DNA of 48,888 bases from Eubacterium sp. (GTDB taxonomy: Bacteria > Bacillota > Clostridia > Oscillospirales > Ruminococcaceae), in assembly GCA_031271685.1 (NCBI GenBank), contig JAISVH010000022.1, forward strand, positions 1 through 48,888, written 5' to 3'. Under the pieces are notes generated by a model, which did not search any database, was not told where the DNA came from, and saw only the letters and a program-made list of their open reading frames with translations. Position 1 is the first letter of the stretch; the number at the start of each line of letters is the position of its first letter. The position numbers and the translations under genes are program-made. Shown here piece by piece: positions 1-48,888 of the stretch.

Positions 1-9
1 GCCAAACTT

Positions 10-113
10 CGTTAATTTTGCCTTAAATATCAACGGATATTCGCGGCAAAACTGCCTAGTTTTATGAAAAATCGACTGCATGCTTTGTACGCCAGAGTTG
101 TGAGATATTGCCT
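10..113 (+). repeat. Dispersed repeat family B, copy 1
   Basis: This roughly 100-base stretch before spoVS recurs, with a few differences, at 17441-17548 and, inverted, at 13283-13385; a shorter relative lies at 36758-36810. All share a core reading TTAAATATCAAC.GATAT and an end reading CACCAGAGTTGTGCGGTATT or close to it. It has no credible reading frame. It looks like a short non-coding dispersed element. Confidence 0.75.
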
Positions 114-149
114 TAATAATTTTTTAAAATTAGTATCACGGAGGTAAAA

Positions 150-431
150 ATGGAACTTGTAAAAATATCCGCGCGATCTGTACCAAGGCTTTCGGCCGGA
201 GCTATAGCTGCGGTAATACGTGAAGGAAAGACGGTAGAAGTTCAGGCGATTGGAGCGGGGGCGGCCAATCAAGCTATCAAGTCTGTCGCTATTGCCAGAG
301 ATTATGTTAAGAATGAAGGAATGGATTTGGTTTGTCAGCCCGCATTTAAAACAGTTGAAATAGGCGATTCAGAAAAAACGGCAATTCAAATAGTGGTAAA
401 GTCAGTAAAAATACAGGAGGATGCTGAATAA
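150..431 (+). CDS. spoVS: Stage V sporulation protein S (SpoVS)
   Basis: This 93-residue protein matches SpoVS, a small Alba-like protein that acts during spore coat assembly and spore-core dehydration in Bacillus; its biochemical role is not settled. The family signature is clear: an N-terminal K-I-S-A-R stretch, QAIGAGAANQAIKSVAIAR near residues 51-69, and the PAF segment near residue 84 followed by a basic C-terminus. The usual length is about 86 residues, so it is full length. The start has GGAGGT just upstream at 140-145. The stop is directly followed by the glyA start with no gap, which implies co-transcription and translational coupling with glyA. It is one of the signs that this organism forms endospores. 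Confidence 0.93.
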   Translation: MELVKISARSVPRLSAGAIAAVIREGKTVEVQAIGAGAANQAIKSVAIARDYVKNEGMDLVCQPAFKTVEIGDSEKTAIQIVVKSVKIQEDAE

Positions 432-1688
432 ATGTACGGTAACTTGATGAATTCGATAGGATTTTTGGGAGAGCTTGATAAAGAAATGTCCGATGCAATG
501 AGCGGCGAGCTTTTAAGACAACAAAGGAATCTTGAACTTATCGCCAGTGAAAATATAGTGTCACCGGCGGTCATGGCGGCAATGGGCAGCGTGCTTACCA
601 ACAAATACGCCGAAGGATATCCGGCAAAACGTTATTATGGCGGATGTGAAAATGTTGATATAGTAGAAAATATCGCTATTGAAAGAGCAAAAAAACTTTT
701 TGCGGCAGAGTTTGCCAACGTTCAGGCTCATTCGGGTGCCCAGGCAAATATGGCGGTTTATTTCGGGTTATTAGAATACGGAGATACTGTTATGGGAATG
801 AGCCTTGCTCATGGAGGACATTTAACACATGGCTCACCGGTGAATATTTCGGGCAAATACTTTAAATTCATTCCTTATGGATTAGATGAGCAAACTGAGC
901 AGTTGAATTATGAGATTATCTTAAAAATTGCAAAAGAAAATAAGCCTAAAATGATAGTCGCGGGTGCCAGTGCATATCCGCGCGCTATAGATTTTAAAAG
1001 ACTATCAGAGATAGCGAAAGAAGTTGACGCTTATTTAATGGTAGATATGGCGCATATAGCCGGATTGGTAGCCGCGGAAGCCCACATGTCACCCTTACCT
1101 TATGCCGATGTGGTGACCTCCACTACCCATAAAACTCTTCGAGGTCCGCGCGGCGGCCTTATACTTACTAATGATGAAGAAATCGCGCTTAAAGTCAATA
1201 AGGCAATATTTCCCGGCACGCAGGGAGGTCCGCTTATGCATGTAATAGCGGCTAAGGGAGTTTGCTTTAAAGAGGCAATGTCGCCTGAATTTAAAGAATA
1301 TGGAGCAAAAGTAGTTAAGAACGCCGCGCAGCTTGCGAAAGGGCTTTTGGAAAAAGGTTTTAATCTTGTTTCGGGAGGGACGGACAACCATCTTATGTTA
1401 GTGGATTTACGTCCGTTCAATATAACTGGAAAGGAACTTGAAAATAAGCTTGACGAGGTGTATATCACCGTAAATAAAAACGCTATACCAAATGATCCGG
1501 AAAAGCCGTTTGTCACCAGCGGTGTAAGAATAGGCACGGCCGCAGTAACCACAAGGGGATTAAACGAGTCTGACATGTCGGAAATAGCCGAACTTATATA
1601 TTTCACCGCGAAAGATTTTGACAGTAAAGCGGATGAGATAAGAATGCGTGTATCCGCGCTGTGTAATAAATATAAATTATACATGTAA
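432..1688 (+). CDS. glyA: Serine hydroxymethyltransferase
   Basis: GlyA is the PLP enzyme that converts serine and tetrahydrofolate into glycine and 5,10-methylene-tetrahydrofolate in the cytoplasm. At 418 residues it has the normal length. Visible family motifs are LIASEN (36-41), NKYAEGYP near 57-64, [10 protein letters not shown] near 97-106, and [13 protein letters not shown] around 230-242, where Lys234 is the PLP Schiff-base lysine. The start abuts the spoVS stop (TAA then ATG) with AGGAGG about 10 bases upstream inside spoVS. No obvious terminator follows; the next 150 bases are AT-rich and lead to the prs-like gene, which has its own ribosome binding site. Confidence 0.97.
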
Positions 1689-1839
1689 CATATACGTCAA
1701 TCTGTAAAAATACATTTTGACTAAGTTAGATCGACAGGCTTTTTGAATTACATTTAAGGCTTTATCAGCAAGTTGGAGATGCAATATGTGTATTCGCATT
1801 TAGCGGTGTATAAAAAATAAAAGGAGATAAAGTTTAAAT

Positions 1840-3003
1840 ATGGTCGCAAAGGCTAGTGAGATATTGTTAAGCAGAAAAGAACATGTTGCTCCACTCTCTC
1901 TTGTCGCGCTTGAAAGCGCTAGCGAACTGGGAGAAAAGATAAACAACTATCTTGTTGAATGGTGGAACAGGGACGGTTATAATGTTGACACATTCTTGGT
2001 AAGAAGCGAGTGTCCAAGATTCGCATCGGGAGACGGAAAAGGTCTTATTAAAAACTCTATCAGAGGAAATGATATATTTATTATAGTAGATGTTGCAAAT
2101 TATTCTTGTACATATAAATTGTTCGGTGAAATCAATCACATGTCTTCAGACGACCATTATCAAGATTTAAAGCGAATAATCGGCGCCACCAGCGGAAAAG
2201 CCCATCGTGTAAACGTGATAATGCCAATGCTTTATGGAGGAAGACAGCATAGGAGAAACTACCGTGAATCGCTCGACTGTGCCGTTGCGCTCCAAGAGCT
2301 TCAGAATATGGGAGTCAAAAATATAATAACCTTCGACGCACATGACGCTAGAGTGTGCAACGCCATACCGTTCATGGGATTTGACAATATTATCCCTTCT
2401 TATCAGGTGCTAAAGGCGGTTTTTGCTGAAGTAGATAACCTTATTATCAATAAAAGCAGTTTTATGATAGTCAGCCCCGATGAAGGCGCAATAAATCGAA
2501 ATATGTATTAAGCTTCGGTTTTAGGAGTTGATTTGGGAATGTTTTATAAAAGGCGAGATTACTCGATGATTATTAATGGCAGAAACCCGATAGTGGCACA
2601 TGAGTATCTTGGAGATTCGGTAGAGGGAAAGGATGTTTTTATATCCGACGACATTATTTCTTCGGGCGAATCCATGCTTGAGATCGCGTATGAGCTAAAA
2701 AAGCATAAGGCAAAACGCATATTTGCTTATGCAACCTATCCTCTTTTTACAAATGGCCTGGAACAGTTTGACAAAGCTTTTGAGGATGGCATTATTGATT
2801 TTGTTTTTGGGACAAACCTTACTTACCGAACATCTGAACTACTGCGCAGCCCTTGGTATCGTGACGTTGATATCTCTAAATATATTGCTTATCTTATAGC
2901 GGCGCTTAATCATGACGTTTCCACTGGTATGGTCATTGACCCGCACTCAAAAATTACATCTCTGCTTGACCGGCATAATGTCAAAAGGCCTGTGCTTATT
3001 TAA
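1840..3003 (+). pseudogene. PRPP synthetase-like gene split by one in-frame stop
   Basis: Reading one frame from 1840 to 3003 gives about 387 codons of a ribose-phosphate pyrophosphokinase-like protein, interrupted only by a TAA at 2509-2511. The N-terminal part (223 codons) contains MLYGGRQHRRNYRESLDCA and FDAHDAR, matching the flexible loop and PRPP synthetase core. The C-terminal part contains VFISDDIISSGES near 2635-2673, the PRPP-binding loop. The reading frame resumes straight after the stop (ASVLGVDLGMFYKRRDY), where related proteins carry an aromatic residue, so a TAT or TAC to TAA change is the simplest explanation. An AGGAG at 2523-2527 lies 5 bases before an in-frame TTG at 2533, so the second half could be translated by re-initiation. 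A complete canonical prs lies at 16328-17287, so loss of this copy could be tolerated. A sequencing error cannot be excluded. Confidence 0.8.
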
Positions 3004-3007
3004 GCAT

Positions 3008-3040
3008 TTTAAACATCTGCGGCGGAGCCGCTTCCAGTGA
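3008..3040 (+). repeat. Dispersed palindromic repeat family A, copy 1
   Basis: The core GCGGCGGAGCCGC forms a short hairpin and is flanked by AAACATCT and TTCCAGTG. Related copies lie at 15268-15304, 17591-17630 (inverted), 30091-30135 (inverted), 35184-35230 and 36647-36690. Most copies sit just after a gene end, so it may act as an mRNA 3-prime end or terminator-like element. Confidence 0.75.
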
Positions 3041-3109
3041 AAAGTCTTATAAAAACCTCTGATTTGCACAGAAAGTTATTATAAATAATAAAAAAATTAA
3101 ATTTTTATC

Positions 3110-3138
3110 TTGACAAATCTAAAATTAACTGTTATAAT
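3110..3138 (+). promoter_or_regulatory. Sigma-A promoter of tRNA-Leu
   Basis: TTGACA at 3110-3115, a 17-base spacer and TATAAT at 3133-3138 match the vegetative consensus exactly. It lies 36 bases before the tRNA. Confidence 0.85.
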
Positions 3139-3174
3139 TAAAAAACCGTCTAATTGCTCAGTAAAATAAGATAT

Positions 3175-3260
3175 GCGAAGGTGGTGGAATGGCAGACACG
3201 CTACTTTGAGGGGGTAGTGAGTGTACGCTCGTGTGGGTTCAAGTCCCATCCTTCGCACCA
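3175..3260 (+). tRNA. tRNA-Leu (GAG anticodon)
   Basis: An 86-base class II tRNA. The acceptor stem GCGAAGG pairs with CCTTCGC, the discriminator is A and the CCA end is encoded. The anticodon loop reads TTGAGGG, giving GAG, which reads CUC and CUU. A long variable arm (GTGTACGCTCGT region) is as expected for leucine. It has its own promoter. The DNA directly downstream looks foreign and decayed, and tRNA 3-prime ends are common integration sites. Confidence 0.93.
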
Positions 3261-3316
3261 AATCAAATACCATCTATTGATAAACTCGTTTTAGTTCGGT
3301 AGGTGGTATTTTGATT
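3261..3316 (+). terminator. Imperfect inverted repeat after tRNA-Leu, possible terminator
   Basis: AATCAAATACCATCTA (3261-3276) pairs with TAGGTGGTATTTTGATT (3300-3316) with one bulge, around a loop of about 23 bases. It starts right after the CCA. There is no clear T-tract, so it may instead be a processing element or part of an attachment site. Confidence 0.4.
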
Positions 3317-3621
3317 GCCCGAATTGCCCCGCTCGACAAACGGAAGCTAGCCAGTTGCCGCTCGCCTTTTATAGGCGCGAGCGTGTAAGGTTACTACATA
3401 GGCCCTTTTTCTGCTTATGGGCAACTATCGGAGGTCAGCCGTGACGGGCAGTTCCGCTGTCGGATCAGGAGTAGGAGCTGCCGAGGATATTCGCCTACCT
3501 GTCTGTAGTAGAACAGTCAAAGGTTCTGATATTTGCCGCAGAGTTGCACGACGAAAAGGAATAAGCCCCGGCACAGAGCCGAGGCATAAAATATAAAAAT
3601 AAAAAAACGGAGGCACAGAAA
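3317..3621. other. Gene-free, GC-richer stretch before the lipoprotein gene
   Basis: No convincing coding frame is seen on either strand. The base composition is richer in G and C than the neighbouring operons. A small hairpin lies at about 3566-3586 (GCCCCGGC paired with GCCGAGGC), followed by an A-rich run and the ribosome binding site of the gene at 3622. It reads like the debris of an integrated element. Confidence 0.5.
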
Positions 3622-4548
3622 ATGAAAAAGTATCTCACGCTGTTCCTGATTGCATTGTTAACTCTTACCCTTGCCGCTTGTGGGAGTGGTGAAACCGTAT
3701 CAACGCTGTCTGAGTCATCAACAGAACCCGTGTCAAATGCCGTGAGTGAACCCACGCAAAGCTCAACGCCATCTGTCACGAACGCGCCGACGCAAAATAC
3801 CGAAGACATCGCGATAAGTGAGCATGTGATACTTGAGCAAGACGGCATCAAGGTCACGTTAAAGGCTTTAGAGTCATCCTTTATGGGGCCTGAGCTAAAG
3901 GTTCTAATCGAGAATGAAAGCGATGAAGGGATTACGATACAAGCGAGGAATGCTTCAATAAATGACGTTATGCTCCAAACTATGTTTTCTGCTGATGTTG
4001 AACCGGGCAAGAAAGCTAACTCCTCTATATCATTCCTCAGTGCAGAGCTCGAACGGGCGGGGATTGAAATAATAAAAGACGTTGAATTGGCGTTGCACAT
4101 CTTTAACACTGACTCGTGGGAAACCGTCTTTGATTCTGAGACTATTACGTTTTCCACTACTGCCGATCCCAGTTTTGTACAGGCATACAATGATGTCGGA
4201 GAGGTGTTGTATGAGGAAAACGGCTTGCGGGTAGTTCTACAAGGTGTTGAAAGCGAGTCGAGCCTCATGGGTACTGATGTGCTCGTGTACGTGGAGAACC
4301 TATCATCGTCAGATCTAACTGTCCAGACGCGGAACGTATCAGTCAACGGGTTTATGATCGAGCCTGTGTTTTCATGCGAGGTTGTTTCTGGCAAACGCGC
4401 ATATAGCGCGATTACGCTTTTACAGGCGTTTTTGGATGAAAATAACATAACCAACATTGACGAAATGGAGTTCGCGCTACATATCTTTGACACGCACACA
4501 ATGGCCACTGTAGCGGAAACGGATGCTATGTCTGTGACATTTGATTAA
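3622..4548 (+). CDS. Putative lipoprotein with a duplicated domain
   Basis: The N-terminus has two lysines, a hydrophobic core and the lipobox LAAC with the lipidated cysteine at residue 20, so the product should be an outward-facing lipoprotein. A Ser/Thr/Pro-rich linker (residues 24-60) follows. The rest consists of two related halves, about 65-180 and 190-308. Both share the order EENG/EQDG-(I/L)-(K/R)-V-x-L, SSFMG or SSLMG, IQARN or VQTRN with S(I/V)N, and ALHIF. This repeat pattern is typical of small immunoglobulin-like or DUF-type exported domains, but I do not recognise the family. GGAGG lies 9 bases upstream. Codon choice and GC content differ from the flanking genes, in line with horizontal origin. 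Function unknown. Confidence 0.85.
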   Translation: MKKYLTLFLIALLTLTLAACGSGETVSTLSESSTEPVSNAVSEPTQSSTPSVTNAPTQNTEDIAISEHVILEQDGIKVTLKALESSFMGPELKVLIENESDEGITIQARNASINDVMLQTMFSADVEPGKKANSSISFLSAELERAGIEIIKDVELALHIFNTDSWETVFDSETITFSTTADPSFVQAYNDVGEVLYEENGLRVVLQGVESESSLMGTDVLVYVENLSSSDLTVQTRNVSVNGFMIEPVFSCEVVSGKRAYSAITLLQAFLDENNITNIDEMEFALHIFDTHTMATVAETDAMSVTFD

Positions 4549-4578
4549 GCGATAAATGCCAAAAAGCGGGCGGGGCTG

Positions 4579-4877
4579 AAGCAGTTTGCGGCGTAGTTTT
4601 AGCAATGGCTATTATTACAGCGCTTACAGCGTGCGGCAGACCGTAAACACTTTCAGACAATACATATCCTATAACAGGCGCTCAAAAGTCTCAGAATCGC
4701 CGTCTACTTCTCCAGATATAACGGACAGGCCCTTCTGTGCCCTACCAAGATATTTCCGCGCCGCCCCTCGGCGCTTCAATTGTAAATGATAGCTTTCCCC
4801 TGAATCTAACATATGCTCAATTCACAAAGAATTTTATTAATAAAATAAAGTCTCTTTCGGATAGCTTAATGATGTAG
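4579..4877 (+). pseudogene. Frameshifted remnant of a second lipoprotein gene
   Basis: Three frames in turn look protein-like. Frame one (from about 4579) gives a hydrophobic stretch with a lipobox-like LTACG (cysteine codon 4632-4634), then a stop at 4644. A second frame around 4680-4735 reads a Ser/Pro-rich linker. The third frame (4746-4877) reads a soluble segment ending LSDSLMM. This order (signal, linker, domain) is that of a lipoprotein broken by at least two frameshifts. It directly follows the intact lipoprotein gene. No intact product is expected. Confidence 0.45.
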
Positions 4878-4931
4878 GCTACGAACTGATTTTAATAGAC
4901 CTACCGAAAATATGCTTTTACGGTGGATTTC

Positions 4932-4958
4932 AACGTCCTGTTCGCAGGGCGTTTTTTT
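4932..4958 (+). terminator. Intrinsic terminator with TTCG loop
   Basis: AACGTCCTG (4932-4940) pairs with CAGGGCGTT (4945-4953) around a TTCG tetraloop, followed by a run of T. It is a strong plus-strand terminator closing the lipoprotein region. Confidence 0.85.
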
Positions 4959-5142
4959 ATTTGTGCTTTTCTACCAAATCGTGAATAAAGACCATGACTT
5001 TTGCTTGCTCCATAGGTTTTAGCTTCGTAAACATACGAAGCATTTCAATTTCATTATCGGACAAGGTTCTTTCGTGTCCGTTTGAGATGGTCACTGGTGC
5101 GTGGCCGGGTGGATAGCCGGAAGTATCAGCGCGACCAAGCGT
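4957..5142 (-). pseudogene. C-terminal fragment of a regulator-like protein
   Basis: The minus strand encodes a 61-codon open stretch without a start codon, ending LSDNEIEMLRMFTKL..PMEQAKVMVFIHDLVEK. That pattern of a short helix pair with LSDNE at its front resembles the C-terminal tail of clostridial Xre-type regulators from mobile elements. The upstream DNA shows stops in frame, so the helix-turn-helix part is missing. It is a decayed fragment; the family assignment is tentative. Confidence 0.4.
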
Positions 5143-5192
5143 TCAGAGGAGACAATCAGCGAAACCGTTGTTGCGGCAGAGTCGCCCCGACT

Positions 5193-5201
5193 TTCGCACC
5201 A
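5193..5201 (+). other. Possible attachment-site remnant (tRNA-Leu 3-prime end repeat)
   Basis: TTCGCACCA here repeats the last nine bases of tRNA-Leu (3252-3260). It sits where the foreign-looking stretch ends and the two-component operon begins. A nine-base match is short and may be chance. Confidence 0.25.
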
Positions 5202-5248
5202 TCTGCTTTTTCGTCCCATTTTTACCACAAAACAGTTTGTGCTTTGCT

Positions 5249-6667
5249 CTAAAAAGTAGGAGCCTCAAACCAAAAAACGCTCCCTTCACCTAAGGCGCTT
5301 TCAACACCGTAAGCAAAGCCGTGCGAATCCAACACACTCTTAACAATAGAAAGACCAAGTCCTGTCCCTACGGTTGCGCGTTTGTGGTTTTCAGAGCGCT
5401 CACCTTTATAATATCGTTCCCAAATTAGGGGCTGCTCTTCTTTTGATATACCACGTCCGGTATCGATAACTTCAAAGCGGCATTTGCCGTCCGCGCGTGT
5501 AAGCCTGATTGTGACAAGACCGTCAGGTCCGGTATAATTAATAGCATTATTTATTAAATTATAAACTACTTGGTCAAGTTTTTTTGCGTCGGCTTTTATA
5601 ACAATACCATTTTCAATTTCAGTTTTAAATGTATATAGTCCATCTTCGATGAAATAATCGAAGCGATGGATCATATTACGCAAGTTTGCGGAAAAATCAT
5701 ACCCTTCAGAATGCGGAGCGGACACACCGCTTTGAAGCATAGACAGATCCAGCATATCAACTACAAGTGTGTTAAGATGGTCGGCTTCATCGATGATCAC
5801 TTTTAGATGCTGTTCGCGTTTTGTGGGGTTGTCGCCGGAAAGATCCCTTATCATTTCTGCATAGGCCTTTATCATGGTAAGCGGGGTTTTAAGGTCATGT
5901 GAAACGTTAGCTATCAAGTCTTTTCTTAAATTTTCGGTTTTTGCTATTTCGCTGGATGCTTGGTTCAGATTATTTGCCAAATTTTTAATTTCTGTATAAT
6001 CGTTTGGTTTAAGGTCATAATTAAACTCACCTTTTGCAAGCATATTTGCTTTTTTTGAAATGCTTATTATCGGATTCGAAATTCTCACCACCACAAAAGC
6101 GGAAAGAATAACGGCAAATAACAATACGATGTATATATTTATGAAAAACTGGCGTTTAAGCACATTTCGCGTATTGGTCAGCGGTTCGATAAAGTTATTT
6201 ATTATGATGTATCCCTTAATTTGGTTTGGACTTCCTACTAAAGCAACCGTATAAAGTACTGAGCGATTATTGTTTGAATAGCTGTCGGTAAAAACGCCAT
6301 TTTTAGTGCTAAAAAGTTTTTGTTTTAAATCATCCGTAAGTCCGGGCTCTCTTGAGGCAAAATAATAGCTTCCGTTGGGATCTTGTATATAAACCTCATG
6401 TATACCGGTAATGGGATTTGGGATCAAAACGCTTATCATCATCTCTTGCTCTGCGGCAAGGCGTGTAACGTGGTTATTAAATTCCGAGCTGCCCCATTTA
6501 TTTTTTAAAAAGTTAACGGTTTGCATCGACTCTTGAGTTTTTATGCGGTTGTAAAATACCGGCAGAGCAACTACCTGATTAAAATATGAAAATCCAAGAA
6601 GGCCTAGGGCAAAGCCAATAAATAAAATCCAAACTTTAAATCGGATACTGTTGAAAAACTTTTTCAT
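5249..6667 (-). CDS. Membrane sensor histidine kinase (HAMP, HisKA, HATPase)
   Basis: A 472-residue sensor kinase. Two transmembrane segments (about 11-30 and 174-195) flank an extracytoplasmic sensor region of about 140 residues, followed by a HAMP linker (about 195-245). The phospho-acceptor is His257 in NVSHDLKTPLTMI. The ATPase domain shows the N-box (NLINNAINY, 370-378), DTGRGI (402-407) and GTGLGLS (434-440). All catalytic motifs are intact. The gene begins two bases after the stop of the response regulator, so the pair is one operon. The layout resembles the PhoR/VanS class. The signal is unknown; the neighbouring genes hint at envelope or redox status, which is inference only. Confidence 0.93.
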   Translation of the reverse strand: MKKFFNSIRFKVWILFIGFALGLLGFSYFNQVVALPVFYNRIKTQESMQTVNFLKNKWGSSEFNNHVTRLAAEQEMMISVLIPNPITGIHEVYIQDPNGSYYFASREPGLTDDLKQKLFSTKNGVFTDSYSNNNRSVLYTVALVGSPNQIKGYIIINNFIEPLTNTRNVLKRQFFINIYIVLLFAVILSAFVVVRISNPIISISKKANMLAKGEFNYDLKPNDYTEIKNLANNLNQASSEIAKTENLRKDLIANVSHDLKTPLTMIKAYAEMIRDLSGDNPTKREQHLKVIIDEADHLNTLVVDMLDLSMLQSGVSAPHSEGYDFSANLRNMIHRFDYFIEDGLYTFKTEIENGIVIKADAKKLDQVVYNLINNAINYTGPDGLVTIRLTRADGKCRFEVIDTGRGISKEEQPLIWERYYKGERSENHKRATVGTGLGLSIVKSVLDSHGFAYGVESALGEGSVFWFEAPTF

Positions 6668-6669
6668 TA

Positions 6670-7338
6670 TCAGACCTCAAATTTATAGCCCATCCCGCGC
6701 ATGGTCACGATAAATTTTCTGTATTGCCCTAAGCTGTTGCGAAGCATTTTTACATGGGTATCAATGGTGCGGTCGTCGCCGAAAAAGTCGTATCCCCATA
6801 CATCTTCGAGGAGTTTGTTGCGAGTCAGTGCGATGTTTTTGTTTTTTACCAAATAGAAAAGCAAATCATATTCTTTTGGCGTAAGGTTTATTTTAATGCC
6901 GTCCACTTTAACGTCGCGCGCGGTATAGTTAACCTCAAGGCCTTCGAACTGTTCTGTATCTCCACTGATGTTAAGCGTGCCGCCACGTTTTATTATAGCG
7001 TTTATTCTTGCTAGAACCTCTTTAGGAGAAAAAGGCTTAACCACATAGTCGTCAGCGCCTATCTCAAATCCGAAAAGTTTGTCGTATTCTTCGCCGCGAG
7101 CGGAAAGCATAAGCACCGGGGTATTTGAAAATTTTCGGATCTCTTTGCATGCTGAAAAACCGTCAAGTCTTGGCATCATTACGTCAAGTATTATAACATC
7201 AAAGGTTTCGTTGCGGCATATTTCAACCGCCTGCATGCCGTCAACCGCCTCAAACACTTCGTGTCCCTCGAATTCGGCATATTCTCGAAGCACAGCTCTT
7301 ATTTTTTGTTCATCGTCGGCAATAAGCATTTTGTACAT
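6670..7338 (-). CDS. OmpR-family response regulator
   Basis: A 222-residue two-domain regulator. The receiver domain has the acidic pair Asp8-Asp9, phospho-acceptor Asp52 in DVIILDVMMP, the Ser/Thr switch near 79 and Lys101 in VVKPFSP. The C-terminal winged helix (about 130-222) carries the typical LTPKEYDLLFYLVKNKN and VWGYDFFGDDRTIDTHVKMLR segments. It is the partner of the kinase directly downstream and presumably binds DNA as a dimer after phosphorylation. The start has an AAGGAGC ribosome site. An AT-rich run between this gene and the one at 7418 probably holds its promoter, but no clean -35 is visible. Confidence 0.95.
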   Translation of the reverse strand: MYKMLIADDEQKIRAVLREYAEFEGHEVFEAVDGMQAVEICRNETFDVIILDVMMPRLDGFSACKEIRKFSNTPVLMLSARGEEYDKLFGFEIGADDYVVKPFSPKEVLARINAIIKRGGTLNISGDTEQFEGLEVNYTARDVKVDGIKINLTPKEYDLLFYLVKNKNIALTRNKLLEDVWGYDFFGDDRTIDTHVKMLRNSLGQYRKFIVTMRGMGYKFEV

Positions 7339-7417
7339 TATTTTGCTCCTTGGAAATAATTTTTTATTATATTATAATTTTAATGTTTGACAGTTTTGTG
7401 AAGAGAAGGTAAAAAAT

Positions 7418-8473
7418 TTATTTTTTCTCCTCAAATCTATTTATTTTTTCTAAAATTATGTTGACCGGTTTTATATCGTCAGACGCGTATTCTTTAAATT
7501 TTGAAGAGAGAGTGAGTTTTTTGCAGTCGTTAAAAATAGGCAAAACCATCTCTGTCATGGCGGTATTTCCATCTATTGTAAAAGAGACATATCCCTTTGC
7601 TTTGCCCAATATGGAGTTGGCTAAAATAATTCCTAAATTGGCTCGCAATTCTATAAAAGGCAGTTTATCGTCGCTCAAAATATCGTTGGTTATAAAAATA
7701 TGCGCATTTTGGGTATAATAGTGAAGCTCAACTATGACCGGCTTGTCCTTAGGCGAATAGAACATTGCGTTGGTAAATATCTCCATAAAAGCTAAGGTGA
7801 AGCGTTTTTCGGATAATTTAACCGCGCTTATTCCGCTGTCTCGTTTATAAACTATACGCTCCTTGCCGTTTGTTATTTTTGATTTAGCCTTTTCAATCAA
7901 ATAATCCAAAGCTTCTCCTATACTCAGCCTTTCAACCGCAATTATTTCATTTGATAAAAGATTTGTTAGTCTTGTGATCTCTATAAGCGAGTTTGTTGCA
8001 TTATTATATTGCCGTTCAGCCGCTTCATATTCTTTTTTAATTTCATCGTTATTTTCATAATTTGCAAAATAATCCATAAAATGACAAGCGCCGGATGGTA
8101 TCGAAGATAAGCCTGAATAAATTATATTAAGAGAATTAACGACTTTTTCAGAGAATAGGTCAGAATTTTTAAAAAGATCGTTTAAATAATGTTCGGTGAA
8201 GCTTTCGAGAACAAATAAATCATTATACGGCGTTATCGTAACCGAATATGTTCCTTCATTCAATCGTGCTCTTGCCATTGTTTCACTGTCGCTTAAAAAT
8301 ATTTCAGGATAGTTGTCCGACAATGAGTCGATAATTTCGGTGAAAAACTCGTTATTGTTGCTCCATACAATATTTAGTTTGTTGTCAACGATTGAGCAGG
8401 GATTAGATTTTTGTGATAAAAAATTTATTAACATTTTGGTTAAAGCTTCCGAGCTTCCTATATTCTGCTTCAT
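7418..8473 (-). CDS. Soluble histidine-kinase-like ATPase domain protein
   Basis: A 351-residue protein without transmembrane segments. Residues 20-95 look PAS-like (CSIVDNKLNIVWSNN). Residues about 110-185 could form the helical hairpin of a dimerisation domain, but I see no H-box histidine. Residues about 225-310 resemble a HATPase fold: the N-box is MEIFTNAMFYSP (Glu231, Asn235), while the G2 box is degenerate (NLGIILANSILGKAKG near 279-294 in place of GLGL). It may be a phosphotransferase or an anti-sigma-like regulator rather than an active kinase. It lies 18 bases after the Gx transporter gene in the same direction and 80 bases before the response regulator, so it could be a third component of that signalling system or belong to the apbE operon. 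Confidence 0.7.
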   Translation of the reverse strand: MKQNIGSSEALTKMLINFLSQKSNPCSIVDNKLNIVWSNNNEFFTEIIDSLSDNYPEIFLSDSETMARARLNEGTYSVTITPYNDLFVLESFTEHYLNDLFKNSDLFSEKVVNSLNIIYSGLSSIPSGACHFMDYFANYENNDEIKKEYEAAERQYNNATNSLIEITRLTNLLSNEIIAVERLSIGEALDYLIEKAKSKITNGKERIVYKRDSGISAVKLSEKRFTLAFMEIFTNAMFYSPKDKPVIVELHYYTQNAHIFITNDILSDDKLPFIELRANLGIILANSILGKAKGYVSFTIDGNTAMTEMVLPIFNDCKKLTLSSKFKEYASDDIKPVNIILEKINRFEEKK

Positions 8474-8491
8474 AAGATTATTTTCTCCTTA

Positions 8492-9010
8492 TCATTGTTT
8501 TAATATTGATATGAATTTTTCGCGTGACAATAAAAATTTTACTATTAGTCCGGTAAAAATTCCGGTTATGATAGAAGCGATAAGATAAAACGGAAGATAT
8601 CCGAGCACTGAGAAAGATATAACAACTCCGGCTACAATGAGTTGGGTGATATTGTGGGTAACTGCCCCCGCTACACTAATGATCAGAACCTGATCAAGTT
8701 TTAAAGTGTTTTTTAGCGCGGTCATCATGGATAGGGCTGCTATTCCGGCTGTTAAGCTAAAAAAAAGTGTAATTGGCTGGCCGTTTATTAATACGCTTAA
8801 AAGTATTCTTATTAAAAGCACCATAAAGACATCACGCGTCTTCCAGTTTTCGCCTAGGTTAATTAAAAATAATGTGACAATATTCGCGAGACCGGGTTTT
8901 ATTCCAGGTATGCCGCTAAAACTCGGGATTTGCAGTTCTATAACAAAAAGACCTAGAGATGTCGCTGCAAACAACGATATTAGTGTCATTTTTTTTATTT
9001 GGTTTTTCAT
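8492..9010 (-). CDS. Gx transporter family membrane protein (HepS1-like)
   Basis: A 172-residue integral membrane protein with about five hydrophobic segments. The segment IPSFSGIPGIKPGLANIVTL is the signature of the Gx transporter family, often annotated as heptaprenyl diphosphate synthase component I, which resembles the S components of ECF transporters. The start codon overlaps the end of the NusG-II gene by four bases, so the two are translationally coupled. With apbE upstream this is a common trio in Firmicutes, tied to flavinylated extracytoplasmic redox proteins or quinone-related transport. The substrate is not known. Confidence 0.87.
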   Translation of the reverse strand: MKNQIKKMTLISLFAATSLGLFVIELQIPSFSGIPGIKPGLANIVTLFLINLGENWKTRDVFMVLLIRILLSVLINGQPITLFFSLTAGIAALSMMTALKNTLKLDQVLIISVAGAVTHNITQLIVAGVVISFSVLGYLPFYLIASIITGIFTGLIVKFLLSREKFISILKQ

Positions 9011-9393
9011 CTTGTCACCACATCGGTTAAACCCGAATTGTCATTGATAATTTTTATTTCAAGGCGGTTTGGAAGACAAATAATAGGCGTCGTTCCGTTT
9101 TTTATAAATCCTGTTTTTACGCATACCTTATCCGGGCAGTCGGCGTGGATTATGCCTATTTCAAAAGGCTTTACCAACACTGTGTTGACTATACCGCGAT
9201 TTCCTCTGATCGCTATTTCATATTCTTCTTTTACTTCGCTTAGGTTTATTTTATATAGTATTTTTTTATCCTGAGTTATTACGGCTGTTTCGCCGTTTGT
9301 CCAAAAAAGATTAATTAAAAAAAGAGATAAAATAACAACGAAAAAAACTAATAAAACGGATAAAAGTATTTTATTTTTTGAGCGGTTTTTCAT
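9007..9393 (-). CDS. NusG domain II-containing exported protein
   Basis: A 128-residue protein with a basic N-terminus and one membrane anchor (about 8-30), then an extracytoplasmic beta domain. The motif HADCPDKVCVKTG (two cysteines) followed by G....PIICLPNRLEIKI is the signature of the NusG-II (DUF1312) family. It overlaps the end of apbE by 23 bases and the start of the Gx transporter by four. Members of this family accompany ApbE and Gx proteins in Gram-positive electron-transfer loci such as the Listeria flavin-based system; that link is from known families, and its role here is inferred. The two cysteines may bind a metal or cofactor. Confidence 0.88.
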   Translation of the reverse strand: MKNRSKNKILLSVLLVFFVVILSLFLINLFWTNGETAVITQDKKILYKINLSEVKEEYEIAIRGNRGIVNTVLVKPFEIGIIHADCPDKVCVKTGFIKNGTTPIICLPNRLEIKIINDNSGLTDVVTR

Positions 9394-10438
9394 ATTCTAA
9401 ACTAAACCCTTCTGATAAAATGTGTTCTCCTTCTTTGTTTATTATAATATAATCAACATCTATTTTGTGCTTTTCTTTAAATTTAGCGGCTTTTTCGGCG
9501 CCCATCACAAAGAACGCGGTGGACAGCATATCGCAAAGCGTAGAGCTATCGCCTATTACCGTGACGCTTATGATGCCACTTTCAGCAGGATAACCTGTCC
9601 GGCTGTCAAATATGTGATGATAACGCTTTCCGTTGATTTCAAAGTACCGCTCGTAATTTGCGGAAGTTACCACCGCTTTATCTGATGTTTTAATAATAGC
9701 GCAGATTTCTGACGGATTAAGAGGGTCTGTTATACCGACGGACCAATTGGAGTTTTTGTTTTTTCCCAGTACATAAACGTTGCCGCCTAGATTTAAAATT
9801 GCCGACGATACCCCGTGCCTTTTAAGTATTTCAATGGCATTGTCGGCGGCATATCCTTTGGCTACCGCTCCTAGATCAATCTTTATATCGTTATTTAACC
9901 AAACTTTTCCATTGTTAACTTTTAGATTCTTATAGCCGCAACGAGAAAGCGTTTGTTTTATTTCATACTCAGAAGGTATGTTATGAATTTCTGATTCAGA
10001 TTTCATTTTCTGTTCCACACTCCAAAGCGCCGCAAGGTTTAACAGCGTTATATCAAAAGCGCCTTCAGTTGCTTTTGACATGTCAGAGGACATTTCTAGC
10101 AGATCATATAATTCGCCGTCAACCACCAACGGATTTTCTCCGGTATCGGAATTTATCAGTGAAAGTCCACTGTGCTGTAATTTAGCCGACGTCAGATTTT
10201 CAAGCTTTTCGATGTATTCTTTAGCTTCGTTGATTGCCGATTTGGCTGTGTTTACATCAATATCATAAATCGCTATGTTCATTATCGTGCCCATAGAGTA
10301 GAAAGTATCAGAATAGGCGGGGTGAACGGGAAGGGAACAGGAGACGGCAAAAATCGTTGATAATAGAATATAGATTTTTTTGATGCGATCAGTGGTTTTA
10401 AAGCCAATATAGTTAAAGTATTTTAAACATTTTTTTAT
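9371..10438 (-). CDS. apbE: FAD:protein FMN transferase (ApbE), likely lipoprotein
   Basis: ApbE covalently attaches FMN to Thr/Ser of extracytoplasmic redox proteins, using FAD and Mg2+. Visible motifs are YSMGTIMNI, DLGAVAKGYAAD, ILNLGGNVYVLG, and the metal-site region HIFDSRTGYPA and SVTVIGDSSTLCDMLSTAF. The first ATG in frame (10294) would cut into the conserved MGT motif. Reading further back in frame gives 48 more codons with a hydrophobic core and lipobox FAVSC, so the true gene starts upstream. The only in-frame codon with good ribosome spacing is an ATA at 10436-10438, 7 bases after GGAGG (10446-10450). An ATG eight codon-bases later is out of frame by one. So this is either a rare AUA start or a one-base indel in an A run. 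The domain itself is intact. The stop overlaps the NusG-II gene. Confidence 0.85.
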   Translation of the reverse strand: MKKCLKYFNYIGFKTTDRIKKIYILLSTIFAVSCSLPVHPAYSDTFYSMGTIMNIAIYDIDVNTAKSAINEAKEYIEKLENLTSAKLQHSGLSLINSDTGENPLVVDGELYDLLEMSSDMSKATEGAFDITLLNLAALWSVEQKMKSESEIHNIPSEYEIKQTLSRCGYKNLKVNNGKVWLNNDIKIDLGAVAKGYAADNAIEILKRHGVSSAILNLGGNVYVLGKNKNSNWSVGITDPLNPSEICAIIKTSDKAVVTSANYERYFEINGKRYHHIFDSRTGYPAESGIISVTVIGDSSTLCDMLSTAFFVMGAEKAAKFKEKHKIDVDYIIINKEGEHILSEGFSLEYEKPLKK

Positions 10439-10475
10439 GAAAAAACCTCCAGTACTGCAAAATATACATATAGGT

Positions 10476-10504
10476 ATTTTATCATATTTTATTATTTATT
10501 TCAA
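10476..10504 (-). promoter_or_regulatory. Promoter of the apbE operon
   Basis: On the minus strand TTGAAA (10499-10504), a 17-base spacer and TAAAAT (10476-10481) form a fair sigma-A promoter. It diverges from the ylxM-ffh promoter 20 bases away. Confidence 0.6.
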
Positions 10505-10523
10505 GTAAAAATAAAAAAAACAC

Positions 10524-10552
10524 TTGACAAGTTAAAAATATAATGTTATAAT
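10524..10552 (+). promoter_or_regulatory. Sigma-A promoter of ylxM-ffh
   Basis: TTGACA (10524-10529), 17 bases, TATAAT (10547-10552): an exact consensus promoter 42 bases before the ylxM start codon. Confidence 0.85.
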
Positions 10553-10594
10553 AACACCTGTCAATGTTTTTCGGTTTACAGTTTGGAGGCTTCC

Positions 10595-10936
10595 ATGGCA
10601 AAAAATTTAGCTATGAACTTGTTGCTTGACGTATATGGAGTTATGCTTACGAATAGACAGAATGACATAATGGAGTTATATTATCAGCATGATCTTTCGT
10701 TGGGTGAAATATCCGAAGAAACAAGCATTACCCGTCAGGGAGTGATGAACTGCCTTAGAAAAAGCGAAAGGCGATTGTTTGAGTTAGAGCGCAAGCTAGG
10801 TCTTATACTAAAGCTTCGCGAGCTTGAAGTGGATATAGCAGAACTTGAGCAGCTTGTTATGACGGCGGAGGTAAAAAACGAGTATTTAATGTCTGAAATC
10901 GATGAAAAAATTGTAGAAATAAAACGGAAATTATAG
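10595..10936 (+). CDS. ylxM: YlxM family helix-turn-helix protein
   Basis: YlxM (UPF0122) is a small protein encoded before ffh in many Firmicutes; it is thought to modulate the signal recognition particle. Here it has 113 residues, starting MAKNLAMNLLLDVYG. The segment LTNRQNDIMELYYQHDLSLGEISEETSITRQGVMNCL is cut here for length but spans residues 18-54 and forms a sigma-4-like helix-turn-helix. The C-terminal half is predicted coiled coil. I chose ATG 10595 because GGAGG (10585-10589) lies 5 bases before it; an earlier in-frame TTG overlaps that site. It ends 10 bases before ffh, with which it forms an operon. Confidence 0.9.
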   Translation: MAKNLAMNLLLDVYGVMLTNRQNDIMELYYQHDLSLGEISEETSITRQGVMNCLRKSERRLFELERKLGLILKLRELEVDIAELEQLVMTAEVKNEYLMSEIDEKIVEIKRKL

Positions 10937-10946
10937 GTAAAGTATT

Positions 10947-12311
10947 ATGGCTTTTGAAGGTTTATCGGAGAAACTGGCTAAAGTCTTTAAGGGGTTAAAA
11001 AATAAGGGGAAATTGTCTGAAAAAGATGTTGACATCGCTATGCGCGAGGTTAAAATGGCGCTTATAGAAGCGGATGTAAATTTTAAAATCACCAAAGATT
11101 TTACCTCAAAAGTTAAAGAGCGCGCATTGGGCTCGGCCGTTATGAAAAGTTTAACTCCGGGACAGCAGGTTATTGACATTGTGCACGAAGAGTTGATGGC
11201 ATTGATGGGTGAAAAAGGAGCAAGGATAGAGTTTTCGTCAAAGCCGCCCTGTATCGTTATTATGGCGGGGCTTCAAGGAGCCGGAAAAACCACGCATGCC
11301 GCGAAAATCGCTAAATATTTCAAGGATAATCATAATCGTCGTCCATTATTGATCGCGTGCGACGTTTATCGTCCCGCTGCGATAGACCAACTTAAAATAA
11401 TCGGCGAAAAGGCAGGTGTGCCGGTGTTTGATATGGGTCGTGCAGATCCGGTGGAAATAGCGAGAAACGGTATCCGTCACGCAAAAGATTATGGTTATGA
11501 TTTAGCAATTATTGACACCGCAGGTCGGCTGCATATAGACGAAGAACTTATGAATGAGCTTAGGCAGATAAAAGAAGCGGTTGATCCGAATGAAATTCTG
11601 CTCACTATCGATTCTATGACCGGGCAGGACGCGGTAAATGTTGCTAAAGCTTTTAATGACGCTTTTGAGATAACTGGGGTGGTGCTTACTAAGCTTGACG
11701 GAGACACAAGAGGAGGGGCTGCTTTATCAGTGCTATCCGTTACCGGAAAGCCGATAAAATTTGCTGGAGTTGGTGAAAAATTGTCTGACCTTGAGCAGTT
11801 TTATCCGGACAGAATGGCTTCTCGTATTCTTGGTATGGGTGATATGCTGAGTCTTATCGAAAAGGCAAAGGTGTCGTTTAGTGAAAAAGAGAATGATCGG
11901 CTAGCCCAAAAACTAAAAAGTAATAAATTTGATTTAAATGACCTATATTCCCAATTTGAACAGATTGAAAAGATGGGCAGCATAAGCTCTATTTTAAATA
12001 TGCTGCCCGGCGTCAGCGGAAAGATTAAAGAAGAGGATATTGACGAGCGCAGGATACCTCGAACTAAGGCGATAATTTCTTCTATGACCGTGAAAGAACG
12101 TGAACAGCCTTCGGTTATTGACGCAAAACGCAAGCGCAGAATAGCTGCCGGAAGCGGAACAAAGGTTGAGGAGATAAACGCCCTTTTAAAACAGTTTGAG
12201 ATGATGAACAAGATGATGAAGCAGATGGGCTTTAAAGGTGGGAGAAAAAATAGAATTTCGAGAAATATGCTCAAGGGTTTGGGCGGAGCTAACGGCTTTC
12301 CCGAGATATGA
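10947..12311 (+). CDS. ffh: Signal recognition particle protein Ffh
   Basis: Ffh is the GTPase of the bacterial signal recognition particle; it binds 4.5S/6S-type SRP RNA and signal peptides and docks with FtsY at the membrane. The 454-residue protein has the N domain (1-85), the G domain with GLQGAGKTT (108-116), DTAGR (190-194) and TKLDGDTRGG (248-257), and a methionine-rich M domain (about 295-454) with RIAAGSGTKVEEINALLKQF. The C-terminus ends shortly after the M domain, as in other clostridia. It is co-transcribed with ylxM. It is followed by a 308-base gap filled by a repeat, not directly by rpsP as in most relatives. Confidence 0.97.
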   Translation: MAFEGLSEKLAKVFKGLKNKGKLSEKDVDIAMREVKMALIEADVNFKITKDFTSKVKERALGSAVMKSLTPGQQVIDIVHEELMALMGEKGARIEFSSKPPCIVIMAGLQGAGKTTHAAKIAKYFKDNHNRRPLLIACDVYRPAAIDQLKIIGEKAGVPVFDMGRADPVEIARNGIRHAKDYGYDLAIIDTAGRLHIDEELMNELRQIKEAVDPNEILLTIDSMTGQDAVNVAKAFNDAFEITGVVLTKLDGDTRGGAALSVLSVTGKPIKFAGVGEKLSDLEQFYPDRMASRILGMGDMLSLIEKAKVSFSEKENDRLAQKLKSNKFDLNDLYSQFEQIEKMGSISSILNMLPGVSGKIKEEDIDERRIPRTKAIISSMTVKEREQPSVIDAKRKRRIAAGSGTKVEEINALLKQFEMMNKMMKQMGFKGGRKNRISRNMLKGLGGANGFPEI

Positions 12312-12345
12312 ATTTATGTAGCGCAGCGCCATAGAGCGGTTTTAT

Positions 12346-12602
12346 GGTTAATTAACTTGAAAATAAACTGAAATAGATTTCTGCAAAACCGCTTGATTTT
12401 TTTACTATTTTTTAATTTGAGACAAGTATTAAGTCATTGTCCGTTATTACATTAAAATATAAAACATAGTTATCAACTTTATAAAGCAACAAAAAAATCA
12501 AACATAACTTGCAGTTAACCTTAGCAAATAGGTCAGCTGAAAAATATCAAACGGTTTTGCGGAAATTATTTTGGGATATTTTCAAGCTGATCTACTATAA
12601 AA
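12346..12602. repeat. Inverted pair of repeat family D (possible MITE-like element)
   Basis: Between ffh and rpsP, a segment at 12346-12396 (TTAATTAACTTGAAAATAAAC... TTTCTGCAAAACCG) recurs inverted at 12547-12602, with about 150 bases between. Related single arms lie at 31634-31725, 34745-34828 and 46018-46072. The outer ends read TATAGT(A)AATTAAC or similar. The layout (inverted ends, AT-rich non-coding centre, about 250 bases) suits a miniature transposable element. It separates ffh from rpsP, and rpsP's ribosome site lies only a few bases outside it. Confidence 0.55.
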
Positions 12603-12619
12603 TAAATGGAGGTGAAATA

Positions 12620-12868
12620 ATGGCAGTAAAGATAAGACTTAGGCGTATGGGCGCAAAAAAATCCCCTTTTTACAGGATTGTGGTGGCAGATTCTCGTTAT
12701 CCGCGCGATGGGCGTTTTATTGAGGAGTTAGGTTACTATGATCCAACAAAAAATCCAACAGTGGTCAGCATTGACGGTGAAAAGGCTAAGACGTGGATTA
12801 AAAACGGCGCTCAACCTACCGATACCGTTAAAAAAATCTTTAAAAGCAATGGTGTTATAGAAAGCTAA
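12620..12868 (+). CDS. rpsP: 30S ribosomal protein S16
   Basis: S16 binds 16S rRNA in the body of the small subunit and helps early assembly. The 82-residue sequence starts [24 protein letters not shown] and carries the family pattern [19 protein letters not shown] (26-44). It is full length. The start is fixed by GGAGGT seven bases upstream; longer in-frame extensions run into the repeat and are not real. It is normally followed by khpA, rimM and trmD; here khpA follows after 180 bases and rimM-trmD are absent. Confidence 0.97.
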
Positions 12869-13048
12869 CTTTTAAAAAAGCATAAAAATTTTGACAAAAT
12901 ATTTAATTAAAGAAATATTTGTATAACTTTTTATTTGCTTTTTTGAGTTAATCAATTATCATTTAGAGTATGCTCTCAACAATATGGCAAAACTTTATAT
13001 TAATGAGAACAAATTCTTAAAATTTACTTTGTAAGGAAGGGCATAATT

Positions 13049-13282
13049 ATGAAAGAGTTATTACACGCAATAGTATACGAACTTGTAGAGGACAAAACCG
13101 ACATAACTATTACGGCGGATGAGCCTAATGAAGATGGAATAATTGTTTATCATCTTCATGTGGCTGCCGATGATATGGGGCGTGTTATCGGGAAGCAGGG
13201 GCGCATAGCGAAAGCTATCCGCACTATAATGCGAGCCGGGGCCGTAAGGCATAACCAAAAAGTAATGGTAGAGATAGACTAG
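13049..13282 (+). CDS. khpA: KH domain RNA-binding protein KhpA
   Basis: KhpA (YlqC) is a small single-KH protein that, with KhpB/Jag, binds small RNAs and mRNAs and affects cell elongation and division in Gram-positive bacteria. At 77 residues it is full length. The RNA-binding GXXG loop is GKQG (48-51) in the context GRVIGKQGRIAKAIRTIM. The start has AAGGAAGGG a few bases upstream. The stop codon is directly abutted by a family B repeat, and no rimM or trmD follows, which is where the usual gene cluster stops. Confidence 0.95.
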   Translation: MKELLHAIVYELVEDKTDITITADEPNEDGIIVYHLHVAADDMGRVIGKQGRIAKAIRTIMRAGAVRHNQKVMVEID

Positions 13283-13385
13283 GGCAATACCGCACAGCTC
13301 TGGTGTGCAAAGCACGTAGCCGGACTTTTCGTCGAATCCGGCAATTTTGCCGCAAATATCCGTTGATATTTGAGACTAAATTGCC
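13283..13385 (-). repeat. Dispersed repeat family B, copy 2 (inverted)
   Basis: This is the reverse complement of the elements at 10-113 and 17441-17548, beginning one base after the khpA stop. It shares GGCAATACCGCACA.CTCTGG, the AATTTTGCCGC block and the ATATCCGTTGATATTT block. Confidence 0.75.
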
Positions 13386-13514
13386 GGATTTGGGGAGAAA
13401 TCCGCAAGTGATGCCAAGCCGTTCTTTGAGCACTCAATTAGGCGATGTGCCGAAAAAAGACAATGCATCCCGCAGAGCAAAACCGCCCCGATGTCCAGGA
13501 AAAACGCTCGCCGC

Positions 13515-13592
13515 CGATGACGACGCACCGCGCTTTGCGCGGTGTTATAGCAGTTTGACTTATAGTAAATAAAAAGTCAAACTGCTATAATT
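13515..13592 (+). repeat. Dispersed double-hairpin repeat family C, copy 1
   Basis: Two hairpins follow each other: CACCGCG..CGCGGTG at about 13527-13544 and a long one in which TATAGCAGTTTGACTT pairs with AAGTCAAACTGCTATA (13547-13590). The same two hairpins in the same order occur inverted at 34651-34735, where the loops differ. Compensated loops and preserved stems suggest an RNA-level or transposition-related structure. Confidence 0.7.
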
Positions 13593-13633
13593 TGATATAA
13601 ATTCACGAAAAACAGATTTCTAGCTTTGTCGGC

Positions 13634-13674
13634 AATATATCCCCCCGGTTTCAAAGAAACCGGGGGGATATATT
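13634..13674. terminator. Perfect hairpin, possible bidirectional terminator
   Basis: AATATATCCCCCCGGTTTC pairs perfectly with GAAACCGGGGGGATATATT around an AAA loop, a 19-base stem. No long T-tract follows, but the arms begin with AT runs on both strands. It insulates the next gene. Confidence 0.6.
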
Positions 13675-13751
13675 GATATTAACTATTTTATTATATGGGG
13701 CATATACTGAGAAATAAGGATTTATCGATTTAACCAAAAAAGGAGCATTAC

Positions 13752-15260
13752 ATGTCTACGATATCTGGCAGATTACTATATGACGCTATGCGAACGACAG
13801 ACTCGTCCACGTCTTCCGGCATCCCGAATGTTCCTATTGTATTGCAGAATACAGCAACAAACTACATGCTTGCTGTAACAACGGACATAAACGGAAATTA
13901 TTCGTTTAACAACATACCGGATGGTAGTTACCGGATTGTAGAAGCCTATGGGACGCCTGCATCCACGCCGCCGGGCGACTTTTCTAAAGCGGTTTTTAAA
14001 AATCCGGCGATAGCGGTATTCCCGCCAATAAGCTTTGTGAATAACCTGCCGAACGGAGCTACTGATCTTGATGCCATAACGCCAAGCACCCTTTTGGTCA
14101 CGGTCAGTGGTGAGGATTTAACCGAACAGAATATTATTAATGGGCCGGTTAGATATACTCCAATCCATACTATTTTAGATTCTAATGTTACCGTGTTGCC
14201 TGAAAATCTGATCACAAAGGCAGACAACGGAACATTTGGAAATTTTCCGCAAGGAACTCCTGCAAATATCGGCGCAAACCCCATACCTTATCCTGACATT
14301 GGCACCCAGTTCAATTATGCACTCCCCAACCCGGTAGGCGTTACGCCGGCGTTCCACCAGTACACTATTCAGAATATTATGAATGATGCCACAGCCAACG
14401 TTCAGCAAACATGGTGGCGTGCATCCGATCACACAACCGGAAATGAAACCGGAAGGATGATGGTAATAAACGGCGATGTTCCGGGTTCAGCCATTTTTCA
14501 GCAGCAGGTGACGATCAAATCAAATACTTATTATTTGCTTAGCTCTTGGATATTAAATCTGTCCAAGAGCGCGGATCTGGTGGATCCCCAACTTGGTGTG
14601 GAAGTTTTAGATGCAAATGATCAGGTTTTATACAGCGCAACACTGGGGACGCTAATACCTATGAATCCGAATGAACCTGAATGGAAACAAATTGGGACTA
14701 TTATTAACTCCAAAGACAATTCGTCGCTGACAGTGCGGTTTATTAGTATGGGTGCCGAGGCCTTTGGAAATGACTATGCCATTGATGATATATCACTTAA
14801 CGAGGTTGAAGTAAATGCTTTTATACCTAAAAAAACCGCTGACCCTATGGATACCAATCCGGGAGCCACTGTTACCTACACGGTGACGCTAGCTAACACA
14901 GGGGCTAATCCGTTGACAGACGTTGTATTAAGAGATATGATACCACCTGGTTTTTTATTTGTGCCCGGCTCGGTTATTGTTAATGGAACGTCAAGATCTG
15001 ACGTTGACCCAAACGTCGGATTTTCAGTTTCAGACATTTTAGGAGGAGGAACGCTAACAGTTACCTTTAAAACATATGTTACGGAAGTGCCTTCGATTAA
15101 TCCGGCAGTAAATAACGCGTTGGTTTATTATTCTTATACGCCCGTTGCCGGCGGGATTCCAGATAGATTCACCACAAAGTCAAACGATGCGCCGGTAAAT
15201 GTAAACTGGCTCCCTGAGTGTTGCTGGCCATTTCTGCCTTTTCGTCCGCTACCCCGATGA
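13752..15260 (+). CDS. Cna-B/SdrD-like and DUF11 domain surface protein
   Basis: A 502-residue protein. Residues about 1-75 form a carboxypeptidase-regulatory or Cna-B-like beta fold (SGIPNVPIVLQNT, TTDINGNYSFNNIPDGSYRI). A middle region (about 180-350) looks like a carbohydrate-binding jelly roll (TWWRASDHTTGNETGRMM, FQQQVTIKSNTYYLLSSWI, YAIDDISLNEVEV). Residues about 355-455 are a DUF11 repeat (TADPMDTNPGATVTYTVTLANTG, then LTDVVLRDMIPPGFLFVPGSVIVNG). The protein ends in a short Pro/Cys/Trp-rich tail with no LPXTG and no clear signal peptide, so it is likely a spore or coat surface protein or released by another path. AGGAG precedes the start. The collagen-like gene downstream supports a surface role. 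Confidence 0.8.
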   Translation: MSTISGRLLYDAMRTTDSSTSSGIPNVPIVLQNTATNYMLAVTTDINGNYSFNNIPDGSYRIVEAYGTPASTPPGDFSKAVFKNPAIAVFPPISFVNNLPNGATDLDAITPSTLLVTVSGEDLTEQNIINGPVRYTPIHTILDSNVTVLPENLITKADNGTFGNFPQGTPANIGANPIPYPDIGTQFNYALPNPVGVTPAFHQYTIQNIMNDATANVQQTWWRASDHTTGNETGRMMVINGDVPGSAIFQQQVTIKSNTYYLLSSWILNLSKSADLVDPQLGVEVLDANDQVLYSATLGTLIPMNPNEPEWKQIGTIINSKDNSSLTVRFISMGAEAFGNDYAIDDISLNEVEVNAFIPKKTADPMDTNPGATVTYTVTLANTGANPLTDVVLRDMIPPGFLFVPGSVIVNGTSRSDVDPNVGFSVSDILGGGTLTVTFKTYVTEVPSINPAVNNALVYYSYTPVAGGIPDRFTTKSNDAPVNVNWLPECCWPFLPFRPLPR

Positions 15261-15267
15261 AAACACA

Positions 15268-15304
15268 TTCAAACATCTGAGAAGCAGCCGCTTCTAGTGT
15301 TTTA
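15268..15304 (+). repeat. Dispersed palindromic repeat family A, divergent copy
   Basis: AAACATCTGAGAAGCAGCCGCTTCTAGTGTTTT resembles the family A core, with a different hairpin arm (GAAGC/GCTTC). It directly follows the stop of the surface protein gene. Confidence 0.5.
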
Positions 15305-15386
15305 TATTCGTTATATAGTCAAGTTTTGTATAAATTTTTTGGTTGTTTTATGAACTGGATTTACTGTAACAGAAAGGAACGGATTT

Positions 15387-16199
15387 ATGGGAAATCTATA
15401 CAAAAAGTGCTCATGCACAACAGGCGCGCATTATCCAAATTTTAATTCGATTGAATCTTGTGGCATGTCTCAAAAAAAATGCCACTATGGGCGCGGCAAC
15501 TGCTGTTGCGGTAGTTTATCTGATCACGCTGGATATATGCGCATTACAGGTCCGCAAGGTCCAATCGGGCCTACAGGAGAACTAGGAGCCACCGGTCCGC
15601 AAGGTCTAATCGGGCCTGCAGGAGAACTAGGAGCCACCGGTCCGCAAGGTCCAATCGGGCCTGCAGGAGAACGAGGAGCCACCGGACCGCAAGGTCCAAT
15701 CGGGTCTGCAGGAGAGCGAGGAGCCACCGGACCGCAGGGTGTTACCGGGCCGCAAGGGTCAGACGGTTTTACTCCCCAGATAGGGCCAAACGGCAACTGG
15801 TTTATTGACAACGTTGACACTGGTCACCCTTCGTGCTGTCCGGCGGCTGCCAAAAATTTAATTCCAAGCGACGCACGGTTGAAAAAAGATATATTCCCGC
15901 TTAATAAAGTCGATAGTTTTTTCATGGCATTAAATCCTGTTAAGTATCGTTATAAAAGCGAAGCTAATGGAAAAATACACTATGGATTGATTGCGCAGGA
16001 AGTCGAAAGAGCACTGGGCGACGGAGGGCTTTATATCGAGGATTTTGCGGGATTAAATAAAATAACGGATAAAAATAACATCGGTGAATACAATTACAGC
16101 CTTAATTATGATGAATTTATACCTATATTGATAAAGATAGTGCAGAACCTGAAAAAAGAAATAGAAGATATTAAAAAAAATTATAGCCGATCTACTTAG
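15387..16199 (+). CDS. Collagen-like protein with C-terminal S74 chaperone domain
   Basis: A 270-residue protein with three parts. Residues 1-54 are cysteine-rich (C8, C10, C25, C32, C39-C41), suited to cross-linking. Residues 55-127 are uninterrupted Gly-X-Y triplets rich in Pro and Thr, a collagen triple helix. Residues about 160-270 match the intramolecular chaperone (peptidase S74) domain of phage tail spikes: [12 protein letters not shown] near 161-172 with Ser161 and a following Lys as the expected self-cleavage dyad, then LNPVKYRYK and [10 protein letters not shown]. The S74 part would trimerise and fold the fibre and then cleave itself off. There is no signal peptide, so assembly on the spore (as for BclA-type fibres) is likely but not shown. 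AAAGGAACGG lies upstream. An unrecognised coat gene precedes it. Confidence 0.88.
15549..15767 (+). repeat. 45-base tandem repeat coding for Gly-X-Y triplets
   Basis: Four near-identical 45-base units (15549-15728), each coding [15 protein letters not shown] or a close variant, plus a partial fifth unit to 15767. The high DNA identity between units suggests recent expansion and likely length variation between strains. Confidence 0.9.
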
Positions 16200-16327
16200 C
16201 GTATTGCTCATAACGCAAGAGACCATAGCCGGGCACCACTTTTTGCTCGGATTCTTTTAATATATTAAAGCGCTCCTCAATATCAATGCCGCCGGAACGG
16301 CGCGAATTAATTTCGCAAGAAGATCTA

Positions 16328-17287
16328 TTAAATAAAAAGCGGAGACACCGGTTTATCCGAATATATTCGTTCAATAGCTTGGGCAAAAACATTTTCAATT
16401 TTTAATATTTTCATATTTGGCAAGATCTTTTCATTTGGTATCGAGATGGTATCAAGCAGAACAAGTTCTTTAATATATGACTTTCTGATACGTTCCACCG
16501 CGTGACCGGAAAGCACTCCGTGGGTAGCGCAGGCAAAAACTTCTTTTGCTCCTCCCAATTCTATTACTGCGTTTGCTGAATTACACAGCGTACCTGCCGT
16601 ATCGATCATATCGTCCACAATAATAACTCTTTTGTCTTTAACGTTGCCTATGATATTCATTACTTCACTGGTGTTTGCTTTTTGCCTCTTTTTATCGATA
16701 ATTGCGAGATTGGTTCCGATTTTATGAGAAAAACTGCGTGCTCTGGTCACCGAACCTAAATCGGGTGAAACGCAAATATATTCATCTGGGTTTTTGTTTA
16801 CCCTTTCTTTAAAATAAGGTGCTAAAATTGAAATGCCTTGCAGATGATCCAACGGTATGTCAAAAAAGCCTTGGATCTGCGGCGAATGTAAATCCATGGT
16901 AAGCAGACGGTCGGCTCCGGCAACCGTCAATAAATCCGCGACAAGCTTTGCCGAAATAGCGTCACGCGCCTTTGCTTTTCTGTCCTGGCGGGCATATCCA
17001 TAATACGGCATGACTGCTGTGATTCGTCCGGCGCTTGCGCGTTTAAACGCATCGATCATTATTAGCAGTTCCATTAAGTGGTCGTTAACCGGTTGTGAGG
17101 TTGACTGCACGACAAAAACATCAGATCCGCGCACGCTTTCGTGTATGCTCAAAGAGATTTCACCGTCGCTAAAGGTTGAAACATCCGATTCGCAAAGGGG
17201 AAGTCCCAGTTTAGTCGCTATTCCCAATGCAACAGTCGGGTTGGAGTTTGCCGCGAATATTTTAATATCTTTACCATGAAGATTCAT
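16328..17287 (-). CDS. prs: Ribose-phosphate pyrophosphokinase
   Basis: Prs makes PRPP from ribose 5-phosphate and ATP for nucleotide, histidine and tryptophan synthesis. At 319 residues it is the standard class I length. Key motifs: FSDGEISLSIHESVRG, PYYGYARQDRKAKARDAISAKL, the catalytic flexible loop, LLTMDLHSPQIQGFFD with the metal-binding histidine, CVSPDLGSVTRA and the PRPP loop RVIIVDDMIDTAGTL. It is 358 bases after glmU in the same direction, the classic glmU-prs order, but a family B and a family A repeat sit between. The intact copy contrasts with the broken paralogue at 1840-3003. Confidence 0.97.
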   Translation of the reverse strand: MNLHGKDIKIFAANSNPTVALGIATKLGLPLCESDVSTFSDGEISLSIHESVRGSDVFVVQSTSQPVNDHLMELLIMIDAFKRASAGRITAVMPYYGYARQDRKAKARDAISAKLVADLLTVAGADRLLTMDLHSPQIQGFFDIPLDHLQGISILAPYFKERVNKNPDEYICVSPDLGSVTRARSFSHKIGTNLAIIDKKRQKANTSEVMNIIGNVKDKRVIIVDDMIDTAGTLCNSANAVIELGGAKEVFACATHGVLSGHAVERIRKSYIKELVLLDTISIPNEKILPNMKILKIENVFAQAIERIYSDKPVSPLFI

Positions 17288-17440
17288 TTGGTTTTTCCCT
17301 TGTTTTGAGAACTATTTTATAAAAATTTATAAAAAATTTCCTCTTAAACCCTTTCCAAAAGCTTTTATAGTTAAGTCAACACCGCACAACCCACGCTTAA
17401 CGGCTTGGCGCACAAATCACTTGCGTATTTCTCAACAAAA

Positions 17441-17548
17441 TTTGTTAATTTTCCTTAAATATCAACTGGTATTCGCGGCAAAATTGCCTAGTTTTACGAA
17501 AAATTTGGCTGAGTGCTTTGCACACCAGAGTTGTGCGGTATTGCCTTA
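17441..17548 (+). repeat. Dispersed repeat family B, copy 3
   Basis: Very close to the copy at 10-113: same TTAATTTT.CCTTAAATATCAAC block, ATTCGCGGCAAAA block and CACCAGAGTTGTG block. It lies between glmU and prs. Confidence 0.75.
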
Positions 17549-17550
17549 AT

Positions 17551-17630
17551 TATAACGATATACCCCCGTCTCTTAGGCGTAGGGTGATAACTTGTTAAAA
17601 CACTGGAAGCGGTTACGCCGCAGATGTTTG
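17551..17630 (-). repeat. Composite repeat: family F fragment plus family A copy (inverted)
   Basis: The stretch 17591-17630 (CTTGTTAAAACACTGGAAGCGG..ACGCCGCAGATGTTT) is family A inverted. It is preceded by CCCGTCTCTTAGGCG, as in the composite copies near 30050, 35285 and 36915. It follows the glmU stop. Confidence 0.65.
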
Positions 17631-17645
17631 AAACTCAATATTTGT

Positions 17646-19040
17646 TTATTTTTTTTTAAGTCTGAGCTTGTTTTTATACCAATTTTCTTTTATGTTAACC
17701 TGAGCGCGCTCAATTGCTAGCGCGTTATCCGGGACATCTTTAGATATGGTAGAACCTGCGGCGATTGCAGCGTTTGCACCTATTTTTACCGGCGCTATAA
17801 GATTTGTATTACAGCCAATAAAAGCGTTGTCTCCGATTAACGTGCGATATTTTTCCAGTCCGTCATAATTGGCGGTAACGCATCCGCAGCCAAAATTAAC
17901 GCTGTTTCCAACATCGCTGTCGCCGATATAAGTTAGGTGAGCCAAAGCGGTATTCTCTCCGATTTCTGAGTTTTTTACTTCGACAAAATCTCCGATTTTT
18001 ACGCCCTTGCGCAATATTGTTCCAGGCCGTATATGCACAAAAGGCCCAGCCTTTACACTGTCTTCAATAGTTGAGTCGAACGCCTGAACAGAATTGAGTA
18101 CTACGTTTTCTCCGATTACGCAGTTATCTATTTGAGTATTGGGTCCGATTACGCATCCGATTCCTATTTCAGTTTTTCCTTTTATTATCGTATTTGGCAT
18201 TATAAGCGTATCTCTGGCAATTTTTACGTCTTTTCCGATTATCACGTTATGCCCGATTATATCAACCCCGGCAGTGTAATGCCGGGTATAGATTTTTTCG
18301 GCCATTATTTCATTTAGCCGGCGGAGTTGTTTTCGGTCATTTGCACCAAGCACAATAACGGCATCGTCCGTCATATAAGATCCTGCCTTTTGGTTTAAAA
18401 GCATGACCGTGTCTGTGAGATAAAATTCGCCGCTGCTGTTATTGTTTTTTAGTTGAGGTAAAGCCTGTAAAAGCTTCTCGGTTTTAAACCAATACGCACC
18501 GCTGTTCACTTCGTTTATTAGCAGTTCCTCGGGAGAGCAGTCACTCATTTCAATGATAGAAGTTAAACGGCAGTTTATCAGATCGCGTTTTACACGTCCA
18601 TAATTTCCGGCGGGTTCTATTTTAGCGGTTATAACTGTTAAGTCATTATCTTCTTTTTTATGCAAATCATATGCCGCGGATATTGTCTCTTTGTTCATAA
18701 ACGGAGCGTCGCCGCATAAAATCAACACATCTCCTGCTAAATCGCCACGAAGGATATCCTCGGCCTGCATCACCGCATGACCTGTGCCTTTTCTTTCATG
18801 CTGATAAACATGGCGGTAATTTCCTCGGCTGTCAAGATAGTTGATAACCTGTTCAGAATTGCTACCGACAATGACAGTGATATTTTTCTGTTCTATACCC
18901 GAATCTTCTACCGAGTCCATTACCCAACCTAGCATCGGCTGAAAAAGGACATTCATCAAAGCTTTCGGTTTGGCCGAATTCATCCGTTTTCCGTCGCCGG
19001 CCGCCAAAATGATGGCGGAAGCTGTTTTAATTTCATTCAT
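17646..19040 (-). CDS. glmU: Bifunctional GlmU (GlcN-1-P acetyltransferase / GlcNAc-1-P uridyltransferase)
   Basis: GlmU makes UDP-GlcNAc for peptidoglycan. The 464-residue protein has an N-terminal pyrophosphorylase domain (IILAAGDGKRMNSAKPKAL at 10-28, then LCGDAPF and GRVKRD) and a C-terminal left-handed beta-helix of hexapeptide repeats from about 250, with HIRPGTILRKGVKIGDFVEVKN, the catalytic-histidine segment ALAHLTYIGDSDVG and NYDGLEKYRT. The length is normal. Its start overlaps the hslO stop by one base (TAATG), so translation is coupled. It sits in the order yerC-like, methyltransferase, hslO, glmU, prs. Confidence 0.97.
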   Translation of the reverse strand: MNEIKTASAIILAAGDGKRMNSAKPKALMNVLFQPMLGWVMDSVEDSGIEQKNITVIVGSNSEQVINYLDSRGNYRHVYQHERKGTGHAVMQAEDILRGDLAGDVLILCGDAPFMNKETISAAYDLHKKEDNDLTVITAKIEPAGNYGRVKRDLINCRLTSIIEMSDCSPEELLINEVNSGAYWFKTEKLLQALPQLKNNNSSGEFYLTDTVMLLNQKAGSYMTDDAVIVLGANDRKQLRRLNEIMAEKIYTRHYTAGVDIIGHNVIIGKDVKIARDTLIMPNTIIKGKTEIGIGCVIGPNTQIDNCVIGENVVLNSVQAFDSTIEDSVKAGPFVHIRPGTILRKGVKIGDFVEVKNSEIGENTALAHLTYIGDSDVGNSVNFGCGCVTANYDGLEKYRTLIGDNAFIGCNTNLIAPVKIGANAAIAAGSTISKDVPDNALAIERAQVNIKENWYKNKLRLKKK

Positions 19041-19930
19041 TAAATCTTTTCCTCCCGCAGGCTGTATAAAATTTCTCTCATTTCATTGTATGAAAATAGG
19101 TATTTCTTATTACAAAAATGACAACAAACCTCTGTTTCCTCTTCTTTTTTTATCAAATCGTCTATCTCTTTTTCGCCTAAGCTTATAAGCATGGACATTG
19201 TCCGTTCCCGACTGCAATCACAGTGATACTGCGCCGTAAAGGTGTCTAAAATTTCGGCGTTCAGTCCTTCAAGTCCTTTAATGGCTATTTTTTCAATTTC
19301 TATCCCGTTGCTCAACATATCCGTTACACTTTTCATACCATCAACATTTTTTTCGACAATAGATATCACTTTATCGTTTATCGGAGGAATCAGCTGGATC
19401 AAAAATCCGCCTGCCGCCTTTATAGACCAGTCCGTATCCACAAGAACCCCCAAGGCGCATACGGTCGGTATCTGTTCGCTGACAGCATAATAATAGGCGA
19501 TATCCTCGGCAATTTCCCCGGAAACGATAGGTGTCTGGGTCGCGTATGGCTCTTTGAGTCCTAAATCCTTGATTACGGCCAGAAATCCGTTTTTACCGAC
19601 ATATCCGCTCACATCTAGCTTTCCCGCGGCGTTTAACGGCAGGTCCACGTTATTGTTTCCGGTGTAGCACTTAACGTTTCCCAAATAATCTGCAACCGCT
19701 GTCATTGCGCCGCCCAAGCCGTCGCCTTTGATCCTAAGGGTTAAACGGTCGCTTTTACTTTTCATAAGGCATCCCATAAGTGATGCGATTGTCGCAAATC
19801 TGCCTAAAGCGGCGCTTGCGACCGGGCTTGTGTTATGAATCCTGAAAATTTCATTTACTATATCGCGTGAGTTTATAGCCGCACAAAACACGCTGCCGTC
19901 AGCTGATAACGCCCTAATAATTTTTCCCAA
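19040..19930 (-). CDS. hslO: Redox-regulated chaperone Hsp33
   Basis: Hsp33 is a cytoplasmic holdase switched on by oxidation. The 296-residue protein has the N-terminal core (ALGRFATIASLMGCLMKSKSDRLT cut here, residues about 40-63) and the zinc redox switch at the C-terminus: CDC near residue 238 and CHFC near 270 (both cysteine pairs intact). It ends by overlapping glmU by one base. It begins three bases after the methyltransferase stop on the same strand, so it is part of the same operon. Confidence 0.95.
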   Translation of the reverse strand: MGKIIRALSADGSVFCAAINSRDIVNEIFRIHNTSPVASAALGRFATIASLMGCLMKSKSDRLTLRIKGDGLGGAMTAVADYLGNVKCYTGNNNVDLPLNAAGKLDVSGYVGKNGFLAVIKDLGLKEPYATQTPIVSGEIAEDIAYYYAVSEQIPTVCALGVLVDTDWSIKAAGGFLIQLIPPINDKVISIVEKNVDGMKSVTDMLSNGIEIEKIAIKGLEGLNAEILDTFTAQYHCDCSRERTMSMLISLGEKEIDDLIKKEEETEVCCHFCNKKYLFSYNEMREILYSLREEKI

Positions 19931-19933
19931 TGT

Positions 19934-20671
19934 TTATATTTTCCTAACTAAATAATTTATTTTTTCGCTTTTTTCAGAACCCGGCTTGTTTGAAATCCAG
20001 TCAAAGCAGTTTAATATTTCAAAGCCAGATTTCGTCAACATTTTTTCAATGTCTGACAGGGGATAGGCCTTTTCAAAAAAACTTTCGCTGTATCTTCGGT
20101 AACTTCCTGTGTCCGCTTCTTCAAAAAAATCAAGACAGATATTTGTTAATCCTTTGCCGAGATAATGATTTTGCCATATGCAATAAACTTTAGGCAAATC
20201 ATATACAAATGAGTTATACCCCAGAATATCTTTATGTTTGTGCATTGTGTTTATATCAAAGAAAAACAAACCGCCCGAGTTCATAAAAAGAGATATTTTA
20301 TCAAAGACTAACTGCACGTCGTGGGATTTAGTAATATGGTTTATACTGTCTAAAGTGCATACACAATAGTCTACCGTGCCGTATAGGTCTAAATTTTTCA
20401 TGTCTTGGCATAGATATTGAATATCAGTGTTTCCTTTACCTGCCGCAAAATTCAGCATTTCAGCAGATCCGTCAACCCCTATAACATCATACCCTAAATC
20501 AGAAAGAGCCGTCGAAAGCCCTCCGGTCCCGCATGCCAAATCCAATAGTATACCTTTGTCGCTTTTATATTTTAAAAATAACCCGTCCACGTATTCAGAA
20601 ACAGCTTTATAATTCACGTTTTCTTTTTGAAGCAGGTCATAAAACCTTGAAAAATGATGATAACCGCTCAT
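19934..20671 (-). CDS. Class I SAM-dependent methyltransferase
   Basis: A 245-residue Rossmann methyltransferase. The SAM-binding motif I is LLDLACGTGGLSTAL (about 41-55), followed by VIGVDGSAEML (motif II) and YLCQDMKNLDL (motif III). The N-terminus YHHFSRFYDLL fits the family found next to hslO or comE in clostridia. The substrate is unknown. The start overlaps the TrpR-like gene stop by four bases (ATGA). Confidence 0.88.
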   Translation of the reverse strand: MSGYHHFSRFYDLLQKENVNYKAVSEYVDGLFLKYKSDKGILLDLACGTGGLSTALSDLGYDVIGVDGSAEMLNFAAGKGNTDIQYLCQDMKNLDLYGTVDYCVCTLDSINHITKSHDVQLVFDKISLFMNSGGLFFFDINTMHKHKDILGYNSFVYDLPKVYCIWQNHYLGKGLTNICLDFFEEADTGSYRRYSESFFEKAYPLSDIEKMLTKSGFEILNCFDWISNKPGSEKSEKINYLVRKI

Positions 20672-20973
20672 TTTTCAGGATTTTCTTCGCTTTTAAGGCG
20701 ACTGAAAATCACCTTATAGCTTTCATTGCCATATTGAAGCGTACGGTTCACACGGCTGATCGTAGCTGTGCTGGCTCCCGTCATTTCCACAATTTCATTA
20801 TAGACATGATTTTCGGATAAAAGCTTGGCGACATAAAGCCTTTGAGACATAGACTTAAGCTCTTGGATCGTGCATAAGTCTTCAAAAAAATTATAGCATT
20901 CATCAAGTGAACTTAACGACAATATGGATTTAAACAGATACTCGATATTTTTATCGTTTAATTTACTGTTCAT
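20668..20973 (-). CDS. YerC/YecD family TrpR-related regulator
   Basis: A 101-residue protein of the TrpR superfamily: an N-terminal helical part, then TIQELKSMSQRLYVAKLL and the helix-turn-helix NEIVEMTGASTATISRVNRTLQYG (split here at residues about 59-82). Such proteins are predicted DNA-binding repressors; the ligand and targets are not known. It is the first gene of the operon leading to prs, with GGGAGG a few bases upstream and a good promoter 37 bases further up, so it may control the operon. Confidence 0.92.
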   Translation of the reverse strand: MNSKLNDKNIEYLFKSILSLSSLDECYNFFEDLCTIQELKSMSQRLYVAKLLSENHVYNEIVEMTGASTATISRVNRTLQYGNESYKVIFSRLKSEENPEK

Positions 20974-21009
20974 GTTTTCCTCCCGAAAATGAATGAGTAT
21001 ATAACAATA

Positions 21010-21038
21010 ATTTTAACACATTAAAGCTTGAAAATCAA
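21010..21038 (-). promoter_or_regulatory. Promoter of the TrpR-like/hslO/glmU operon
   Basis: On the minus strand TTGATT (21033-21038), a 17-base spacer and TAAAAT (21010-21015). Confidence 0.6.
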
Positions 21039-21075
21039 GATATAAATAATATTTTTAAAAAAATAATTTTATCAC

Positions 21076-21104
21076 TTTACAAAAATGTGTAATTGGTATA
21101 CAAT
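21076..21104 (+). promoter_or_regulatory. Promoter of tatD
   Basis: TTTACA (21076-21081), a 17-base spacer and TACAAT (21099-21104) on the plus strand, about 200 bases upstream of the start codon, leaving a long leader. Confidence 0.65.
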
Positions 21105-21111
21105 ATATATA

Positions 21112-21310
21112 GCGTTATGAAACATTACAAAAGTTTCAAACTTATCTCTACCTTAAAATCTGGCTAAAAGCAATACCCCTTTGCCAAACGCTCGATAGTT
21201 ATTTGCCTTTTTGCCTGCTGTCTGGCGCAGGAGTAATAACTAAAACTTTTGCCTTTATTTTTAAAAATTGTCAGTCAGAGATAAGTATAAGTTAATGAAA
21301 GGCCCGAGTC
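21112..21310 (+). other. Structured untranslated leader before tatD
   Basis: The leader contains nested inverted repeats: AACTTATCTCT near 21140 pairs with AGAGATAAGT near 21279, and AGTTATT near 21188 pairs with AATAACT near 21234. The inner part resembles fragments at 36840-36870 and 46082-46108 (GGGGTAATAACTAT, GCAACAAACAGTAGAC). It may be a riboregulatory leader or another dispersed palindrome. No known riboswitch class is evident to me. Confidence 0.4.
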
Positions 21311-22138
21311 ATGCTAAAGCTTTTTGATACGCATACTCATTATGATGATGAGGCGTACGATAACGATCGAGATGAATTGTTAAGAACAATGTTCGGCGCA
21401 CCCGAACGCGGGGTGGCGGGTTTTATAGCCATAGGCTGTAGCCCTGAGCGAAACTTAAAAGCAATATCAATAGCTGAAAAATATAAAAACGTGTATGCGG
21501 CGGTCGGGGTCCACCCCGGGGACTTAAGAGGCCTACCGGATGATTATATTAAAAATTTAAGAGATTTGGCAAAAAACAAAAAAACATCGGCAATCGGAGA
21601 GATCGGATTGGATTATCATTACGAGGGATATAGCAGAAGCGTTCAGATAAAAGCTTTTAGAGAACAGCTTGATTTGGCGACATCGCTTTCGCTTCCGGTA
21701 ATTATCCATTCAAGGGATGCAACGGCTGATACTTTAGAAATTTTGCGTGAGTATCTCCCTTCGCTTAAGCGGTCTTCGACTAACGAGCAACTCTCTAAAA
21801 CCGGCCGGGTCGGCGTTGTTATGCACTGTTTTTCGGGCAGTGTTGAAACGTCGAAAGAACTTTTTAAAATGGGAATAATGATAAGCTTTACAGGAGTGCT
21901 GACTTTCAAAAACGCTAAAAAAGCAGTCGAGGCGGCAGCAGTCGTGCCTATGGAAATGCTGATGCTAGAAACCGACTGCCCCTATATGGCTCCCGTACCG
22001 TTTCGCGGGGGGCGATGCGATAGCGGCATGGCATGGTATATAGCTGAAAAATTAGCGGAAATAAAAGATATGACTACCGAGGAGGTAGTAAAAATATGCA
22101 ATGACAACGCAAAAAAATTCTTTAATATAAGCTTTTAA
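21311..22138 (+). CDS. TatD family metal-dependent hydrolase
   Basis: A 275-residue TIM-barrel metallo-hydrolase of the TatD/YabD family, which act as 3-prime exonucleases on DNA. Metal-site motifs are intact: DTHTHYDD (6-13), AIGEIGLDYHYEG, VIIHSRDA, VMHCFSGS and LETDCPYMAP. It is a little longer than usual because of a loop after residue 150. The start has an AAAGG site. It is followed after 22 bases by the CorC-like gene, with which it is likely co-transcribed. Confidence 0.94.
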   Translation: MLKLFDTHTHYDDEAYDNDRDELLRTMFGAPERGVAGFIAIGCSPERNLKAISIAEKYKNVYAAVGVHPGDLRGLPDDYIKNLRDLAKNKKTSAIGEIGLDYHYEGYSRSVQIKAFREQLDLATSLSLPVIIHSRDATADTLEILREYLPSLKRSSTNEQLSKTGRVGVVMHCFSGSVETSKELFKMGIMISFTGVLTFKNAKKAVEAAAVVPMEMLMLETDCPYMAPVPFRGGRCDSGMAWYIAEKLAEIKDMTTEEVVKICNDNAKKFFNISF

Positions 22139-22160
22139 TTTTAAAAGAAAGGAAACTGTC

Positions 22161-23066
22161 ATGGAATCAGACGGGCGAAAGCGAGACAAACAAAAAAGAG
22201 GGGCGGCTGCGAATATTTTTCTTGCTCCGGTGCACGGGCTTAACAAACTAACCACATCTATTTTAAGAAAAAAAGGGAAGGAGGGATACGGTTCAGTGAC
22301 GGAGGACGACATCCTCACAATGGTTGATGCCGGGAACGAAAGCGGCTTGTTTGAAGAGTCTTCGGTTGAAATGATAAACAACGTTTTTGAGTTCAGCGAC
22401 CTTGAAGCGGGTGACGTTATGACGCACAGGATAAACATTGTCGGACTGGATATCGGCGCGTCGATCGACGATGTAATATATTTGGCGCTTGACGAGGGTT
22501 TTTCGCGCATACCAATATATGAAAAAACTGTTGATAAAATACTGGGGATCATAATTGTAAAAGATTTGCTGTGCCTCATTGGAAATGATGATTACAAATC
22601 CTTTACAATAAAGGATTTTTTAAGAGAAACCGCCTATATTCCCGAGTCATGCAGCTGTATCGATACATTTAAATATCTGACCGGAAGAAAATCGGGCATT
22701 GCGGTGGTAGTGGACGAGTATGGCGGGACTGCCGGAATAGTCACTCTTGAAGATTTGATTGAGGCCATAATGGGAAATATTCAAGACGAATACGACGAAG
22801 AGTCAGCCGAAATCAAAAAAATAGGAAAAGAAACTTATGAAATCGACGGCGAAACTGATCCCGAGGATGTTTTAGAACTTTTTGGCTATGAATTGCCTTC
22901 TGATCATGAATATGACACCATAGCAGGGTTTGTCACCGATTTATTAGGTCATATTCCCGAAAATGTGGATAGTCCCGAACACGTGGATTATAAAGACGTG
23001 CGCTTTGTTGTTAAAGAGGTTGAAGATAACCGTATAAGCAAAATTGTGGCCACAGCCGTCAATTGA
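22161..23066 (+). CDS. CBS-domain CorC/HlyC-type protein
   Basis: A 301-residue cytosolic protein with two CBS domains (about 85-205), containing EAGDVMTHRINIVGLD and the DEGFSRIPIYE and VVVDEYGGTAGIVTLEDLIE blocks, and a C-terminal CorC_HlyC transporter-associated domain (from about 225). There is no N-terminal DUF21 membrane domain, so it is the soluble form (YbeX/CorC class), linked in other bacteria to ribosome or magnesium homeostasis. AAAGAAAGGAAA precedes the start. Its end overlaps the convergent beta-propeller gene by eight bases. Confidence 0.92.
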   Translation: MESDGRKRDKQKRGAAANIFLAPVHGLNKLTTSILRKKGKEGYGSVTEDDILTMVDAGNESGLFEESSVEMINNVFEFSDLEAGDVMTHRINIVGLDIGASIDDVIYLALDEGFSRIPIYEKTVDKILGIIIVKDLLCLIGNDDYKSFTIKDFLRETAYIPESCSCIDTFKYLTGRKSGIAVVVDEYGGTAGIVTLEDLIEAIMGNIQDEYDEESAEIKKIGKETYEIDGETDPEDVLELFGYELPSDHEYDTIAGFVTDLLGHIPENVDSPEHVDYKDVRFVVKEVEDNRISKIVATAVN

Positions 23067-25386
23067 CATATACTTCCTCATCAATTACGCGTCCGGTCAT
23101 TATTTCGGCCGAGACCGCCATATCGTCCCAGAAAGTATAGACATGATCGCCTGCCGCAACGGCGGCATGGCGATTTTTGTTTATATCATAATAGACAATT
23201 TCACCTTGTTTCGCAAAACTTGTGCTTTCATTAAAAGTATATATTATGAACTTTTCGATTTTTGAGATTCCGTTAAAATAGCATAACGGAACTATTATAA
23301 GTGACTTTTCAGGTGAACAGTATATTTCTCCGCCGCTTGACAAGCTTATAAAATCTTCCTGTGGCGCGGCAGATGTGCTGAAAGCCTCTTCAAGCGCATC
23401 GGAATCTGAGGAGATTTTATACATAATAAGTCGGTTGTTTTCAAATGAAAGGCGCTCGGTATCCGACCAATAATACATACCGTTATCATTATAAATTTTC
23501 GAAAATCCTTCTTCGGCAAAAATCGGGCTGTCTGGATTTGTAGTGTCAACAACATAAAAAGCTTGTCCTCCCGAGGAATTTTTCTCGATTATATAAGTAT
23601 AAGACATGTCAAATAAAACATTTGACAGGTTGCCTTCTCCTATTTTACTTACGGTTGATAGCCTTTTAAAGTTTTTATTCATCTCTGAAACCTCGGAAAA
23701 CTCTAAATCAGGATTCGTCCGGTACAGATAAAGACTAATACCTTTTTGTCCCGTTGAAACCACCCTTATCAAACCGCCTTCCGTATCGATGCCGCCTTTA
23801 TATATCATGCCGTCAGTCTCAAAATAGCCGCTTTCAATAATATTTTCGCCTGACACCGTGTATCTTACTATCCTTGATTTTTCATCCTCTAGCTGTATTA
23901 CATATAAAGAGCCTTGATTAATATATAACCACGAGTTTTTCCCTCCTACCGCCGCTTTGGTCAAGGTTTCGCCGTTTGGCATTATCCTTGTTATAACGGT
24001 GATATTTGAATAATATGCCTTATTTAGCGGAATAAAAATATTTTCTAGCTTCACCGGCCGTTTTTCCTCGTCATTTTTTTGTATATGGGGAACAAACGCG
24101 GCCATATCGTTATGTGCGAACGGATCTTTGACTTTATAGTCCGTTGCTAAAATCACCTCTCCTTCATAGGTTAAAATATTGTTAACGCTTCCGTCAGCCG
24201 TAATTTCCGTAATAGGCTGTCCTGTATAGTTAAGCGCGTCAAACATTAGAACCGTAGTTGACGGCTGAGTAAAAGAACCTTTGCGGGGTGCCGTTTCCTC
24301 TTTATTGATCGACAAAGGGCTGATGTCCTCATATTCTCTCACATATTCGCCGGTCAGTATAGCGTACAGCTTGTTCCCATGCAGAAAAACAGACTTAAAT
24401 GTTTTTCCTGCCCTTGAAACGCTTTTTTGGGGCTTAATTTGCCCTCTGTTTATCTCTAAGGCGCAAAGCTTGTTGTTATACAGTCTAAACACATATTTAC
24501 CGTTTTCACATGTTTCATGGTCATATTTCTTTGGAGCAGCATCGGATTGAAGATAATAATTTTCGTCAAATACAAGAGCCGGCTCCGAATCGGCTCCGTT
24601 CATCCCGGAAAGCCTTAGCGCCAAATCCTGATAACTGGCGGGAGGATCATATATGATTTTATCACTGTCAACAATCCAAGGCGATCCGGTCAACTGATAT
24701 CGTACTAAAAAGCTTATAAATATTACAGCCATGGATAAAATCCAAGATGTTATCAGTTTTACGTTATTATTTTCTTCTTCTTCAAATTCTTTTGACGGTA
24801 TATATCTTTGGTGGGCACGTGTTTGTTTTTTTGGTGAGAAGCCATAACTTTCACCGTAATACTCATCGCTGTCTTCGTTATCATCTAAATCTTCTGGATA
24901 TTTTCCGTAATGCTTAAAGTTAGGGTAATATTTATCCTGAATTTCTTTCTTTGTTTCCGTTGGTTTTAAAGGTTCTTCGGCAGCTTTTACCGAAGAACCC
25001 GGCGTTTCAGCTTCCGGTGCGCCGGTATATTCTTCAGATCGTTCAATAGCCGCAGCAATCTTTTTTTCCGCAACGGCGACAGCGCGTTTTAGCATTTCTT
25101 CCTGATATTTTCTCTTTTTGCTTTCATTATAGGCTCTTGCTGATTTTAATATATTTATATAATCATGCATAGTCAGCGGAGAATCTGAAAATATTTCAAT
25201 AAGCCGCTCATACGTGAGATTCGGATTGTTTTTTATTTCATTATAAGCGCTGTTGCTTATCTTTGTATTGCCGATAAGCGCCAAAAATTCTCTGCCGCTT
25301 AACTTTAACCCCCTTAGTTCGGACAGAAACTGCTTTATTAAGTTTAGGTTATTTTTTTCTCGTCCGTCGTTATTGTTGTATACCAT
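23059..25386 (-). CDS. Membrane-anchored beta-propeller domain protein
   Basis: About 775 residues. Residues 1-200 are cytoplasmic and charged, with an alpha-helical segment at about 25-90 and acidic low-complexity stretches; one transmembrane segment lies at about 212-233 (LITSWILSMAVIFISFLV). The large C-terminal part is extracytoplasmic and matches the secreted clostridial beta-propeller family (PF09826-like): LATDYKV, AFVPHI, NIFIPLNKAYYSNITVITRI and AAVGGKNSWLYINQGSLYV in that order. Function is unknown; such proteins are thought to bind surface polymers. I chose ATG 25386 because GGGAG lies 8 bases before it; an earlier GTG overlaps this site. It is divergently transcribed from murL. 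Confidence 0.82.
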   Translation of the reverse strand: MVYNNNDGREKNNLNLIKQFLSELRGLKLSGREFLALIGNTKISNSAYNEIKNNPNLTYERLIEIFSDSPLTMHDYINILKSARAYNESKKRKYQEEMLKRAVAVAEKKIAAAIERSEEYTGAPEAETPGSSVKAAEEPLKPTETKKEIQDKYYPNFKHYGKYPEDLDDNEDSDEYYGESYGFSPKKQTRAHQRYIPSKEFEEEENNNVKLITSWILSMAVIFISFLVRYQLTGSPWIVDSDKIIYDPPASYQDLALRLSGMNGADSEPALVFDENYYLQSDAAPKKYDHETCENGKYVFRLYNNKLCALEINRGQIKPQKSVSRAGKTFKSVFLHGNKLYAILTGEYVREYEDISPLSINKEETAPRKGSFTQPSTTVLMFDALNYTGQPITEITADGSVNNILTYEGEVILATDYKVKDPFAHNDMAAFVPHIQKNDEEKRPVKLENIFIPLNKAYYSNITVITRIMPNGETLTKAAVGGKNSWLYINQGSLYVIQLEDEKSRIVRYTVSGENIIESGYFETDGMIYKGGIDTEGGLIRVVSTGQKGISLYLYRTNPDLEFSEVSEMNKNFKRLSTVSKIGEGNLSNVLFDMSYTYIIEKNSSGGQAFYVVDTTNPDSPIFAEEGFSKIYNDNGMYYWSDTERLSFENNRLIMYKISSDSDALEEAFSTSAAPQEDFISLSSGGEIYCSPEKSLIIVPLCYFNGISKIEKFIIYTFNESTSFAKQGEIVYYDINKNRHAAVAAGDHVYTFWDDMAVSAEIMTGRVIDEEVYVN

Positions 25387-25454
25387 TTGAATTGCTCCCA
25401 CAAAATATAGTAATCATAATACATAATATCATATTTTTCGACAAAAGTAAAGCC

Positions 25455-25484
25455 TTGATTTATTATTAATCGATATAGTATAAT
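25455..25484 (+). promoter_or_regulatory. Likely promoter of murL-murD2
   Basis: TTGATT (25455-25460), an 18-base spacer and TATAAT (25479-25484), about 90 bases before murL. Confidence 0.6.
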
Positions 25485-25498
25485 AATATTAAACCGAA

Positions 25499-25540
25499 CG
25501 AAACTAACCGAGCGGCTTTGCCGCGAGGAGATTAGTTTCG
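25499..25540 (+). repeat. Hairpin in murL leader, dispersed repeat family E copy 1
   Basis: CGAAACTAA (25499-25507) pairs with TTAGTTTCG (25532-25540) and encloses CGGCTTTGCCG. The first 27 bases (25499-25525) occur again, exactly and inverted, at 46111-46137. It lies in the 5-prime leader of murL, between promoter and ribosome site. Confidence 0.75.
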
Positions 25541-25575
25541 TCGCGGGTTAATATTTAAAATACGGGGGGGCAAGA

Positions 25576-26898
25576 ATGGAAACCTATAAAAGCTTAAGGC
25601 AAAAGCATAAAAAATTTATCTATCATGATTATAAAATAATAGACCGCGGCTTTTATTTTCATTTCTCAATAGACGATACGCTGCACTTTTATCCTCGGTG
25701 GGAGCACAGTTTATCTGTTAATATAGATAGCGGCTTTTATTCTTATCTTGTTTTTAATTTAGGCATGGCCGAACTTGTCAGCTATTGGAAATGCGCGTGT
25801 CCTGAAACAGTTGAGATACGCTGCGGTCCAATTGACGGATTTCAGGAGGACTGGTGGAAAAAGCTTTATAAAAAAGGACTCGGAGAATTTTTTTATAAAA
25901 ATGGAATAGAGCCCGGCGATGATTTTATGACTATAAAGTCCTTGAGATCGGATAATACGCGCAAAATATCGGATATAACCGTGTCAAGCGGCTGTCTGAT
26001 CCCCGTGGGCGGCGGTAAGGACAGTGCGGTCACAATGGAATTGCTGGGTGTGGAAAACAATCTCTGCTATATGATAAATCCACGAAAAGCCGCTGTAGAT
26101 ACCGCAAGGGCCGCGGGTTTTTCCGATGAAAAAATGATAGTGGCGCGACGGACAATCGATAGCGAGCTTTTAAGGCTTAACAGAGAAGGATATCTTAACG
26201 GACATACCCCATTTTCTGCAGTAGTAGCTTTTTCAAGTTATATTTTTGCCTGTTTATCCGGTAAAAAATATATAGCCCTTTCTAATGAAAGCAGTGCCAA
26301 CGAAAGCAATGTATCAGGCACTGAAATAAATCACCAATACAGTAAAAGCGTTGAGTTCGAAAGAGACTTTAGAGAATATACCGCTTATTTATTTGGAGAA
26401 ATCCCCGAATATTTCAGCCTTCTGCGCCCGCTGAACGAATGGCGTATAACCGAACGGTTTGTGTCATATAAAAAATATCTTAATATTTTTCAAAGTTGCA
26501 ATGTTGGTACGAAAGCCGACATTTGGTGCGGAAAGTGCGCTAAATGTCTCTATGTTTACATTATGCTTTCGGCATTTTTAAAAGACGGCAGTCTGATTAA
26601 AATTTTTGGGAGCGATATGTTGTCCAACGAAACATTGACCCCAATATTTGAAGGGCTTATCTATGAAAATGTTGACAAGCCGTTTGAGTGTGTCGGCACG
26701 CGCGAAGAAGTAAAATATGCGTTAAAGAATGCTTATAAGCTTCGTGTGGATGAAAACGAAAAAATTCCGGAGCTGTTATTAAAATTTATAAACATGAACA
26801 GAAATGCCGTTGATAATGCCGTGGAACAATATTATGACAAAAACAATTTCGTGCCCGGTGAATTTTTACATCTTTTAGGAGCAGGTAATGAGAGATAA
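25576..26898 (+). CDS. murL: UDP-MurNAc-L-Ala-L-Glu epimerase (MurL)
   Basis: In Xanthomonas oryzae MurL uses ATP to epimerise the terminal L-Glu of UDP-MurNAc-L-Ala-L-Glu to D-Glu. This 440-residue protein has the expected length and layout: an N-terminal region rich in aromatic residues, a PP-loop-like ATP site LIPVGGGKDSAVTMELL (GGGKDS at 145-150), a central segment with SNESSANESNV (236-246), and a cysteine cluster WCGKCAKC (C318, C321, C324). Immediately downstream, overlapping by 11 bases, is a MurD-like ligase, as in the MurD2-MurL system. I am fairly sure of the family; the reaction is inferred from it and from the partner gene. A GGGGGG run lies before the ATG. A promoter and a family E hairpin precede it. 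Confidence 0.82.
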   Translation: METYKSLRQKHKKFIYHDYKIIDRGFYFHFSIDDTLHFYPRWEHSLSVNIDSGFYSYLVFNLGMAELVSYWKCACPETVEIRCGPIDGFQEDWWKKLYKKGLGEFFYKNGIEPGDDFMTIKSLRSDNTRKISDITVSSGCLIPVGGGKDSAVTMELLGVENNLCYMINPRKAAVDTARAAGFSDEKMIVARRTIDSELLRLNREGYLNGHTPFSAVVAFSSYIFACLSGKKYIALSNESSANESNVSGTEINHQYSKSVEFERDFREYTAYLFGEIPEYFSLLRPLNEWRITERFVSYKKYLNIFQSCNVGTKADIWCGKCAKCLYVYIMLSAFLKDGSLIKIFGSDMLSNETLTPIFEGLIYENVDKPFECVGTREEVKYALKNAYKLRVDENEKIPELLLKFINMNRNAVDNAVEQYYDKNNFVPGEFLHLLGAGNER

Positions 26899-28135
26899 GC
26901 TGATAGATTTTTTTAGCGGCAAGAGCGTGTTGATATTGGGATTTGGTTTAGAAGGAAAATCAACCTACCGCATTTTAACGGAATTGAATTGCGCGGGAAA
27001 TATAATGGTTGCCGACCGAAATCCAATAATTGAAGATTTAGATTGCCGTGTGTTTATAGGAGAAAACTATCTTAAAAACATTAAAAACTATGATATAATC
27101 ATGAAATCTCCCGGTATAGCTCTTTTAGACAGCTTGCCAGAATCCGAAAAAGCGAAAATCACTTCCCAGACCGACCTGCTTTTAAGATTCTGTAAAAGCA
27201 AAACCGTTGGCGTTACCGGCACAAAGGGAAAATCTACCACAGCGTCGCTTATTTACCATATATTAAAAAACTGCGGCAAAAAATCAGCGCTTACAGGAAA
27301 TATTGGAATACCGCCTCTTGATGACTATGAGCTTTATGACGATGATACAATTGTCGTTTGTGAATTGTCCAGTCATCAGCTTGAATACGTAAAAGCGTCG
27401 CCTGATATCGCGGTGATTTTAAATATTTTCCCTGAGCATTTAGACCATTATGTCAGTTTTAAAGCCTATAAATCTGCAAAGGAGAATATCTTTAAATTTC
27501 AAAATCAAGACGGCATCGTTATTTACGATGAAGAATTGGTTTCAGACAGTTATATTAGCATTATTGATAAAAAAATACCGATAAGCGATGTTAAAACAAA
27601 GCTTATCGGGCGTAATAATTTAAACAATATAGCTGTGTCGCTAAAAGTTTCAGTTTTTTTAGGATGTTTTCTGGACGAAGCGGTTAAAGCAGTTGAATCT
27701 TTTGTTCCTTTAAAGCACAGGCTTGAGCCGATCGGCAATATAAACGGCGTAGAATATATAAACGACAGCATCAGCACTATCCCTCAAGCCGCAATAAATG
27801 CGCTTATTTCGCTGCCGGGCAGTGACACGCTCATTGTGGGCGGCATGGACAGAGGAATATCTTATGATATCCTTATAGATTTTTTAAAGGATGGATCAGT
27901 TTTAAATCTGATAGTTCTTCCCGGAGCAGGTTATAGAATAGCCGATGAAATCGAAGCCGCCTATACCCCAAAATTTTCGATTTACCGCGCTCAAGACCTA
28001 GAAAATGCCGTCAGGTTTGCAAAATCTGTGACAAAACTCCGCTGCATCCTTTCACCAGCCGCTGCCAGCTATGATTTTTATAAAAATTTTGAAGAGCGCG
28101 GCGAACATTTTAGAACTTTAGTCAATAGCGTATAA
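26888..28135 (+). CDS. murD2: MurD-type UDP-MurNAc-L-Ala glutamate ligase (MurD2-like)
   Basis: A 415-residue Mur ligase. The N-terminal Rossmann part has LILGFGLEGKST (15-26); the ATP loop is GVTGTKGKSTTASLIYH (GTKGKST at 111-117); then SSHQLEY, NIFPEHLDHYVS and HRLEPIGNINGVEYINDSIST (the third domain, NDSxxT motif). The order is that of MurD. It overlaps murL by 11 bases, so the two are translationally coupled. In the known pair MurD2 adds L-Glu to UDP-MurNAc-L-Ala and MurL then makes it D-Glu; specificity for L-Glu here is inference from the pairing. It could instead be the normal MurD. Its end overlaps the convergent gene at 28118 by 18 bases. Confidence 0.85.
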   Translation: MRDKLIDFFSGKSVLILGFGLEGKSTYRILTELNCAGNIMVADRNPIIEDLDCRVFIGENYLKNIKNYDIIMKSPGIALLDSLPESEKAKITSQTDLLLRFCKSKTVGVTGTKGKSTTASLIYHILKNCGKKSALTGNIGIPPLDDYELYDDDTIVVCELSSHQLEYVKASPDIAVILNIFPEHLDHYVSFKAYKSAKENIFKFQNQDGIVIYDEELVSDSYISIIDKKIPISDVKTKLIGRNNLNNIAVSLKVSVFLGCFLDEAVKAVESFVPLKHRLEPIGNINGVEYINDSISTIPQAAINALISLPGSDTLIVGGMDRGISYDILIDFLKDGSVLNLIVLPGAGYRIADEIEAAYTPKFSIYRAQDLENAVRFAKSVTKLRCILSPAAASYDFYKNFEERGEHFRTLVNSV

Positions 28136-28843
28136 AAAAGCCCTTCCTCGTTTTCCTATATTTTTGATAAGGCCTAAATGCTCTAAAATTATTATAGGAA
28201 GAGCGCTGTTTGAGTAACCGCAGCATTTTGAAAACTCTACTCTCGTGAATTCTAAGGGCAGATTGTCCGGCAGAAATATTTTATAATCTTCCGGTTTTTT
28301 AAAATATGCTTCAGACAGTATATCTACCGGATATTTGGTTGTTTTTATTTTGTTTGCGCGGCTCTGTCCTTTTGAAAACGCTTTAAATTTATTGACTTCC
28401 AGACCAACAATGCAGACTGATAAGTTTGCGTTGTTTAAAAAAGATTTTATTCTGTATAATTCAAGAAACAGGCGGGTTAGATCCTTATGATTTACAGTTC
28501 TGGTTTTGACCGGTTTTCCTGTATCGTGACAAAAGTTAAAATGATTCACTTTTTTTTCAAATGGATATACAATTGTGACGCGGCTAGCTGGAAGAAATTT
28601 TTCTAATTTTTGCCTTAACCTGCCAAAATTTGCCGTTTGTATTTCTATGATCCCGCTTTCTCCAGCTATATCAGCATAATAGCCGCCTATTTTTGCTTCG
28701 TGGTCTATCCCGTTCGCAAAATAATATTTAAGGGTTTTATGTATAGTTTTTTCCCCTAGCGTTCCTATAGCTCCGCTGAGCGAACCTTCTTGTTCCGCCT
28801 GAGATATCGCTTGTTTAAACTTTTCGCTGTCTATTTTTATCAC
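28118..28843 (-). CDS. Unknown protein, PD-(D/E)XK nuclease-like N-terminus
   Basis: I do not recognise a named family. In this 241-residue protein residues 20-70 read SLSGAIGTLGEKTIHKTL, then YYADIAGESGIIEIQT: Glu31, Asp58, Glu67 and Gln69 fit the E..D..ExQ pattern of PD-(D/E)XK-type nucleases (Q in place of K occurs in some). A second basic stretch (about 160-170, QSRANKIKTTKYP) and a C-terminal winged-helix-like part (about 195-241) could bind nucleic acid. It is convergent with murD2 and diverges from gapA. No partner gene is adjacent, so it is not clearly part of a defence operon. Confidence 0.6.
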   Translation of the reverse strand: MIKIDSEKFKQAISQAEQEGSLSGAIGTLGEKTIHKTLKYYFANGIDHEAKIGGYYADIAGESGIIEIQTANFGRLRQKLEKFLPASRVTIVYPFEKKVNHFNFCHDTGKPVKTRTVNHKDLTRLFLELYRIKSFLNNANLSVCIVGLEVNKFKAFSKGQSRANKIKTTKYPVDILSEAYFKKPEDYKIFLPDNLPLEFTRVEFSKCCGYSNSALPIIILEHLGLIKNIGKRGRAFLYAID

Positions 28844-28928
28844 TCCTTTGTGAACATGTTCTAGTAATTTTATACAAAATAATTTATTAAGTAATAATAA
28901 AATTTTTTTTTGCTCATATTAAATTTAC

Positions 28929-28957
28929 TTGATAATTTTTTACAATTAATGTATAAT
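28929..28957 (+). promoter_or_regulatory. Sigma-A promoter of gapA
   Basis: TTGATA (28929-28934), a 17-base spacer and TATAAT (28952-28957); 43 bases before the gapA start. Confidence 0.8.
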
Positions 28958-29000
28958 ATTTTATGTAGGAAAAAATAAAAAATATCAGGAGGACAATTAA

Positions 29001-30014
29001 ATGGCAGTAAAGGTGGCAATTAACGGATTTGGCCGTATTGGGCGATTGGCTTTCAGGCAGATGTTCGGGGCAACCGGTTATGAAATCGTGGCAATCAATG
29101 ATTTGACCGCGCCTAAAATGTTAGCGCATCTGTTAAAGTATGATTCCGCGCAGGGTAGATATGACGGACATACAGTCGAGTCAAAAGATGACGCTATTGT
29201 GGTTGACGGGAAAGCTATTTTAATTTATAAAGAGGCGGACGCTAAAAATCTTCCATGGGGTAAAATTGGTGTTGACGTAGTTCTTGAGTGCACCGGCTTT
29301 TATGTTTCCAAAGAAAAATCTCAGGCGCATATTGATGCGGGCGCTAAAAAAGTGGTTATCTCCGCTCCCGCCGGAAACGATCTCCCTACCGTTGTATTTG
29401 GTGTTAACGAAAATATACTAAAAGCATCTGACACTATTATTTCCGCCGCTTCGTGCACGACCAACTGCTTAGCTCCAATGGCAAAGGCATTGAACGATTT
29501 TGCTCCTATACAGTCGGGTATTATGGCCACCATCCACGCATATACCGGCGACCAAATGGTGCTTGACGGACCGCACAGAAAAGGCGACCTCCGCCGTGCC
29601 AGAGCCGCCGCAGCAAACATAGTGCCTAATTCTACCGGCGCCGCAAAAGCTATCGGACTTGTAATTCCGGAGCTTAACGGAAAGCTTATCGGCTCCGCAC
29701 AGCGTGTTCCTGTCGTTACCGGGTCCACTACTATTCTTACCGCTGTGATAAAAGGTAACGATGTCACTAAGGATAAAATAAATGCGGCAATGAAAGCCGC
29801 TTCTTCTGAATCTTACGGCTACTGCGAAGACGAAATCGTGTCTTCCGATGTTATCGGGATTTCTTTCGGTTCATTATTTGACTCAACCCAAACCATGGTG
29901 GCCCATATTTGCGACGACCTTTATGAGGTTCAGGTGGTTTCATGGTATGACAACGAAAACAGTTATACTTCCCAGATGGTTAAGACAATCAAATATTTTG
30001 CGGAGTTGAAATAG
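29001..30014 (+). CDS. gapA: Glyceraldehyde-3-phosphate dehydrogenase
   Basis: The glycolytic NAD-dependent enzyme, 337 residues, full length. N-terminal NAD fold [17 protein letters not shown]; catalytic cysteine in [12 protein letters not shown] (Cys near 152); [25 protein letters not shown] cut here to its start (about 175-199); C-terminal [20 protein letters not shown] lies 9 bases before the ATG. It is monocistronic here and its codon use looks optimised, in keeping with high expression. Confidence 0.97.
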
Positions 30015-30034
30015 ATTTGATGTATAGCATTTTG

Positions 30035-30135
30035 ATGACCGAGTTAATGTCCACCGTCTCATAGGCGGCGGATGGTGTTCAATCCATCGTTGACGCTTGT
30101 TAAAACACTTGAAGCGGATTCGCCGCAGATGTTTG
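30035..30135 (-). repeat. Composite dispersed repeat (families F and A, inverted)
   Basis: The stretch GACGCTTGTTAAAACACTTGAAGCGGATTCGCCGCAGATGTTT (30092-30134, here only described) matches the inverted copies near 17591 and, on the other strand, 35184-35260. It follows the gapA stop and includes an imperfect hairpin at about 30050-30095. Confidence 0.65.
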
Positions 30136-30172
30136 AATTTCAAAAATAAAAAGGCTTTCTGTCAGTTAAAAT

Positions 30173-30215
30173 TTAACCATCTTTCGCCGCCCGAAGGGCG
30201 GCGAAAGATGGTTAA
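30173..30215. terminator. Perfect 20-base-pair hairpin after gapA
   Basis: TTAACCATCTTTCGCCGCCC (30173-30192) pairs without mismatch with 30196-30215 around a GAA loop. It lies between the convergent gapA and the gene ending at 30232. There is no T-tract, but the arms end in AT. It probably stops or protects transcripts from both sides. Confidence 0.6.
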
Positions 30216-30231
30216 TGAGCAAAATTAAAAA

Positions 30232-31059
30232 TCATATGTTTTCTATTATTTCAACCGCATATCCGTATTCCGGAAAGTCTGATAATATACGATTTTTGCA
30301 TCTATCAGTAAATTCTTTTTCTGATCGCTTATCTTCCCTCATTATCCGTTTTGCGCCCCAAAGATGGGTGAATTTTTTTTGCGGAAAAAAAACTCTATTC
30401 TTATTCAATAAAACTTGTACAGGCATTTTAAGCTCTTCAGCGCAGACAGACAGCAGCCGCTGTTCGGCAAAAACCATACGGCACAAAAAGTCGTCGCAGT
30501 CTTCCGCGTGTTTCATAAAATCTATTGATTTATTAACGTAATATTGCTTAAAACCCTCGTCAGGCAGATATAAAAATGCGGTGTTTAGTGGAGACGCCGC
30601 CTTGCTCCAAGACGGATTAAAATGATAATCAGGTTTCATTTCAAAGTATGTAAAATCAGGATATATCATGTCAGAAATAGTTTCATAATGAGCCGCGATT
30701 ATGCTGTTTCCGAACTCGGGATTTTCCCAGACAATAAAATCAGTGTCGATCATCACGATTGGAGCGGAAGTCTCGCGAAGGGCGAAAAGCTTTCCGGCAG
30801 CCCAAAACATTTTCGGATTTATCCCCTCAAAATCATCGGGTATAGTGTTGGCAATGCTGTCCCAAATCCCTTTAAGCCCTATGTCGGTGTAATAATCAAA
30901 CGAGACTTTATCGGCATGCAAGGTAATGTTTCCTCCGGAACGTCGCCATACCAACGCGGATAACACCATGCAATAAAGATCAAATTTTTCTATTTTAAAT
31001 GATTTTATGCCTGTTTTTGACAGTTGAGGCAAAAAACTGGCTGCGTGCACCGCTTGCAT
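30232..31059 (-). CDS. Unknown protein, glycosyltransferase-like (DxD motif)
   Basis: A 275-residue soluble protein. IVMIDTDFIVW (101-111) carries a DxD-like Asp105-Thr-Asp107 after a hydrophobic strand, as in GT-A glycosyltransferases; residues 42-60 and 85-95 (AAGKLFAL) resemble the nucleotide-sugar fold, and EMKPDYHFNPSWSKAASPLNTAFLY is partly similar to capsule-type glycosyltransferases (DUF6734-like). I am not sure of the family. GGGAGAG precedes the ATG by about 8 bases. The gene at 31073 ends 13 bases upstream on the same strand, so the two are an operon. Confidence 0.65.
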   Translation of the reverse strand: MQAVHAASFLPQLSKTGIKSFKIEKFDLYCMVLSALVWRRSGGNITLHADKVSFDYYTDIGLKGIWDSIANTIPDDFEGINPKMFWAAGKLFALRETSAPIVMIDTDFIVWENPEFGNSIIAAHYETISDMIYPDFTYFEMKPDYHFNPSWSKAASPLNTAFLYLPDEGFKQYYVNKSIDFMKHAEDCDDFLCRMVFAEQRLLSVCAEELKMPVQVLLNKNRVFFPQKKFTHLWGAKRIMREDKRSEKEFTDRCKNRILSDFPEYGYAVEIIENI

Positions 31060-31072
31060 GGATTATCTCTCC

Positions 31073-31597
31073 CTATATAATTTGTATACCATAGCCAAAC
31101 TTATTAAGCTGATAGGAGTTTATATATTCTGAAAACGTTTTATATTCTTGATATTCAAATTTGGACAATTTGAATTGCCGAATATCGAACGAACCCATGA
31201 TCAGCGAACTGAAAGAAAAAGAATCTATCCAAAAATAACTTAAATTAAATGAATCAAAAATGTGGAAATTTTTAAGAAAATATAGGTAGGAATTTAAATG
31301 CGAGGAATAAAAAGAACAAGGCAAACCGGATGAATAAAAATATACCGCGCCGGGCTTTGCTTTTACATCCGTATTTTTTATATAATTTTTACCGAATGCT
31401 TCACAAAGAGTTTTTTCTATATTATTTGATTTTGAATTTTCAATTATGTCGGCAATTTTTTCGCCGCTGTGCCGTCTCAGCCATTTCAAAAGGCTTCCTC
31501 CATAATAATAACTTTTAAGTGACTGCAAGTCAAAATTATTTTTTATTTCATAAGCGTTAAATACCTTTTGCCCGTTGAGCCACAAGCTATATCTCAT
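31073..31597 (-). CDS. Unknown 174-residue protein
   Basis: I do not recognise a family. The N-terminus (about 1-75) reads MRYSLWLNGQKVFNAYEIKNNF (split by position), then SLKSYYYGGSLLKWLRRHSGEKIADIIE: a short helical module (F/L.S....YY.G.L.KWL...G) also seen at the front of diverse uncharacterised bacterial proteins. The C-terminal part is aromatic and serine-rich with no motif I can name. GAGGTGAG lies upstream of the ATG. It is followed by the glycosyltransferase-like gene, so the two products may act together. Confidence 0.6.
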   Translation of the reverse strand: MRYSLWLNGQKVFNAYEIKNNFDLQSLKSYYYGGSLLKWLRRHSGEKIADIIENSKSNNIEKTLCEAFGKNYIKNTDVKAKPGAVYFYSSGLPCSFYSSHLNSYLYFLKNFHIFDSFNLSYFWIDSFSFSSLIMGSFDIRQFKLSKFEYQEYKTFSEYINSYQLNKFGYGIQII

Positions 31598-31633
31598 ATT
31601 CTCACCTCGCTTCCTAGAATAATAACGCGAAAA

Positions 31634-31725
31634 CTGTAGTTAATCTGTGCAAGCGGATTGACTGCAAAATATCATTCGGTTTGAGGAAACTATTTTTTGA
31701 TTATTTTTAAGTTAATTTACTATAT
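31634..31725 (-). repeat. Repeat family D element overlapping a gene end
   Basis: The stretch ends in TAAGTTAATTTACTATA on the plus strand and begins with CTGTAGTTAATCTGTGC, giving imperfect inverted ends. It resembles the arms at 12547-12602 and, inverted, 46018-46072. Its last bases supply the TAG stop (31720-31722) of the gene at 31720. Confidence 0.65.
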
Positions 31726-32892
31726 TTCGGTTTTAACCAAATCGGCAATTTTTTTGTATTTCATGGCAGCTCCCTCAAATTCGGGAGACATAGCCCTCAT
31801 ATCGGCATATTTAAATTGCAGCAGCTTTATAGTCTGTTCTTTAGACATAATTTTTAATCGTTCTTTTAACGCTGATAACTCAATGCTTATTTTGTCATCA
31901 TGATGCTTTATAAGAAACGAAACCTCATCGATTAACCCCTCGTTAAACCCAAGCCTGCGCATTATTCTCGCCGCATATATTTTTGATCGCTCGGCATGTC
32001 CGCCGTATTGTCCGCAGCCGTTTTTATCCAGTGAAAAACAATCGGGTTTTCCGAGTGAGTGAAACAGCAGGGCATATCGCACAGATAAAACGGGAGGCGC
32101 GAACCCAACGCTTTTTATGGTATGCGTTAACATGTCATAGTAGTGCTCACTGCGGTGTTGTTCCACGTTGTCAATCATTTTAAACTCGGGTATTATAGAT
32201 ATGAAAACATTTTTGTATTCTGAAAGAACTGCGCTTATTTGCTTACCGCCGATCACCCTGTTAAATGCGCCGGTAAAATCGTAGGCGGATGATTCGGTGT
32301 TTTTATAATCCTTAAAAATATTGTCGGCACATTCAAAAATCCATTCTTTAGTTTTTTCGGCAATGACATATTGCTCATCCGAAGAATAAAGTTCTAGCGC
32401 GGTTAAAATGCTTAAGGGGTTAATAAAAAAAACATCTTTACAGATGGCTTTAATAATTTTCATTTCACCTTCCAGACAGCTAAGCCCATGGAAAGGATCA
32501 ACAAACCCTTCGTCTTCGTTAAACGCTATAGCGTTAAAAGTAAAATCTCGGTTTCCCAGATCATCAAATATGCTGTCAGTATAAATTGAAAGCCCATCGT
32601 TATCAAAGCCTTTCCGATACGGCGTAACAAGCACCGACATTGTTCCGGAATATATGATTAACTCTCCTTTTATAAGATTTTCATCGTTTATCTGATAGCC
32701 TTTAAAAATATTTAAAATGCGCTCAACAGGAGCGTTTGTAATTATATCAAAATCAACGGCAAAGCCTGTGATGATGCCGCGCACGCATTTGCCGGCAATA
32801 TGCGCTTTATAAGAATGTTCGTTCAATTTTTTTATAATATCGTTTATCCTGTCGGGAAGCTTGATTTTTATTTCTCTAATATCCCCACCCAT
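31720..32892 (-). CDS. Degenerate tRNA nucleotidyltransferase/poly(A) polymerase-like HD protein
   Basis: A 390-residue protein with the domain order of CCA-adding enzymes: a nucleotidyltransferase head (about 10-150), a middle RNA-binding part and an HD-like C-terminal domain (about 265-350). The head has AHIAGKCVRGIITGFAVDFDIIT (about 30-52, split here), where the usual GG is GK and the usual RD is RG; the DxD (Asp-Phe-Asp) is kept. The HD site reads LFHSLGKPD, with Ser replacing the Asp of HD, and later GHAERS and IKHHD. So metal binding in the HD domain is doubtful. It may be a divergent or inactive paralogue. The start overlaps the ttcA-like gene stop by 17 bases; its own stop lies in a family D repeat. 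Confidence 0.78.
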   Translation of the reverse strand: MGGDIREIKIKLPDRINDIIKKLNEHSYKAHIAGKCVRGIITGFAVDFDIITNAPVERILNIFKGYQINDENLIKGELIIYSGTMSVLVTPYRKGFDNDGLSIYTDSIFDDLGNRDFTFNAIAFNEDEGFVDPFHGLSCLEGEMKIIKAICKDVFFINPLSILTALELYSSDEQYVIAEKTKEWIFECADNIFKDYKNTESSAYDFTGAFNRVIGGKQISAVLSEYKNVFISIIPEFKMIDNVEQHRSEHYYDMLTHTIKSVGFAPPVLSVRYALLFHSLGKPDCFSLDKNGCGQYGGHAERSKIYAARIMRRLGFNEGLIDEVSFLIKHHDDKISIELSALKERLKIMSKEQTIKLLQFKYADMRAMSPEFEGAAMKYKKIADLVKTEI

Positions 32893-33592
32893 TTACATTA
32901 CCTTTCCGCAACGCCCCAAAGATACGCTGTTTAAAGCCTTTGTCACCTTGTTCCATCTTTTGTAAAAACACCTTAATGTTTTGGCGTTCACTGGCTTTAT
33001 CCGCCGGACAAGAAGATTTTACCACGTTAAAGCCATTGCGCTTGCAGCAGGATACAACTTGTTGTTCTGGGGCAAACACCAACGGCCTTATCATAATAAG
33101 ATCTTTTCGTGATAGATATGTTTTAGGCGCGAAACAGCCTATTCGTCCTTCGCGGAAAAGATTCATAACAAAAGTTTCAATAACGTCGTCGTTGTTATGT
33201 CCCAACGCGATTTTATTGCATCCCAACGCCTTTGCGGCGTCATGCAGCGCCCCGCGCCGCATTTTAGCGCAGAGCGAACATGGGTTTGATTCTTTTCGGA
33301 TATCAAACACTATTTCGGCTATATCAGTCTTTATCAAGGTAAACGGGATCTGCAAAGCGTCGCAAAGAGCTTTAACAGGAGAAAAGTCTCCCGGAGTCTT
33401 ATTAAAACAAGGGTCAAGGGTTATTGCATGCAAATCATAGTCAAATTCAGCAAAACGCCGCATTTTAGCAAGACCTGCAAGCAATACAACGCTGTCTTTT
33501 CCGCCCGATACCCCCACGGCTATTTTATCTCCACTTTCAATCAGCATAAATTCCTGGCAGGCTCTTCTTATAAAACCCAACATTTTTTGCAT
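32876..33592 (-). CDS. TtcA-like tRNA 2-thiolation PP-loop ATPase
   Basis: A 238-residue ATP pyrophosphatase of the TtcA/TilS-like group. The PP-loop is VGVSGGKDSVVLLAGL (about 26-41). A CxxC (CSLC, about 119-122) and a further cysteine in KSSCPA (about 194-199) fit the Fe-S cluster site of TtcA, which thiolates cytidine 32 of tRNA. GHNNDDVIETFVMNL is the family block after it. The substrate is inferred from the family; related proteins modify other tRNA positions. The coupling with a tRNA nucleotidyltransferase-like gene fits a role in tRNA. Confidence 0.87.
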   Translation of the reverse strand: MQKMLGFIRRACQEFMLIESGDKIAVGVSGGKDSVVLLAGLAKMRRFAEFDYDLHAITLDPCFNKTPGDFSPVKALCDALQIPFTLIKTDIAEIVFDIRKESNPCSLCAKMRRGALHDAAKALGCNKIALGHNNDDVIETFVMNLFREGRIGCFAPKTYLSRKDLIMIRPLVFAPEQQVVSCCKRNGFNVVKSSCPADKASERQNIKVFLQKMEQGDKGFKQRIFGALRKGNVNGWGY

Positions 33593-33787
33593 TTATTATT
33601 TAATCCTTATTCAGAGTCATTATTTGATTACATTAATTTTATCATTTTTTTATTTTATTTTCAACTATTTTATATGTTTATAGTATATTTTGTGAAATTT
33701 ATATAATTTTCAACAATAAATAATGGAATAATAGATAAATTTTATTTGTATAATTAAATAAAATAAGTTTGGACAAGGTGGAGAAGA

Positions 33788-34033
33788 ATGGAAAACATAA
33801 AATCTCTTAAAAGAGTAATATCAAGTGGCAACGATATTAAAGAGGAAAGAGAATTAGAGCTTTTTGACGACCCCCGGCCAATTAAAAAAGGAAAAATAGG
33901 AATGAAAGGTATATTTATCCGGCAGATAATTATGACCGGATTAATATTAGCGGGATATTTTTTTGCGAAAGCTTCGTTTCCTTTACTATTTACAACGGCA
34001 AATAATTTTCTGAAAATGTATGTAGGCAGCTAG
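33788..34033 (+). CDS. Small membrane protein, SpoIVFA-like N-terminus
   Basis: An 81-residue protein. Residues 1-44 are charged and cytoplasmic (SLKRVISSGNDIKEEREL), then one transmembrane segment at about 46-63. It lies three bases before the M50 protease, as SpoIVFA-type M23 proteins precede SpoIVFB in spore formers; only the N-terminal anchor seems to be left, with no M23 domain. The link to SpoIVFA is inference from position and shape. GGTGGAG lies 5-9 bases before the ATG. Confidence 0.65.
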   Translation: MENIKSLKRVISSGNDIKEERELELFDDPRPIKKGKIGMKGIFIRQIIMTGLILAGYFFAKASFPLLFTTANNFLKMYVGS

Positions 34034-34036
34034 CGT

Positions 34037-34639
34037 ATGATTGATATTAACGTTTTAAAGCGATGTCGAATAACTTTTGATTTCTCATTTTTTGCCGTAA
34101 TAGCCATATTTTTATGTTTTGATTATACCGGATACGGAATTTTTAGCATAATTGCCTGCCTTTTACATGAATTGGGGCACTTGACCGCAATGTTGATTGA
34201 GGGTAAAACACCTGAGGGAATAAGATTTTATGGTGGCGGCATAAAACTTTCGAGAGGGGATGGCAACCCTTCGTATTTTGTTTTACTGTCGGGTTGCGCG
34301 ATGAATTTAGTTTTATTCGCGCTATTCTATTTCCTTTCAGACAAATTATCAATATTTCCATTAGTTTTTGCTACCATGAATCTTGTAATAGGTATTTTCA
34401 ATCTTATGCCGGTTGGACATTTGGACGGTAAAAAAATATTTGAAAAGATTTTAATAAGTCGTTTTAGTATCGAGACCGCTTATGCCGCCGAAAAATTCTC
34501 TAAAATATTAAAAATTGTCGAGAGGGTTATATTTTTATCAGTGTTGTCTGGTGCAGTATTGTTCGTTTTTACAAACAAAACTAACTTTACGCTTATTATA
34601 GTGCTTTGTTATGTTTTAATGATTGATTGGATAAGGTAA
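34037..34639 (+). CDS. M50 family site-2 protease (SpoIVFB-like)
   Basis: A 200-residue membrane metalloprotease. HELGH (His44, Glu45, His48) is the zinc site in a transmembrane helix, and FNLMPVGHLDGKKIF (121-135, Asp130) is the third ligand segment, where the usual NPDG is replaced by a Leu-Asp-Gly form. About five transmembrane helices fit the SpoIVFB group, which cleaves pro-sigma-K in the mother cell. There is no CBS domain, so it is the short form. It begins three bases after the small membrane protein, which may be its regulator. Confidence 0.85.
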   Translation: MIDINVLKRCRITFDFSFFAVIAIFLCFDYTGYGIFSIIACLLHELGHLTAMLIEGKTPEGIRFYGGGIKLSRGDGNPSYFVLLSGCAMNLVLFALFYFLSDKLSIFPLVFATMNLVIGIFNLMPVGHLDGKKIFEKILISRFSIETAYAAEKFSKILKIVERVIFLSVLSGAVLFVFTNKTNFTLIIVLCYVLMIDWIR

Positions 34640-34650
34640 ATAAAGCTATA

Positions 34651-34735
34651 TAGAAGTTTGACTTTTTGACTGCTGATAAGTCAAACTGCTATATCACCGC
34701 GAATATCGCGGTGCATCGCTATCGGCGTTATGTGT
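34651..34735 (-). repeat. Dispersed double-hairpin repeat family C, copy 2 (inverted)
   Basis: AAGTTTGACTT..AAGTCAAACTGCTATA (34655-34692) followed by CACCGCGAATATCGCGGTG (34696-34714) and GCATCGCTATCGGCG. It is the reverse complement of the copy at 13515-13592, with changes mostly in loops. Confidence 0.7.
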
Positions 34736-34744
34736 TTTTAATTG

Positions 34745-34828
34745 CAGCAAATCCGCTTGCGCAGATTAACTATAGCTTTCGAGTTGTTATTCTTGATATT
34801 TTCTAAGCTAATTAACTATAAGTGCGGG
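34745..34828 (-). repeat. Repeat family D fragment
   Basis: CCGCTTGCGCAGATTAACTATAG matches, inverted, the outer end of the element at 31634. Its other end reads CTAAGCTAATTAACTATA. It lies between the M50 protease gene and the DUF378 gene. Confidence 0.55.
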
Positions 34829-34925
34829 GATATAAAATTGGAAAATATTAAAAAAGGTGAATAAATTATTGTAAACAGTTAAAAATAAAATTACAGAATG
34901 TTGTGGAGTGAGGAGGAAATTTTTT

Positions 34926-35150
34926 ATGCTTGACAAAACAGCTCTTTTTATTTTATTAATAGGAGGACTAAACTGGGGACTCGTGGGTCTTTTTCAATTT
35001 GATCTTATAGCGTGGGCCTTCGGCGGAGTTGCTTCGATTATCAGCAGATTATTATATGTATTGGTAGCCGCGTCAGCAATATGGTGTATTTCGCTTTTCT
35101 TTAGAAGAAATGAAATTGTTGAAAATGACAGGCACTATAATAGCCAATAA
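34926..35150 (+). CDS. DUF378 family small membrane protein
   Basis: A 74-residue protein with two transmembrane helices. LLIGGLNWGLVGLFQFDLIAWAFGG spans residues 9-33 (named here by position) and holds the DUF378 signature GGLNWGLVG. The function of the family is unknown. I chose ATG 34926 because AGGAGG lies 10 bases upstream; an earlier in-frame GTG overlaps that site. Confidence 0.9.
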   Translation: MLDKTALFILLIGGLNWGLVGLFQFDLIAWAFGGVASIISRLLYVLVAASAIWCISLFFRRNEIVENDRHYNSQ

Positions 35151-35183
35151 TCATGCCGAACTAAAAATATTGCGCCGCTTTTT

Positions 35184-35331
35184 TAAACATCTGCGGCGGA
35201 GCCGCTTCCCGTGTTTTAACAAGCGTCAGCGGGGGATTGAAAATCACCCGCCGCTGACGTATAGTTAATTAAATAATCAGCATGGAACCCACCGCCTAAG
35301 AGGAAGGGGACATAAACACGATTATAAGAAA
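35184..35331 (+). repeat. Composite dispersed repeat (families A and F)
   Basis: It holds the family A core (35184-35230), a hairpin in which CGTCAGCGG pairs with CCGCTGACG (35224-35258), and the family F text CCGCCTAAGAGGAAGGGGACATAAAC (35289-35314, by position). The same order recurs in 36647-36950 and, inverted, around 30035-30135. It fills the gap between two convergent genes. Confidence 0.65.
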
Positions 35332-35342
35332 TCAATAATTGT

Positions 35343-36623
35343 TTAAAAAGAAGACGTAATATTTTTATAAATTTTAAAAATTTTTTCTGCAGCAGATTTT
35401 ATATCGGAATTATTATCGACTATAAAATCTGCGCTTTTTTCATATAACGAAGCTCTTTGGTTATATATTTTTTCTATCTCTGACAGGTTTTTTGACAACG
35501 GTCTGCCGCTTTGCTCTAAATCTGCAATATTGCGTTTAATATAAAATATAACCCCGTTTTGTTTAAGATTAAGAATATTTTCATGGTCAATTATCGTACC
35601 TCCGCCGGTTGATATAATAAGTCCGTGTTCTTTTCCAAATTTTGAGACGCACTCTTTTTCAATAAAACGAAAATATTCTTCACCTTTTGCGGCGAAAATA
35701 TCAGGTATTGATATTTTTTCCTGTTTTTCAATTTCATCATCGATATCAACTAATTCCTTTGGCGCAATTTCGTGATAGAAAATATCTTTCAGCATATTTC
35801 CAACCGAAGTTTTTCCACATCCGGGCATTCCTATAAGTATTATGTTTTGGTTTATTTTAACAAGAGCTTCCAGAGTTTCATTAACTGTTTCGTCTGAAAT
35901 TTGTTTTATGCCCATTAATATCTCGGCGCCTTTCTTTGCTTGGTAAACTAGCATGGGTAGCCCGCCTGAGAATTTTAAACCAAGCTTTTCGGCCTGTAAA
36001 ATCAGTCTTGTTTTAAGAGGGTTGGGTACAACATCGACCACTGCATAAAGTTTCGGAAATTTTGACAAATCGATAAGGGTTTGTTCATTGTCAGGATACA
36101 TGCCGGATGGTGTAGTGTTAATAATTATTTCAGTATCACTTTGGTCATAAATATTTTCGTAGTTAAGTTTTCCGCGACGAGATACTTTTTGAATTTCTTT
36201 TGCCTCTTGATTTTTGCAAAATACGTAGGATGTTAGAGAGGTTCCGCCGGTTCCGAGTATAAGCACTTTTTTGTCTTTAACTATTATTTTTTTAAGAACA
36301 AACGTTTTCTTAAGTCCGTAATAATCACAGTTGTCACCGTATAATTTCCCATTTTTACTATAAATAAGGTTGACACAGCCTATCTCTTTGGCAATGTCTG
36401 AAATTTTATCGCAGTATTTCATAACAGCCACTTTGTACGGTATAGTAATATTGACTCCACCAAAATCGGGATTTTTGAAAAAATCTTCAAGCATGTCCTC
36501 GGATAACTCAAATTTTTGATAGTTATAATTTAATATTCCGACTGATTTTGCAAATCTGTCATGCACAAAAGGGGAGGGGCTGTGTGAAAGCTTTTTCCCA
36601 ACTAAACCATATAATTTTTCCAA
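35343..36623 (-). CDS. aroEK: Shikimate dehydrogenase-shikimate kinase fusion
   Basis: Two steps of the shikimate pathway in one polypeptide of about 426 residues. The AroE part (1-255) has KLSHSPSPFVHD, GVNITIPYK (Lys64), DNCDYYG and the NADP loop LILGTGGTS. The AroK part (260-426) has the P-loop GMPGCGKTS (265-273), VDIDDEIEK and SGRPL. I chose the TTG at 36621-36623 because AAGGAG lies 7 bases before it; an ATG further up lies in a repeat. It is the last gene of the aroB-aroA-aroC operon, separated from aroC by 321 bases of repeats, so it may have its own promoter. Fusions of these two are known in other clostridia. Confidence 0.9.
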   Translation of the reverse strand: MEKLYGLVGKKLSHSPSPFVHDRFAKSVGILNYNYQKFELSEDMLEDFFKNPDFGGVNITIPYKVAVMKYCDKISDIAKEIGCVNLIYSKNGKLYGDNCDYYGLKKTFVLKKIIVKDKKVLILGTGGTSLTSYVFCKNQEAKEIQKVSRRGKLNYENIYDQSDTEIIINTTPSGMYPDNEQTLIDLSKFPKLYAVVDVVPNPLKTRLILQAEKLGLKFSGGLPMLVYQAKKGAEILMGIKQISDETVNETLEALVKINQNIILIGMPGCGKTSVGNMLKDIFYHEIAPKELVDIDDEIEKQEKISIPDIFAAKGEEYFRFIEKECVSKFGKEHGLIISTGGGTIIDHENILNLKQNGVIFYIKRNIADLEQSGRPLSKNLSEIEKIYNQRASLYEKSADFIVDNNSDIKSAAEKIFKIYKNITSSF

Positions 36624-36646
36624 TTTACATCTCCTTATAAAAAGTT

Positions 36647-36944
36647 CAAACATCTGCGGCGGAGCTTCTTCCGGTATTTTAACAAGCGTTATATTAAATT
36701 ATTAATCCTGAACCAAACATTTGACAATTATTACGTGTTTTTTGCCGAAAAACCGTTTTAATTTTTTCTTAAATATCAATGTATATCCGCGTCAAAATTG
36801 TATTGTTTGACGACAAAAATCCTACGAGATATTTTGTCTACTGTTTTTTGCAGGGGTAATAACTATAGCGGGAGATAATCACCCTCCGCGGACACAGTCG
36901 GCATGGATCCCGCCGCCTAAGAAGAGACGGGGACATAAACGCGG
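36647..36944. repeat. Repeat-filled gap in the aro operon
   Basis: The gap holds a family A copy (36647-36690), a partial family B copy (36758-36810), a stretch like 46082-46108 (CTACTGTTTTTTGCAGGGG) and a family F copy (36886-36944, TCCCGCCGCCTAAGAAGAGACGGGG by position). I see no coding frame and no clear promoter. Confidence 0.65.
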
Positions 36945-38009
36945 TTATAATACCAAGTCCAGCGCGACTAATGCTGCCACAGATTCAACGCACGGAAGCG
37001 CACGCGGTACAATGCACGGGTCGTGGCGACCTTTAATATTAATTTTTATTTCTCCGCCGGTATTTAAATCAACCGTGTTTTGCGTTTTAGCAATTGATGG
37101 AGTTGGTTTTACGGCGACTCTAAACACTATTGGCATACCGGTGGTTATTCCGCCCAGTAACCCGCCGTGATTATTTAAAGCGGTAAATATTCTTGACCCT
37201 TCGACGCAAAACGCATCATTATTTTTAGAACCGGGAAGCTCGGAGGCGGCAAATCCATTTCCGAATTCTATTCCTTTAATGGCCGGTATGCCAAAAATCA
37301 TAGCTGAAATCCTGCTTTCGACACCGTCAAAAATCAGTCCTCCCAATCCGGCGGGAAGTCCTGTTATCATGCATTCGACTGTCCCTCCAACTGAATCTCC
37401 GTCAGCTTTAGCGGAGAGTATACACTCTTTCATTTGTTCGGCAACGCTTGAATCTATAACGTTTAAATTTTCAATGGTCGCCAAATCCGCATTAAACTCG
37501 GAATCCGCAAATTTTTTGTCATTGATGCCTGCGATTGAAGAAATATGTGAAACTACTGTAATTCCTCTACTTTTTAAAATTTGCTTGGCTATCCCGCCGG
37601 CAATGCAAAGCGGGGCAGTCAAGCGGCCTGAAAAATGACCTCCTCCACGCATGTCTGCGACGCCCGAAAATTTGACATGCGCGCTGTAGTCCGCATGACC
37701 AGGGCGGGGTATGTTTTTTATGCTTTCATAATCCGTCGAGTGTTGGTCAGAATTATAAATTATTGCGCAAACCGGAGTTCCGCCGGTAAGCCCGTTCATG
37801 ATGCCGGACAGAAAATTCGGAGCGTCAGATTCGTTTCTTGAAGTTGAAAATGCGTTTCTGCCAGGCGCGCGCCGATCTAAAAATTCCATCAGCTCGGTGT
37901 TATTAATGTGTTCTCCGGCCGGTAGTCCGTTTATTACAACCCCTATGGCATTACCATGTGACTCACCGAAAATATCTATTGATATATTGTCGCCTTTAAA
38001 AATCGACAA
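36945..38009 (-). CDS. aroC: Chorismate synthase
   Basis: AroC makes chorismate from EPSP with reduced FMN. About 354 residues, with the family motifs FGESHGNAIG, GRNAFSTSRNESD, HADYSAHVKFSG with MRGGGHFSGRLTA, and RHDPCIVPRALP near the end. The start is probably the TTG at 38007-38009 (AGGAGG 8 bases before), giving SIFKGDNISIDIFGE; an in-frame GTG at 38016 overlaps the ribosome site. It overlaps the aroA end by several bases, so it is translationally coupled. Confidence 0.95.
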   Translation of the reverse strand: MSIFKGDNISIDIFGESHGNAIGVVINGLPAGEHINNTELMEFLDRRAPGRNAFSTSRNESDAPNFLSGIMNGLTGGTPVCAIIYNSDQHSTDYESIKNIPRPGHADYSAHVKFSGVADMRGGGHFSGRLTAPLCIAGGIAKQILKSRGITVVSHISSIAGINDKKFADSEFNADLATIENLNVIDSSVAEQMKECILSAKADGDSVGGTVECMITGLPAGLGGLIFDGVESRISAMIFGIPAIKGIEFGNGFAASELPGSKNNDAFCVEGSRIFTALNNHGGLLGGITTGMPIVFRVAVKPTPSIAKTQNTVDLNTGGEIKINIKGRHDPCIVPRALPCVESVAALVALDLVL

Positions 38010-39165
38010 CCACGTCACCTCCTAATTTTTTGTAGTCGTTAAAGAAGCGCGGGTAGGATTTTCTTACGGCTTCGCCCCCTCTTATGGTAACCGGATCTTC
38101 GCAGACACAAGCCGCTATGGCGGCAGCCATTACTATTCTGTGATCGTTGAAACTGTATACCGTCCCACCGGACAAACTATCTCCTATTATGACGATACGG
38201 TCGTCATATACTTTAAACATATTAGTGTTAAACCCCAAACCAATCAGCATTGCCTTAACGCTCTCTATCCTGTCGCTTTCCTTAAGCTTAAGTCGATCGG
38301 TGCTTAAAAATTCGGTTACTCCTTCGTATACGGAGGCAACAACGGCCAGGACAGGAAATAGGTCGGGCGTATCGGAAATATCTATGCTATTGCCAATTTG
38401 ATTTAAAATATCGGTTATTTTTTTATCACCTTGCTTGCTGTTATAGTTTAATCCGCTCACGTTAACATCGCAACCAAGTTTATTAGCCGCGATAAAGAAC
38501 GCTGCGTTTGACCAGTCGCCTTCCACTATGACCTCTCCGGGCGATGTATAAACTTGTCCCCCCTTTATAAAGTAACCGTATTCCTTTTGCTCAGAAAAAA
38601 CGCCAAATTTTTTAAGCGTGTCTTTGGTTATTTCTATATAGCTTTTTGATTGAAGAGCGTCTAATCCGTCAACTATTATTTTACTGTCTCCGTTTAAAAG
38701 AGGCAGAGCCATCAACAAGCCTGAAATATATTGAGAACTGACATTTCCGGGTAACCGAAAATCACCGTTGTCAAGTTTTCCTGTGATAAAAAAAGGGAGT
38801 TTTGAAGAGCTGAATCTTACAGATTTTTCAGACAAGACATTTATTAAATCGAATATCGGTCGTTCGGGTAGATTTCCGGAGCCTGAAAACTCGAAAGAAT
38901 TTGTCTTGTTAAGCATTGCCGCTGCAAGCGGAAGCAAAAATCTAAGGGTCGAGCCGCTTTCCCTGCATTCTATTTTTGTTCCGCATTTAATTGATTTTAA
39001 GCAACTAACAGTTGTTTTGATGTCATCTGACATGTCAGTGCAGACAACATTTGTTTCCTTTGCAGACAGTGATGCGGCAATGAAAATACGATGTGCGTAG
39101 GACTTGCTAGATATAGCCGCTATTTCACCTTTAAGCTTTTTCGGAGTTATTACAACTTTAGCCAT
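37996..39165 (-). CDS. aroA: 3-phosphoshikimate 1-carboxyvinyltransferase (EPSP synthase)
   Basis: EPSP synthase, 389 residues, somewhat shorter than the usual 420-430 but with both halves of the fold. Motifs: AISSKSYAHRIFIAASL near the N-terminus, ESGSTLRFLLPLAAAML (about 64-80), the SSQYISGLLMALPL block, DWSNAAFFIAA, LKESDRI and FNDHRIVMAAAIAA. AAGGAGG precedes the ATG. It overlaps aroB by 8 bases upstream and aroC downstream. Confidence 0.95.
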   Translation of the reverse strand: MAKVVITPKKLKGEIAAISSKSYAHRIFIAASLSAKETNVVCTDMSDDIKTTVSCLKSIKCGTKIECRESGSTLRFLLPLAAAMLNKTNSFEFSGSGNLPERPIFDLINVLSEKSVRFSSSKLPFFITGKLDNGDFRLPGNVSSQYISGLLMALPLLNGDSKIIVDGLDALQSKSYIEITKDTLKKFGVFSEQKEYGYFIKGGQVYTSPGEVIVEGDWSNAAFFIAANKLGCDVNVSGLNYNSKQGDKKITDILNQIGNSIDISDTPDLFPVLAVVASVYEGVTEFLSTDRLKLKESDRIESVKAMLIGLGFNTNMFKVYDDRIVIIGDSLSGGTVYSFNDHRIVMAAAIAACVCEDPVTIRGGEAVRKSYPRFFNDYKKLGGDVVVDF

Positions 39166-40228
39166 CTAATCCCTCCTTAATGATGGAATACATCGTTTCA
39201 AGAGATATTTTTTTTAATTCGCATCTACCTATTTCTGCAGGTAAAACTATGTTTATATTCTCGGATTTACGTTTTTTATCGGATAATACCGAATTATAGA
39301 TCTCACAGGCAGAAAAATCGCATTTTATAGGTAATTCGTGTCTTTTTAACGCTTCACATATTTGGTCATATATCGAAAAATTTGGGATAAGGCCTAATTT
39401 TGCCGCTCCTTTTGTTATAACCGCCATCCCCGCAGCCACCGCGCGTCCATGTGTAATGGCATATCCGCTGCATTTTTCGATGCTATGCCCAATTGTGTGC
39501 CCAAAATTCAAAAGCTGGCGCTCGCCGCGGTCAAATTCATCACAGCTAACTATTTCTCCTTTTATCGCGACACATTCTGACACGATCTCGGGCATAATTT
39601 CCATTAATGAGCTTCGTGAAAAGTTACAAAGCTTTTTAAATAAGGAAGGACTTTTAAGCACGCCATATTTTATGGCTTCTGCAGTACCGTCGGCAAAAAT
39701 TTCATCATTAAGAGTGTTAAGCGAAACAACATCAAAAATCACGGCCAGCGGTTGTTTAAAGGCTCCCATCAGATTTTTTCCGTGTTCAAGATTGACTGCC
39801 GTCTTTCCGCCTACAGAAGAATCAATCGCTGATAAAAAGGTGGTCGGTATTTGTATATAATCAATGCCACGCAGATAAACGGCAGCCGCTAAGCCTGAAA
39901 TATCACCTATCACTCCACCGCCCAACGCGATCACTATGTCTTCGCGGTCAAAGCCGTTTTCTGCCATGTCTTCAAGTATTATTTTAAGCGCTTGCACTGA
40001 TTTTGAGAGCTCACCATTTGGAAGGATATGCTTGAAAACTTTTAATCCTATTTTTTCGAGCGATTTACCTACCGATTCAAAATAAATCGGAAGCACATTA
40101 TCATCGGTGATTATGTATGCTTTGTTATAGATTTTGGATTTTGGCATAAATTCGCCTGAACGATTTAATATATTTTCTCCAATTATAACATCATACTCCT
40201 GATCAACCATGATTTTTACCCTCTTCAT
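39158..40228 (-). CDS. aroB: 3-dehydroquinate synthase
   Basis: AroB closes the ring of DAHP to 3-dehydroquinate using NAD and a metal. The 356-residue protein carries GGGVIGDISGLAAAVYLRGIDYIQIPTTFLS (positions about 103-133, named in part), DSSVGGKTAVNL, KYGVLKSP and LNFGHTIGHSIEK with GRAVAAGM, the metal-binding region. AGGAGG lies 6 bases before the ATG. It is the first gene of the operon; the 145 bases to the divergent gene at 40389 hold its promoter, of which only a TATACT-like -10 near 40250 is visible. Confidence 0.95.
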   Translation of the reverse strand: MKRVKIMVDQEYDVIIGENILNRSGEFMPKSKIYNKAYIITDDNVLPIYFESVGKSLEKIGLKVFKHILPNGELSKSVQALKIILEDMAENGFDREDIVIALGGGVIGDISGLAAAVYLRGIDYIQIPTTFLSAIDSSVGGKTAVNLEHGKNLMGAFKQPLAVIFDVVSLNTLNDEIFADGTAEAIKYGVLKSPSLFKKLCNFSRSSLMEIMPEIVSECVAIKGEIVSCDEFDRGERQLLNFGHTIGHSIEKCSGYAITHGRAVAAGMAVITKGAAKLGLIPNFSIYDQICEALKRHELPIKCDFSACEIYNSVLSDKKRKSENINIVLPAEIGRCELKKISLETMYSIIKEGLDG

Positions 40229-40304
40229 ATAACACCTCCTAATATAGTGTAATTATCAGTATATCATATTTTTTTAAAAAAATAAATATTTTTTAAAAAA
40301 ACTA

Positions 40305-40333
40305 TTGACAAAAATTAGACTTTATGTTACAAT
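40305..40333 (+). promoter_or_regulatory. Sigma-A promoter of the HExEH protein gene
   Basis: TTGACA (40305-40310), 17 bases, TACAAT (40328-40333), 55 bases before the start codon. Confidence 0.75.
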
Positions 40334-40388
40334 GAACATGGATAAATGTATTTTATTGTTTTTGTTATTTTGAATGGAGGGGATTTCT

Positions 40389-41066
40389 GTGTTTGACAGA
40401 AACTCAAGCATGGGCTACGGCTTGAATGAGTTTAATAAATTTAACATTGGGAACGCGGATTTTCTCAAGTTTAATTCTCGTGCTAAAGATTTGGGACTTG
40501 AAGACTCTCAGATTGTAGAAAGTCGATATGAATTAGATGGTTCGGAGAAAAAAGAAAAAGATTTTATTGAAAGACAAAACGAGATTTCGAAAATGCTCGG
40601 AAAAGCTGCAAAATCTGATAAAAGCGAAGAGTTTGACCACGGGGAAAAGGTACTAATAAACAATCACAGCCATAATCATAAAAAAGGCGATGGATTTGAT
40701 GGAGATTGTCCGCTTTGCGAGTGCGAAACCTGCAAAAACAGACGTTATCAAGATCAGTCGAATGATACGGGCGTTTCTTTTCAGTCGGCGACAAAAATAT
40801 CTCCTGAAGCGGCAGCATCAAGGGTAAAAGCCCACGAAAATGAGCATGTGAGGCGTGAGCAGTATAAGGCCAGACAGGAAGGGAAAAGGGTTGTTTCGCA
40901 GAGTGTGCAGATTTATATGCGTAATTGTCCCGAATGCGGAAAGCCTTATGTTGCGGGAGGTTTAACAATCACCCAGACTAAAACAAAGGTCGATGGTTAT
41001 TATGATGCGTTGCTTGGTAATGAACAAAATCTTGAAAAATTTAATGCTTTTGATGTTTCATCATAG
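40389..41066 (+). CDS. Zinc-ribbon protein with HExEH motif (SprA-related-like)
   Basis: A 225-residue soluble protein. A histidine-rich patch (HSHNHKK) leads into CPLCECETC (C107, C110, C112, C115), then a conserved KISPEAAASRVKAHENEHVRREQ in which HENEH (149-153) resembles a metalloprotease-like site, and a second CxxC in CPECGKPY (C180, C183). This order matches uncharacterised clostridial proteins related to the SprA/CJM1_0395 putative metalloprotease group. Catalysis is not shown. I chose GTG 40389 because GGAGGGG lies about 6 bases before it. It is followed by a strong terminator, so it is monocistronic. Confidence 0.75.
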   Translation: MFDRNSSMGYGLNEFNKFNIGNADFLKFNSRAKDLGLEDSQIVESRYELDGSEKKEKDFIERQNEISKMLGKAAKSDKSEEFDHGEKVLINNHSHNHKKGDGFDGDCPLCECETCKNRRYQDQSNDTGVSFQSATKISPEAAASRVKAHENEHVRREQYKARQEGKRVVSQSVQIYMRNCPECGKPYVAGGLTITQTKTKVDGYYDALLGNEQNLEKFNAFDVSS

Positions 41067-41112
41067 AAAACAAAATATTTGCTTAGTTTTTTATTAAATT
41101 TTTTTATAAATA

Positions 41113-41149
41113 AATATTAAGTGATCGTAATGATCACTTAATATTTTTT
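41113..41149 (+). terminator. Intrinsic terminator
   Basis: AATATTAAGTGATC (41113-41126) pairs with GATCACTTAATATT (41132-41145) around GTAAT, followed by a T run. It ends the gene at 40389. Confidence 0.9.
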
Positions 41150-41159
41150 GTTTTTAGTA

Positions 41160-41188
41160 TTGACATTTCTTTTAAAATGTTGTATAAT
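41160..41188 (+). promoter_or_regulatory. Sigma-A promoter of tRNA-Val/tRNA-Asp
   Basis: TTGACA (41160-41165), 17 bases, TATAAT (41183-41188): an exact consensus promoter 25 bases before tRNA-Val. Confidence 0.88.
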
Positions 41189-41212
41189 TAATTCTGTTAT
41201 TAGTTGGAATGT

Positions 41213-41288
41213 GGGAGTTTAGCTCAGCTGGGAGAGCACCTGCCTTACAAGCAGGGGGTCACAGGTTCGAGCCCTGTAACTCCCACCA
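41213..41288 (+). tRNA. tRNA-Val (TAC anticodon)
   Basis: A 76-base tRNA. GGGAGTT pairs with AACTCCC; the anticodon loop CTTACAA gives TAC (reads GUA and relatives). TTCGAGC in the T loop and an encoded CCA are present. First tRNA of a pair with tRNA-Asp. Confidence 0.96.
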
Positions 41289-41322
41289 ACTAAAAGTTTG
41301 GGATTAGACACAGTAATAGTCT

Positions 41323-41399
41323 GGCCTGGTAGTTCAGTTGGTTAGAACGCTAGCCTGTCACGCTAGAGGTCGAGGGTTCGAGTCCCTTCCAGGTCGCCA
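41323..41399 (+). tRNA. tRNA-Asp (GTC anticodon)
   Basis: A 77-base tRNA. GGCCTGG pairs with CCAGGTC with one wobble; the anticodon loop CTGTCAC gives GTC. The T loop is TTCGAGT and CCA is encoded. It follows tRNA-Val by 34 bases with no promoter between. Confidence 0.96.
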
Positions 41400-41401
41400 T
41401 C

Positions 41402-41434
41402 ACATAAGTCCGGATAACAAAGCCGGACTTATGT
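41402..41434 (+). terminator. Hairpin after tRNA-Asp, likely terminator
   Basis: ACATAAGTCCGG (41402-41413) pairs perfectly with CCGGACTTATGT (41423-41434). The following TTGTCTGTG is only weakly T-rich. Confidence 0.6.
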
Positions 41435-41461
41435 TGTCTGTGAAATTCACCGGCTATGCCG

Positions 41462-41640
41462 ATGGATAAAAAACTTTATCTATGGGCAAAAGAACATCAT
41501 ATTGATACAATATCTAATTTAAAATATAAGTACGGCAACCTCGATTTCAGGAAGATCAAAGACTGATGGCGCTTAAAGAAGATGCAGCCCCGTTTATTGG
41601 TAACAAGCTTTCGCAAGTGTCAGACCGTAATGCGGCTTGA
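41462..41640 (+). pseudogene. Small coding-like remnant between tRNAs
   Basis: ATG 41462 opens a 34-codon frame (MDKKLYLWAKEHHIDTISNL then KYKYGNLDFRKIKD) ending at 41566, and a second frame (ATG 41567, MALKEDAAPFIGNKLSQVSD) continues to 41640. Both look protein-like but short, have no ribosome binding site and no recognisable domain. They may be pieces of one decayed gene. Nothing else is seen in 41640-41770. Confidence 0.3.
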
Positions 41641-41776
41641 GCCGCTGCAGATAACATAGAGCTTTGCCCGCATATGAAATACCGCCGGCTGCACCGGTGG
41701 ATTCTTATTGTTCAGATAATTTTCCATAATAAACGATAACTTAAAATGAAAATGAAAATTAAAATATAAAAAAGAC

Positions 41777-41805
41777 TTGACAGGCATGCGAAAAGCGTGT
41801 ATAAT
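41777..41805 (+). promoter_or_regulatory. Sigma-A promoter of ncRNA candidate and tRNA-Phe/Gly
   Basis: TTGACA (41777-41782), 17 bases, TATAAT (41800-41805), exact consensus. The expected transcript start is at about 41812, nearly 200 bases before tRNA-Phe. Confidence 0.88.
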
Positions 41806-41811
41806 ATTAAA

Positions 41812-41985
41812 AGTCAGCGTGTGTATAATCGTTCAACTTTTAATTTAGTAAATTAAAAGTTAAACGAGGATTGCGATGTTTGCGAACAGCTCCCACAACG
41901 CACACGTTGAGGAACCCCTTTAACTGGGAAAAATCCCTGTTTATAAGAAATGCTTCTCATAGAAGCTTACTGTTAAAGTCAAGTA
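41812..41985 (+). ncRNA. Structured non-coding RNA candidate, class not assigned
   Basis: An approximately 175-base transcript without a reading frame is predicted from the consensus promoter. Four helices can be drawn: CAGCGTGTG (41815-41823) with CACACGTTG (41901-41909); a 16-pair hairpin at 41830-41866 with an AGT loop; a small TGTT/AACA hairpin near 41877-41888; and CTTTAAC (41918-41924) with GTTAAAG (41972-41978), enclosing two more hairpins (AACTGGGA/TCCCTGTT and GCTTCT/AGAAGC). The 3-prime end is uncertain; a T-rich stretch before tRNA-Phe follows. I considered 6S RNA and the raiA-type motif but cannot match either by eye; SRP RNA, tmRNA and RNase P are not supported because their signature sequences are missing. 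Confidence 0.5.
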
Positions 41986-42002
41986 ATTTGTGTTTTCGTC
42001 TT

Positions 42003-42078
42003 GCCTCTGTAGCTCAGTCGGTAGAGCAGTAGACTGAAAATCTACGTGTCGTTGGTTCGATTCCGACCGGAGGCACCA
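42003..42078 (+). tRNA. tRNA-Phe (GAA anticodon)
   Basis: A 76-base tRNA. GCCTCTG pairs with CGGAGGC; the anticodon loop CTGAAAA gives GAA. T loop TTCGATT, encoded CCA. Probably co-transcribed with the upstream ncRNA candidate and with tRNA-Gly. Confidence 0.96.
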
Positions 42079-42165
42079 TCGGTTATCGCCGGTAGTATAG
42101 TGATTTGATTTTATAAAACCAATATCATAAAGATATGGGAAAGCCTAAAATTAAATAACTATATT

Positions 42166-42241
42166 GCGGATTTAGCTCATCTGGTAGAGCGCCACCTTGC
42201 CAAGGTGGAGGTAGCGAGTTCGAGCCTCGTAATCCGCTCCA
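42166..42241 (+). tRNA. tRNA-Gly (GCC anticodon)
   Basis: A 76-base tRNA. GCGGATT pairs with AATCCGC; the anticodon loop TTGCCAA gives GCC. T loop TTCGAGC, encoded CCA. Confidence 0.96.
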
Positions 42242-42262
42242 AATAGTTGATTATCAAATACT

Positions 42263-42290
42263 GCCGTCCGAAAGGGCGGCGTTTATCTTG
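42263..42290 (+). terminator. Terminator of the tRNA-Phe/Gly unit
   Basis: GCCGTCC (42263-42269) pairs with GGGCGGC (42274-42280) around GAAA, followed by a T-rich tail. Confidence 0.6.
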
Positions 42291-42427
42291 TCGGCAAAAT
42301 CTTAAATTCCCATAAAATCAACAGTTGTTTTCGATAGTATATCAAATTGCGTTTTTGCGGGAATGACTCCCCAAAAAAAGCTCTATGTTATAGTTTGCCT
42401 TAACAGACTCTAATTTGAATAAGTTTA

Positions 42428-42447
42428 GGGCGGCCAAAAAGCCGCCC
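42428..42447 (-). terminator. Putative terminator of lon
   Basis: GGGCGGC pairs with GCCGCCC around six bases, 24 bases after the lon stop on the minus strand. The T-tract is weak. Confidence 0.5.
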
Positions 42448-42470
42448 ATATTTTGATTGTTTATCAATTG

Positions 42471-44897
42471 TTAGTTATCCCGGCGTTGGTCACTGACACT
42501 TCCGATCATTTTGGCATCTATCGCGGCGTGGACATCTTTGATTTCTGATTCTGCGCGCTTGAATGGGACTATGTTAGTTTTAACAAGCGTCGTATTGAGC
42601 ACGGTTATTATATTTTCCGCAGAAACAAATTTAAGGCTTTCTTTTATTACGTCATCAAGTTCTTCAATGTCCGGTTCATTTTCTTTTGGGATAACAACAG
42701 TTTTAATGCCCGCTTTATAAGCCGCCATAGTCTTTTCTTTAAGCCCACCTATAGGCAGAACCTTTCCGTGCAGAGTAATTTCTCCTGTCATAGCGACGTC
42801 GCGGCGAGTCGCAATTCCGCTAAGAGCAGAGATAAGCGCGGTTACTATAGTTACACCTGCGGATGGACCATTTTTAGGGACGGCTCCTTCCGGAGCGTGG
42901 ATATGTATGTCCTTGCTTTTATAAAAATCAGGGTCAATACCATATCTTATAGCTAGCGTTCGCACAAGGCTGACTGCAATCTTTGTAGATTCGACCATAA
43001 CGTCGCCAAGGGAACCGGTAATCTCGATTTTTCCGGTTCCGTCCATTAGAATTACCTCGAGCGGCATAATCACACCGCCAACCGCGGTCCATGCCAAACC
43101 GTTAACAACGCCAACTTCGTCTTGATTAGAAATATATTCGGGCGTATATTTTTTAATCCCTAGGAACTCAGCTAAATTTGCCGCCGTTATTGACACCTTC
43201 TGTTCTCCGCTGACAAGTTTTTTTGCGGATTTACGACAAATTTTGCCGATTTTTTGTTCAAGCTGGCGCACACCTGCCTCTCGGGTGTAATAATCAATTA
43301 TAGAATATATTGCCCCATCATTTATTTTGACAGTAGACGCTTTTTCCCCATGCTTTTTTAGCTGCTTTTGAATTAAATGTTTTTTCGCTATGTTAAATTT
43401 TTCTTCCCGTGTATAGCTGCCTAGCATTATAACCTCCATCCTGTCTAAAAGAGCCGGAGGAATAGTGTCGGCGGTATTTGCAGTAGTTATAAATAATACG
43501 CTACTCAAATCAAGAGGTATTTCAAGATAATGATCAACAAAGGCGTTGTTCTGCTCGACATCAAGCACTTCAAGCATTGCGGAGCTGGGGTCTCCTTTAT
43601 AGTCATTGCTCATTTTGTCTATCTCATCCAACAACAGCACCGGGTTCATTGATTTGGCCTGCTTAATAGCGTTAGCTATTCTGCCTGGCATAGCGCCAAT
43701 ATAGGTTTTGCGATGGCCTCGTATTTCGGCCTCGTCGCGAATGCCGCCCAGTGAAATTCTCGCGTAGCTTTTACCTAAAGATTTTGCTATAGACCTCCCG
43801 ATAGAGGTTTTTCCAACGCCAGGGGGGCCGACAAGACAGATAATTTGTCCTTTTATATCAGGCTTTAAAGCTCTGACTGCAATAAGCTCAAGTATCCTTT
43901 CTTTAACCTTTTTGAGACCGTAATGATCTTTATTGAGTTGATTTTCGGCTTTGACTATATCGGTTTTATCCTTTGTATATACATTCCATGGCATTTCAAG
44001 TATTGTGTCAAGATATGTGCGGATAACGCCCGACTCAGCTGAATTAGGAGATAATTTTAACAGCCTTTCCGCTTCTTTAACAAGTTTTTCCTCAATATCT
44101 TCGGGAAAGTCGGCGGCTTCTATTTCCTCGATATAATAATACACTTCTTCCTGCGGATCATCTCCGCCCGAAAGTTGCTTGGAAAGCACTCTCATCTGTT
44201 CGCGCAGGTAGTATTCGCGCTGATTTTTCTCAATAGAATCACGAACCTCTTCATGAATTTCAAGTTCTAGCTGCAATATACTTACTTCATTATTGAGCGT
44301 AGCAATAAGAGTTTCAATTTTTTTCTTTTTTGAGTTGGTTTCCAGTAGCTTTTGCTTATCTGCTACTCTTAAATAAATATTGAACACAATTAGGTCAAAC
44401 ATTTTATCAAGATTTTTTTCGGATAATATGTTTTCATAAAGCTCTGACGGCATTTTGGGGGTATATTGGCAATATTGTTTGAACGATTCCACAAGCATTC
44501 TTGAAAGCGCCGTTCCCTCGCTTTGGCTTATAATAGATTTTGACGGAGCGATGGGCTGAACTAAGCACTCAATATATGGTTCGGTCATCTCAAATGACAG
44601 TAGCTTTGCCTTTGAAATACCTTCTACTAAAACTCGGGTGGTATTGTCTGGAGTTTTTAAAATCTGCCTTACCTCGGCAATAACACCGACGCTGTATATT
44701 TCATCGACTAATGGGTCAACGACAGACGAATCCTTTTGCGCTACAAGGAAAATTTTTCGATTACCGCTAGCTGAAGCTTTAAGTGCGGAAATAGATTTGT
44801 CGCGTCCCACGTCAAAATGTAAAATCATGTTAGGAAATATAACTAATCCGCGCATTGTAAGTGCAGGCATCATCTCAGCGTTTTTAGGATAGTTCAT
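42471..44897 (-). CDS. lon: ATP-dependent protease LonA
   Basis: LonA degrades damaged and regulatory proteins in the cytoplasm. About 808 residues from ATG 44897, full length. It has the N-terminal LAN domain (MMPALTMRGLVIFPNMILHF in part), an ATPase domain with LVGPPGVGKTSIGRSIA and LLDEIDKM, and a protease domain with EGAVPKNGPSAGVT (catalytic Ser) and the GGLKEKTMAA segment with the catalytic Lys. AAGGA lies 8 bases before this ATG; a longer frame upstream lacks a ribosome site. It is monocistronic, between its own promoter and terminator. Confidence 0.97.
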   Translation of the reverse strand: MNYPKNAEMMPALTMRGLVIFPNMILHFDVGRDKSISALKASASGNRKIFLVAQKDSSVVDPLVDEIYSVGVIAEVRQILKTPDNTTRVLVEGISKAKLLSFEMTEPYIECLVQPIAPSKSIISQSEGTALSRMLVESFKQYCQYTPKMPSELYENILSEKNLDKMFDLIVFNIYLRVADKQKLLETNSKKKKIETLIATLNNEVSILQLELEIHEEVRDSIEKNQREYYLREQMRVLSKQLSGGDDPQEEVYYYIEEIEAADFPEDIEEKLVKEAERLLKLSPNSAESGVIRTYLDTILEMPWNVYTKDKTDIVKAENQLNKDHYGLKKVKERILELIAVRALKPDIKGQIICLVGPPGVGKTSIGRSIAKSLGKSYARISLGGIRDEAEIRGHRKTYIGAMPGRIANAIKQAKSMNPVLLLDEIDKMSNDYKGDPSSAMLEVLDVEQNNAFVDHYLEIPLDLSSVLFITTANTADTIPPALLDRMEVIMLGSYTREEKFNIAKKHLIQKQLKKHGEKASTVKINDGAIYSIIDYYTREAGVRQLEQKIGKICRKSAKKLVSGEQKVSITAANLAEFLGIKKYTPEYISNQDEVGVVNGLAWTAVGGVIMPLEVILMDGTGKIEITGSLGDVMVESTKIAVSLVRTLAIRYGIDPDFYKSKDIHIHAPEGAVPKNGPSAGVTIVTALISALSGIATRRDVAMTGEITLHGKVLPIGGLKEKTMAAYKAGIKTVVIPKENEPDIEELDDVIKESLKFVSAENIITVLNTTLVKTNIVPFKRAESEIKDVHAAIDAKMIGSVSDQRRDN

Positions 44898-44930
44898 TGC
44901 AGGGTTCCTTTCTATATAAAAACTATTAAT

Positions 44931-44959
44931 ATTATACATTATAAGCTTTAAAAATTCAA
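44931..44959 (-). promoter_or_regulatory. Promoter of lon
   Basis: On the minus strand TTGAAT (44954-44959), a 17-base spacer and TATAAT (44931-44936), 33 bases before the start. No CtsR or CIRCE-type operator is obvious. Confidence 0.75.
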
Positions 44960-44990
44960 GTGGGGTTAATAAAAATACATAAATTACTAT

Positions 44991-45011
44991 GGGGACGACT
45001 TTGCGTCCCCA
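44991..45011 (-). terminator. Hairpin after the gene at 45017
   Basis: GGGGACG pairs with CGTCCCC around ACTTTG, six bases past the stop. No T run follows on the minus strand, so termination is uncertain. Confidence 0.4.
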
Positions 45012-45016
45012 GTGGT

Positions 45017-45946
45017 TTATGTGCCGTTGGCGGCTAGCATTGCCGATATGGCGTCTTCGGACATTTTTGAATTTGGGTCGGTTTCAGGAGAGGGACCCAC
45101 GGTTTCGGAGCCTTCGCCAACTCCGGCGGCGGCCAGCATTGCCGATATTGCGTCTTCGGAAAGATTAGATCCCGAATCTTCTATCTGCGCAGATTTTTCA
45201 TCAATTGAAGCTGTGATATCGTCAAGCGTGCTGAATATTCCGGAGATATCGTCTTCTGATAACGGATTTTTCAATTCTTCGTTTTTAACGGTTTGATATG
45301 GTGCGTCACCCATAAAAGACTCATGGAATTCTTCGGCGGTCATTGGTTCGCCTGAAACATTTCCGGCAACTTTGCTGAAATCTAGCGTGTGTTGGTTAAT
45401 AATGCTATCAAGCTGTTCAACCTTATCAGGTTCTATATTGCTCCTAGTGGAAGCGCCAATCCCATCGCCTAAAGAATTATACTCTTCCTGCTGTCTCTTG
45501 ACAGTTTCAAGATAGTTTTGATAACTTCTCTCAAAATACCCTAGATAATCGGCTAAAGCGGTTTTATATGTAAGCTCTTGATCGGAAAATCTAAACCAAT
45601 ATTTATCAACTAAAAACATTCCGTGAGTTTTTTGGATTATTACGAAGGGATTGTATTCGGCAATGCCAAAACGATCCATCTCGATTTGAGTGAGATGCAT
45701 TTTATCGGGAAAAACTCGACTCGAAAAAAGATAATATATGTCGCCCATCATAAGAGGTCGCTTTGTGCTGGTAAGCATTTTTCGATCTGTGTCGGGATTG
45801 AAGCTGTAATCTACCACACCGTCTTCGCTTATTCTATATTGCGCTAATATTGTGTTTGCCCACCATAATTCAAATTCACAGGGAAGATGAATGTCAAACG
45901 GTTCGGTATTGATTACGTTATATGAGTTTGATTTAATTATCTTCAT
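45017..45946 (-). CDS. Unknown protein with three C-terminal SED-x-IS repeats
   Basis: A 309-residue soluble protein; I do not recognise a family. The N-terminal 140 residues form a mixed domain (FDIHLPCEFELWWANTILAQY, FNPDTDRKMLTSTKRPLMMG split by position), followed by a helix to about 160. The C-terminal third is acidic and disordered and holds three related motifs: LSEDDISGIFST (229-240), LSEDAISAMLAAAG (262-275) and MSEDAISAMLAANG (295-308, the very C-terminus). They resemble the short docking peptides of the LSQ-D-EIDALL kind found in chemotaxis and flagellar switch proteins. They may be repeated binding sites for a partner protein. It is monocistronic with a consensus-like promoter. 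Confidence 0.7.
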   Translation of the reverse strand: MKIIKSNSYNVINTEPFDIHLPCEFELWWANTILAQYRISEDGVVDYSFNPDTDRKMLTSTKRPLMMGDIYYLFSSRVFPDKMHLTQIEMDRFGIAEYNPFVIIQKTHGMFLVDKYWFRFSDQELTYKTALADYLGYFERSYQNYLETVKRQQEEYNSLGDGIGASTRSNIEPDKVEQLDSIINQHTLDFSKVAGNVSGEPMTAEEFHESFMGDAPYQTVKNEELKNPLSEDDISGIFSTLDDITASIDEKSAQIEDSGSNLSEDAISAMLAAAGVGEGSETVGPSPETDPNSKMSEDAISAMLAANGT

Positions 45947-45988
45947 TTAATTTACCCCAAATATAAGATGAAGCTTATAGCTTTATTA

Positions 45989-46017
45989 ATTATAACATAA
46001 TTAATAAAAAAGTGCAA
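45989..46017 (-). promoter_or_regulatory. Promoter of the gene at 45017
   Basis: On the minus strand TTGCAC (46012-46017), 17 bases, TATAAT (45989-45994). Confidence 0.7.
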
Positions 46018-46137
46018 GCGCTATAGTAAATTAACTTGAAAATAAGCAAAAATAATTTTTGCAAACCGAATATGCATATATTATTCCCCTGCAACAAACA
46101 GTAGACAAATCGCGGCAAAGCCGCTCGGTTAGTTTCG
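46018..46137. repeat. Repeat cluster: family D arm and family E copy 2
   Basis: 46018-46072 matches the family D arm (TATAGTAAATTAACTTGAAAATAA) up to TTTTTGCAAACCG. 46111-46137 is an exact inverted copy of the 27 bases at 25499-25525. Between them, GCAACAAACAGTAGAC matches text near 36840. The cluster lies between rqcP's end and the promoter of the gene at 45017. Confidence 0.7.
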
Positions 46138-46198
46138 TCGCTCAAAATCGCCTGTTTCTCGTCTGCCTGCGGCAGACAACCTGAACGGATGCGAAATA

Positions 46199-46438
46199 TT
46201 AAATGACCTCGTATAATCCTGACGCGCCGTCTTTTCCTATTATCTCGGATACTTTTAAAACTCTTATTTTAAGAGGTTTTTGACCCATGTTAATCTCAAT
46301 TTCATCTCCAATTTTAACTTCATATGAGGCGCGTGCCGATTTCCCGCCAACGTTGATTTTCCCTGCGTCACACGCCTCGTTAGCTATTGTCCGTCGCTTT
46401 ATCAGTCGTGATACCTTTAAAAATTTATCAAGTCTCAT
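46199..46438 (-). CDS. rqcP: S4-domain RNA-binding protein RqcP
   Basis: RqcP (YabO) is a small S4 protein that works with RqcH in ribosome-associated quality control, helping to add alanine tails to stalled nascent chains. It has 79 residues, starting MRLDKFLKVSRLIKRRTIA, with the S4 fold DAGKINVGGKSARASYEVKIGDEI. I chose ATG 46438 because GGAG lies 7 bases before it; an upstream extension lacks this and crosses the hup terminator. The spoVB-mazG-(hup)-rqcP order is conserved in Firmicutes, though yabP and yabQ, which normally follow, are not found here. Confidence 0.93.
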   Translation of the reverse strand: MRLDKFLKVSRLIKRRTIANEACDAGKINVGGKSARASYEVKIGDEIEINMGQKPLKIRVLKVSEIIGKDGASGLYEVI

Positions 46439-46453
46439 AATACAACTCCATTT

Positions 46454-46489
46454 AAAAAATAACTTGAGCCGCTTTTGGCAGCTCAAGTT
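46454..46489 (-). terminator. Terminator of hup
   Basis: On the minus strand AACTTGAGC pairs with GCTCAAGTT around a short inner stem (46461-46489), followed by ATTTTTT (46454-46460). It may be leaky, as rqcP follows directly. Confidence 0.8.
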
Positions 46490-46530
46490 GTTGTTAAAAG
46501 ATATTTTTTCTAACAATATCTGTGAGAACA

Positions 46531-46806
46531 CTATTTGGCAACAGCATCTTTTAAAGCTCTTCCTGCTTTAAATGCGGGCACTTTGGTTGCCGCAATAGTG
46601 ATTTTTTTCTGTGTTTGAGGATTGATACCTTCGCGAGCAGCGCGGTCACGCACTTCGAAAGTCCCAAAACCGACCAATTGTATTTTTTCGCCTTTAGATA
46701 ATGTTTCGGTGATTGTGTCAATTACCGCTGAGATAGCAGCGTCGGCATCTTTTTTTGTGAAGCCGGACTTTTCAGCAACAGCTGAAATCAAATCTGCTTT
46801 TGTCAT
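46531..46806 (-). CDS. hup: DNA-binding protein HU
   Basis: HU is the abundant histone-like protein that bends and compacts DNA. 91 residues: [20 protein letters not shown] at the front, [19 protein letters not shown] near 47-65 with the DNA-clasping arm, and [15 protein letters not shown] at the end. CGGAGG precedes the ATG. It lies between mazG and rqcP as in many clostridia. It has its own terminator. Confidence 0.97.
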
Positions 46807-46870
46807 GTTATACCTCCGTTTAATTTAATATGTTATGGCAATTAGGCAGAAATCAAAATCCCCCGGCGCT

Positions 46871-47653
46871 TTATTTAGTTTTCTTCCATATCAGGTCAAG
46901 CTCCGCCTGAGTCAGCTCATCGAAACTTTTGCCGCCGGAAATGACTGTTTGTTCAACTACCCTAAATCGCATTATAAACTTATTTATTGCACTTGTCAAG
47001 GCTTTTTCACTATCTTTTTTTAAAAATCTTCCTAAATTACAACAAGCAAACAAAATATCACCAAAAGTTTTTTCTATTTCGTCATCGTTTTTATTTAAAA
47101 TTGCTATTTCGAGTTCTTTTATCTCTTTTTTAAGCAAAGTTAAAACCTGCTCGGTATTTTTAAAATCAAAGCCGGAATTTTTAGCTTTTTTGCCAACCTT
47201 TTGCCCTCTTATCAAAGCGGGAAGGATTTTTGGTATTCTTTCTAACCCTTCTGAGGCAGTCGTCTCGCCTTTTGATTTGCTTTTAAGTTCTTCCCAGTTT
47301 TTTATGACTTTTTCAGGCGTGTCAGCCCGGACGCCACCAAAAACGTGTGGATGGCGATATATCAATTTGTTTGAAATTCCTTCTGCAACATCCGAAAAAT
47401 TAAAATTGCCTTGTTCATCTTCTATTTGACAATGAAACACTATTTGAAGCAACAAATCTCCTAGTTCTTCTTTAAGCAAGGAGATATTTTTGTTTTGTAT
47501 CGCTTCCATGACCTCATATGTTTCTTCTAATAGATTAGGCTCAATGGATTCATGAGTTTGTTCAATATCCCACGGGCATCCGTTTTTTGAGCGCAATTTT
47601 TTCATTATTTCCAATAAAAGCTCTATATTTCCGCTTTCTTTTTCTTTAAACAT
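46871..47653 (-). CDS. mazG: Nucleoside triphosphate pyrophosphohydrolase MazG
   Basis: MazG removes aberrant NTPs/dNTPs by hydrolysing them to the monophosphate. 260 residues, with two tandem MazG domains: the first with LRSKNGCPWDIEQTHESI and NLLEETYEVMEAI (metal-binding EExxE), the second weaker, near residues 150-235. Fits the YabN C-terminal part without its N-terminal methyltransferase domain. I chose the ATG at 47651-47653 (GGGG a few bases upstream) over a longer frame. It is downstream of spoVB on the same strand, the yabM-yabN order. Confidence 0.93.
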   Translation of the reverse strand: MFKEKESGNIELLLEIMKKLRSKNGCPWDIEQTHESIEPNLLEETYEVMEAIQNKNISLLKEELGDLLLQIVFHCQIEDEQGNFNFSDVAEGISNKLIYRHPHVFGGVRADTPEKVIKNWEELKSKSKGETTASEGLERIPKILPALIRGQKVGKKAKNSGFDFKNTEQVLTLLKKEIKELEIAILNKNDDEIEKTFGDILFACCNLGRFLKKDSEKALTSAINKFIMRFRVVEQTVISGGKSFDELTQAELDLIWKKTK

Positions 47654-47917
47654 CTTTTTACCCCAAATAATCAAGATTTTGTATTATAGCTGGTCAGTTT
47701 AAAAACGCTAAATGCATTTTTTAGACGCCGTATGCGCCTAGTGCCGCCGAAGGCGGCCTTGCCTTGCTGCATAGTCAGTCGCGCACCTTAAGGCTGCCAG
47801 CGGACTTTGCCCGCTGTTTAAAAACCTTTAGGGTTTTAAAAATGACAGACTATATTTTACGTTTTTTTCTGAAGACAGGTTGAATATATTTTTATTTTAC
47901 CTTATTTTTTAAAATTT

Positions 47918-48888
47918 TCAAGCCCTTTTATAGATTCTTTTAAAAAACATCAAAACATATTTTCTATCCGTAAATAAAGTAGCGGCAATATAAATAGTGC
48001 CACCGGCAACCACCGAAATAGCGGTTTTTTGAATATTTCCGGGGACGGGCAGATATTTAAAAGCAATGTAGGCTCCGCCGGCACACAGCAAAGAATTTGC
48101 ACAAGACGTAAAAAAATGAGGTAGAAAAATGATTTTGGAGTTTTGATTTTTCGCCATAATTCGGTTTAGTGTGATAAATCCAATCACACAGATAAAGATA
48201 TAGCACAGCAAGGTAGATATTGCCGCGCCGCTGATATTAAGCCAAGGAATCGGAATGAGTATAAGGTTGCATATAAGCTTGATGCCCGAACCGATTATCA
48301 TTATTTTTATTTGAAGATCTGAACGTCCGATAGCCTGAAATATGTTGAACAACGCTCCGCAAAGCGCTAAGAAAATTCCGCCGGAGCTTAAAATTATCAA
48401 CGGCGGCAGACAGACCATAGCCTCGTCTGGTTTGGAGAAATAAAGGATATTCAGTATCGGCTCGGCAAGAGCGCTTAGTCCCATACATAGTGGAAAGCCG
48501 ACAATTAATGTGCCTTTCAGCAAAATATTGATATTATGCCTTATTAATCCGGTATTTTTTTGTTCCCACGCTGTTGCTATCGACGGAAAGGCACTTTTGC
48601 TGACCATTGCGGTCATAGATGGGATAAGTCCGAAAATCGAAAATAAAATCCCGGTATAGCTCCCGTAAATAAAATTGCCTATTTCAGTTATGTTTATAAC
48701 GCTTTTTAAATTATAAGTGAAATTTTCTAAGAAATAGCCAGGATTTTTACTCACAGAAATATTTATGCAGTTGGTAATCGTTAGCAGATCAATAAATGAG
48801 CTTAGATTGATGACAATTGCCCCGGCAGTAATCGGCAGTGATTCTTTTATCAGGCGTTTTACTATTGCATCAGCATTTTGTGGCTGAC
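47918..48888 (-). CDS. spoVB: SpoVB/MurJ-type polysaccharide flippase (N-terminus outside window)
   Basis: A multi-pass membrane protein of the MOP exporter group, to which the spore cortex flippase SpoVB and the lipid II flippase MurJ belong. The frame is open from the last base of the window to the stop at 47918, about 320 residues, and a GTG at 48752-48754 is only an internal valine. Visible segments include KESLPITAGAIVINLSSFID near the edge and AMVSKSAFPSIATAWEQ, PLCMGLSALAEPIL, and LNISGAAISTLLCY. The call SpoVB over MurJ rests on the next gene being mazG, as in the yabM-yabN order. Confidence 0.88.
   Translation of the reverse strand, partial: QPQNADAIVKRLIKESLPITAGAIVINLSSFIDLLTITNCINISVSKNPGYFLENFTYNLKSVINITEIGNFIYGSYTGILFSIFGLIPSMTAMVSKSAFPSIATAWEQKNTGLIRHNINILLKGTLIVGFPLCMGLSALAEPILNILYFSKPDEAMVCLPPLIILSSGGIFLALCGALFNIFQAIGRSDLQIKIMIIGSGIKLICNLILIPIPWLNISGAAISTLLCYIFICVIGFITLNRIMAKNQNSKIIFLPHFFTSCANSLLCAGGAYIAFKYLPVPGNIQKTAISVVAGGTIYIAATLFTDRKYVLMFFKRIYKRA

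Follow-up and report, generated by a model that had tools for sequence, protein, structure and literature searches.

A murL-murD2 gene pair as the probable route of D-glutamate into the peptidoglycan of a clostridial Eubacterium, and a QueC/QatC-type fold predicted for MurL

The DNA analyzed here (the window) is a 48,888-nucleotide stretch of Eubacterium sp. (assembly GCA_031271685.1, contig JAISVH010000022.1), one contig (no. 150) in a draft genome of 2.26 Mb that is 93% complete. It carries two overlapping genes on the forward strand, with the following features.

25576-26898, + strand: murL homologue, an ORF of 440 aa matching NF041275
26888-28135, + strand: murD2, a MurD-type ligase, an ORF of 415 aa assigned by its TIGR01087 match and its grouping in the tree
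26888-26898, + strand: 11-base overlap of murL and murD2, read directly; an AGGAG precedes the murD2 start
26008-26025, + strand: PP-loop-like GGGKDS, MurL residues 145-150, predicted ATP/pyrophosphate-binding loop (conservation, TtuA profile match)
26497-26547, + strand: MurL Cys motif C308-x9-C318-x2-C321-x2-C324, predicted QueC-like zinc site (conservation, weak hhalign match)
27218-27238, + strand: GTKGKST, ligase residues 111-117, ATP-binding loop (read in the sequence and kept among MurL-linked ligases)
27434-27436, + strand: ligase E183, at the position of D182 in E. coli MurD and of the L-Glu determinant E197 in X. oryzae MurD2 (alignment, published mutagenesis)
27851-27853, + strand: ligase R322, at the position of K348 in E. 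coli MurD and of the L-Glu determinant R358 in X. oryzae MurD2 (alignment)

An earlier note on this DNA had described the pair as a MurL of about 440 residues, with GGGKDS at 145-150 and cysteines C318, C321 and C324, overlapping by 11 bases a MurD-type ligase with GTKGKST, and had proposed a profile search for MurL. All these features are present, and the search gave a significant match: NF041275 (MurL_Xanthmoales) covers residues 68-385 of the 440 of the window MurL with an E-value of 2.1e-65. At 221 bits, the protein stays below the equivalog cut-off of 700 and outside the Xanthomonadales-type equivalog; X. sacchari MurL scores 836 bits and a Pseudonocardia homologue 300 bits. Regarding the ligase, the murD model TIGR01087 gives 282 bits, above its 212-bit cut-off. 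Since the X. sacchari MurD2 also passes this cut-off (298 bits), the murD label does not discriminate between MurD and MurD2. No Pfam model matches the window MurL at an E-value of 0.001, and at E ≤ 1 the sole match is DUF6395 (PF19932), a family of unknown function that aligns weakly with residues 292-332, in the region of the Cys motif (E 0.0013, 19 bits, below its 25-bit cut-off). At the same E ≤ 1, DUF6395 matches 77 of 79 MurL homologues, with a best E-value of 6.6e-6. GGGKDS and C308, C318, C321 and C324 are invariant in the 79 aligned homologues, and 51 of 58 invariant positions are common to the window and X. sacchari MurL. Among 81 MurL sequences, the loop reads GGGKDS in 80 and SGGKDS in one, while the Cys motif is present in all 81, with a first spacing of 9 residues in 70 and of 11-15 in 11.

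The pair had also been said to have one promoter. Two promoter-like sites, each scoring 10/12, lie upstream of murL (25438-25466 and 25455-25484), and a scan of both strands returned 22 sites, some of them inside genes, against 11.7 (sd 3.3) in shuffled sequences; a single promoter is not demonstrated by this. No inverted repeats were found upstream of murL. A 27-base pattern of the murL leader (25500-25526, + strand) recurs without mismatch at 46110-46136 on the - strand, and did so in none of 100 shuffles; it is possibly a small dispersed repeat. The neighbours of the pair in the window resemble, by eye, housekeeping genes. The ORF at 35343-36653 (- strand) looks by eye like a shikimate dehydrogenase joined to a shikimate kinase (aroE-aroK type), and adjoins genes resembling other steps of the shikimate pathway. 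The spore-forming lineage that the note had supposed has genetic support, as SpoIVA is found in this genome with 693 bits.

According to PMC8788868, X. oryzae MurD2 has E197 and R358 where E. coli MurD has D182 and K348, and reverting both residues switches the enzyme to D-Glu. The window ligase has the MurD2 residues, E183 and R322, at these positions (numbered on E. coli MurD without its Met), and E and R are also found in the annotated X. sacchari MurD2. Among 85 rows of MurL-linked ligases, 83 of which differ from one another, position 182 is E in 79 and D in 6, and position 348 is R in all 85. For comparison, 21 rows were taken as unlinked and one of them (L142, see below) was set aside. 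The remaining 20 include two truncated sequences. Sixteen of 17 chosen MurL-negative genomes contributed to them (G228 did not, since its MurD is split into two pieces below the cut-off), and so did the canonical MurD of four MurL-positive genomes. Position 182 is N in 15 and D in 5 of these rows, position 348 is K in 20/20, and neither of the E/R determinants appears. In a tree of 108 rows, 87 linked ligases, including X. sacchari MurD2 and the L142 fragment, separate from 21 canonical MurDs, including that of E. coli, with a support of 99 by a quick method. The window ligase falls on the MurL-linked side, where X. sacchari MurD2 sits on a long branch. Two single-residue markers were discarded. 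Position 319 is Lys in E. coli MurD, which a K319T change makes able to use L-Glu; it is not diagnostic because Ile at this site is common to the window ligase, 85/85 linked rows and 15/20 unlinked MurDs. Arg at 348 alone is also carried by Streptococcus mutans MurD, according to PMC8788868. A canonical MurD (N182/K348) occurs as well in the four MurL-positive genomes mentioned (L151 in G029, L152 in G062, L150 in G183 and L153 in G235); in all four, MurI has no match and the D-amino-acid transaminase model scores 33 bits or less.

The earlier note had suggested looking for murI and canonical murD elsewhere in the genome, and the outcome is in line with its proposal. Neither the Asp/Glu racemase family PF01177 nor the glutamate racemase model TIGR00067 has a match in the 93% complete draft. 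The sole class IV aminotransferase match is a branched-chain enzyme on contig C134 and was rejected as a D-amino-acid transaminase (34 bits against a cut-off of 277), so that no convincing gene for either MurI or D-amino-acid transaminase is found in the draft. Only one MurD scores above the cut-off, the ligase beside MurL; the other TIGR01087 matches were rejected as a second, canonical MurD, being MurC (C80), MurE (C114) and a MurF-like ligase (C26). MurC and MurE are above their own cut-offs, and the MurF-like ligase reaches 222 bits, below a cut-off of 289. We also compared the site where murD usually lies, with gene names assigned by eye and homology of the M42 peptidase-like pair by blastp. 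Two genomes from the window's family, G142 and G246, have a canonical murD (in two frames in G246) immediately ahead of two M42 peptidase-like genes. The same pair is preceded by a valS-like gene in the window's genome and by a leuB-like gene in the congener G265, without murD in either. G265, given as 100% complete, has MurL, no MurI, and a MurL-linked ligase as its sole MurD above the cut-off. Hence, neither murI nor canonical murD was found in the two genomes of the genus examined, both of them drafts. As the window's draft is 93% complete, the absence of these genes is not certain.

We extended the comparison to two draws of genomes, 291 from the class and 119 from the family, with 4 shared and 406 distinct. 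MurL is present in 13/291 class genomes (7 families, 9 genera) and in 11/119 family genomes. MurI exceeds its cut-off in 243 of the class genomes (261 at E ≤ 0.001) and in 98 of the family genomes (106 at E ≤ 0.001). Twelve of the 13 MurL-positive class genomes lack any MurI match, and the other, G099 (65% complete), has one of 1.1e-8, far below the cut-off. From the 11 in the family draw, seven have none and four (G319, G354, G370 and G396) have matches of 20-34 bits, which resemble the second matches seen in several genomes with a true MurI. Such weak matches thus concern 5 of 22 MurL-positive genomes. In the union of both draws, MurI is above its cut-off in 0/22 MurL-positive and 339/384 MurL-negative genomes (Fisher p 2e-19, a value that overstates independence because the genomes are related). 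MurI is also absent outside the MurL genomes, as 18/291 class genomes have neither (e.g. G005 and G166); some of these are incomplete drafts. We applied the D-amino-acid transaminase model to a selection of 41 genomes: the 13 with MurL, the 18 with neither and 10 with MurI. We quote bits because its curated cut-off, reached by 0/41 genomes and 1/14 controls, is of little use. The 13 MurL-positive genomes give at most 41 bits, and the 18 genomes with neither give 211-238 bits in four cases, 111-119 in two, and 80 or fewer or no match in twelve. The note had thought the pair notable in a Gram-positive lineage. The pair is indeed there, but it is not exceptional in the class, given these counts, and the MurL-MurD2 pathway is already known.

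MurD lies beside MurL in all 13 MurL-positive class genomes, the window's included, with one single chain and one MurD cut by a contig end. The single chain, in G024 (L022:5475-8534), has 1019 aa, and both parts match beyond an E-value of 1e-70. In G099, MurD runs off the contig, and a fragment on another contig (L142) probably completes this gene, since both overlap by 219 bases with 96% identity. A scan of a genome collection found at least 575 stretches encoding a MurL relative, a count in which two patterns may match one gene; we kept 80 distinct loci among the matches listed. In 72 of these, MurD follows MurL immediately and in the same orientation, with gaps from -68 to 167 (L058 is cut by the locus end). 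Two are single chains, L068:1524-4226 (900 aa) and L070:5926-8442 (838 aa). The other six (L049, L053, L095, L104, L106 and L115) have no MurD in the stretch examined, which in L115 ends 664 bases after MurL. A MurL homologue scoring 300 bits is also present on a Pseudonocardia plasmid (L165:2264-3673), where the 6 kb examined contain no annotated MurD, and this protein may act on a different substrate. Going by record titles among the matches listed, MurL relatives occur in Clostridia, Erysipelotrichales and Bacteroidales, mostly in MAGs. Isolates among them are Ruminococcus flavefaciens, Mordavella massiliensis and Eubacterium sp. ER2, while MAG titles name Bacteroidales, Erysipelotrichaceae and others, labels that may be wrong. 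Two reviews assign the MurL route to some Gammaproteobacteria, Alphaproteobacteria and actinobacteria and mention orthologues of low similarity in a fungus, cyanobacteria and an amoeba. The range of MurL is thus wider than these reviews give: it is scattered in Clostridia and extends, by record title, to Erysipelotrichales and Bacteroidales.

The same reviews describe MurL as having no known domains and an unclear mechanism. The structure model of the window MurL is confident (pLDDT 92), and its comparison by VIA-align among Foldseek's top 1000 shows a resemblance to QatC/QueC PP-loop ATPases, with a Rossmann PP-loop fold of the QueC type. QueC chains align with MurL only from about MurL residue 137 on. 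The SGGxDS loop and C(x)8CxxCxxC motif of QueC have near forms in MurL, GGGKDS and C(x)9CxxCxxC or a longer spacing. The MurL profile matches the PP-loop enzyme TtuA over the GGGKDS stretch (E 4e-4), and a comparison of the MurL alignment with E. coli QueC by hhalign gives one weak match, at the Cys motif (probability 10.8%). The QueC family PF06508 does not match the window MurL at E ≤ 1, although it matches 5/79 homologues, with a best E-value of 0.01. Phmmer of MurL against PDB sequences returned three matches (best E 0.38), and PADLOC gave no match for four MurL proteins. QatC of the qatABCD anti-phage defence (PDB 9y01/9y02; PMC13279940) resembles the MurL model in its PP-loop fold and has similar loop and Cys motifs, but the identity in the structural alignment is 12%, and QatC has another partner and context. 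The QueC/QatC-type fold, a model prediction, is new here relative to the open PMC literature.

According to these results, the murL-murD2 pair is very probably the host's route for placing D-Glu in peptidoglycan. The alternative route replacing MurI that the note had put forward draws on the NF041275 match, the lack of murI and of a canonical murD elsewhere, and the E/R determinants for L-Glu, all of them signs read from sequence. Because the usual D-Glu enzyme is not found in the draft, the host appears to use L-Glu addition followed by flipping: ordinary L-Glu would be added to the wall precursor first, and its configuration flipped afterwards. MurL, with its predicted QueC/QatC-type PP-loop fold and zinc-type Cys site, would bind ATP at GGGKDS and may adenylate the alpha-carboxylate of the terminal L-Glu, a hypothesis from the literature; the predicted fold class supports glutamate adenylation before epimerisation. 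The route of X. oryzae (XOO_1319/XOO_1320; PMC8788868 and PMC5808125) has the same murL-murD2 order. Likeness to the Xanthomonas route extends to the E and R determinants, GGGKDS, the Cys motif, the lack of a MurI match and a short gene overlap (11 bases in the window, 20 in X. sacchari). On the side of differences, the window MurL is only 27% identical to that of X. sacchari, the host is a member of a class in which sporulation genes occur, and some relatives have both parts in one chain. As for canonical MurD with MurI, it shares with the window pair the Mur ligase family and, as we infer, the end product, while its ligases differ in having N or D and K at the determinants (20/20 unlinked) and in lying on the other side of the tree.

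One could argue that the ligase is an ordinary MurD using D-Glu, with the MurL homologue serving another substrate and D-Glu coming from a missed racemase, a racemase of another family or the surroundings. The score above the curated murD cut-off would fit, yet X. sacchari MurD2 scores above it too, and the incompleteness of the draft leaves room for a missed gene. The E183/R322 pair, the tree position among MurL-linked ligases, the single MurD of the genome, the absence of canonical murD from its usual site and the mutual exclusion of MurL and MurI across genomes all speak against it, and we regard it as very unlikely. We consider it extremely improbable that the pair builds some other product containing D-Glu, such as a secondary metabolite or a surface polymer. 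MurL does occur without MurD, in the six loci among the matches listed and on the Pseudonocardia plasmid. However, the window ligase is the genome's sole MurD above the cut-off, while MurC, MurE and the MurF-like ligase are present, so that without the pair peptidoglycan synthesis would be left with no second amino acid; moreover, the surrounding genes, judged by eye, seem to be housekeeping ones.

In the genus, the route through MurL and MurD2 would have replaced murI and canonical murD. On a broader scale, we think it likely that MurL belongs to the QueC/QatC PP-loop superfamily as a branch not recognised before, epimerising a peptide residue in one direction with carboxylate adenylation as the driving step, and that a mobile MurL-MurD2 cassette took the place of the MurI/MurD step in many clostridial and Bacteroidales lineages. 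To date, the alternative D-Glu route has been described chiefly in Xanthomonas and in a small number of other bacteria. The interest of the present pair is raised by the mutual exclusion with MurI, by the apparent loss of canonical murD in the two genomes examined from the genus, by the wider range and by the predicted fold. With a QueC/QatC-type fold, the question of the MurL mechanism becomes testable, the residues to probe being GGGKDS and C308, C318, C321 and C324. D-Glu supply is an essential antibacterial target. If the MurL route is used, MurI inhibitors would be expected to miss such organisms, and inhibitors of MurD2 or MurL to hit them.
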